DNA of 35,602 bases from Pseudomonadota bacterium (GTDB lineage: Bacteria > Desulfobacterota > JAPLJL01), in assembly GCA_026388655.1 (NCBI GenBank), contig JAPLJI010000181.1, positions 1-35,602 of the forward strand, given 5' to 3'. Positions 1 through 35,602 of the stretch are shown here, piece by piece. A program made the translations under genes and the position numbers. The stretch's first letter is position 1. Every line of letters starts with the position of its first letter. The notes beneath the pieces were generated by a model. The model did no database searches. It was not told the DNA's origin and worked only from the letters and a program-made list of their open reading frames with translations.

Positions 1-2070
1 GGCAAGCCCTTCCCTTTAGCCGACGCCGACCGGCACTTCCAGCAATTGCATAACCTCGGGATCAACTCCATCCGCCTGATCATGACCTGGGAAGCCGTCC
101 AGCCGGAGGCCCCCGGCAAATTCGATCAGGAATATCTGGACTATATCCAGAAGATCGTCGAAAAAGCCAATGAACATCACATTTATGTCCTCATGGATAT
201 GCACCAGGACCTCTTCAGCCGCTTCATGATCAGCCGTTTCAACGACATGTTTGATATCCTCAAAACCGGAATCATCAAGCACGGAAGCATGGAAGCCATG
301 GTGGCGGCCCTGGTTCCTCCTTATAACAACGCGGTCCGCGGCGACGGGGCCCCCAAGTGGGCGGTACAGGCCATCATGCCCGAGAAAAACCTGGATTCCG
401 GACACTGGGGTTCTCCCCGGATCTTCGGCCGTCTCGATGCCAATTCTCTGAATGTCATTAACAGCCTGGCGGGGAAATTCCTGGGATCGGGCTTCTCGCT
501 TCCTCCCGATATCCTGAACATCGTCCAGCCCGACGGGCCTTTCGATATCACCGAAACCAGCGACTTCCTCCCCCTGACGATGTGGGGGATCAACGGGGGC
601 ATCTCCCTCGATATGCAGAGGTGTTTCGCCGCTTTCTTTGCCGGGCGGGATGTCTATCCCACCCTCCTGGTCGACGAGCAGGGTCACCGTTCGGCCACGG
701 GAAGGAATATCCAGGATTTCCTCCAGGATAATTACACCACCGCCTGGGTCGAGGTGGCGAAAAAGGTCAAGGATTATCCCAATGTGATCGGGTATGACAT
801 CATCAACGAACCGGTCGGGTTTTTCCTGGTCCTGACCCTGGCCGCGGCTTCCTTTGAGCTGGGAGGGATCGACGAAATCGTTAATATGTTGAGTGTTATG
901 AGCGCCCAGGCCCCGAACAGCGATATGATCCGGATGGTTCAGGAACTCTTCGATCTTCTGGTCGCCCTTCAGATAATTCCCCCGGACAGTTCTACCGCCA
1001 CCAAGGAAAAATGGGGGTTCCAGGATGCCAGCCTGATGGGCCTCCTGGGCTTGAATATCGGGTTCGACAAGAATCACATGCAGCCTTTCTTTGAGAAGAC
1101 CGGCGGGGCGATCCAGGCCGTGGACCCGAAGGCGGTCATCTGGATCGAGCCGTCGATCGGGCTCGACACCGCCCTGGGCGGCGCTTTGGGAATAGCTTGG
1201 TACGAGTCCAACATGACCCGCCCGGCGGGCTTGAACCACGTGGTCTATGAACCGCACTGGTATCCGGACATTTATCCGACGATCGGATTCAACACCGGTC
1301 CCCGGAGTTTCACCCCGGAGGAATGGCGCTTCCGCGATTTCCGGCCCAGCCTCCAGGGTGTGATCCGCAAGGCCGCGTATTCCCTCGGCAACATGCCGGT
1401 GGTCCTGGGCGAGTATGGGACCGAGTATAACTTCAACGGTTGGAATCCTGACGGAACTTTAAAGGCTATGGCAAAGAATCCGACCGACCCGAAGGTTGAC
1501 TACCCGGTCTCCCAGGAAATCCTGGATAATTACTACGAAGCTTTCGAAGACATGCTCCTCTCCCACATGCAGTGGTGCTGGTCCCCGGAGAGCACCTATG
1601 CCCGCGGCGAGGGCTGGAACAACGAAGACTTTTCCATCGTTGATCCCAATCTGAAACCCCGGGGCGAGGAGGTTTACAGCCGCCCCCATCCGACCTTCCT
1701 CTCCGGCAAGCCGGTCTCCATGCGTTTCTATTCCCGGCTCCATTACTTCGACCGCGACAAGGGCGAGGTCAACAAGCTCGGGGAATATGAGCTCGCCTTT
1801 AAGAGCAAGGAAACCAACGCCCCGACCGAGATCTTCATCCCCTACGACCTTTATTATGCCAATGGTTTCTATGTCTGGCTGACCGACGGCTACGCGGTGT
1901 ATGACCACGCGGACACGACCCTTTTCTATTACCCCACCTCCGATGAGCCGGGGCACATCCATAAAATCCGGATCCGTCCGCCGCTCGACGGCCAAGAGAA
2001 TCTCGGGTGGCAGTATTTCTTTAAGGAAGACCAGGTGCTCAGCCACGGGAATCCCGGGGATTTTGAATAA
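1..2070 (+). CDS. GH5 glycoside hydrolase, endoglycoceramidase-like (5' end outside window)
   Basis: The reading frame is open from base 1, so the start lies upstream and 689 codons are visible. The first residues read GKPFPLADADRHFQQLHNLG, the typical first strand region of GH5 enzymes. WEAVQPEAPG and MDMHQDLFSR follow and closely resemble endoglycoceramidases, which release oligosaccharide from glycosphingolipids. The proton donor is the Glu of IINEP (codon at 808), the substrate-binding pair is EPHWY near 1250, and the nucleophile is the Glu of VLGEYGTE (codon at 1411). The last 100 or so residues form a beta-rich region like the C-terminal domain of endoglycoceramidases. The stretch between the MHQD and NEP motifs is about 200 residues, longer than in simple GH5 cellulases, so substrate may differ. 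Secretion cannot be judged because the N-terminus is missing. The family call is firm; ceramide-glycan specificity is inference. Confidence 0.85.
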   Translation, partial: GKPFPLADADRHFQQLHNLGINSIRLIMTWEAVQPEAPGKFDQEYLDYIQKIVEKANEHHIYVLMDMHQDLFSRFMISRFNDMFDILKTGIIKHGSMEAMVAALVPPYNNAVRGDGAPKWAVQAIMPEKNLDSGHWGSPRIFGRLDANSLNVINSLAGKFLGSGFSLPPDILNIVQPDGPFDITETSDFLPLTMWGINGGISLDMQRCFAAFFAGRDVYPTLLVDEQGHRSATGRNIQDFLQDNYTTAWVEVAKKVKDYPNVIGYDIINEPVGFFLVLTLAAASFELGGIDEIVNMLSVMSAQAPNSDMIRMVQELFDLLVALQIIPPDSSTATKEKWGFQDASLMGLLGLNIGFDKNHMQPFFEKTGGAIQAVDPKAVIWIEPSIGLDTALGGALGIAWYESNMTRPAGLNHVVYEPHWYPDIYPTIGFNTGPRSFTPEEWRFRDFRPSLQGVIRKAAYSLGNMPVVLGEYGTEYNFNGWNPDGTLKAMAKNPTDPKVDYPVSQEILDNYYEAFEDMLLSHMQWCWSPESTYARGEGWNNEDFSIVDPNLKPRGEEVYSRPHPTFLSGKPVSMRFYSRLHYFDRDKGEVNKLGEYELAFKSKETNAPTEIFIPYDLYYANGFYVWLTDGYAVYDHADTTLFYYPTSDEPGHIHKIRIRPPLDGQENLGWQYFFKEDQVLSHGNPGDFE

Positions 2071-2086
2071 AATGCGCGCTTTAATC

Positions 2087-2147
2087 GTCATTCCCGCGAA
2101 AGCGGGAATCCAGGAAAGACTGGATTCCGGGTCAAGCCCGGAATGAC
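2087..2147. repeat. Dispersed palindromic repeat (GTCATTCCCG...CGGAATGAC type)
   Basis: A 61-bp imperfect palindrome lies just after the GH5 stop codon. It begins GTCATTCCCGCGAAAGCGGG and ends CAAGCCCGGAATGAC, with internal inverted GAATCCAG and CTGGATTC. A longer relative in the opposite orientation is at 33479-33591. This class of extragenic palindrome is widespread in bacteria. It may form a hairpin in the GH5 transcript and act as an mRNA end or stabiliser. Confidence 0.85.
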
Positions 2148-2171
2148 AAAAATTGTTGGGAAATATTTACT

Positions 2172-3512
2172 ATGTTTAATAAGAAAATCTTAATTGTCTG
2201 CGGTTCGCTCCTGCTCCTCGGCCTGGCCGTTTCCGCCCGCGGGGAAAACCTGGGAGAAAAGGTCGAGCTTTCGGGCGTATTCCAGAACATTCTCCGCTTC
2301 CAGACCGACCGCGACTTCGACGGTTCCCATCCCAGTTACAACAAACCAGGTCAAACGGTGGGGGAATTCGTTACCTTCGTGAATCCCAAGCTGCAATACT
2401 CCATCAACCCGGAAACCTGGATTTTTTACGAATCCGAACTGGGGATGGATGCCTGGAGCCGGAACAACCCGGATTTCGCCACCGGTGAAAATAAAATGGC
2501 TCCCATTTTCAAGCAGCGTCAGTTCTACGGCGAAACCGAGTTCACCCCCAAGTTCTCCCTCCGGGTGGGCTACCAGCGTTTCGAGGACCCTTCCGGGCTT
2601 TTCCTCAACCACTGGCTCGGGGCGGCCAGCTCCCAGATCGCCACCGGCCCGGTGCTCCTGAATATAGCTTTTGGCGAGCTCCCCGATCAGACCCGCGAGG
2701 GTTTCGATCTGGACCGGATTAATTTCCATAACGATATCCTGGTCGGTTCGGTGACCGCGGCGCGGGAGCTTCCGGGCAACCTGAGCGTGGGGGGAGCGCT
2801 TTCCTATCTCTACGACGGGTCCGAGATTGACCATACCCGCTGGCTTTTCACTCCCGTCCTGAGCCTGCGAAAAAATCTCCGGGACCAGGAAATCGGCGGG
2901 GATATCGCCCTCCAATACGGTGAAGCCCAACTGGGGGCCTTCGGCGGAAACATCGAAAAGACCCTGGCCTGGGCCGCCCAGGGTTACGCCCGGCTCCGGC
3001 CCTCGCCCCTCCAGCTAGACCTGCAAGTCATGGCCTTAAGCCCGGATGATGATTACGACCATAACGGAAAAAATTACGCTTTCCTTTATTCGGGCAAATC
3101 CCGGGCCTCCACCATGATCCTGACCGAGGATCGAATCCGGGACTGGGGGGATAACCTGGATGAACTGCTCAGCGACCAAACCGGCGAATCCCGGGGTAAC
3201 TTCTTCCTTTTGAGAAGTGGGTTCCTGCTTCTGGACGGGAAAATCGGCTACCCTGTCACCCCGAAAATCACGCCCGCGTTGATCCTGGGGGCGGCGCTCA
3301 CCCTGGACCCCCATAACTCCCTGGGGAGCACCTTTGTCGGGACCGAGGCCGACCTGGATCTCCAGTACGCCCCCTCCCCCAGTATTAAAATCGACCTGGT
3401 CAACAGCTTCTTTTATCCCGGTAAAGCCGCCTCGGCCTACGTCAATGCCATCAAACTGGAAAACCAGCGCCCGCTTTACCGGCTGGTCACCTCCGTCAGT
3501 TTCCTCTTTTAA
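2172..3512 (+). CDS. Outer-membrane beta-barrel protein, porin-like
   Basis: The 446-residue product starts with a clear signal peptide: MFNKK, a hydrophobic stretch LIVCGSLLLLGLAVS, and a likely cleavage after SARG near residue 25. The rest alternates hydrophobic and polar residues in short strands rich in Tyr, Phe and Gly. It ends YRLVTSVSFLF, the terminal Phe being the recognition signature of barrels inserted by the BAM machinery. It is therefore probably a 16-18 stranded outer-membrane channel. No named porin family was recognised; DUF1302-like or alginate-export-like barrels are possibilities. It lies 101 bp after the GH5 gene on the same strand, which suggests uptake of products released by that enzyme, though a palindromic repeat separates the two. 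No strong ribosome-binding site is visible before the ATG. Confidence 0.8.
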   Translation: MFNKKILIVCGSLLLLGLAVSARGENLGEKVELSGVFQNILRFQTDRDFDGSHPSYNKPGQTVGEFVTFVNPKLQYSINPETWIFYESELGMDAWSRNNPDFATGENKMAPIFKQRQFYGETEFTPKFSLRVGYQRFEDPSGLFLNHWLGAASSQIATGPVLLNIAFGELPDQTREGFDLDRINFHNDILVGSVTAARELPGNLSVGGALSYLYDGSEIDHTRWLFTPVLSLRKNLRDQEIGGDIALQYGEAQLGAFGGNIEKTLAWAAQGYARLRPSPLQLDLQVMALSPDDDYDHNGKNYAFLYSGKSRASTMILTEDRIRDWGDNLDELLSDQTGESRGNFFLLRSGFLLLDGKIGYPVTPKITPALILGAALTLDPHNSLGSTFVGTEADLDLQYAPSPSIKIDLVNSFFYPGKAASAYVNAIKLENQRPLYRLVTSVSFLF

Positions 3513-3545
3513 CCAGAAAAATTCATTTAATATTTCCGAACACAT

Positions 3546-3666
3546 TGTAGTTGCCCGATTTACTTGTCCCGACTTCAGAGGGATTTATCCCGATACGGAA
3601 GGGATCGGGCGCTTTTGAAAAACGCCGATCCCCCCAGAGACGGGACAAGTGAATCGGCAGGCTACA
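3546..3666. repeat. Dispersed element with TGTAG...CTACA inverted ends, copy 1
   Basis: The left end at 3546-3573 reads TGTAGTTGCCCGATTTAC and continues to TTGTCCCGAC. The right end at 3639-3666 is an inverted copy matching at 22 of 28 positions. Between them is a strong hairpin (GGGATCGG...CCGATCCC). The left end recurs at 23197-23224 in the opposite orientation with one mismatch. It lies in the 354-bp gap between the barrel gene and tatA, where no coding sequence was found. No transposase is present, so it is a REP- or MITE-like unit. Confidence 0.7.
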
Positions 3667-3795
3667 ATAAAATCCGCCCAAGAAGGACGGAGGAACGGAT
3701 TCAATCGCTTTTTTCGGGTTTATATAACAACCGATACCGCTGGAAAGGTGAGGGGGAACTTTTTCTGTTTGGCGGTTGTCTAATGAAAAAGGTCT

Positions 3796-3823
3796 TTGAA
3801 AATCGGAAACCTTGGATTAGAAT
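3796..3823 (+). promoter_or_regulatory. Candidate sigma70-type promoter for tatA
   Basis: TTGAAA at 3796-3801 and TAGAAT at 3818-3823 are separated by 16 bp and lie about 45 bp upstream of the tatA start. The spacing and one-mismatch -10 box are acceptable. The call is by eye only. Confidence 0.4.
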
Positions 3824-3866
3824 ACTATCGGTTTCGAGGATTTATTAGTAAAAAAGGGAGGAAAAA

Positions 3867-4052
3867 ATGCTTGGCAATATTGGTCCGACTGAGTTAATCA
3901 TAATCCTGGTCATCGTCCTGATCATTTTCGGCGCGGGCAAGCTTCCCGACATCGGCACCGCCATCGGCAAGGGCATCCGCAACTTCAAAAAAGCCACCAA
4001 GGACGAGGACAAGGCCGCCCTCGAAGAAGGCAAGGACAAGGGCAAAGGGTAA
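3867..4052 (+). CDS. tatA: Twin-arginine translocase subunit TatA/TatE
   Basis: This 61-residue protein forms the membrane pore component of the Tat system, which exports folded proteins. It shows the family layout: a short N-terminus, a membrane helix at about residues 8-21 with a polar Glu at position 9, the FG hinge (F21, G22) followed by KLPDIG, an amphipathic helix ([14 protein letters not shown]), and a charged tail rich in Lys, Asp and Glu. The start is set by the strong GGGAGG at 3856-3861, five bases before the ATG. The gene is monocistronic, bounded by a candidate promoter and a terminator. TatB and TatC are not nearby. At 61 residues it is at the short end for TatA. TatB is unlikely given the short tail. 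Confidence 0.93.
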
Positions 4053-4102
4053 AGCGCATAGCGCAAAGGGCAGGGAGCTTCCTGCCGTCTGCCGGTTATT
4101 AG

Positions 4103-4130
4103 CCGCGGCCTCCGGGCCGCGGTTTTATTT
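4103..4130 (+). terminator. Rho-independent terminator after tatA
   Basis: A perfect 8-bp GC stem, CCGCGGCC at 4103-4110 and GGCCGCGG at 4115-4122, encloses a TCCG loop. It is followed by TTTTATTTTT. Confidence 0.85.
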
Positions 4131-4413
4131 TTGGGGGTTTATTGGGTTTTCAGAAACCCGGGGGGTAGGTTCTCGCGACCCGCACTCTTTTTACCCGGAT
4201 ACCAATAAACTCGATGACTCCTGATAATTGGATCCAACGAAGGCGAGGCCTAGCGGGCCCGCCGCCCGGGATTGCGTGATCGCGCACATTGTGCGGTTTA
4301 CCCTGAGCTCTGTCGAAGGGGGAGCGTCCATTCTTCGCAGCAGAGTTGCTTCGAAGGATAAAAAACCTGCCCCCCAAAAAATAAAAAAAGCTAACGGAGG
4401 AGGGAAGTCAGGT
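4131..4413. other. Noncoding interval with short palindromes
   Basis: No gene was recognised between the tatA terminator and the convergent gene ending at 4414. The stretch holds a small hairpin at 4144-4159 (GGGTTT/AAACCC) and the palindromic motif CCCTGAGCTCTGTCGAAGGG at 4301-4320, a sequence type often seen as a dispersed extragenic repeat. A second copy of the latter was not found in this window. Confidence 0.5.
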
Positions 4414-5190
4414 CTATTCTTCCCCGCCCTCTTTATGCTTCTTTTTCCCGAGCAGGAAGGCCGCCTCTTCCCGAACCTGAAGATTCAAACTTAAATCCCG
4501 GGAAACCTCCTCCAGGTCCGGCTGGAGCATGTATCCCAGGAGATTCCGGCTGACCTCCACCGGCGTGTGGGGATTTAAAATCAGGGTTCGTTTCACCCGG
4601 TAGCACTTGATCCAACGATGGTTCTCGAAAATCACCCGCAGGACCGCGCCCGGGATAGGGCGGCGGGAGGCGATCCGGATCACCTCGAGTTCAGTCAGGC
4701 GGGGGTTCTGGAGGATGTTGCGGATCACGGAAGGGTCGGAATCAAACAGGAGCTTTTCCAAAAGCAGGGTCCGCTTGCCCTTGGCCAGGCTTTTTTTCTC
4801 CCCCAGGGTCAGATACTCGAGACCGGCCGGGACTTCCAGGTCACCCGGGACCTGCCTTTCCCTTTCCGGATCACCCGGGGAAAAAAGTCGCAGGACCTCC
4901 AGGCAGCCGGTTTCCCGGGCCTGGAGAACGATTTCACTCACCCTCTCGGGACCGATCAGGCTCAGGAAAAATTCCGAATCGATCAGGCTGAAGTAAGCCT
5001 CCTGGTAGCGCGGCACTTTCCGCTCGGCCCGCTCCATGATGATCCGCACCACTTCCAGAAGCTCGGCCACCGGCAGGAGTCTTAAATATTCCGCCAGGAT
5101 GGCGGTCCGCATCCTGCGATCCTTGACCCCGAAAGCCCGCCCGACCACGCGCTCGGCGTTTTTTTCCGGAGAAGGCCTTTCGGATTTCAA
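4414..5190 (-). CDS. Uncharacterised alpha-helical (repeat-like) cytoplasmic protein
   Basis: I do not recognise this 258-residue protein. It has no signal peptide or membrane helix and is rich in Leu, Glu and Arg. Its middle part carries recurring helix pairs such as DSDPSVIRNILQNPRLTE and NPHTPVEVSRNLLG, resembling the short helical repeats of HEAT- or leucine-rich-variant scaffolds. The C-terminus is charged (GKKKHKEGGEE). The start shown is TTG, four bases after the upstream gene's stop. Its only Shine-Dalgarno-like bases sit very close to it. An internal ATG at residue 27 with AAGGA seven bases upstream is a credible alternative. The tight spacing implies co-transcription with the zinc-ribbon/DUF3426 protein, so a role linked to that protein is the best guess. 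Confidence 0.7.
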   Translation of the reverse strand: MKSERPSPEKNAERVVGRAFGVKDRRMRTAILAEYLRLLPVAELLEVVRIIMERAERKVPRYQEAYFSLIDSEFFLSLIGPERVSEIVLQARETGCLEVLRLFSPGDPERERQVPGDLEVPAGLEYLTLGEKKSLAKGKRTLLLEKLLFDSDPSVIRNILQNPRLTELEVIRIASRRPIPGAVLRVIFENHRWIKCYRVKRTLILNPHTPVEVSRNLLGYMLQPDLEEVSRDLSLNLQVREEAAFLLGKKKHKEGGEE

Positions 5191-5194
5191 ATTC

Positions 5195-6562
5195 CTACTT
5201 GATCTCGATGCGGTAATTTATTTTTTGAATGGCGATTCCCGGGAAAGGAATCCGGAAAGCAAATTCCCCGTTCGGGGGCAGGTGGATCCCGACGGCCCTT
5301 TTCTGGATCTGGGCCTGGAGCTCATCTCCGGACAGATTCCGAATCTCTTCCAGCTCGATGAGAACCCCAATCGGGAAAACCCGCGCTTCCAGAGGCTGGC
5401 CGCCCTTCTGGGACAGATTAACCGAGAACTGGGAAACGTCCAGGGGCGAGCCGGTTCCATTGAAGGCCCTTCCCTCGATCACCAGGACCGGCAACCGGGC
5501 CTGGTTTTCCATCCAGTAACTTTTCATCCCGAAAGGCAAAATCTGGCGTTGCCGGGAAATCTGCCGGTAATAAAGATCATCCGCCAGGCTTTCCAATCCG
5601 ATCTGCTTGAGTAAAACCGGATTTTTGAGGATGGATCGTTGCCCCACCCCTAAAAAAATGAACAGCATCAAAACTATGAACGAAGAATGCAGGACATAAT
5701 TCGGGATCTGGCCGAGAGCGGCGGGCGGCTTGTGCTTCTCCGCCAGCTTGCCCGGGGCCTTCTTGGCCTCGGCCGGCGCCGTCTGAGGGCGGGGCGCCGG
5801 GGCGGGCATGGGTTTTTCCGGGAGCGGGGCCGGCGCCTCCGGGCGGGCCGTCTTGCTCAATTCCGGCAAGGGGGCCGGTTCCGCGGCCTCCTCTCCAAAC
5901 TTTATGGTGCCCCACTCCGGAACGCCCTTGGCCGTTTCCGGTTCTTTCTTGCTTTCCGCCTTAGGGGGCGGGAAAGCTTCCTTGACCGCTTCCGCCCCGG
6001 TCGATTCAAAATCTCCCGCCGGGGAGTCTTCAAATTCATCCAGTTTGAACTCCTGCCCCATCTGGTCAACATCAAATCCTTCCGGTTCCGGGGCTTTCCG
6101 GGGTTCCGGAGCGGGCCGGGGGAGAGGAGGAGTGGAAGCCTGAGGGGGAGGAGCCTTTTCTTCCGCCGGGGAGGTTTCAAAAATATCCGCGAAGGCATCC
6201 TCGGTGGCGGAATCTTTCGGCTTCTCCTCTTCGGAGAAGAGATCCCGGAACTCGTCATCGGCCCGGGGAGCCGCCGGGGGAGAATCCTCGGGTTGGAAAA
6301 TATCCACAAAATCCTCGTCCTTCGGAATGATCGCGGCCTTTTTCGGTTCCGGGGCGGGGGGAGGAGGAGCGGCCGGGGCGGAGGGGGCCGCGGGCCGTGG
6401 GCGGGGGGCGGGAGCCGCGGGTTTTTCCTCGGGAGGAGGAGCGAGTTTCTGCACCCGGAAGGTAAACCCGCACTTGGAACAGCGGACCTTTACCCCGCCT
6501 TCGGGTATCTTCGCATCGTCCAGATTAAATTTTCTCTGGCATTTCCCGCAGACAACAACCAT
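5195..6562 (-). CDS. MJ0042 zinc-ribbon and DUF3426 membrane protein
   Basis: The 455-residue product opens with an MJ0042-type zinc ribbon with ligands C5, C8, C28 and C31 (VCGKCQRKF ... VRCSKCGFTF). A long disordered linker of about 240 residues follows, packed with Pro, Ala and Glu and containing acidic patches such as DFVDIFQPEDS. One membrane helix lies near residues 290-308 (SSFIVLMLFIFLGVG). The C-terminal 145 residues match the DUF3426 pattern, with VLVIEGRAFNGTG and a beta-rich fold. The zinc ribbon would be cytoplasmic and the C-terminal domain periplasmic. The family is common in Desulfobacterota and other proteobacteria, and its function is not established. The gene probably leads a two-gene unit with the helical protein downstream, driven by the promoter at 6625-6653. 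Confidence 0.85.
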   Translation of the reverse strand: MVVVCGKCQRKFNLDDAKIPEGGVKVRCSKCGFTFRVQKLAPPPEEKPAAPAPRPRPAAPSAPAAPPPPAPEPKKAAIIPKDEDFVDIFQPEDSPPAAPRADDEFRDLFSEEEKPKDSATEDAFADIFETSPAEEKAPPPQASTPPLPRPAPEPRKAPEPEGFDVDQMGQEFKLDEFEDSPAGDFESTGAEAVKEAFPPPKAESKKEPETAKGVPEWGTIKFGEEAAEPAPLPELSKTARPEAPAPLPEKPMPAPAPRPQTAPAEAKKAPGKLAEKHKPPAALGQIPNYVLHSSFIVLMLFIFLGVGQRSILKNPVLLKQIGLESLADDLYYRQISRQRQILPFGMKSYWMENQARLPVLVIEGRAFNGTGSPLDVSQFSVNLSQKGGQPLEARVFPIGVLIELEEIRNLSGDELQAQIQKRAVGIHLPPNGEFAFRIPFPGIAIQKINYRIEIK

Positions 6563-6624
6563 TTTTTTTCCGGAATTTATCTTCAGGTCGAGGTTAACCC
6601 CCCGAGCCTCCTAAGTTTACAAAC

Positions 6625-6653
6625 ATTATTAATTCATTCATATTATAAGTCAA
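6625..6653 (-). promoter_or_regulatory. Candidate promoter for the zinc-ribbon/DUF3426 gene
   Basis: On the minus strand TTGACT (6648-6653) and AATAAT (6625-6630) are separated by exactly 17 bp in an A+T-rich patch. The -35 box touches the first codon of the divergent small gene, so the two start regions overlap. Confidence 0.5.
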
Positions 6654-6862
6654 TGAAAAATGCCCGCATCCAGCTTGAGGTAAACGGCCGGGATATTCCC
6701 CTGAATCATTTTGTGAAAAATCTTTTTCAGCAGACCATCCTGGGAATGATTTCCGTTTTGAAGGGGGTGAAATCCGCCCGCCGGATCGAGCTGAAAATCG
6801 AGATTCCCGGGCCGAGAACCTCCCGGTCGAGAAAGGGCGGTTCCCGCCCGGCGGACGGCTGA
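6653..6862 (+). CDS. Small conserved-looking protein of 69 residues
   Basis: The product starts MKNARIQLEVNGRDIPLNHF and continues with VKNLFQQTILGMISVLKGV, then RRIELKIEIPG and a basic, low-complexity tail. The pattern is a beta-hairpin (VNGRDIPLN), an amphipathic helix with TILGMISVLKGV, and a closing strand. I recall similar short proteins in several bacterial and archaeal genomes, with no known function, but cannot name a family. The frame stays open far upstream through the antisense of the neighbouring gene. The ATG at 6653 is chosen because it begins the recognisable domain and sits in the A+T-rich divergent promoter region. No ribosome-binding site is visible, so a leaderless or weakly translated message is possible. 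It converges on dnaJ. Confidence 0.6.
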   Translation: MKNARIQLEVNGRDIPLNHFVKNLFQQTILGMISVLKGVKSARRIELKIEIPGPRTSRSRKGGSRPADG

Positions 6863-6904
6863 CCGCCCCGCCGGATTGGAACCGAGCTTCGGGTGTTGGG
6901 GGAA

Positions 6905-6932
6905 AATAGGGATCTTGTCCCCGATCCCTATT
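6905..6932 (-). terminator. Terminator hairpin overlapping the dnaJ stop codon
   Basis: AATAGGGATC (6905-6914) and GATCCCTATT (6923-6932) form a perfect 10-bp stem with an 8-nt loop. On the minus strand the stem runs into TTTTCCCC. The hairpin contains the dnaJ stop codon and would end the hrcA-grpE-dnaK-dnaJ transcript. Confidence 0.6.
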
Positions 6933-8043
6933 GGAAAATCTCCCGTACTTTTTCCCAGAACCTCTGCACCTTGGAGCCCGAACTCTTCTCGGATTCAATC
7001 CGGTCAAATTCCGTTAGCAATTCCTTCTGGCGCTTGGTCAGATTGGCGGGGGTTTCCACCAGCAGGTGCAGGTAGAGACTCCCCCGTTCATAACCGTTCA
7101 GGCTGGGCATTCCCCTTCCTTTCAGGCTCACGGTGTCCCCGGTCTGCACCCCGGGCTTGATCTTGACCTTTTCCTGACCCTCCGGAGTGGGCACCTCCAG
7201 ATCGGTGCCGACCGCCGCCTGGGAGAAGGAAAGCGGAACCTCAAGGTGGAGATTGGCTCCCTCCCGCTGGAACAGGGGATGGGATTCCACTTCCAGCTGG
7301 AGGTAAAGATCGCCGGGCTCCCCGCCCTCGATGCCGCCCTCACCTTCCCTTTCCACCCGCAGGCGCACCCCGGTGTCCACCCCGGGAGGGATCTTGACGG
7401 TCAGCTTTTTCTCTCCAGGGACGCGGCCGCTTCCCCGGCAGTGCGCGCATGGTTCATCCACGATCTTGCCCCGGCCCCGGCATTGCCGGCAGGTCTGGGC
7501 CACCGTGATGAAACCCTGCCGGAGGTAAACCTCTCCCCGCCCCCGGCATTTGGAACAGGTTTTTTCCCCGGAACCGGCCTTGGCCCGATGCCCCCGGCAC
7601 TCCGGGCAGGTGGAATTGCGGGTCAGCGGAATTTCCTTCTCGGTGCCCCGGAAGGCCTCGGTGAAGGAGATCCGGAGCGAATAAAGCAGGTCTTCGCCCC
7701 GCCGACCCCGCGCGTCCGGCCTTCCCGGCCGGCCGCCCCGGGCTCCGAAAAATTCGTCAAAAATATCCTGGAACAGGCTTTCAAACGGGCGGGCCCCGAA
7801 GTCCTCGAATCCCCCCTGGCCCCGGAGGCCATCGAAACCGTACCGATCATAACGCTGGCGGGTTTCAGGGTTGCTCAAAACGGCATAAGCCTGCTGGGCC
7901 TCCTTGAAACGATCCTCCGCCTCCCGGTCCCCGGGCCGGCGGTCCGGGTGGCAATCCAGGGCGATTTTTCGGAAGGCCTTCTTGATCTCCTCATTCGAAG
8001 CGTCCCGGCCCACGCTTAAGATTTCGTAATAATCCCTTTTCAT
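6928..8043 (-). CDS. dnaJ: Chaperone protein DnaJ (Hsp40)
   Basis: DnaJ delivers unfolded clients to DnaK and stimulates its ATPase. The 371-residue protein has the full type I layout. The J domain is at residues 1-68 with the HPD motif at 32-34, followed by a Gly/Phe-rich linker at about 70-115. A cysteine-rich zinc domain with four CxxC pairs lies at about 146-207, and then come two beta C-terminal client-binding domains. The first zinc repeat reads CPECRGHR, so its final Gly is Arg, while the other three keep CxxCxGxG (CSKCRGRG, CRQCRGRG, CAHCRGSG). It is the last gene of the heat-shock operon, 92 bp after dnaK. The start ATG has no strong Shine-Dalgarno sequence. Confidence 0.97.
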   Translation of the reverse strand: MKRDYYEILSVGRDASNEEIKKAFRKIALDCHPDRRPGDREAEDRFKEAQQAYAVLSNPETRQRYDRYGFDGLRGQGGFEDFGARPFESLFQDIFDEFFGARGGRPGRPDARGRRGEDLLYSLRISFTEAFRGTEKEIPLTRNSTCPECRGHRAKAGSGEKTCSKCRGRGEVYLRQGFITVAQTCRQCRGRGKIVDEPCAHCRGSGRVPGEKKLTVKIPPGVDTGVRLRVEREGEGGIEGGEPGDLYLQLEVESHPLFQREGANLHLEVPLSFSQAAVGTDLEVPTPEGQEKVKIKPGVQTGDTVSLKGRGMPSLNGYERGSLYLHLLVETPANLTKRQKELLTEFDRIESEKSSGSKVQRFWEKVREIFQ

Positions 8044-8135
8044 TTATTTTTGGAAATTAGCCAGCCTAGCCTTAGGAGAGTCCCGTAATTATGCGGCAGT
8101 CATGGTTTCGGGAGAGCCAGCCAGGGACGGGTAAA

Positions 8136-10055
8136 TCAATCCTCAAAATCCATTTTGATTTCTTCGAAATCCCCGCCCTTTTTGGTCTTCCCCTCCTTCT
8201 GGGGAGACGGATCCGGCGGCCGGGGTGAAGGGCGGGCCGGGCCCTGGGCTTGACCGGAGATGGCGGTCATGATCCGGGAGGAAACCTGGGAGAGGCGCTG
8301 GATCAAATCCTTAAGGACCTGCAAATCATCCTTATCTATATCCCCCCGGGCCCGGGAAAGGGTGATCTCCATCTCGGCTTTTTCCTCGTCCGGGAGGTTC
8401 TCCCCCAGGTCCTTCAGCGAGCGCTCGATGGTATACAGCAAACCGGTCGCCTGGGATTTTAAGTCCGCGACCTGCTTGCGCATGGCGTCCTCCTGCTTGA
8501 ATTCGCCGGCCTCGCGGATCAGCTTCTCCACCTCTTCCCGGGAAAGCCCGCTCTTGGCGGTGATTCGGATGGACTGTTCCTTCCCGGTGTCCAGATCCTT
8601 GGCCGAAACGTGGACGATTCCGTCGGCATCAATCTCAAAGGTAACCTCGATCTGGGGAACCCCGCGGGGGGCCGGCTGGATCCCCACCAGCTGGAATCTT
8701 CCCAGGCTGATGTTGTCGGACGCCATCTCCCGCTCTCCCTGCAGGGCATGCACATTGACAAAATCCTGGTTGTCTTCGGCGGTGGTAAAGACCTCGCTCT
8801 TCCGGGTCGGGATCGAGGTGTTGCGGGGAATCAGGCGGGTGGAAACCCCGCCGAAGGTCTCGATCCCCAGGGACAGCGGGGTAACATCCAGGAGCAGAAC
8901 CTCCTTGATTTCGCCCTTTAAGACCGCGCCCTGGGTGGCGGCCCCGACCGCCACCACCTCATCCGGGTTCAGGTTGGTATTGGGTTCCTGGCCGAATATT
9001 TCCTTGACCTTGCGCAGCACCGCCGGCATCCGGGTCATGCCCCCGACCATGATGACCTGTTCGATATCCTTGAACTTGAAACCGGAATCCTGGACCACCA
9101 GCCGGCAGGGTTCTTCCAGCTGGTCCACCAGATCCCGGCAGAGCTCATCCAGCTTGGACCTGGTCAGTTTGAGCTTCAGGTGCTTGGCGGTTTTACCTTC
9201 CGCGGCGATGAAGGGAAGATTGATCTCGGTTTCGGAAAGAATGGAAAGCTCGTGCTTGGCCTTTTCCGCCGCTTCCTTCAATCTCTGGAGAGCCATGCGG
9301 TCTTTCTGCAGATCGATGTCTTCCCGCTCCCGGAAATCCTGGAGCAGGAAGTTCACGATCCGCCAGTCGAAATCCTCCCCACCCAGGAAAGTGTTGCCGT
9401 TGGTTGATAAAACCTGGAAAACCCCGTCCCCAAATTCCAGAATGGTAATATCAAAGGTTCCGCCCCCCAGATCAAAAACGGCGATTCTTTCCCCCTGGTC
9501 CTTCCCGAGTCCGTAAGCCAGGCTGGCCGCCGTGGGCTCGTTGATGATCCGCAGCACTTCCATGCCGGCGATCTCCCCGGCCTCCCGGGTGGACTGGCGC
9601 TGGGAATCGTTGAAATAGGCCGGAACCGTGATCACCGCCTGCTTGATCGGTTCCCCGAGATACTCCTCGGCGTTTTCCTTCAGTTTCGAGAGAATCATGG
9701 AAGAGATCTCGGCCGGGCTGAAAACCCGGCTGGAGATATCCACCCGGGCGTCCCCGTTGGGAGCCTCGACAATCCGGTAGGGGGCGTTTCGGGCGAAGGA
9801 TTCCACCTCGTTCGTCTTGAAGCGGCGGCCGATCAGGCGCTTGACCGCGAACACGGTGTTCTGGGGATTGGTGATGGCCTGGCGCTTGGCGATCGAGCCC
9901 ACCAGTCTTTCCCCGATCTCGGTGAAGCCCACGATCGAGGGAGTCGTGCGGCCCCCCTCGTTGTTGGGGATGACTACCGGTTCCCCGCCCTCCAGAACCG
10001 CGACGCAGGAGTTGGTCGTCCCAAGATCAATGCCGACAACTTTATTGATCGCCAT
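8136..10055 (-). CDS. dnaK: Molecular chaperone DnaK (Hsp70)
   Basis: DnaK is the central ATP-driven chaperone that binds exposed hydrophobic segments of proteins. The 639-residue product is full length. The ATPase domain starts VVGIDLGTTNSCVAVLEGG and contains the linker-proximal VLLLDVTPLSLGIETFGG motif. The substrate-binding beta domain and the helical lid follow. The C-terminus is FEEIKMDFED, close to the usual acidic EEVD-like bacterial ending, after a Pro/Lys-rich variable stretch. The ATG lies inside the grpE coding sequence, overlapping it by 14 bases, which indicates translational coupling. Position and order (hrcA-grpE-dnaK-dnaJ) match the classic HrcA-controlled operon. Confidence 0.98.
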   Translation of the reverse strand: MAINKVVGIDLGTTNSCVAVLEGGEPVVIPNNEGGRTTPSIVGFTEIGERLVGSIAKRQAITNPQNTVFAVKRLIGRRFKTNEVESFARNAPYRIVEAPNGDARVDISSRVFSPAEISSMILSKLKENAEEYLGEPIKQAVITVPAYFNDSQRQSTREAGEIAGMEVLRIINEPTAASLAYGLGKDQGERIAVFDLGGGTFDITILEFGDGVFQVLSTNGNTFLGGEDFDWRIVNFLLQDFREREDIDLQKDRMALQRLKEAAEKAKHELSILSETEINLPFIAAEGKTAKHLKLKLTRSKLDELCRDLVDQLEEPCRLVVQDSGFKFKDIEQVIMVGGMTRMPAVLRKVKEIFGQEPNTNLNPDEVVAVGAATQGAVLKGEIKEVLLLDVTPLSLGIETFGGVSTRLIPRNTSIPTRKSEVFTTAEDNQDFVNVHALQGEREMASDNISLGRFQLVGIQPAPRGVPQIEVTFEIDADGIVHVSAKDLDTGKEQSIRITAKSGLSREEVEKLIREAGEFKQEDAMRKQVADLKSQATGLLYTIERSLKDLGENLPDEEKAEMEITLSRARGDIDKDDLQVLKDLIQRLSQVSSRIMTAISGQAQGPARPSPRPPDPSPQKEGKTKKGGDFEEIKMDFED

Positions 10056-10740
10056 CGGAATCGTCCTTTCCTTCCTGGGGTTTCCTTTCTTCTTCCTCTT
10101 CGATTTCGATTTCGATATCTTTTCTCACTTCGGCCAGTTTCCCCACCACCACCCGGGCCGGCCGGAGCAAGCGGTTCTTGAACATGTATCCTTTCTCGGC
10201 CTCCGAAACCACCCGGCCCTGGTCCGCTTCACCGACTTCCGTCTGACCGATGGCCTCGTGCAGATTGGGGTTAAAGGGCTCCCCCACCGTCTTAATCGGC
10301 TTCACCCCGAAACGCCCGAGAAAGGATATCCACTGGTTTAAAATCAGCTCCAGACCGTCGATAATCCCGGAAAGGTCACATCCGCCGTTGTCTTCCCGCT
10401 GCTTCCGGGCCGATTCCAGAGCCCGGGAGAAATTATCCAGAATGGGAAGGAGTTCCTTGAGCATTGCCTCGTAACCATATTCATAAATATCGGATTTTTC
10501 CTTTAAGATTCTTTTTTTGTAGTTGTCAAAATCGGCGAACAGGCGTAAATACCGGTCCTTTTCCTCTGCCAATTCCTGTTCCTTCTCCTCCAGGAGCTTC
10601 TGCAGGGGATTATCCTCATCTCCCAGGGGATAGTCCTCCAGGGAAATCCCTTCCGCCAGGGTCTGGTCTAGAGATTTTTCTTCCTCCCCTTCTTGTTCTA
10701 TTTCGGGGAGGTCTTCCGTTTTGATTTTTTTCTTGTTCAA
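10042..10740 (-). CDS. grpE: Nucleotide exchange factor GrpE
   Basis: GrpE releases ADP from DnaK. The 232-residue protein has an acidic N-terminal segment, a long coiled coil rich in Glu and Lys (about residues 45-90, with RYLRLFADFDNYKKR, the family signature region), and a C-terminal beta wing containing VGEPFNPNLHEAI and LLRPARVVVGK. The C-terminal extension is highly acidic. The start is a TTG 12 bases after the hrcA stop, with only a poor GCGGA upstream. No better ATG or GTG exists before the conserved domain, so the TTG is accepted. It overlaps dnaK by 14 bases. Confidence 0.96.
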   Translation of the reverse strand: MNKKKIKTEDLPEIEQEGEEEKSLDQTLAEGISLEDYPLGDEDNPLQKLLEEKEQELAEEKDRYLRLFADFDNYKKRILKEKSDIYEYGYEAMLKELLPILDNFSRALESARKQREDNGGCDLSGIIDGLELILNQWISFLGRFGVKPIKTVGEPFNPNLHEAIGQTEVGEADQGRVVSEAEKGYMFKNRLLRPARVVVGKLAEVRKDIEIEIEEEEERKPQEGKDDSDGDQ

Positions 10741-10752
10741 GCGAATCCGCGT

Positions 10753-11772
10753 TTAGTTCTGGATCAAAAGGTCACTGACGATCTGGGAGGTATATTCCAC
10801 CAGGGGGATAATCCGGGAATAATCCATCCGGGTCGGACCTAAAACCCCCAGACTGCCCCAGGGAGCCTGCCCGGCCCCGTAGGCCACGGCCACCAGGCTC
10901 ACCCCTTTCAGTTCCTGGAACATCTCCTCCATCCCGATAAATACCTGCATTCCTTCCTGCTTCAGGGTCTGGTTCAAAAGCTGGATGATTTTCCGCTTTT
11001 CTTCCAGGGTGCGGAGAATTTCCCGGAGCCGCTCGCGGTCGGAAAAATCAGGAAGGTCAACAATGTTGAACTGCCCCTCAATATAAACCTCGCCCGCGTC
11101 CGGGCTGTTGTCCCGGAGCCCCAGGGCCTCGGTAATGATGAATTCCCAGATCCCCTCCTCGACTTTCTGCACGAGCTTTTCTTTCAATTCTTCCGGGGGC
11201 AGCCCGGAAAATTCCCGGTTCAGAAACTCGCTCACCCGGACCAGTTCCGCCGGCTCCAGTTTTTCCTCCAACGGGATCAGCCGGGTGCGGATCATCCCGG
11301 TGGGATAAACCACGAGGGCCAGAAGATTCCGGGAATCCGCCTGGAAAAAATCGATGCTGCGGAAAACCCCGGTCCCCTGCTGGCGGGGAGACCAGACCAT
11401 CCCGGTATAATGCGAAAAGCGGGAAAGAACCCGCGAAGTCTCCCGCAGGAGATTTTCCAGGTCTTTCCGGACCCGCTGGAACTGGCGCCGGATTTCCTGC
11501 CTTTCTTCCGGGGGCAGATTCCGGGTCTGCATCAGGGAATTGACATAATACTGAAACCCCCGATTGGTGGGCACCCTTCCCGCCGAGGTATGGGGCTGGG
11601 AGAGAAAACCCATGTCCTCGAGGTCGGCCATGACGCTGCGAATCGTGGCCGGGCTCAAGCTGAATGCGTATTTCCGGGCAATGGTCCGGGAACCGATCGG
11701 GCCGGCTTTGATGATAAACTCGGTGAGAACGGCTTCTAAAACTTCGCGTTGTCTCTTGGTCAGATCGGTCAC
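10753..11772 (-). CDS. hrcA: Heat-inducible transcription repressor HrcA
   Basis: HrcA represses class I heat-shock operons and is kept active by GroEL in well-studied species. The 339-residue length is normal. The N-terminal winged helix (LTKRQREVLEAVLTEFI ... GPIGSRTIARKY ... SPATIRSVMADLEDMGFL ... PHTSAGRVPT) matches the family very closely. The GAF-like dimerisation region follows, ending ALVVYPTG through SLGVLGPTRMDYSRIIPLVEY. The start is GTG with AGGA six bases upstream. It leads the operon as expected, but the canonical CIRCE operator is not seen in front of it, so its target site may be different here. Confidence 0.97.
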   Translation of the reverse strand: MTDLTKRQREVLEAVLTEFIIKAGPIGSRTIARKYAFSLSPATIRSVMADLEDMGFLSQPHTSAGRVPTNRGFQYYVNSLMQTRNLPPEERQEIRRQFQRVRKDLENLLRETSRVLSRFSHYTGMVWSPRQQGTGVFRSIDFFQADSRNLLALVVYPTGMIRTRLIPLEEKLEPAELVRVSEFLNREFSGLPPEELKEKLVQKVEEGIWEFIITEALGLRDNSPDAGEVYIEGQFNIVDLPDFSDRERLREILRTLEEKRKIIQLLNQTLKQEGMQVFIGMEEMFQELKGVSLVAVAYGAGQAPWGSLGVLGPTRMDYSRIIPLVEYTSQIVSDLLIQN

Positions 11773-11776
11773 GATT

Positions 11777-11855
11777 AATCCTGCCTGCTCGAATCTTTTT
11801 CGCCTAAAATATAAACGTCATCCGGGTCCCTGTCAATAAATCTCCGAGCAGGATT
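11777..11855. promoter_or_regulatory. Inverted repeat flanking the hrcA promoter (possible operator)
   Basis: CCTGCTCG at 11784-11791 and CGAGCAGG at 11845-11852 are inverted copies 53 bp apart. AATCCTGC at 11777-11784 also pairs with the right arm. The arms bracket the promoter. Their spacing and sequence differ from CIRCE. An operator role is only a suggestion. Confidence 0.3.
11808..11836 (-). promoter_or_regulatory. Sigma70-type promoter of the hrcA-grpE-dnaK-dnaJ operon
   Basis: On the minus strand a perfect TTGACA (11831-11836) is followed after exactly 17 bp by TATATT (11808-11813). The predicted start is about 30 bases before the hrcA GTG. No sigma32-like box was found. Confidence 0.75.
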
Positions 11856-11991
11856 TCTTCGCTTACCCCTTGAAAAACCTTGAAAAAATACCCGGGACAG
11901 CCAGCTCGCTTAAAAAAATTCTTCGGGCAATTCCCGGGACCGCGGTTCGAGCATGTTTTTATTCCTGCGAATCGAAATATTTCTAATTTTT

Positions 11992-13149
11992 TCACTTCGC
12001 GAGGAAATATCCCAGGCCAAAACCCAGGCCGGCCAGGACCAGAAGGGTTTTCATTACCGAAGCCCAGGGAACCAAACGCACCAGGGCCGCCTCAATTTCA
12101 CGAGTCGGCGGGATCACCACTTCCCTTTTCCGGTCCGCCCGGGCCTCGGCTATCCTCGCTGTCTGGGTTTCCCCGGCGGGGATCTCGCCGGAGGGAATCC
12201 CGGCTTCGGAACGGCCGCTTTCCCCGGATTCCCCCTCCTCGATAATATCCTCTTCCGCCACGGTTTCAATTTCTTCCGCGGGTTCCGGCTCCGGCATTAT
12301 TTCCCTCCCCGGGAGCGTCTCCGGTTCTCGGACTTCTTCAATTTTGCTTTCGACCCGGATGGGGGTATCCATTCTTCTGGGTTCCAGCAGGGGAACGGAA
12401 GCGGGAATGTCTTTAGGTTTCAAACCCTCCGCCAGTTCGTCAAACTTGCCCGCGATTTCTTCTTCCAGCGGTTTGGGCCCGGGAGGGGCTGCTTCCGGCG
12501 GGGACTCCGGTTCCGGCCCGGGTTTCCCGGGAAAATCCCCCGGAGGCTCCGGGGCAACCGGGGCTAGCCGAGCCAGCTCCGGTTCCTCCGCTCTCGGCGC
12601 TTCCCTGGGTTCCGGTTTCTCCGCGGGGGGGGCCGCCTCGCTTTCGGGCTCCGCCTTGGCTTCCGGGCTGATCTCGGAGAGCAACTCCTCCCTGACAATC
12701 TCCTCCAGCCCGTCGAATTTCTCCTCCTTCGGGCTGGGTCTTCTCCCGGGTTGAGTATCCGTCATCGAGGTTCTGGCCTTCGACTCGATCACCTCCCGGA
12801 TCCGTTCGAACAGATCCGGGACCGGGATTGATTTTACCAGGCACCGATCGGCCTGCCAGGAATTCCGGACCTTGGCGCACTCCTGCTCCGAAATCCGGGA
12901 GAAAAGAAGGATGGGAGTATCCCGGCCAGTCTCCCTCAGCTTCCGGCAGACCTCGAACCCGGGGTAATCGTCCAGCATGGCGTCCACCAGGATTACCGAA
13001 AAGTAAAATAACTGCTCGATCTCGATTAATTCCCGGGCCCCGGTGACCACCACGGGGCTGAAGGCTCCCATCGCCTCCAGCTGGGACTTCAGCCCGAATG
13101 CAAAATCCGGGTCGGCGGAACCGATCAGAACTTTTTTCTTGTTGGCCAT
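11992..13149 (-). CDS. Receiver-domain protein with long acidic linker and C-terminal membrane anchor
   Basis: Residues 1-125 look like a response-regulator receiver domain. They contain an acidic pair (D13, D15 in GSADPDFAFGL), a likely phospho-acceptor D56 (VILVDAMLDDYPGFEVC), S84 at the switch position and K106 in CLVKSIPVP. The usual KP is KS here. A linker of about 230 residues is extremely rich in Pro, Glu and Ala. The last 24 residues form a single membrane helix, WASVMKTLLVLAGLGFGLGY, ending FLAK. There is no DNA-binding output domain, so the protein probably displays a receiver at the inner membrane by tail anchoring. No histidine kinase gene is nearby. It lies upstream of hrcA on the same strand but 219 bp away and probably has its own transcript. 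Confidence 0.75.
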   Translation of the reverse strand: MANKKKVLIGSADPDFAFGLKSQLEAMGAFSPVVVTGARELIEIEQLFYFSVILVDAMLDDYPGFEVCRKLRETGRDTPILLFSRISEQECAKVRNSWQADRCLVKSIPVPDLFERIREVIESKARTSMTDTQPGRRPSPKEEKFDGLEEIVREELLSEISPEAKAEPESEAAPPAEKPEPREAPRAEEPELARLAPVAPEPPGDFPGKPGPEPESPPEAAPPGPKPLEEEIAGKFDELAEGLKPKDIPASVPLLEPRRMDTPIRVESKIEEVREPETLPGREIMPEPEPAEEIETVAEEDIIEEGESGESGRSEAGIPSGEIPAGETQTARIAEARADRKREVVIPPTREIEAALVRLVPWASVMKTLLVLAGLGFGLGYFLAK

Positions 13150-13223
13150 ATTTGGTTTGCTTATTTTATCACACCCGGAAAGTTGAACCTAATGTCCCTC
13201 CCCCGAGCCACCGGGCTTTCCCG

Positions 13224-14051
13224 CTAGTAGGTAACCGTCAATTTTCCTTCCTTCTCCTCCCCTTTATATCCGTCCAGGGGTTTAACCCCGGTTTCCACCA
13301 CCTCCCCGCGGGGAAGAATTCCCGACCTCTCGATGTATAAACGGCTCATCAAGGCTTTCTTCGACGGCTCCAGGGCCCGGATGGTATTGGCCACGGGATG
13401 GTCTCCCAGAACCAGCTCGGAATGGCTCGGAACCACGCTGGTCAGGTAAATCGCCCGGGTGGGGATATTGGTGTAAATCAATTCCCGGTTCAAAACGGAA
13501 TAGGTCACCAGCGGCCGGTTATCGCGCCGGACCATGCCTCTTTTCTTGACGGTCAGCCGGAGAATATTCTTCCCTCCCTCGCTCATCTCGCAGGTGCTGG
13601 CTTCCGGGGTGTTTTCAAAATGATTCTCGGTGGTGAACTTGGTGTACCCCCAGATTCCCCGGCCGGCGTTCCGGGCCGCCAGGGCGGTGACCGGAAGATG
13701 CATGACCAGGAAACCCAGGCTCGGATAATTGGCCTCCAGGAGCAGGGGAAAAACCGGGGGGCAGGGTCGGTTGTGCACGACCGGGATGATCACACCCACC
13801 TCGCCATAAGGACCGATACTGGTGTCAATATAATTAAAACACCCGATCCCGACCACGGCCCGTCCCCATCCCAGGCTGACCGGCTTGAGCTTCTCACTGG
13901 GCAGGATCTCCTTCACCCTTTTCAAATTGCAGGTATAGAAGGCAACCAAAAGATCGTCCCGCAAATAAAGGATGGGAAGCTCCACGGTGAGATTCCCGAT
14001 TTTCAGTTTTTCACCCGGCCGGGTCCCGGAAAAAAACCCTTCATTTTTCAC
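13224..14051 (-). CDS. Acetoacetate decarboxylase family protein
   Basis: The 275-residue protein resembles the acetoacetate decarboxylase (ADC) superfamily, which includes decarboxylases and aldolase-dehydratases that work through a lysine Schiff base. Family features include the strand GWGRAVVGIGCFNYIDTS, the GPYGEVGVIIPV motif (family form GpYnE) and AARNAGRGIWGYTKF, which corresponds to the region carrying the Schiff-base lysine; K in GYTKF is a candidate, but alignment is needed. No signal peptide is seen. The start is a GTG with AAAGGAG nine bases upstream. It lies 140 bp after the GH106-like gene on the same strand. Its substrate is unknown; members of this superfamily often do not act on acetoacetate. 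Confidence 0.75.
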   Translation of the reverse strand: MKNEGFFSGTRPGEKLKIGNLTVELPILYLRDDLLVAFYTCNLKRVKEILPSEKLKPVSLGWGRAVVGIGCFNYIDTSIGPYGEVGVIIPVVHNRPCPPVFPLLLEANYPSLGFLVMHLPVTALAARNAGRGIWGYTKFTTENHFENTPEASTCEMSEGGKNILRLTVKKRGMVRRDNRPLVTYSVLNRELIYTNIPTRAIYLTSVVPSHSELVLGDHPVANTIRALEPSKKALMSRLYIERSGILPRGEVVETGVKPLDGYKGEEKEGKLTVTY

Positions 14052-14191
14052 GTTCCCACGCTCCTTTAAAAATGAATTTCTCCACGCGGCGTCACGGTTT
14101 CCCGCCCCTTTGCTTTATCCTCATTTTCCCCTACCTCCCCGATAAGTCAAGCTTTCCGGTGGCCGGCTTCCGGCAGAATTCCGGATCTGGA

Positions 14192-16606
14192 TTACCGTTC
14201 CACCCAAACCACCACCGCCCGCCGGGACGGGAGCGTGACTTCCAGGGAAAAACGGCCGGCGGAATCCTTTTTTGCGGGTTCTCCGTTCACCCGCCCGGTC
14301 TGGGGATCGAGGATGGTGGCCTTTACCCCCGGGACATTCAACTTAATGCTTTCGTCCAGGTCGTGATCGCCTTCGTTAAAAAGCAGAAGCAACTCCCCGC
14401 CGGGGAGAACCCGCCGGTTGAAGAGGAAGGGAACCTTCCCGTCCGCGGTCAGGACCGGGGAGGAAACCCCCGCGGCGGAAAAAACCTTTCCCAGTTCGTC
14501 CGGCTGGGCCACTCCCGTCACCTCCCCCGCCAGGCGCTCGGCGATGGCCGCGACCTCCAGATCCCCTGAACCGGCCGGCCCGAAACCTGGCGCCCGCAGA
14601 GGCAGCCCCCCCAGCACCACCACCGTGATCCCCGCCCGAGCCACCGCTTCGACGGTTTCCAGAAGCTCCGGTGACGCGGCCCGGAGATCGGTGATCAGGA
14701 GGGCGGAATAATCGGCCGCGCCGATTTTCAACCGGCCATTTGCCGCTTTCGCGGCGGTCAGGCTTTGGCGGTTGACCCGGTCAAAGGTCAGGCCGGCCGC
14801 CTTGAGCGCGGCGGTAACCGGCGAGTCACCCTGACCGGCGGAAAACCCCTGGTAGCTGGTCGCGACCAAATCAGGAAAAACCCGCTCTGGATACAACCAG
14901 GCGATCTCGGACCGGGGTTCCCCCCGGGAAAAGGCATAAGCCAGCCGGGCGATATAAGTATTCAGGCCGGGAAAATCCGGCCAGACCGGGTGGTCCTCGT
15001 CGCTGAAACTGGAAAAGGTGAAACTCATCCCCAGGGTGGGAGCGTAAGCTCCCGCGAAGGGATACCAGCGGGACCCGTCCTGCCGGTAATAAAGATAAGG
15101 GAAACCGTGATGAATGATTTTATTGATCCCGGCGGACAGGGCTCTCCCGGCCAGGAGGTAGAAATCATCCCGGGTCAGGCCTTGGGGATCCTCGACCAGG
15201 GCGACAAAGCTTTCGGAGGAAACATACCTTTTCCCCCCGGTATGGGCCGCCGAGGAAGCGAGCTTGAGGAAGTCGTAGCTCCCCCCGGCGTAAAGCCCCT
15301 CGCTCTCCGGGATGTCCACCAGGGCGTAACCCTCGAGAAAATCCTCAAAACCGCCGTGATTTTGCAGGCGCACCCGGAGGCCATTTTCATGGGCCCATTC
15401 CACCAGGGGGCGGATATATTCATCCCGGAATAGTTGGCCACGGACTTCCTCATAGTCTTCGCGCACCCTCCCGGCGATCTCGCCGGCGGAGAAAATGGTC
15501 CGGCTCGGTCCCACTGCCTCCAGCCATTTAACCTCACCGTATTCCCGGAAGAGCAGAGGAAGATACGGCTCGAGATTATATCCTCTGGAGGAGAAAAACT
15601 TTTCTCCGAACCCGGTGGTCCAGGGAAGTTCGCCGACTAGCTCAAAACTATCCACAAAGATGTTTTTCAGGGTGCCTCCGATATAATCCTTTAGGCGGCT
15701 TACCATTGGCTCCCCAAAGCCGGCAATCAATTCGTCCACCCCGGTGCGATCGAGATGATCGAGAATAACCGATTCGGAGTGCTCCCCGGGATAGGCCGGG
15801 TTCATCACCAGCTGACCGGTCTCATTTTCATAAAAGGCGAAAACAATCCATTCCCCCGCGGGAACGGGCCAGGAAAGGTTCGAACCGGAAAGGTAATCCG
15901 AAAGATCCACCATCTCCCCGATCTCGACCGGCACCCGGTTCCGGTCAATTACCCGGGCCGCGGTCAGCGCCACCGGTTCCGCTTCCCCGGTGAAGGGAGC
16001 CATGGCGTTCATCATCAATTCGAGAATGCCCTGGTACTTGGGCTTTTTGACCGGCGGGATATCGCCGGCGAAAACAGACGGCCCGGTTACTTCCTGGGTC
16101 GAAATTAAAAGCTGGCGCTCCCGGCCCTTCCGGATAAACGGACCCCCCGAAGACCAGCTGCTTCCGAAGGTGAGATCCACGGTCAAACCCAGTTCCCGAG
16201 CGATCCGGCAGGCGGCCCCGACCTTTTCGAAGAAGGAATCGGTCCCGACCGTCTTGATCTCGGGGTCGGAGATTAAGTCGGCCTGGGCCAGGCCGTAAGC
16301 GAACGGCTGGATCTCCACACCGCCGAAGCCCTGGTCCCGGAAAAGCATCAACTCCCGCCTGAGCTCATTCTCCTCAACGCTCCCCCCCGGCCACCACCAG
16401 CGGAAGTGGGGGCGGAATTCCGGGGGCGGCGTGCGCCAAACCGCCGGGTCGAAAATCCCGGGGTCACGATCCGGATCCAGGCTTTTTTTCTCCCCGCAGG
16501 AGAGAAACAGGGACATCACCGCGAGGAAAACCGCCGCCCCCATCCAGCCCATCCCCGGGATCACGGTCCAGCTGTTTTTTCGAACCCAAAAACAGATTTT
16601 TTTCAT
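14192..16606 (-). CDS. GH106-like glycoside hydrolase, lipoprotein
   Basis: The 804-residue product carries a type II signal peptide: basic N-terminus, hydrophobic AAVFLAVMSLFLS and lipobox Cys37 (LSCGEKK), so it should be a membrane-anchored lipoprotein. The mature part begins with FRPHFRWWWPGGSVEENEL and FGGVEIQPF. These match alpha-L-rhamnosidases of family GH106, where a Trp-rich strand is followed by a partner helix and a GGVEI strand. Other supporting segments are VDLTFGSSWSSGGPF, NKIIHHGFPYLYY and a C-terminal beta region (LLFNEGDHD). Catalytic glutamates cannot be fixed without alignment. No clear Shine-Dalgarno sequence precedes the ATG. It diverges from the phosphodiester glycosidase gene 61 bp away. 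Release of rhamnose or a related deoxysugar from glycans is the likely role. Confidence 0.8.
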   Translation of the reverse strand: MKKICFWVRKNSWTVIPGMGWMGAAVFLAVMSLFLSCGEKKSLDPDRDPGIFDPAVWRTPPPEFRPHFRWWWPGGSVEENELRRELMLFRDQGFGGVEIQPFAYGLAQADLISDPEIKTVGTDSFFEKVGAACRIARELGLTVDLTFGSSWSSGGPFIRKGRERQLLISTQEVTGPSVFAGDIPPVKKPKYQGILELMMNAMAPFTGEAEPVALTAARVIDRNRVPVEIGEMVDLSDYLSGSNLSWPVPAGEWIVFAFYENETGQLVMNPAYPGEHSESVILDHLDRTGVDELIAGFGEPMVSRLKDYIGGTLKNIFVDSFELVGELPWTTGFGEKFFSSRGYNLEPYLPLLFREYGEVKWLEAVGPSRTIFSAGEIAGRVREDYEEVRGQLFRDEYIRPLVEWAHENGLRVRLQNHGGFEDFLEGYALVDIPESEGLYAGGSYDFLKLASSAAHTGGKRYVSSESFVALVEDPQGLTRDDFYLLAGRALSAGINKIIHHGFPYLYYRQDGSRWYPFAGAYAPTLGMSFTFSSFSDEDHPVWPDFPGLNTYIARLAYAFSRGEPRSEIAWLYPERVFPDLVATSYQGFSAGQGDSPVTAALKAAGLTFDRVNRQSLTAAKAANGRLKIGAADYSALLITDLRAASPELLETVEAVARAGITVVVLGGLPLRAPGFGPAGSGDLEVAAIAERLAGEVTGVAQPDELGKVFSAAGVSSPVLTADGKVPFLFNRRVLPGGELLLLFNEGDHDLDESIKLNVPGVKATILDPQTGRVNGEPAKKDSAGRFSLEVTLPSRRAVVVWVER

Positions 16607-16667
16607 TGCAGGATTAATTGAAACCTTGGATAATAGCCTGAATACTTTTTTATTTTATGCCAATTTT

Positions 16668-17546
16668 ATGCCAATGTCTCAACCGGATTCAAACCGATTG
16701 ATCTATGTCCCGCTCCTGACATTCGTTTTGCTTTTTTTTTCCTTTCCTCCCGCCGTAAAAAGCGAAAATCCTTCTCCTTCTTCTCCCCCTTCTCCTGCCT
16801 GGCAGGAGCTGGAACCGGGCCTCGAGCTGGCGGAATTCGCCGCCCCGCAAAAATCCGAATCCGGCGATTCAATCATCCGGGTTTTACGGATCGACCTGAA
16901 ATTCTTTCAGCTGCGCCTGCTCAACGCTTCCGCCTCTCCCGAGAAAAAGTCCCGGAGCGCCCGGGAATGGGCCGAACGCTACCGCCTAGTCGCGGCCATC
17001 AACGCCAGCATGTACCAGGAGGATTTTCTGAGAAGTGTTTCTTTGATGAAAACCCGGGGCCACGTCAACAATTCCTATTTTTCCAAGGATAAAACCATCC
17101 TCGTTTTTGATCCGGAAACGGACGCGCTTCCCCCGGTGAAGCTGATTGACCTGGATTGTGATGATTTCTCCTTCTGGCGGAATCAGTATCAGACCCTGGT
17201 GCAGAGCATCCGGATGATCTCCTGCTCGGGCCAGAACGTCTGGAAAGAAAGCCCGAGGAAATGGAGCACAACCGCGGTCGGCCTCGACCGCAAATCCCGG
17301 GTGCTCTTCATCCATGTCCGCTCCCCCTACAGTACCCACGATCTGATTAATATCCTGCTCGGCCTTTCGCTGGAGATTGACCGGATGATGTATACCGAGG
17401 GCGGCCCCGAGGCCCAGCTCTACTTTCAAACCAAAAATAAGGTTTTTGAATTCCTGGGCAGCTATGAAACCGGGTTAGGAAATGTCGAGAATATTTCGAA
17501 GGGTTGGCCCCTCCCCAACGTGATCGGGGTGGTCCGGAAAAAGTGA
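16668..17546 (+). CDS. Phosphodiester glycosidase (NAGPA/DUF2233-type), exported
   Basis: The product of about 292 residues starts MPMSQPDSN and has a signal peptide (YVPLLTFVLLFFSFPPAVKS). It then shows the NAGPA-domain order. LELAEF and VLRIDLKFFQLRLLNAS are the first strands. VAAINASMYQ replaces the usual INGGFF. TTAVGLDRKSRVLFIHV and INILLGLSLEIDRMMYTEGG replace the usual LDGGGSS region. The family uncovers sugars by cleaving GlcNAc-1-phosphodiesters or acts on related wall and exopolysaccharide bonds. An ATG at 16674 is an alternative start; the open frame runs further upstream, but that part is antisense to the divergent GH106-like gene. No strong Shine-Dalgarno sequence is seen. It ends before a repeat-rich gap. 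Confidence 0.75.
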   Translation: MPMSQPDSNRLIYVPLLTFVLLFFSFPPAVKSENPSPSSPPSPAWQELEPGLELAEFAAPQKSESGDSIIRVLRIDLKFFQLRLLNASASPEKKSRSAREWAERYRLVAAINASMYQEDFLRSVSLMKTRGHVNNSYFSKDKTILVFDPETDALPPVKLIDLDCDDFSFWRNQYQTLVQSIRMISCSGQNVWKESPRKWSTTAVGLDRKSRVLFIHVRSPYSTHDLINILLGLSLEIDRMMYTEGGPEAQLYFQTKNKVFEFLGSYETGLGNVENISKGWPLPNVIGVVRKK

Positions 17547-17712
17547 ATTACCCCGCCCTGTGAGCGGGGCTTCAAAATCCATCCAAAGACCACCTCCCCT
17601 CCCTCGATGGGAGGGGATAGAGGGGAGGGTGAAAATATTTTATCACCCCCACCCCACCCTCCCCCCTCAAGGGGGAGGGACTTATTTTTACCCCGCTCAT
17701 AGAGCGGGACAT
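17547..17712. repeat. Compound palindromic repeat element
   Basis: Two GC hairpins sit inside this gap: CCCCTCCC/GGGAGGGG at 17596-17616 and CCCTCCCCC/GGGGGAGGG at 17657-17679. They are linked by GGGTGA...TCACCC. At each end is a related hairpin (CCCCGCCCTGTGAGCGGGG and an inverted CCCGCTCATAGAGCGGG), so the whole looks like a roughly 165-bp unit with inverted ends. It may end the upstream transcript and insulate the toxin-antitoxin promoter. The bases from 17713 to the promoter at 17764 hold nothing recognised. Confidence 0.65.
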
Positions 17713-17763
17713 TAAAAAACCTTTCATAAAAAAAACCACATTGCCCCTTTTCGCAAACCTCAT

Positions 17764-17792
17764 TTGACAAACTGATACAAATTGTTTATGTT
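17764..17792 (+). promoter_or_regulatory. Sigma70-type promoter of the vapBC-type operon
   Basis: A perfect TTGACA (17764-17769), a 17-bp spacer and TATGTT (17787-17792) lie 38 bp before the antitoxin ATG. Confidence 0.8.
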
Positions 17793-17805
17793 TGTTACAA
17801 ACATA
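17787..17805. promoter_or_regulatory. Perfect palindromic operator over the -10 box
   Basis: TATGTTTGTTACAAACATA is a perfect 9+1+9 palindrome that includes the -10 hexamer. This is the expected place for autorepression by a ribbon-helix-helix antitoxin. Confidence 0.75.
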
Positions 17806-17829
17806 TAGATTTAAAAGGAGAATAAAAGC

Positions 17830-18099
17830 ATGCAGGTTAGCGTTTATCTCGAGGAAAAAATTCTTCGCCAGGTTGAGGAAATCGCCCGCAGGGAAAAGCG
17901 CAGCCGTTCCCAGGTAATCCAGCTTATCCTGGAAAATACCCTCGCCGCCGGTCTGCCGAATGAGAATAAAACCGCCGGCGCCGGCAAATACGATCGTTTT
18001 TTCGGGTGCTGGGAGGGCCGGGAAACCGCCGAGGAACTGATTCTGCAGGTGCGGGAGTCCCGGGCAAAAAATGTCAGGTTGAAAAAGGTCAAATTATGA
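17830..18099 (+). CDS. Ribbon-helix-helix antitoxin (CopG/VapB-type)
   Basis: The 89-residue protein begins MQVSVYLEEKILRQVEEIAR, a short strand followed by a helix, then REKRSRSQVIQLILENTLAAG. This is the ribbon-helix-helix DNA-binding fold in about the first 42 residues. The C-terminal half (KYDRFFGCWEGRETAEELIL) would bind and neutralise the toxin. AAAGGAG lies eight bases upstream of the ATG. The stop codon overlaps the toxin start (ATGA at 18096-18099), so the two are translationally coupled. A promoter and palindromic operator directly precede the gene, consistent with autoregulation. The exact antitoxin family name is uncertain. Confidence 0.85.
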   Translation: MQVSVYLEEKILRQVEEIARREKRSRSQVIQLILENTLAAGLPNENKTAGAGKYDRFFGCWEGRETAEELILQVRESRAKNVRLKKVKL

Positions 18100-18494
18100 T
18101 CTACCTGCTTGATACGGATATCCTGATTTATCTTTTTAAGGGAAATCAGCGGATTAGGGATAATTTAAACCGGGTTGGAGATAAAAACATTATTATTTCC
18201 GCTATTTCCGTGGGGGAACTCTACTTTGGCGCATATCACTCCCAGGAAAGGGAACGGAACCTTCTGAATCTTAAAAATATTTTCGCCGTTAGCCGGATTA
18301 TTCCAGTGGACGAGGAAATCGCTGAACACTTCGGAGAATTGAAGGCGGAATTGAAATCAAAAGGTGAATTGATCAGCGATTCGGACCTCTTGATCGCCTC
18401 CACCTGCCTGGCGCAAGATGCCGTTCTCGTGACTGGAAACGAAAAACATTTCCGCCGGATCAAACAGCTAAAAATCGAAAACTGGGCAAAATAA
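18096..18494 (+). CDS. vapC: PIN-domain ribonuclease toxin VapC
   Basis: The 132-residue product is a typical VapC toxin, a Mg-dependent endoribonuclease often aimed at tRNA or rRNA. Acidic active-site residues are visible: D6 (IYLLDTDILIYL), E41 (SAISVGELYFGAY) and D97 within DSDLLIAST. The conserved TGNEKHF motif follows near residue 113. Length and order match the family. The start ATG overlaps the antitoxin stop; although the frame is open further upstream, that stretch lies inside the antitoxin. The next gene converges from the other strand 60 bp away, with no evident terminator between. The module appears complete and intact. Confidence 0.92.
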   Translation: MIYLLDTDILIYLFKGNQRIRDNLNRVGDKNIIISAISVGELYFGAYHSQERERNLLNLKNIFAVSRIIPVDEEIAEHFGELKAELKSKGELISDSDLLIASTCLAQDAVLVTGNEKHFRRIKQLKIENWAK

Positions 18495-18554
18495 TAGTTT
18501 TATGAAAAATATTAGATATGGTGAGGGATTTTTCTACGTTCGCAAAGATTAGCC

Positions 18555-19976
18555 TCAGGTTGACCGGCGGCGGTAGTATTCGGAAACCTGAAATGCCGAC
18601 CGGGCGGCGCGTTCGGGGGAGGAAAAGACCGGAATCCGCGCGTTGATAAAACGCTTCCTGACCTCTCCGATCATTCCCCAGCGCCACTCTTTCATCTCCG
18701 CTTCGCTGACCTCTCCGGTCGCGATCACCGCCACCACCGGCTTTTTACTCTGGTCCCGAAAGCGGATCACCCCGTCCGCCTGTTCCCCGGCCCAGAGCCT
18801 CCACATTTCTCCGGGGATCGGATCATCCTCGGTCAAGTTGAAAACGAAAACGTCAAAGACCCGGTTCTCGTCCATCATCCCGAAGAGCTGTTCCGGCAAG
18901 ACCGGGCTGTCCTGCAGGATGGACAGGTCCACCGGGTTCTTGATCCAGTCCCACACCCCGGAGGCCGTTTCCTTCAATTTCTCCCGCATCTCCGGGGGCA
19001 GGTCGGGAAGCTCGAAGCCGGCGGCCTCCCAGATATCGGCCGAGAGGGCACTTTTCCCGCCCCCTCCCCCGGCGATCGCCGTCCGCCTTCCCGTGAATTC
19101 GGGCAGGAAACTGAAGGCCAGGACCTGGTCCAACAGCTCCCCGAGTGTCTCCACCCCCGAAACCTTCGCCTGCCGGAGAACCGACCGCCAGATCTCCTCC
19201 CGGCCGGCCATCGAAGCGGTGTGGGAAAGGACGGAACGGGTTCCCGCCACCCCTTTGCCCCCTTTCAGCACCACCACGGGCTTGGATCTCGCCGCCCGGG
19301 CCAGGGCCCGGATGAACTTCCGGCCGTCCTTCACTCCCTCGATATAAATTGCGATCACCCGGGTCTCGGGGTCGGCGGCGAAATGCTCGAGCAGGTCCGA
19401 CTCGTCGATGTCCGCGCCGTTCCCGTAGCTGACCACCTGGCTGAAACGCAGGCCCCGGAGCGCGCCGTAGTGGATGAAATCCGTGGAAGCGCCCCCGCTC
19501 TGAAAGATGCCGCCCACCCAGCCGGACTCGGGAGGAAACCAGTACCCATAGGTGAGCCCGACCCGGGGATTGTAAACCCCCATGCAGTTCGGTCCGAGGA
19601 ATCTGATCTCGAGTTCCTTTGCCCTCCGGGTTATCTCTTGCTCGAGTTGCTTTCCCTCGCTCCGTCCGGTTTCCGACATCCGGGCGGTGAAGAAATGAAT
19701 GATTCTCACTTTCTTTTTCGCGCAGTCGGGGAGGAGCGGCAGAATCTTGTCCGCCGCGATGCTGGAAATCAAATAATCAATCGGCCCGGGAACTGCGGAG
19801 AGACTCGGATAGGTTTTTTTCCCGAGGATCTCATCCACGTTGGGATTGATAAGATAAAGCTCGCCCTGGAAATCCTCCACCAGGTGGGTGGCGTAGGCGT
19901 ACCCGCCGGAAAGGGGATTCGCCGAGGCCCCCACCAGGGCCACGGAGCGGGGATGGAAAAGCTCATGCAGGGTCAT
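18555..19976 (-). CDS. ADP-forming acyl-CoA synthetase alpha-subunit-like protein
   Basis: The 473-residue protein has the alpha part of ADP-forming acetyl-CoA synthetases and succinyl-CoA ligases. The CoA-binding Rossmann domain is at about 1-135, with VALVGASANPLSGG and FLGPNCMGVYNP. A flavodoxin-like ligase domain follows, with GGIFQSGGAS and the phospho-histidine loop LSHTASMAG (H252). A second ligase-type domain comes last. It lacks an ATP-grasp beta domain. Alone it could not make ATP, so it needs a separate beta partner or has another role. It lies 425 bp downstream of the GNAT-alpha-beta fusion on the same strand. The start ATG has only AAAGGA about 13 bases upstream, which is weak. 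CoA-thioester to acid plus ATP is the chemistry expected of the complex. Confidence 0.8.
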   Translation of the reverse strand: MTLHELFHPRSVALVGASANPLSGGYAYATHLVEDFQGELYLINPNVDEILGKKTYPSLSAVPGPIDYLISSIAADKILPLLPDCAKKKVRIIHFFTARMSETGRSEGKQLEQEITRRAKELEIRFLGPNCMGVYNPRVGLTYGYWFPPESGWVGGIFQSGGASTDFIHYGALRGLRFSQVVSYGNGADIDESDLLEHFAADPETRVIAIYIEGVKDGRKFIRALARAARSKPVVVLKGGKGVAGTRSVLSHTASMAGREEIWRSVLRQAKVSGVETLGELLDQVLAFSFLPEFTGRRTAIAGGGGGKSALSADIWEAAGFELPDLPPEMREKLKETASGVWDWIKNPVDLSILQDSPVLPEQLFGMMDENRVFDVFVFNLTEDDPIPGEMWRLWAGEQADGVIRFRDQSKKPVVAVIATGEVSEAEMKEWRWGMIGEVRKRFINARIPVFSSPERAARSAFQVSEYYRRRST

Positions 19977-20128
19977 CTGGTTTATCTAGTCCTTTTGGTC
20001 TGTCTAGTTTTTCTCGTTCGCATAGAGCATGGAGCAAAGAGCATGGAGTATATACGAAAGCGAGAAACGAGAGAAAAGTTGGACAGGCGAGAAAGGGTTA
20101 AGAAATTAATATTTTTCATTACAACCTC

Positions 20129-20151
20129 GCAGCCTAAAGGCTGCGGCTACC
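20129..20151. repeat. 23-bp hairpin repeat GCAGCCTAAAGGCTGC-type, copy 1
   Basis: GCAGCC-TAAA-GGCTGC forms a perfect 6-bp stem, followed by GGCTACC. An identical copy is at 35192-35214 and a copy with two changes at 32199-32221. Confidence 0.85.
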
Positions 20152-20310
20152 GAGCTCTGCGAGCCCGACGAAGCCCCCGTCCTTCGAAGCTTTAGCGTAG
20201 TTGGATTGGCGAAGTCTGGGCTAACCACCTTTTTCCGTTTCTTACCTTTGAGCTTTGACCCTTCACCTTTCACCGTTTGCTGCCCTTCGCCCTTTGCGCT
20301 GTGCTCCCTG

Positions 20311-20347
20311 CTCCCACCGGGCAGGATGCCCGGCCTCCTGTTGGTCT
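20311..20347. repeat. 37-bp hairpin repeat, copy 1
   Basis: The core CCGGGC-AGGAT-GCCCGG is a perfect 6-bp stem. The copies at 26772-26808 and 34973-35009 share the whole 37 bp with one to three changes, including the flanking CTCCC and TGGTCT. Confidence 0.9.
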
Positions 20348-20379
20348 GTTGGTCTGTTGGTCTGCTGGTCTGTTGGTCT
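20340..20379. repeat. Tandem array of five 8-bp units
   Basis: Five consecutive copies of GTTGGTCT, one with a C substitution. The array starts inside the end of the hairpin repeat. Confidence 0.9.
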
Positions 20380-20401
20380 TTCTGCTCTTTGCGCCCTGCG
20401 A

Positions 20402-23116
20402 TCAGCCGATCAGAATTCTCGCATCCACCACCTGATACCCTTTCCCCTCTTCCTGAACGATCACCGGGTTCAAATCCAGTTCTGCGATCCGGGGATGGTC
20501 TTCGATCAGGGCCGAAACCCGGCACAATAATTTTTCCAGGGAACTTATATCAGACGGTGGTGACCCCCGCCACCCCTTGAGCAGCTCATAGGTCTTGACC
20601 GAGCGGACCATCTCCTGGGAATCGATGTCCGTGAGCGGGTGCAGACGGAAAGCCACGTCCTTGAACAGCTCGGCGTAAATCCCTCCCAGGCCGAACATGA
20701 GGAGCGGACCAAAGGAGGGATCCTGGGTTACCCCGACGATCACCTCGATGCCCGAGGGAACCATTTTCTGCACGATCACTCCCTGCATCTCCGCCGCTCT
20801 TCCCAGCCGGGAAAGGTGCTCTCGCAGTTCCAAAAAAGCCTGCTCGACCTCGCTCTCCGATTTGAGATTCACCTTCACTCCCCCCACCTCGGTTTTGTGG
20901 GTGATCGTCCGGGAAAGGAGCTTGATCGCCACCGGGAAGCCGATTTCCCGGGCCGCGAGGGCGGCCTGGCCCACGGTCACCGCGAGGCGGGAGGGAGCCG
21001 TCCGGATCCCGTAATGCTGGAGAAGCTCCAGGGTCGCGGAAGCCTCCAACCAGATCGGCCGGCCCGGGGTGGAAGACAGGGCCTTCTGAATAATCTCCTC
21101 CACTTTTTCCTTGTTCGTATCCTCAAGCCGGGGGATCGTCCCTTTCGGCTTTTTCACCCAGTCCCCGTATTCACACGCCTTGGCCAGCACGGTGGCCGTG
21201 GCTTCGGGAAAGATGAAGCTCGGGATATAACCCTCCTCCTTACTTCCCAGCTCCCAGGAAATCCCCCGGGCCCCCAGGAAGGAAGCCACCACGGTCTTGC
21301 CCTGTCGTCGGAAAGCGGGGGCCATTTCCCGGATGGCCCGGGCCACTTCTTCCGGCCGGTTCGCAATCGGGGGAATGAAAATCACGATCACGATATCAAT
21401 GTAATCTTCTTCCAGGAAGATCTTCAGAACCTTCCGATACTCATCCTTGCCGGCCTCCGCGGTCATATCCACCGGGTTGGTGAGGGCCGCCCCGCGGGGC
21501 AGGATTTTCTTGAGCCGGGAGACGGTCTTCTCGGAAAGCAGGGGCAGTTCGAGGCCCCGCGAGGAGCAGGCATCCGCGGTCATGATCCCCGGGCCGCCCC
21601 CGTTAGTCAGCACGGCTACCCTTCTCCCCCTGGGGATGGGCTGGTGGGAAAGCAGGTTGGCCACGTCAAACAATTCCTCCAGGGTATCGACCCGGATGAT
21701 CCCAGCCTGGCGGAAAAGGGCCTCGGAGGCCACCTCGGCGCTGGCCAGGGCGCCGGTATGGGAAGCCGCCGCCCTTTTCCCCGCGGCGGTTCTTCCGCTT
21801 TTGACCACCACGATCGGCTTGGCCGCGGCCACCCGGCGGGCGACGCGGCCGAATTCCCGGGGATCCCCGAAGGACTCGAGGTAAAGCAGGATAATTTTCG
21901 TGGCCGGGTCATCCTCCCAGTACTGGATCAAATCATTGTTGGAAACGTCGGCCCGGTTCCCGATGCTGATAAAGCTGGAAAGGCCCAGGTTCAGCGACTT
22001 GGCGTATTCGAGAATGGCCAGGCCCAAAGCCCCGCTCTGGCTGCACATGGCGATGTTTCCCGGCGGCGGGAAAACCGGGGCGAAGGTCGCGTTCAGGTTC
22101 ACCTCCGGATCGGTATTGATCACCCCCATGCAATTGGGCCCGACCATGCGCATTCCGTAGCGGCGGGTGACCTCGAGCAGCTGCTTCTGCTTCTCCGCCC
22201 CCGCTCCCCCGCTTTCCCCGAAACCGGCCGAGATCACGACTATCCCCCGCACCCCCTTCCGCCCGCATTGTTCCACCATGGATTGCACCAGGTCGGCGGG
22301 TACCACGACCAGCGCCAGATCAACCTCGCCCGGAATCTCGAGAATGGAAGGATAGGCTTTCACCGAGGCCACCACCGCGGCATTGGGATTGACCGGATAA
22401 ACCGGTCCGGGAAACCCCCGGAGCAGGAGGTTATGAAAAAGCTGATTGCCGATCGTTCCCGTCCGGCGGGAGGCCCCGATCACCGCGATGGAGCTGGGTT
22501 TGAGGAAAACCCGGAGGGCGGCCAGCGCCGCGGCCTTCTCGCGGTTCGCGTAACTCTCCGCCACCAGGGGGGTGGGGGCGATATTCATCACCATGTGGTA
22601 GATGCCCTGTTCGAGTTCCTGCTCCACCTGAAAACCGCTGTCATGCAAAAGCTTGATCATCTCCCGATTCTGTCCGAGGATCAGGCCCTCAAAGCGCCGG
22701 ATCCCCTTGCTGCGGGCAATCTGGGCCAGTTGTTCCAGGAGACGGGTACCGATGCCCTTGCCCTGGTATTTATCCTCCACGGTAAACGCCACATCGGCCG
22801 CATCGCTGTTTTCCAAACGAGCGTAACGGCCGACGGCAACGATCTTTTCCTCCTCGCCTTCCCCGTGCACCGCGGTCAGGGCGAAGGTATTCTCGTAATC
22901 AACATTGCATAACTGCTGGGCCTGCTCCCGGCTCAAACGGTCCATTGCCCGGTGAAAGCGGAGATAAACCGAATTCGGCGAAAGGCGGGAGACAAAATCT
23001 ATCAGTCTCCCCTCATCATCCTTCCGGATGGGCCGGAAAAGGATGGAGGAACCGTCCTTCAGGGTCACCCCGATCCGGTACTGCTCCAGGTTTATCTTCG
23101 CGGTATTGCCTTCCAT
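20402..23116 (-). CDS. GNAT acetyltransferase fused to ADP-forming acyl-CoA synthetase
   Basis: The 904-residue protein joins three parts. Residues 20-180 are a GNAT domain with the acetyl-CoA loop YQGKGIGTRL (117-126). Residues 205-660 are the synthetase alpha part: CoA-binding AVIGASRRTGTIG, MVGPNCMGVIN and the phospho-His loop AAASHTGALAS with H453. Residues from about 675 are an ATP-grasp beta part with FPVAIKLLSRTITHKTEVGG, which also keeps the second conserved His. The GNAT comes first, the reverse of E. coli PatZ. Because both catalytic histidines are present, it may be an active acyl-CoA synthetase (ATP from CoA thioesters) as well as a protein acetyltransferase. The ATG has AGGA seven bases upstream. 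Downstream lies its alpha-only paralogue. Confidence 0.9.
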   Translation of the reverse strand: MEGNTAKINLEQYRIGVTLKDGSSILFRPIRKDDEGRLIDFVSRLSPNSVYLRFHRAMDRLSREQAQQLCNVDYENTFALTAVHGEGEEEKIVAVGRYARLENSDAADVAFTVEDKYQGKGIGTRLLEQLAQIARSKGIRRFEGLILGQNREMIKLLHDSGFQVEQELEQGIYHMVMNIAPTPLVAESYANREKAAALAALRVFLKPSSIAVIGASRRTGTIGNQLFHNLLLRGFPGPVYPVNPNAAVVASVKAYPSILEIPGEVDLALVVVPADLVQSMVEQCGRKGVRGIVVISAGFGESGGAGAEKQKQLLEVTRRYGMRMVGPNCMGVINTDPEVNLNATFAPVFPPPGNIAMCSQSGALGLAILEYAKSLNLGLSSFISIGNRADVSNNDLIQYWEDDPATKIILLYLESFGDPREFGRVARRVAAAKPIVVVKSGRTAAGKRAAASHTGALASAEVASEALFRQAGIIRVDTLEELFDVANLLSHQPIPRGRRVAVLTNGGGPGIMTADACSSRGLELPLLSEKTVSRLKKILPRGAALTNPVDMTAEAGKDEYRKVLKIFLEEDYIDIVIVIFIPPIANRPEEVARAIREMAPAFRRQGKTVVASFLGARGISWELGSKEEGYIPSFIFPEATATVLAKACEYGDWVKKPKGTIPRLEDTNKEKVEEIIQKALSSTPGRPIWLEASATLELLQHYGIRTAPSRLAVTVGQAALAAREIGFPVAIKLLSRTITHKTEVGGVKVNLKSESEVEQAFLELREHLSRLGRAAEMQGVIVQKMVPSGIEVIVGVTQDPSFGPLLMFGLGGIYAELFKDVAFRLHPLTDIDSQEMVRSVKTYELLKGWRGSPPSDISSLEKLLCRVSALIEDHPRIAELDLNPVIVQEEGKGYQVVDARILIG

Positions 23117-23179
23117 CTCTTTATCCTCCCGCCCCGATCTTGCCTTTTTCGGGACCAGTGCATCGGGTCATTGAAAACC

Positions 23180-23310
23180 TGCCCAATCCCTCCGCTGTCG
23201 GGACAAGTAAATTGGGCAACTACACTAATAGAATTTTCTTGTAGTCTGCCGATTTATCGGCGGTTTTAGAAACTTATTAAAGTCTGTCGATCTGCCCGTC
23301 CCGAAGGATG
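23180..23310. repeat. Dispersed element with CTACA/TGTAG ends, copies 2 and 3
   Basis: In the 334-bp gap between the synthetase fusion and the GH29 gene, GTCGGGACAAGTAAATTGGG followed by CAACTACA (23197-23224) matches the inverted end at 3546-3573 with one mismatch. Similarity continues left as AATCCCTC. After 15 bp, TGTAGTCTGCCGATTTA (from 23240) matches the other end of the 3546 unit. Two degenerate copies thus sit head to head. No gene was found in this gap. Confidence 0.6.
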
Positions 23311-23450
23311 AGGGATCGGCGATATTAAATTCCAACCCGGGGTGTGGTGTTAGACACTAATATTTTCATCCCTCCCAACTCTCCACCCTCAACTTTTAAC
23401 TCTCCGGACACTCCAGCTCCGGAAAGCTCCCCGCGTCGGCCCGCCGCCTT

Positions 23451-24965
23451 CTATGGCCGGGGGTTGATGCGCAGAGCGTAAGCCGCAGAGACCGAAAGCC
23501 CCGCGGGCAGGGTTATCACCAGGTTTTCCCCGGCCTGGGAATATTTGAGTTCATCCGGATTCCCGAGTAGGCGCACCCTGGTCCCGGGCTTTAACTTAAG
23601 GGATTCGATCGTCACCTCACCCCCCGCCGGCCGGTCGAGCAGAATCGCGTACAATCTGTCTGGGCCTGTGTTCTGGGTGAACCGCACCCGGACCGTGCCG
23701 CCGTCGGCCCGGCCTTCGGCCCGGGTCCAGGGCCTGGTTTCGAAAACAGCTTCCCCGTTCACCGCCAGCCATTCCCCGAGCCCCTCGAGCCGCTCCGTCT
23801 GGGGTTCGGGAATCGTTCCGTCCGCCCGGGGACCCACATTCAGGAGCAGGTTTCCATTCTTGCTCGTGATATCCACGAGCATGTCCACGAGTTCATCAAC
23901 CGTGAGCAGATGATCGGTGGATACCTCCTCCTGCCGGTTATAGCCGAAGGAATACCCCATCCCCCGGATGGATTCCCACTTGAGACTGCTGACCTGGTTG
24001 AGGGACTTGTATTCCGGGGTGGTGAAATCGAAATGGGTCTTTTCGAGCATCTGCTGGTCCAGCCCTTCGTCGCCGGTTAGGCCCAGCATCGCGTCCGCGA
24101 GGTTCTGCGCCCAGCGGTTATTGACCACCCCGTCGGGAACCCGGTTGTAATAATCGGCAAATAGGGCGAAGAGATCGGTCCCGGCCGGGTACCCGATGTC
24201 GTTCCAGAGAATCGCGGGCCGGTAGCGCTCGATCAGCTCACGCCAGTGGGTGTCCGCATAGGCGGCGTAATCTGCGCCGGTGGGAATCGCGGCGAAGAGG
24301 TCGCCCACATTCCGGATCACGGGATCCGCGAAGGTCCAATCGAGCCCGCCCGAATAGTAAACCCCGAACCTCATCCCTTTTCCCCGCACCGCCCGCGCCA
24401 GCTCGCCCACGATGTCCCGCTCGGAAAAATACCCCTCCCGGTGCGGGTTCGGGTTCTCGCTCGGCCAGAGGAGGAACCCGTCGTGGTGCTTGGTAACCAG
24501 GACGACGTACCTGACCCCGACCCGGGCGAAGAGGGAGACCCAGTTTTCGGGTTCCCAGTTCTGAAGGGCGAACTTAAACTCGGGGATAAAATCCTCGTAG
24601 GCGAAATCAGCCCCGTAGGTGGAGAGGTGGTATTCCGCGGTCGGGCTTCCGGCAATCTGCATGGAATTCCAGTACCACTCGGCATAAGAATTGTTGGCGA
24701 ACCAGTACTCCCAGCCGTGTTCCGCCAGAACCTCGTTCAGGCTTCCCGTGAGGGGCGCCCATCCCGGGACGGAGGCCGGACCCCAGTGGACGAAGATGCC
24801 GAGCTTGGCGTCTTGGAACCAGGCGGGGACCGGGTGGCCCCTGAGCGATTCATGGGTGGGCAGGTATTGGGTCTTCTTGGTCCCCCCGCAGGCAAAAGCG
24901 GCCAGGCTGAGAACCAGGCAAGCCGAAAAAACCGAGGCGCACCGGATGAAAATACTAAGGTTCAT
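23451..24965 (-). CDS. GH29 alpha-L-fucosidase, lipoprotein
   Basis: The 504-residue enzyme should hydrolyse terminal alpha-L-fucose. A type II signal peptide ends at lipobox Cys26 (LAAFACGG). GH29 signatures are in order: WFQDAKLGIFVHWG (about 49-62), VLVTKHHDGFLLWPS (156-169), MRFGVYYSGGLDW (198-210) and AILWNDIGYP, in which D256 is the expected nucleophile. NGNLLLNVGPRADGTIP is the conserved C-terminal barrel motif. A beta-sandwich follows. GGAG five bases before the ATG is a good ribosome-binding site. The gene diverges from the FAD oxidoreductase lipoprotein across 91 bp of A+T-rich DNA. Length and motifs are all complete. It probably acts at the cell surface or periplasmic face along with the GH106-like lipoprotein. 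Confidence 0.93.
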   Translation of the reverse strand: MNLSIFIRCASVFSACLVLSLAAFACGGTKKTQYLPTHESLRGHPVPAWFQDAKLGIFVHWGPASVPGWAPLTGSLNEVLAEHGWEYWFANNSYAEWYWNSMQIAGSPTAEYHLSTYGADFAYEDFIPEFKFALQNWEPENWVSLFARVGVRYVVLVTKHHDGFLLWPSENPNPHREGYFSERDIVGELARAVRGKGMRFGVYYSGGLDWTFADPVIRNVGDLFAAIPTGADYAAYADTHWRELIERYRPAILWNDIGYPAGTDLFALFADYYNRVPDGVVNNRWAQNLADAMLGLTGDEGLDQQMLEKTHFDFTTPEYKSLNQVSSLKWESIRGMGYSFGYNRQEEVSTDHLLTVDELVDMLVDITSKNGNLLLNVGPRADGTIPEPQTERLEGLGEWLAVNGEAVFETRPWTRAEGRADGGTVRVRFTQNTGPDRLYAILLDRPAGGEVTIESLKLKPGTRVRLLGNPDELKYSQAGENLVITLPAGLSVSAAYALRINPRP

Positions 24966-25044
24966 GGTGTCTCCAGGAGATTGTATAATATTTTCCCGCT
25001 TGTGCGAGAACTTTTACCGGTGAATAATATTAACGGTCAACTAT

Positions 25045-25052
25045 AAAGGAGG
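25045..25052 (+). promoter_or_regulatory. Strong Shine-Dalgarno setting a TTG start
   Basis: AAAGGAGG lies four bases before TTG at 25057. There is no nearby in-frame ATG, and a later start would lose the signal peptide, so the TTG is the likely start of the FAD oxidoreductase. Confidence 0.85.
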
Positions 25053-25056
25053 AAAT

Positions 25057-26712
25057 TTGAAAACATCAGTAAGCGCAAAAGGGTTTCTAAATCGTCTGTA
25101 TGTTTTCCTGACCGCTTCCTTCCTCTTGGGCGGCATGATCCTTTCCTGCGGGTCCAAGGGCGTCGGGACGGCTCCCCCGGGGGCGGAAAAATGGCCGGTG
25201 GTGGTGATCGGGGCGGGGGCCGGCGGTCTCGGCGCCGGGGCCACCCTCGCTCAAAACGGGGTCAAGACCCTGGTTCTGGAACAGCACGACAAGCCCGGGG
25301 GCTACATGACCGCTTTCGAACGGGGCGACTATCGCTTCGAGGTATCCCTCCACATGATGGACGGCCTGGATGAGAACGGGACCACCCGGGGCGCTTTGAA
25401 AAAACTCGGCATCCTCGACCGGGTCAAGCCCATCAAGATCGAGCCCATCTACCGATTGGTATACCCCGACCTGACCCTTGATGTCCCTTCCGACCTGGCG
25501 GCCTACCGGAAAGTCCTGGGAGAGAAATTCCCCGGGTCAGCGGAAGGAATCAACCGGCTCTTGGATGAGCTTCTGGCGATCGGCTCGGCCACCGAGAAAC
25601 TGCAGAAATTGCAGGATCAGTTCTTTCTCCTCCGCTGGGTCAAATACCCCTTCGTCCCCCTGATGGCCTGGGACCTGATTAAAAACCGCAATGCCACGCT
25701 CCAGGAGATCGGGGACAGGTATATCAAGGACCCCAAGGCCAAGAGCACCGTCTTCCAGCTGGTCAATTTCCTGGGCCTCCCGGCCTCCCGGGCCAGCGGG
25801 GCTTATTTCGCGATCATGTGGGCTAGTTACCACAAGTACGGGGCGTATCACTTCCAGGGCGGCTCCCAGGCGGTCTCCAACGCCCTGGCCCAGGTGATCC
25901 AGGAAAAGGGCGGGGAGGTGCGGCTCAACACGCGGGTTAAGAAGATCCTGATCCAGGAAGGTAAAGCCGTCGGGGTCGAGACCGAGAAAGGGCAGAAAAT
26001 CTACGCCGACTATGTCATATCCAACGCCAATGGCTACTCAACTTACATTGACCTGGTCGGGGAGCAGAATCTCTCCTCCAAATTCGTCAAATACGTGAAG
26101 GGGCTGGAACCGGGCATCTCCGTGACCGAGGTTTACCTGGGCCTGAACCTGGACCTCGCCAAGCTCGGCCTGGGCGGGATTGGAGAGATCTTCTATAACC
26201 CGGATTACGACGCCGAAGGCCAGTGGAAAAACAACCTGGCCATGAAAATCGACGATAAGGTTTCCCTCGGGATCGCCCTCTATTCCAATACCGATCCCAC
26301 CTGCGCCCCGCCGGGCAAGTCCGTGGTGGTTCTCACCCTGATCACCCCCTACGATTGGAAAAACCGCTGGCAGTCCGGCGAAGGCGGGGAAGCCTACCAT
26401 AACCTGAAAAATCAAGTCGCCGACCGGATGATTGCCATCGCGGAAAAAACGATCCCGGGGATCAGGAATGCCATCGAGGTGATGGAGGTCGGATCCCCCC
26501 TGACGATGGAGCGCTACACCCTGAACTATAAGGGTTCCTTCATGGGCTGGGCACCCACGCCCGCGCAGAGCATGCTCAAGCGGATGCGGTTCACCGGGCC
26601 GATCAAGAACCTCTACCTGGCCGGCTCCTGGAGCTTCCCCGGTGGAGGCCAGTCGGCCAGCCTGATCTCCGGCCAGATGACCGGCCAGATGGTTTCGGAC
26701 CGGATTGATTAA
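25057..26712 (+). CDS. FAD-dependent oxidoreductase (CrtI/retinol-saturase-like) with lipoprotein signal
   Basis: The 551-residue protein starts at a TTG. Residues 10-30 are hydrophobic (LYVFLTASFLLGGMILS) and end at a lipobox Cys31 (ILSCGSKG), so it reads as a lipoprotein. There is no twin arginine. Directly after is a Rossmann FAD-binding strand, VVVIGAGAGGLGAG (48-61), with the acceptor Glu in LVLEQHDKPGGYMTAFERG. The C-terminus YLAGSWSFPGGGQSASLISG is the second FAD contact of the phytoene-desaturase/all-trans-retinol 13,14-reductase family. Such enzymes desaturate, saturate or isomerise polyenes and other lipids. An exported flavoprotein of this family is unusual. It would have to bind FAD after Sec export, or the signal acts as a membrane anchor. 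The substrate is unknown. Confidence 0.8.
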   Translation: MKTSVSAKGFLNRLYVFLTASFLLGGMILSCGSKGVGTAPPGAEKWPVVVIGAGAGGLGAGATLAQNGVKTLVLEQHDKPGGYMTAFERGDYRFEVSLHMMDGLDENGTTRGALKKLGILDRVKPIKIEPIYRLVYPDLTLDVPSDLAAYRKVLGEKFPGSAEGINRLLDELLAIGSATEKLQKLQDQFFLLRWVKYPFVPLMAWDLIKNRNATLQEIGDRYIKDPKAKSTVFQLVNFLGLPASRASGAYFAIMWASYHKYGAYHFQGGSQAVSNALAQVIQEKGGEVRLNTRVKKILIQEGKAVGVETEKGQKIYADYVISNANGYSTYIDLVGEQNLSSKFVKYVKGLEPGISVTEVYLGLNLDLAKLGLGGIGEIFYNPDYDAEGQWKNNLAMKIDDKVSLGIALYSNTDPTCAPPGKSVVVLTLITPYDWKNRWQSGEGGEAYHNLKNQVADRMIAIAEKTIPGIRNAIEVMEVGSPLTMERYTLNYKGSFMGWAPTPAQSMLKRMRFTGPIKNLYLAGSWSFPGGGQSASLISGQMTGQMVSDRID

Positions 26713-26771
26713 GGATTTATTTATTTCGGGTAAATCTCGGGGTTTTTTCTCTAGAAGATTGTTTTGATAAG

Positions 26772-26808
26772 CTCCCGCCGGGCAGGATGCCCGGCCTCCT
26801 GTTGGTCT
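26772..26808. repeat. 37-bp hairpin repeat, copy 2
   Basis: Same sequence as 20311-20347 with one change, G for A, which lengthens the stem to 7 bp. It lies in the 143-bp gap between convergent genes and is followed by pyrimidine-rich CTCTTTGC-type text up to 26855. Confidence 0.9.
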
Positions 26809-26855
26809 TTCTGCTCTACGCTCTTTGCTCTTTGCCCCTTGCTCTATGCCCTCTG

Positions 26856-28406
26856 CTATATGTGCACCGGCCTTTTATCCACGATGTAATCCGCCTTGAT
26901 CCCCGTCCTCTCGAAAAGCTCGGCCTCGAGCTTCTTCTCGTCGTCTTCCCAGATGATCTGGTCCGGGGTAACCTCGGTCACGCCCTTGACCTTTTCTTTC
27001 AAGCGGCGTTCCAGGGCCTCCTTCTTCGCGTCCGGCTTGGGAGTGATTCTCAGGACCAGTACGTCCCGGGAGAACTGGTCCCCGGGAATCTCCTTGTCGA
27101 TCACCACCTGGAAGCTGGATACCCCCGGCATATCACGGACGGTGGCGATCAGGTCGGCGAGTGACACCCGGGTTCCCTTGATCTTGGTGAAATCCTTGAC
27201 CACCCGCTGGATCGGACCCGTGATCCGAGGATAGGTGTACCCGCACTTCGGGCACTTGTCCCATCTCATCCCGCCCCGGATGAGATCCCCGGTGTAGTAG
27301 CGGATGAATACCGTCCCCCGCCAGCCGATGTGGCTGAAGGTTAAAACCCCCGGTTCACCCTCCGGCACCGGTTTTTTGGTCTCCGGGTCCAGAAGCTCCC
27401 ACAGATAAAATTTCGGGTTCAGGTGAATCCCGGTCTCCTCGTCGCACTCCATGAAAGCCCACTTCGACTCGGTCATCCCCATTCCCTCGATCACCCGGAA
27501 GCGGGGATGCGCCCCCAGTATTTTCGCGAGGTCCTTGAAATACTTTCTCTGCTCTTTGGTCATGGGCTCCCCGGCGCAGAGCCCCCCCTCAAACTGGGGC
27601 AGGTCGGGGATCTCCCCCTTCTCGCGCATCTCCACCGCCTTCCGAAGCCAATAGGTGAAATATGAAGGCATGGTGGAGATGTGGTTGAACTTTCCCTGGG
27701 CGAAGAGCCGGATCTGGTGCTCGGTCGGGATGACCTTTCCCCCAAAGGTGTCAAAGGAGGAAAAACCCGTCAGCATCTTGGTGATCACCGCCTGGAAAAA
27801 CGCGAGGTGGGGCGCCCCCGGGAAGAGGTTGAAGAGCCGGGTGTCCCAACGGACCAGGGGGTCATCGGGATGCCGGGTGTCCGGTTCGAGATAAACGTTG
27901 GCGCAGAGTTCGGGGAGAACGTTGCGGAACTCGTAGTGGGTGTAGAGCGCCGGGGTGGGATCGCCGGTGGAGCCGGCGCTGGCGTGAAAATGCATCGGCA
28001 TCCACTCCAGGGCCACCCGGCGGCCCACCTTGCCCTCCTTAAAACTCATCTTCCGCCAGAGCCCGACGTAATCCTTGGGATGGTTAAAGATGGCTTGCAG
28101 CACGTACTTGAGGATAAGCTTCTTGGAGATGTAGTCGGTATCGTAAAGGGCCATCTTCTCCCGGCCGGGGAACTTAGGCTGGAGAATGAAGGCCAGGTTA
28201 TCCTTCCGATAGTCGGCTTTTTCGATAATCGGTATTTTTTGGATATCTGAATAGTCCCGCAGACCGGAGGGGTTGATACCGTTGTCTTTATAAAGTTTCC
28301 GCAGATAGGGATGATACGGGTAAACATAATTCTTGATATATTTAATGAGATTTTTAACCGCCCAATCCTTCTGCTTTTCCCCCGGCCAGCGATAAAAATT
28401 GCTCAT
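26856..28406 (-). CDS. Phenylacetate-CoA ligase-like AMP-forming CoA ligase (PaaK family)
   Basis: The 516-residue enzyme resembles PaaK-type adenylate-forming ligases that convert an acid, ATP and CoA to an acyl- or aryl-CoA. The ATP-binding loop is HASAGSTGDPTPALYT (141-156), a variant of SSGTTGKPT. The acetyl-adenylate region is GMGMTESKWAFMECD, and RGTVFIRYYTGDL is the A8-like hinge motif. CPKCGYTYPRITG corresponds to the PaaK CxCG...PRI segment. It is somewhat longer than PaaK (about 430-440), mainly in the N-terminal half, so the substrate may be larger than phenylacetate. AAGGAG seven bases before the ATG is a strong ribosome-binding site. It ends a run of seven same-strand genes dealing mostly with CoA thioesters. 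Confidence 0.85.
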   Translation of the reverse strand: MSNFYRWPGEKQKDWAVKNLIKYIKNYVYPYHPYLRKLYKDNGINPSGLRDYSDIQKIPIIEKADYRKDNLAFILQPKFPGREKMALYDTDYISKKLILKYVLQAIFNHPKDYVGLWRKMSFKEGKVGRRVALEWMPMHFHASAGSTGDPTPALYTHYEFRNVLPELCANVYLEPDTRHPDDPLVRWDTRLFNLFPGAPHLAFFQAVITKMLTGFSSFDTFGGKVIPTEHQIRLFAQGKFNHISTMPSYFTYWLRKAVEMREKGEIPDLPQFEGGLCAGEPMTKEQRKYFKDLAKILGAHPRFRVIEGMGMTESKWAFMECDEETGIHLNPKFYLWELLDPETKKPVPEGEPGVLTFSHIGWRGTVFIRYYTGDLIRGGMRWDKCPKCGYTYPRITGPIQRVVKDFTKIKGTRVSLADLIATVRDMPGVSSFQVVIDKEIPGDQFSRDVLVLRITPKPDAKKEALERRLKEKVKGVTEVTPDQIIWEDDEKKLEAELFERTGIKADYIVDKRPVHI

Positions 28407-28432
28407 TGTTATCTCCTTTATAAATATTTATG

Positions 28433-28550
28433 TATCGGTGTCGGTGTCTGTGTCGGGGTTTTTCCCTTTGACCTTTCACCTTTGAGCTTTGACCTGTCCT
28501 TTGCTCCCTGCGCCTTGCTCCTTGCGCCTTGCTCTCAGTTTGATAATGAG
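28433..28550. repeat. Low-complexity pyrimidine-rich text between PaaK-like and subtilase genes
   Basis: GGTGTC/TGTGTC hexamer-like units (28436-28456) are followed by CTTTGACC, CCTTTCACC and CCTTGCGCC units. The last part is also the 3' end of the subtilase frame. The exact 17-bp match to 20244-20260 lies here at 28478-28494. Confidence 0.7.
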
Positions 28551-30836
28551 GATCGGGCCGAGAAAAAACGCCAGGCCCGCCAGCAACACCAGGCCCTCCG
28601 GTTCCCGGTCACCTTGGGAAACTGGCAGAATCCCGCACCCGCACGCCGGGCTTTTATATACCTGCAGCTCGCTGGTCAGGGTGAACTGGCCAAACCCCGA
28701 AACGCGCTTTACCGCCAGGTAAAATTTTCCGCTCTGTTCCGGGCGAAAACCGCTGATTTCTTCGTCCTCATATCCGTCCCGGGCGCTGTAAGCGGCAATC
28801 AACGGCTCACCGTTCTCATCCGGGGCTCCCTCGTAGAGATATAGGTCAAAATCCGCCTGGGTCGGGTTCTGCAGGGTGAAGGTATATTCGTTGGCCCGGT
28901 CCAGCTCCAGGGCGCGGGCCCAGACCCTTTTACCCCCCAGTTTCGCGTCAAGATAAGCCTGGGCCGGATTCCCCATCCCGTAGGTGAGGGTCGCTGCTTC
29001 CAGGGCGGCGTCGGGATTGATCCGGCCGTAGCCTTCCCGGTTGTCCTTGGGGGAAACGGCCCGGCCCAGGGGGGGAACGTAAGCGTCAATCTCTCCCTGT
29101 TTGATCTCGCTGGCGGTCATCAGGATCAACTGCTTGGCCCATTTCGGGGCCTCCGGGGTCCCGTGGATCCAGTTTCCCCTGGCCTCGGCCAGAAGGGCCA
29201 CCAGCCCGGAAACAAAGCCGGACGCCTGGGAAGTGCCGATCTTGCCCTGGTAGTCGTTGGGAAAACGATCGGAAAAAAATTGCACCTTTTTACTCGTGTC
29301 CTCCGACGAATCGGTATCGTTGGCGTCGGCCGAGAAAATGTAGCTCAAGTCCTGTCCCCCGCCCCCGGGGGCGACCACATCCGGCTTGATCGGCTTCCGA
29401 TTTCCCCCCGGGCTGGAATAATCGGTCAGCTTGTCCTCCAGGGTCATCGCCCCCACCGCGATTGAGAGGGGGGCGGTCCCCGGCGATCCGATGTTGACAT
29501 CCCGGTCGGTCCCGGCGGCCGTGATAAAGGCAATCCCCCCTTCGACCAGGTTTTCCACCGCGGTATCAATGGTGGCGGAAAGCGTATCAAAGGTCAGGCT
29601 GGCGTTGACGGCCACGATCCCCAGGGATTCCGCCTGGCTGGTGATTGACTCGAGAGCCTGGACGAAGTAAATCGCGTTCCCGTTCCCTTCGTTATCGAGA
29701 ATCTTGTAAGCCGCGATTTCCGCCCCGGGGGCGACCCCGCGCATGAGGCTGAAGCCGTCGTTGTAACTATCGTAGGGGATATCCACCTCGCCGACATAAA
29801 AGCTCCCCGCGCTCTGAACCGGGTCCAGGTCATCGGTGGAGAAAATGGCGTAAATAACCCCGTCGCCCTGGAGGTCGACGCTCTTTATCTCCGTACCATC
29901 GGCCGTGATTTTCTCATCCATGATTCGATTCTGGTTTTCGTCTTCGACGGTAAAATAGTAGCTTCCCCTCACTTTTTCCGCCCAGAGGCGGGCCTGCAGG
30001 GACCGGACTGAAGCCGTAAGGACTGGTATCGGTTCGATGTAACCGGATCCCTCCTGGCTGGGAAAAAAGCCGGGGAAAGAAACCGGGACGTTTTCGCTCC
30101 CCACCGCTTCCCCGCTCCCGGCGACTATCCCAGAGACATGGGTGCCGTGGCCGTTCTTGTCAAAGGGATCGACCGCGGGGGGATTTTCGGGGTGGTCGGG
30201 GTCGCCGACCACATCCTCCCAGTATTTTATCCGCCCCGCCAAATCGGGATGACTGTCATCGATGCCGGTGTCCAAGACCGCCACCACCTGGCCCGAACCG
30301 GTGTAACCGGTTCCCAGGCCCCCGCCGCCCTTCCATACCTCCCGGACCCGGATGTGGTTGACCGCCCGGAAAAGTGCGGACCGGGACCGCGGAATCCCCT
30401 CCACCCAGACCACCCGCTCGGATTCTTGAATGAGGTTGGCAATCTCCGCCCGGGGCAGGCGGACCGCCAGCGCGTAAACCAGATCCTGCCATTTCCCCAG
30501 TATCGAGCCGCCCTGGCCAAGTATCTTTTCCAGGTCCGACGCCTCCGGCGGGGCGGAAAGGTCAATTAAAACCTCAATGGGTTCGTCCGGACGGGTCGGA
30601 AGGTTTGGGATGCTGGTGATAAAAAAGTCCGCCGGGCCGGAGGGAGAAAGCCCGAGATCCAGCTCCAGGAGGTCTGAAATCTTGTTGTTATTCCGGTCCA
30701 GGGCGGCCGAGTCGGGGGTTACGATTCGGGGATCGGACGCTCCGGCCGAAGCCGGAAGAGCAAAGAGCAAAGCGTTTACCCCGAGCAAAGCCGAGAGGCA
30801 AAGCGCAAAGCGGAATAAAAAATCTATTTTTCGCAT
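28476..30836 (-). CDS. Subtilisin-like serine protease (S8) with PPC domain and C-terminal Cys/TM sorting-type tail
   Basis: The 786-residue protein has a signal peptide ending PASAG near residue 32. A calcium-like motif DRNNNKISD (47-55) follows, then an inhibitor-like prodomain. The S8 catalytic residues are D189 (VVAVLDTGIDDSHPD), H230 (NGHGTHVSG) and S536 (GTSQASG). About 125 residues are inserted between the His block and GVAPGAEIAAYKI. The oxyanion position reads AAGT (T443) instead of AAGN. A pre-peptidase C-terminal-like beta domain lies at about 630-730. The end has a Cys-Gly motif (ACGCGILP), a membrane helix (LVLLAGLAFFLGPILII) and a basic cluster (KLRARRK), resembling MYXO-CTERM-style sorting signals. 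The last 19 residues are translated from intergenic-type low-complexity DNA. Its place among CoA-metabolism genes is unexplained. Confidence 0.88.
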   Translation of the reverse strand: MRKIDFLFRFALCLSALLGVNALLFALPASAGASDPRIVTPDSAALDRNNNKISDLLELDLGLSPSGPADFFITSIPNLPTRPDEPIEVLIDLSAPPEASDLEKILGQGGSILGKWQDLVYALAVRLPRAEIANLIQESERVVWVEGIPRSRSALFRAVNHIRVREVWKGGGGLGTGYTGSGQVVAVLDTGIDDSHPDLAGRIKYWEDVVGDPDHPENPPAVDPFDKNGHGTHVSGIVAGSGEAVGSENVPVSFPGFFPSQEGSGYIEPIPVLTASVRSLQARLWAEKVRGSYYFTVEDENQNRIMDEKITADGTEIKSVDLQGDGVIYAIFSTDDLDPVQSAGSFYVGEVDIPYDSYNDGFSLMRGVAPGAEIAAYKILDNEGNGNAIYFVQALESITSQAESLGIVAVNASLTFDTLSATIDTAVENLVEGGIAFITAAGTDRDVNIGSPGTAPLSIAVGAMTLEDKLTDYSSPGGNRKPIKPDVVAPGGGGQDLSYIFSADANDTDSSEDTSKKVQFFSDRFPNDYQGKIGTSQASGFVSGLVALLAEARGNWIHGTPEAPKWAKQLILMTASEIKQGEIDAYVPPLGRAVSPKDNREGYGRINPDAALEAATLTYGMGNPAQAYLDAKLGGKRVWARALELDRANEYTFTLQNPTQADFDLYLYEGAPDENGEPLIAAYSARDGYEDEEISGFRPEQSGKFYLAVKRVSGFGQFTLTSELQVYKSPACGCGILPVSQGDREPEGLVLLAGLAFFLGPILIIKLRARRKEQGAGSKGQVKAQR

Positions 30837-30966
30837 TGGAACCTTTGCGGTTTATAATCTCAAAGCCCCTCCGGAAAAGCAAGGTAAAGCCGACACCCGG
30901 CCTGACGGAATTCAAAACGAATATTTTTTGGAAAATAGGAAAAATAAAAATCTACAAAGCAGGGAA

Positions 30967-31419
30967 TTACTTCTCCTCTGGCTTGAAATACTTGATGTCA
31001 AAAAGATCGCCCTTGGGCTCCGGGTTCCAGACCGCCTGGACCCGCATGTTCGGCTTGATCTTCTCGAACTTCACTTCCCCGAGCAGATGGCTGAAGAGGT
31101 TGTCCGTCCCGTCCAGCTGGACGAGCCCGTAGGCGTAGGGAGGGTTGGTGGGCTGGCCGGGGAAGGAAAGATTGACCACGGTATAGGTGTTGAGGACCCC
31201 ATGGTCGCTGACGGGAATCCACTGTTTGTCCGTGGGGGCAAAACAGACCCCGCAGACCTCGACGGGAGGAACCAGGACCTTTTTGCACTTGGTACAGCGA
31301 ACCCCATAGAGCTTTTTATGATTCTTGGTTTCGAGGAAAAACCGGGACAGGTCCCGGCCATATACCCAGCGGTAAGGAACGTAATTGGTCCGCTTCACGC
31401 TCTTGATTATCTCGCTCAT
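30967..31419 (-). CDS. DUF35 zinc-ribbon/OB-fold protein A (thiolase partner)
   Basis: About 150 residues. A rubredoxin-like zinc ribbon (VRCTKCKKVLVPPVEVCGVC, spacing C-x2-C-x10-C-x2-C) precedes an OB-fold (VLNTYTVVNLSFPGQP, YAYGLVQLDGTDNLFSHLLG). DUF35 proteins form complexes with thiolase-fold enzymes and shape the acyl-CoA site; BbsA and the DUF35 part of ChsH2 are known examples. The start is placed at the ATG at 31417-31419, not at the ATG 15 bases upstream. The Shine-Dalgarno GGGGGAGG lies five bases before the inner ATG and would be inside the coding region otherwise. The paralogue's leader has ATA at the outer position. It shares domain order, CxxC spacing and 5' leader with DUF35 protein B. 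Confidence 0.88.
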   Translation of the reverse strand: MSEIIKSVKRTNYVPYRWVYGRDLSRFFLETKNHKKLYGVRCTKCKKVLVPPVEVCGVCFAPTDKQWIPVSDHGVLNTYTVVNLSFPGQPTNPPYAYGLVQLDGTDNLFSHLLGEVKFEKIKPNMRVQAVWNPEPKGDLFDIKYFKPEEK

Positions 31420-31424
31420 CTCAT

Positions 31425-31432
31425 CCTCCCCC
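31425..31432 (-). promoter_or_regulatory. Shine-Dalgarno that decides the DUF35-A start
   Basis: On the minus strand GGGGGAGG ends five bases before the ATG at 31417-31419. The aligned DUF35-B leader has AGGGGAGG in the same place. Confidence 0.8.
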
Positions 31433-31495
31433 ATTCAGTTTCGGGTTTCGGGTTTAAAGTTATAAACAGAAAATTTCACAAAACATCAGAAACGC
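31433..31495. repeat. Duplicated leader, copy A (upstream of DUF35-A)
   Basis: This stretch aligns with 32137-32200: ATTCAGTTTCGGGTTTCG, AAAGTTATAAA and ATCAGAAACGC are shared in order, with small gaps. Copy B has one extra TTCGAGT unit. The rest of the gap up to 31600 is low-complexity text (CGTCAATCGTCATTCGTCAA and CCGCAATCCGCATTCCGCAA). Confidence 0.8.
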
Positions 31496-31600
31496 TATTG
31501 GGTCCATTGAGTCTTTTGTTTTCACTCGTCAATCGTCATTCGTCAATCGTAAATTTGGTACATTCCGCAATCCGCATTCCGCAATTTTATTTGCCACTGG

Positions 31601-32122
31601 TTAAACGACTTCGAAATGGTCCAGGTCGAGGAGATACCCTTCCCTCTGCTCGCCCCAGACCGCCTTGACCTTGGACCCGACCTTCAGTTTCCCCAGGTTC
31701 TTCTCCCCTTTAACCATATGGATGAAATCGGTATCCGCCCCCTCGATCCGAACGGCCACCAGCGCGTAGGGGGGATCGGGCGGCCAGAGCAAGGGATGAT
31801 CAACCAGCTTGGTCGGGGCGATGGCCTTCGACACCACCTCGGGGTCGGGCTTGGGCGGCCAGAGGTTGGCCCGGACCACGGTAAAGCTTTTCACCACCCC
31901 GGCATCTGGCAGTTCCACCTGGTCTTCCGGCTTGAACCCGTAGTAGCAGGCCGTGCAGATATCGGTGGCGGGGGCGTAAACCTTTTTGCATTCGGGGCAG
32001 CGAAAACCCAGGATCTTCTTTTCCTTCAGCCCGCCGAGAAACCGGCCGTAGATATCCCCCGGGGTCCAGCGGTAAGGAACCGAGATGTTCCCTTCCAAAA
32101 CCCGGTATTGATTCGACTCCAT
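31601..32122 (-). CDS. DUF35 zinc-ribbon/OB-fold protein B (thiolase partner)
   Basis: The 173-residue protein has the same order as DUF35-A: an N-terminal helix with VPYRW, a zinc ribbon FRCPECKKVYAPATDICTAC (C-x2-C-x10-C-x2-C), and an OB-fold (VVKSFTVVRANLWPP, PYALVAVRIEGADTDFIHMV, KVKAVWGEQREGYLLDLDHF). It is about 23 residues longer, mainly through a Pro-rich loop (LWPPKPDPEVVSKAIAPTK) between strands of the OB-fold. AGGGGAGG with good spacing precedes the ATG. It lies 112 bp after the thiolase-fold protein 1 gene and is likely that protein's partner. The two DUF35 genes are probably an old tandem duplication that has diverged. Confidence 0.9.
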   Translation of the reverse strand: MESNQYRVLEGNISVPYRWTPGDIYGRFLGGLKEKKILGFRCPECKKVYAPATDICTACYYGFKPEDQVELPDAGVVKSFTVVRANLWPPKPDPEVVSKAIAPTKLVDHPLLWPPDPPYALVAVRIEGADTDFIHMVKGEKNLGKLKVGSKVKAVWGEQREGYLLDLDHFEVV

Positions 32123-32136
32123 GCTTTTCCTCCCCT

Positions 32137-32200
32137 ATTCAGTTTCGGGTTTCGAGTTTCGAGTTTAAAGTTATAAAATTCTACAAAATATCAGAAACGC
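32137..32200. repeat. Duplicated leader, copy B (upstream of DUF35-B)
   Basis: Counterpart of 31433-31495; see there for the shared blocks. It runs directly into hairpin repeat copy 3 at 32199. Confidence 0.8.
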
Positions 32201-32221
32201 AATCTAAAGGCTGCGGCTACC
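32199..32221. repeat. 23-bp hairpin repeat GCAGCCTAAAGGCTGC-type, degenerate copy
   Basis: Differs from the copies at 20129 and 35192 at two positions (GCAAT for GCAGC), which weakens the stem. Confidence 0.75.
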
Positions 32222-32234
32222 TGTTACCTGGTAC

Positions 32235-33395
32235 CTATTTCTCACTCCCAAAAATCATGATCGTGTGGAACTGGATGGCCCCGCCCCAGCCGTGTCCAAG
32301 GGAAAGCTTGGCGCCCTGGACCTGCCGGGCCCCGGCCTTCCCCATCACCTGCAGGGCCGCCTCGGCCTTCCGGAACATGGCGGCGGCGCCGATCGAATTG
32401 GCGCAGAGAACCCCTCCGGAGGGATTGGAGGGAAGGCTCCCGGTCATCGCGGTGATACCTTTGTCGAAAAGTCTTCCGCCCTCGCCCCAGTCGCAAAGCT
32501 TGATGCCTTCATACCAGACCAGCTCCTGCCAGGAAAAAGCGTTGTAGAGCTCAATCACGTCCAGTTCCTTCAAAGGGTCCTTGATCCCCGCCTGCTTGTA
32601 GGCAATCTCGGCCGCCTTCCGGAGCTCGATCGGGACCGCCCAGTCGCGGTCCGCGTAATAAACCCCAGCCGAGACCGCCGCGGTGCCCTTGACCCAGGCG
32701 GGTCTATCGGTGATTTTTTTGACCCGGTCCTCCGCGACGAAAATCATGGCGCAGGCCGCGTCCGAGGTAGGGCACATGTCGGCCAGCCGCAAGGGGTAGC
32801 AGAGCATCGGGGTGCTCTTGGCCATCTCGAAGTTGTAGCCGGGGATCTTGAGCTGGGCGTAGGGATTGTTCATGGCGTTCTGCCGGTTCTGCACCGCCGC
32901 CCGGATGCCGTAATCCTCGTCGTAACCGTACTTGGACATGTAACGGAGCGACTGCAGGGCCACCGCCGAGGGCGCCCCGGTGTTGAACTGCCGCCCGATG
33001 ATCGGGTCATAAACCGTTCCCAGTCCGATCTGGGCCGAGGCGGTCTCGTTCAGCTTGTTCCCGGAGACCGCCATGACCACGTCGAACATCCCGGAGGCCA
33101 CCAGGTAATAGCCCCCGATCGCCGCGGAGCCGCCCACCGTTCCCCCGGTATGGATCCGGAAAACCGGCTTCAGGTAACCGCCGCAGGCCTCGGCCAGCCA
33201 TTTCTCCGGGTGATTGATCCCCTCGAAATACTCCGGGGAATGCCCGAAGGAAATCGCCTGGATGTCCCGATGGGTAAGACCGCAATCCGCGAGGGCCCGG
33301 GTTACCGCCAGCCGATAAAGGGCCGGCATGCTGCAATCCCAGTGGGATTTGTTTTCGGTCATCCCGACCCCGACCACCGCTACCCTTCGTCCCAT
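32235..33395 (-). CDS. Thiolase-fold protein 1, SCP2-type, catalytic Cys not conserved
   Basis: The 386-residue protein has the thiolase fold (VAVVGVGMTE, LVASGMFDVVMAVSG, LKELDVIELYNAFSW, SNPSGGVL). In classical members the nucleophilic Cys sits about 13 residues before the LVASGM block. Here the aligned segment is HTGGTVGGSAAIGG and the position is Gly (about G85). The helix motif usually VHDAF/NEAF is LYNAF with Tyr284, and the usual GHPxG loop is CANSIG (331-336). H368 in GHGWGG is kept. Such changes are seen in thiolase relatives that pair with DUF35 proteins, some acting as aldolases. AAGGAGG six bases before the ATG is a strong ribosome-binding site. It directly precedes DUF35-B. Reaction and substrate are unknown. 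Confidence 0.85.
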   Translation of the reverse strand: MGRRVAVVGVGMTENKSHWDCSMPALYRLAVTRALADCGLTHRDIQAISFGHSPEYFEGINHPEKWLAEACGGYLKPVFRIHTGGTVGGSAAIGGYYLVASGMFDVVMAVSGNKLNETASAQIGLGTVYDPIIGRQFNTGAPSAVALQSLRYMSKYGYDEDYGIRAAVQNRQNAMNNPYAQLKIPGYNFEMAKSTPMLCYPLRLADMCPTSDAACAMIFVAEDRVKKITDRPAWVKGTAAVSAGVYYADRDWAVPIELRKAAEIAYKQAGIKDPLKELDVIELYNAFSWQELVWYEGIKLCDWGEGGRLFDKGITAMTGSLPSNPSGGVLCANSIGAAAMFRKAEAALQVMGKAGARQVQGAKLSLGHGWGGAIQFHTIMIFGSEK

Positions 33396-33478
33396 TAAAA
33401 ACCTCCTTAGTTTCTCAAAATAAATCCGGTGTCCGAAACAAATTAGTATAGTGTGTGCAAAATCCCTCTAAATTGATT

Positions 33479-33591
33479 GTCATTCCGGGCTTGACTAAGC
33501 CTGCCCCGGACTTGCTCCGGGGGAATCCATCCTCCTTCTTCTGGATTCCCGCTGGAGTTTATCCCGCACTCTGATGCGGGACGGGAATGAC
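33479..33591. repeat. Dispersed palindromic repeat, GTCATTCC...GGAATGAC type, copy 2
   Basis: A 113-bp imperfect palindrome lies between the two thiolase-fold genes. It begins GTCATTCCGGGCTTGAC and ends GGGACGGGAATGAC. It is inverted and longer relative to 2087-2147, with an extra inner hairpin (ATCCCGCA...TGCGGGA). Confidence 0.85.
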
Positions 33592-33631
33592 AGCTTAAGA
33601 AAAAATGTTACTCGCAGTAACTTAGGCGTTG

Positions 33632-34885
33632 TTATTTGCGCCTAGCCTTTTTTCTCCTGGTTGGCCTGGCCTTAGTTTTAACCTTAACCTTAGCCTTAGC
33701 CTTAAACTGTTTTTTGACCTTGACCGGTTTCGGCTTGGCTTCGTCCCGACCGAGGACATAGACGATATTCGACTGGAGGCAGAAACCGCTGGTCGCGTGC
33801 ACCAGGCCCCGGCGGATATCCTTTTTGATCTGGTATTCTCCCGCTTGCCCGGTAAGCTGGCGGGCCGCCTCGACCATTCGAATCAGTCCGGCTACGAAAA
33901 TCGGGTTCCCGCAGAGCGCCCCTCCCGAGGCGTTCACGGGATAAGCCCCGTCAAGATTCGCAATTCCTTTCTCTACCAGCTTCCTTCCTTCCCCGGGTTC
34001 GGCCAGGCCCAGTCCCTCGTAAAGCATCAACTCGGCGAAGGAAAAAGGCTCGTAAACCTCGGCGAAATCGGTTTCTTTCCGCGGGTTTTTGATCCCCGCC
34101 TGGGCGTAGGCCATCTGGGCCGCCCGGGCCAGCGACTCGGGCCGGGCCAGGTCCCGGTGCCCCAGGTAATAAAGGTCGTGGTTGTAGCCCACCCCCTCGA
34201 TCCAGACCGGGTCAGGGGTGATTTTCCGGGCCAGGTCGCGGTTGGCCAGAATCAGGGCGCAGGCCCCCTCCGATCTCGGGGAGGCGTCGGCCAGCTTGAT
34301 CGGGGAAGCCAGAACCGGCGATTTCAAAACCTCCGCCTCGCTGATCGGGATCCGGACCTGGGTATTGGGGTTTTTCACCCCGTTGGCCCGGTTCTTCACC
34401 ACCACCTTGGCCGCCGGCCGCTCGTCCAGGTTATACCGGGAAAGGTAGCTCCGGGCCTGGAGGGCGAAGGCCGAAACCATCTCCACCCCCAGGGGGCGGA
34501 GAAGGAAGGGATCGGTCATCATCCAGGAATAAAACTGGGGAGGGGTGTCCACTCGGCCGTGGGCCACAATCAGCGCCGTCTTATGGTGGCCGGTGAGCAG
34601 CCGGAGATAGGCGTAGAGAGCGGCGTAAGCGCCGTCCTCTTCCACCTTGGATTCCTCCTTCATGAAAGCCCCCATGGACTCGACCACGAAAACGTTGGAG
34701 ATGCTGGCCCCGTCCATCGTATCACAGCTCGCGCTGATGACCGTGTCGATGTCCCCGATGGAAAGCCCGCTCTTGGAGAGGGCCGCCGCCACGGTCCGGG
34801 AGATCATTTCGGTTTTGTGGATCCGCTCGTCCCGCTCCACGATCGGGGATTGGGCCCAACCCACAATCGCCACCTTTCGTTCCAC
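33632..34885 (-). CDS. Thiolase-fold protein 2 with lysine-rich tail, catalytic Cys not conserved
   Basis: The 417-residue protein is a second SCP2-type thiolase relative (VAIVGWAQSP, TALIVAHGR, KETDFAEVYEPFSFAEL, VNASGGALCGNP). The Cys nucleophile position falls in KVEEDGAYAALYAY, with no Cys. Tyr278 occupies the VHDAF position, and the GHPxG loop is CGNPI. H363 in GLVHATSG is a possible remaining catalytic His. Residues 383-417 are an added tail with 19 Lys or Arg in 35, encoded by AAGGCT/AAGGTT hexamers. The start is GTG with GAAGGAGG six bases upstream. It is upstream of thiolase-fold protein 1 on the same strand. It may pair with one of the two DUF35 proteins. Confidence 0.85.
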   Translation of the reverse strand: MERKVAIVGWAQSPIVERDERIHKTEMISRTVAAALSKSGLSIGDIDTVISASCDTMDGASISNVFVVESMGAFMKEESKVEEDGAYAALYAYLRLLTGHHKTALIVAHGRVDTPPQFYSWMMTDPFLLRPLGVEMVSAFALQARSYLSRYNLDERPAAKVVVKNRANGVKNPNTQVRIPISEAEVLKSPVLASPIKLADASPRSEGACALILANRDLARKITPDPVWIEGVGYNHDLYYLGHRDLARPESLARAAQMAYAQAGIKNPRKETDFAEVYEPFSFAELMLYEGLGLAEPGEGRKLVEKGIANLDGAYPVNASGGALCGNPIFVAGLIRMVEAARQLTGQAGEYQIKKDIRRGLVHATSGFCLQSNIVYVLGRDEAKPKPVKVKKQFKAKAKVKVKTKARPTRRKKARRK

Positions 34886-34923
34886 CTGCTGCCTCCTTCT
34901 TAAATAATTCCGAGTATAGCTTT

Positions 34924-34972
34924 CTCTCTGCTCTCTGCTCTCTGCTCTCTGCTCTCTGCTCTCTGCTCTCTG
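34924..34972. repeat. Tandem array of seven 7-bp units
   Basis: Seven exact copies of CTCTCTG. The array starts the 368-bp gene-free gap between the acyl-CoA dehydrogenase and thiolase-fold protein 2 genes and abuts hairpin repeat copy 3. Confidence 0.95.
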
Positions 34973-35009
34973 CTCCCGCCGGGCAGGATGCCCGGCCTCC
35001 AGCTGGTCT
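34973..35009. repeat. 37-bp hairpin repeat, copy 3
   Basis: Same as 26772-26808 except AGC for TGT near the right end. The stem GCCGGGC/GCCCGGC is intact. Confidence 0.9.
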
Positions 35010-35014
35010 TTTTA

Positions 35015-35095
35015 GTCTATCTGGTCTATCTGGTCTATCTGGTCTATCTGGTCTATTTGGTCTATTTGGTCTATTTGGTTTCTTTGGTTTCTCTG
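35015..35095. repeat. Tandem array of nine 9-bp units
   Basis: Four GTCTATCTG, three GTCTATTTG and two GTTTCTYTG units follow one another, then fade into CCTGATATCC/CCTGATTTCC text. No spacer pattern is present, so it is not a CRISPR. Confidence 0.95.
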
Positions 35096-35191
35096 GTTAC
35101 CTGATATCCTGATACCCACATCCTGATTTCCTGGTAACCTGATCTCCTTGGTTTTTCCAGCCACCTAACCACCCAGCTACCTAACCACCAC

Positions 35192-35214
35192 GCAGCCTAA
35201 AGGCTGCGGCTACC
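35192..35214. repeat. 23-bp hairpin repeat GCAGCCTAAAGGCTGC-type, copy 2
   Basis: Identical to 20129-20151. It is followed by CTTTGC-rich text up to the acyl-CoA dehydrogenase stop. Confidence 0.85.
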
Positions 35215-35253
35215 GCTATGCTCTTTGCCCTATGCTCTTTGCGCTTTGCTTTT

Positions 35254-35602
35254 TTAGTACGTGCCGATGATGTCCCGGGCGATGATCATCCGCTGGATCT
35301 CGCTCGCCCCTTCGCCGATCTCACCGAGCTTGGCGTCGCGGTAGAGCCTCTCCACCTTGTATTCCTTGATGTAGCCGTAGCCGCCGTGGATCTGGACCGC
35401 GTCCGAGGCGATCTTGGTGCAGGTCTCGGAGGCGTAAAGCTTGGCCACCGAGGCCAGGGTACTGTCGGGAATGCCCTGGTCGAGCTTCCAGGCCGCCTCG
35501 TAGGTGACCAGCCGCGCGCCTTCCGTGGCCATCTTCATCTCGGCGATCTTGAAGTGGATCTCCTGGAAACTGGCGATGGTCTTGCCGAAGGCCTCCCGCT
35601 CG
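35254..35602 (-). CDS. Acyl-CoA dehydrogenase, C-terminal part (5' end outside window)
   Basis: The frame is open to the window edge, so only the last 115 codons are present. They form the C-terminal helical domain of an FAD-dependent acyl-CoA dehydrogenase, which introduces the alpha-beta double bond into an acyl-CoA and passes electrons to ETF. It reads [20 protein letters not shown] and then [34 protein letters not shown] and [12 protein letters not shown]. The QIHGGYGY motif and EGxSEIQR are diagnostic. The family's catalytic Glu normally sits in this last motif (I/YEGTSEIQ), so E of GEG is the candidate. Substrate range cannot be judged from this part. It ends [10 protein letters not shown] at 35254, then a repeat-filled gap leads to the thiolase-fold genes. 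Confidence 0.93.

Follow-up and report, generated by a model that had tools for sequence, protein, structure and literature searches.

Two neighbouring genes in the window (the whole 35,602-nucleotide stretch of DNA analysed here) encode SCP2-thiolase-fold proteins, termed P2 and P1, and we propose, with a probability of roughly 0.6, that they are the unlike subunits of one heteromeric thiolase-fold C–C lyase which, together with two DUF35 proteins, resembles Ltp3-Ltp4. On the best reading, the enzyme is a heteromeric retro-aldolase with P1 as the catalytic subunit and P2 as a degenerate partner. The features concerned are listed below.

30967–31434, reverse strand: DUF35-b, second OB-fold/zinc-ribbon partner (Pfam OB_ChsH2_C 52.8 bits, zf-ChsH2 26.6 bits; CTKCKKVLVPPVEVCGVC)
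31601–32122, reverse strand: DUF35-a, OB-fold/zinc-ribbon partner (Pfam OB_ChsH2_C 30.7 bits; C-x2-C-x10-C-x2-C, CPECKKVYAPATDICTAC)
32235–33395, reverse strand: P1, thiolase-fold protein of 386 aa downstream of P2; Ltp3-like, predicted catalytic (G85, Y284, A286, N333, K76)
33632–34885, reverse strand: P2, thiolase-fold protein of 417 aa upstream of P1; Ltp4-like, degenerate (G85, D84, Y278, N327)
35254–35601, reverse strand: acyl-CoA dehydrogenase, C-terminal part, truncated by the window end (Pfam Acyl-CoA_dh_1 141.7 bits)

The locus and the predicted folds

P1 and P2 match Pfam Thiolase_C_1 above its cut-off of 28 bits (118 and 114 bits, respectively), and both are predicted to adopt a thiolase fold. 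Specifically, the P1 model (pLDDT 92.6) superimposes on Ltp2 with Z 46.4 (rmsd 2.3, 367 residues aligned) and on Sal with Z 46.0 (rmsd 2.5, 374 aligned), and the P2 model (pLDDT 90.4) on Sal with Z 47.6 (rmsd 2.5, 368 aligned) and on Ltp2 with Z 45.7 (rmsd 2.4, 360 aligned). The solved fold closest to both models is that of the archaeal acetoacetyl-CoA thiolase 6esq (Z 56 for P1 and 54 for P2) rather than that of Ltp2 or Sal. The C-terminal tail of P2 (residues 383–417) is rich in Lys and Arg.

An earlier note on this DNA had linked the two thiolase-fold proteins with DUF35 proteins; Pfam matches identify DUF35-a and DUF35-b as such, and both carry the C-x2-C-x10-C-x2-C motif of Ltp2-type DUF35 proteins. 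A BbsB-like thiolase was considered and rejected, as the two proteins score 102.7 and 94 bits against an NCBIfam BbsB equivalog cut-off of 750, and DUF35-b reaches 32.3 bits against the BbsA equivalog, under its cut-off of 250. The acyl-CoA dehydrogenase fragment lies directly upstream of P2 on the same strand, and at the corresponding place in L025, a locus from a relative of the same genus, two acyl-CoA dehydrogenases are present in full (970–2133 and 2161–3309). Downstream of the pair lies an AMP-ligase of the flexirubin/PaaK type. No hydratase gene adjoins the window copy of the pair, and no steroid genes were recognised among the scanned neighbours of P2-P1, to which the scan was limited.

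Active-site residues of P1 and P2

P1 and P2 lack all of the thiolase catalytic residues. In an alignment of the P1 profile with the solved thiolases 6esq, 7yvy and 6hsj, G85 of P1 stands in the column of the nucleophilic Cys, Y284 in that of the HDCF/HDAF His and N333 in that of the GHP/GHA His; the corresponding residues of P2 are G85, Y278 (HDCF His) and N327 (GHP His). The segments quoted in the earlier note (FRIHTGGTVGGSAAIGG, IELYNAFSWQ and GGVLCANSIGAA in P1; SKVEEDGAYAALYAY, AEVYEPFSFA and GGALCGNPIFVA in P2) were all found, and its observations that the nucleophile segment has no Cys and that the GHPxG loop is replaced hold for both proteins. Its third observation, Tyr in place of the VHDAF His, is correct for the two window proteins and for the P1 family, but not for the P2 family at large.

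The Gly/Tyr/Asn site is conserved one-sidedly, in P1 rather than in P2. Among 67 non-redundant P1 homologues, G85 and N333 are invariant (67/67 each) and Y284 is kept in 66, and this near-invariance argues that the exchange of Cys for Gly and the accompanying changes in P1 did not arise by chance. In P2 homologues, on the other hand, Tyr occupies the base position in only 10 of 78, the site is otherwise variable, and a Cys is found at the nucleophile column in a single sequence (1/78). At the Cys of HDCF, the P1 family has Pro, Ala or Gly (position 286), with Ala in window P1 and Pro in most relatives. Consistent changes also appear in a comparison set of single thiolase-fold proteins, added same-phylum relatives and solved structures, in which Tyr at position 284 occurs in 19 of the 23 Gly85 proteins and in none of the 66 Cys85 proteins. 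In the same set, whose rows are not phylogenetically independent, Lys or Arg at position 76 accompanies the loss of Cys (18/23 Gly85 versus 9/66 Cys85 proteins), and it is present in 92 of 93 P1 sequences. As a replacement for the Cys, Lys/Arg76 is a lead only, because nine Cys-bearing proteins share it, Sal has Asn there and the rows share ancestry.

Experiments on Ltp2 and Sal identified as their base the Tyr that occupies the thiolase His position (PMC12329534), and P1 shares with these two enzymes the combination of Tyr base (Y284) and Gly for Cys (G85). P1 lacks the proton donor of either characterised relative, however, since Asn333 stands at Tyr344 of Ltp2 and Ala286 at the essential Cys304 of Sal (YDCY), where the P1 family has Ala or Pro.

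Gene pairing and comparison with known systems

P2 and P1 form a constant gene pair. Across P2-seeded loci, 91 of 93 have a P1 partner, with a median P2-P1 gap of 9 bp (236 bp in the window module, above this median), and 56 of 57 P1-seeded loci have a P2 partner, the remaining one lying at a contig start; the unpaired cases of both sets are at contig ends, and a few P2-like singletons occur (L180, L181). Well over 100 instances of the pair were found, spread over many bacteria and archaea, in nearly fixed order and with one or two DUF35 proteins, some modules having a single one. The source genome contains four P2-P1 modules; another genome of the genus has all four as well, and the four P2s recur in a third. 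Additionally, the P1 and P2 trees co-vary (mirror-tree r=0.80, reached in 0 of 2000 permutations), and in a joint tree a 99% branch separates P1 and P2 together from both the Cys-thiolases and the Ltp2/Sal clade, with window P2 grouping with the Ltp4 rows (SH-aLRT 91).

P1 and P2 are distant homologues of Ltp3 and Ltp4, the two halves of an actinobacterial aldol-lyase for C24-branched sterol side chains (Rv3523-Rv3522, accompanied by the double DUF35 protein Rv3521). This pair, and not the single-subunit Ltp2, is the closest precedent; the earlier note's comparison with an Ltp2-type retro-aldol C–C lyase was sound in kind. Degradation of branched sterol side chains requires both Ltp3 and Ltp4, that of straight ones does not, and the two are termed aldol-lyases (PMC6273163; PMC4761994), and a review names Ltp3-Ltp4 a heteromeric aldol-lyase (PMC6678751). 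In both systems Ltp4/P2 precedes Ltp3/P1, DUF35 partners are present, and a Gly/Tyr/Pro-or-Ala/Asn site in Ltp3/P1 is coupled with a degenerate site in Ltp4/P2. In particular, the Ltp3 signature (Gly85, Tyr284, Asn333 and Lys76-Pro77) is present in window P1 (HKPGGEYANEQQ, versus RKPAGEYPNEQQ in Nocardia Ltp3), the site residues reading G/Y/A/N and G/Y/P/N, respectively. The Nocardia farcinica cluster comprises F420_Rv3520c, a double DUF35 (340 aa), PRK07937 (596 bits), PRK08313 (750 bits), a P450 and a steroid 3-ketoacyl-CoA thiolase. Unlike this steroid cluster, in which, as in Streptomyces, the DUF35 proteins are fused and precede the pair, the window has two separate DUF35 genes after the pair and a source genome with four modules; P1 and P2 also fall under the NCBIfam subfamily cut-offs (P1 377.8 bits against 514 for PRK08313, P2 232 against 419 for PRK07937). 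No solved structure of an Ltp3-Ltp4-type pair turned up, and the literature found assigns Ltp3-Ltp4 by genetics.

The steroid aldolase Ltp2-ChsH2 (6ok1) shares with P1 the thiolase fold, Gly for the nucleophile, the Tyr base (Y294 in Ltp2) and a DUF35 partner with a C4 zinc knuckle, but it has one kind of thiolase-fold subunit, belongs to a separate clade and has, in place of Asn333 and Ala/Pro, the acid Tyr344 and the oxyanion His296. The bile-acid aldolase Sal-Shy (9myr) likewise shares fold, Gly, Tyr base (Y302 in Sal) and DUF35 partner, and additionally an amide at the GHP-His position (Gln352 in Sal, Asn333 in P1), whereas Sal is of one subunit kind and the partner's zinc finger is C3H1 rather than C4. 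The benzoylsuccinyl-CoA thiolase BbsAB (7pxp) and 6esq (acetoacetyl-CoA thiolase/DUF35/HMG-CoA synthase) are DUF35-linked SCP2-type thiolase folds as well, yet each has one kind of thiolase subunit; 6esq retains the thiolase Cys and both His, and BbsB the HDAF and GHP His. The KS-CLF of type II polyketide synthases and PqsBC follow the same logic within the superfamily, a catalytic subunit with a degenerate paralogue; their catalytic subunits retain Cys and make C–C bonds, whereas neither P1 nor P2 has the Cys.

Alternative readings and the proposed reaction

The earlier note had also suggested thiolysis through a new Cys near residues 325–331, and two successive cleavages by the two proteins. 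For thiolysis through C331 of P1, C325 of P2 or the C84 of some relatives, one may cite that C331 and C325 sit in the loop replacing GHP and that one P1 subclade has Cys directly before G85 (17/67). Window P1, however, has Gly at 84, C331 is found in 23 of 67 P1 homologues (34%) and C325 in 1 of 78 P2 homologues (1%), and the thiolase His residues are lost as well. A search across both families found no invariant Cys; the best-kept P1 Cys, C208 (42/53), shares its column with a Cys of the Cys-bearing thiolase 6hsj, and the best P2 column reaches 37/52. Conservation therefore leaves a relocated-Cys thiolase next to no probability. Two separate lyases that each have their own DUF35 partner and attack one substrate in turn would fit two thiolase-fold and two DUF35 proteins in one gene run and the Tyr (Y278) of window P2; this reading is improbable because the same two lineages are paired as a fixed, co-varying module with the signature kept in one half and the P2 site degenerate, and both Ltp3 and Ltp4 are required for degrading the same branched substrates (PMC6273163).

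A complex working in the building direction, whether by C-acylation or by an aldol or Claisen condensation, like the DUF35-linked acyltransferases PhlABC and MucABC, is slightly less improbable: the fold is shared (Z 51 for PhlC and 50 for MucABC), the partner proteins are related and the AMP-ligase lies downstream. Against it, PhlC-type acyltransferase has a Cys, mutated by its authors (C88S, entry 9skm), P1 has no conserved Cys, and the neighbours are mostly β-oxidation genes. The loss of all thiolase catalytic residues, and the NCBIfam naming of relatives as lipid-transfer proteins, would also suit a CoA-ester or lipid binding or transfer module devoid of C–C bond chemistry. This, too, is unlikely, given that G85, Y284 and N333 are strictly kept at the former active site, and that Ltp2 and Sal, deposited as lipid-transfer proteins, are demonstrated aldolases (PMC12329534).

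For the heteromeric retro-aldolase, we envisage a DUF35-P1-P2-DUF35 complex, a hetero version of the α-β-β-α assembly of Sal-Shy. P1 would bind a β-hydroxyacyl-CoA supplied by a hydratase together with the acyl-CoA dehydrogenase encoded alongside; Tyr284, in the role of Tyr294 of Ltp2 and Tyr302 of Sal, would deprotonate the β-hydroxyl, and Cα–Cβ cleavage would yield an acyl-CoA enolate and a ketone or aldehyde. Gly85 would provide space at the former thiolase Cys site, Asn333 and backbone amides may help to stabilise the enolate, and P2 would be a structural partner shaping the pocket. Most likely, the substrate is a β-branched β-hydroxyacyl-CoA, whose tertiary alcohol would prevent ordinary thiolysis. 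Acyl-CoA dehydrogenase (37 loci), MaoC (10), ECH (9), BKACE and CoA ligases recur beside P2-P1, yet no single substrate emerges from these neighbours.

The P2-P1 pair is old and widespread, including Smithella and Methanolliviera, with Cupriavidus necator as a cultured host of a P2-P1-DUF35 module, and its relatives form a large sequence set that suggests the catalytic subunit and residues to mutate. More tentatively, P1-P2-DUF35 might be a third, widespread class of thiolase-fold C–C lyase, distinct from Ltp2 and Sal, in which the catalytic subunit, relying on a Tyr base but having no known proton donor, has an obligate pseudo-enzyme partner, possibly lending the missing group (Lys/Arg76 being a candidate), and which would serve to cleave β-branched acyl chains in a wide range of bacteria and archaea, well outside the sterol-degrading actinobacteria. 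Cleavage of β-branched acyl-CoAs by the pair would, if it occurs, help to explain how organisms degrade sterols, isoprenoids and branched hydrocarbons past the alkyl branches at which thiolysis is blocked.

Window genes and their active-site columns

The two thiolase-fold proteins, P1 (Ltp3-like) and P2 (Ltp4-like and degenerate), are encoded where the earlier note had placed them, and the minus-strand gene order is P2, P1, DUF35-a, DUF35-b, the latter two being OB-fold/zinc-ribbon partner proteins.

33632-34885, minus strand: P2, ORF of 417 aa
32235-33395, minus strand: P1, ORF of 386 aa
31601-32122, minus strand: DUF35-a
30967-31434, minus strand: DUF35-b

An acyl-CoA dehydrogenase gene, truncated by the window end, precedes P2, and both DUF35 proteins carry a zinc knuckle (C-x2-C-x10-C-x2-C). 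The DUF35 genes are followed, also on the minus strand, by genes for a protease of the subtilase family and an AMP-ligase resembling FlxY/PaaK (26856-28406 (-) and 28476-30836 (-)); a similar ligase occurs near modules in Natrinema (locus L024) and at L081.

P1 and P2 both match Thiolase_C_1 (Pfam) strongly and are predicted to adopt an SCP2-type thiolase fold (pLDDT 92.6 and 90.4, respectively). The best structural match of both models is the solved thiolase 6esq (Z 56.2 for P1 and 54.3 for P2), with Ltp2 and Sal, from the characterised thiolase-fold aldolases Ltp2-ChsH2 and Sal-Shy, at Z 46-48. Aligning the P1 profile to solved thiolases places Gly85 in the column of the nucleophilic Cys, Tyr284 in that of the HDCF His and Asn333 in that of the GHP His. 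In the P1 model, helix 84-100 begins at Gly85, Tyr284 lies after strand 280-282 and Asn333 ahead of helix 335-351; the matching P2 residues are G85, Y278 and N327. The observation in the earlier note that neither protein has the classical thiolase Cys is correct and well supported, both having Gly85 in its place. The C-terminal tail of P2 (residues 383-417; window 33635-33739), modelled with low confidence, is Lys/Arg-rich, with 17 K/R among the last 30 residues; each of the three genus members has it in its window-type P2, and it is absent from all other P2s in the set.

Cysteine loss and its correlates

Gly85 and Asn333 are present in all 67 non-redundant P1 homologues, and Tyr284 in 66/67. 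The proposal that a new catalytic Cys lies near residues 325-331 does not hold: C331 occurs in 23/67 P1 homologues (mostly Ser, Gly or Ala in the remainder), its P2 counterpart C325 in 1/78 P2 homologues, and the invariant Cys column sought in the P1 and P2 families was found in neither, which also led us to reject a thiolase using a Cys elsewhere. The best-kept P1 Cys column, C208 (42/53), likewise holds Cys in 6hsj, a Cys-bearing thiolase. In one P1 subclade, made up of Smithella, Methanolliviera and relatives, a Cys occupies position 84, just ahead of Gly85, within TCGSTG or a similar motif (L045, L047, L048 and relatives); Gly85, Tyr284 and Asn333 are retained there.

The comparison set combined single thiolase-fold proteins with additional same-phylum relatives and solved structures; in it, Tyr284 is found in 0/66 proteins with Cys85 versus 19/23 with Gly85, Ltp2 and Sal among the latter's Tyr bearers; therefore, Cys loss accompanies Tyr gain. 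At this column, the base has been identified by experiment as Tyr294 in Ltp2 and Tyr302 in Sal (PMC12329534). Residue 76, nine residues ahead of the former nucleophile, behaves similarly: in the comparison set it is Lys/Arg in 18/23 Gly85 versus 9/66 Cys85 proteins, and 92/93 P1s and most P2s share this. Lys/Arg76 is put forward only as a lead to the proton donor.

33168-33170: P1 residue 76, where Lys/Arg tracks nucleophilic Cys loss across the family

Some single thiolase-fold proteins appear to be in an intermediate state, with Cys replaced by Gly and the HDAF and GH(A/F) His retained; those listed adjoin or overlap DUF35 proteins.

Own genome, contig C28, 24260-25441 (L010 6243-7454): intermediate-state protein
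Own genome, contig C155 (L019 4524-5726): intermediate-state protein

Pairing of P2 with P1

The window's own genome holds four P2-P1 pairs (contigs C93, C28, C185 and C176), and window P1 is 37-43% identical to the own-genome P1s versus 33% to window P2. A second genome of the genus contains all four pairs, and a third contains the four P2s. Among 93 P2s, drawn from a P2-seeded GTDB genome scan plus own-genome and plasmid loci, 91 adjoin a P1 (median gap 9 bp), the two exceptions lying at contig ends. Conversely, when 118 genomes were searched with P1 as the seed, 57 strong P1s emerged; 54 have a P2 upstream in the paired search, two more turn out on closer inspection to have a diverged P2, and the remaining one lies at a contig start. 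The P1 and P2 distance matrices correlate across 61 pairs (r=0.80), a value matched by 0/2000 permutations. The catalytic signature is retained in P1 and lost in P2. Only 10/78 P2s have Tyr in its column, which otherwise holds Ser, Asp, Thr, Cys, His or further residues; 97% of P2s keep an acidic residue ahead of the Cys column. The suggestion that two versions in one locus perform two successive cleavages is rejected on these grounds: pairs recur, their trees co-vary, and the P2 site is degenerate. Pairing and one-sided conservation fit instead a predicted heteromer in which one subunit is active and the other degenerate. As a caveat to this reading, a few P2-like singletons (L181 3037-4248; L180 3805-4980) adjoin neither P1 nor DUF35, and are possibly homomeric or non-enzymatic offshoots.

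Kinship with Ltp3-Ltp4 and the probable reaction

In Nocardia farcinica, the homologous run opens with F420_Rv3520c, next to which lies a 340-aa protein bearing two stretches of OB_ChsH2_C; matches to PRK07937 (596 bits) and PRK08313 (750 bits) come next, and after them a P450 and a steroid 3-ketoacyl-CoA thiolase. This arrangement corresponds to Rv3520c-Rv3521-Rv3522(ltp4)-Rv3523(ltp3) in M. tuberculosis. Nocardia Ltp3 and window P1 have a common signature (K76, P77, G85, E282, Y284 and N333). The ltp3 and ltp4 genes are needed for branched, not straight, sterol side chains (PMC6273163), their products have been named aldol-lyases (PMC4761994), and a review describes Ltp3-Ltp4 as a heteromeric aldol-lyase cleaving C24-C25 (PMC6678751). 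Because window P1 scores 378 against the PRK08313 cut-off of 514, and P2 232 against 419 for PRK07937, the window proteins are relatives rather than members of these subfamilies. In the tree, a 99% branch parts P1 and P2 from Cys-thiolases and the Ltp2/Sal/4u4e clade; on their side, the P1s stand largely apart from the P2s, and they span bacteria and archaea. The window locus, whose module is repeated four-fold in its genome, is distantly related to the Ltp3-Ltp4 pair known from genetics.

The surroundings of P2-P1 loci are of beta-oxidation type. Acyl-CoA dehydrogenases accompany 37 of about 85 loci, against just 27 domains of this kind in the 3.56 Mb of the own genome; AMP-ligases are found at 15 loci, BKACE at 11, MaoC hydratases at 10 and enoyl-CoA hydratases at 9. 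The BKACE (beta-keto acid cleavage enzyme) loci are L026 (1496-2467) and 10 others, several of Dehalococcoidia. Proteins belonging to one cluster with the window's CrtI-like oxidoreductase recur near the modules at seven loci (L037, L040, L042, L050, L059, L078 and the window), and their recurrence might hint at isoprenoid-like substrates.

25057-26712, plus strand: CrtI/carotenoid-isomerase-like FAD oxidoreductase

The interpretation in the earlier note was half right: its C-C lyase reading stands as probable, with Tyr284 and Gly85 as in Ltp2 and Sal, whereas a Cys elsewhere and two successive enzymes fall away. The P1-P2 reaction is likely a retro-aldol cleavage whose substrate is a beta-hydroxyacyl-CoA, most probably with a tertiary alcohol; Tyr284 of P1 would serve as the base. 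Unlike the base, the known proton donors are replaced, Tyr344 of Ltp2 by Asn333 in window P1, and Cys304 of Sal by Ala286 (Pro in most P1 relatives). By analogy with the alpha-beta-beta-alpha Sal-Shy complex (PMC12329534), two DUF35 proteins would flank the P1-P2 dimer. That the actinobacterial DUF35 protein is double supports two DUF35 units per pair; many P2-P1 modules have one DUF35 only. The pair merits testing because it is widespread and its active site is unlike that of either characterised aldolase.
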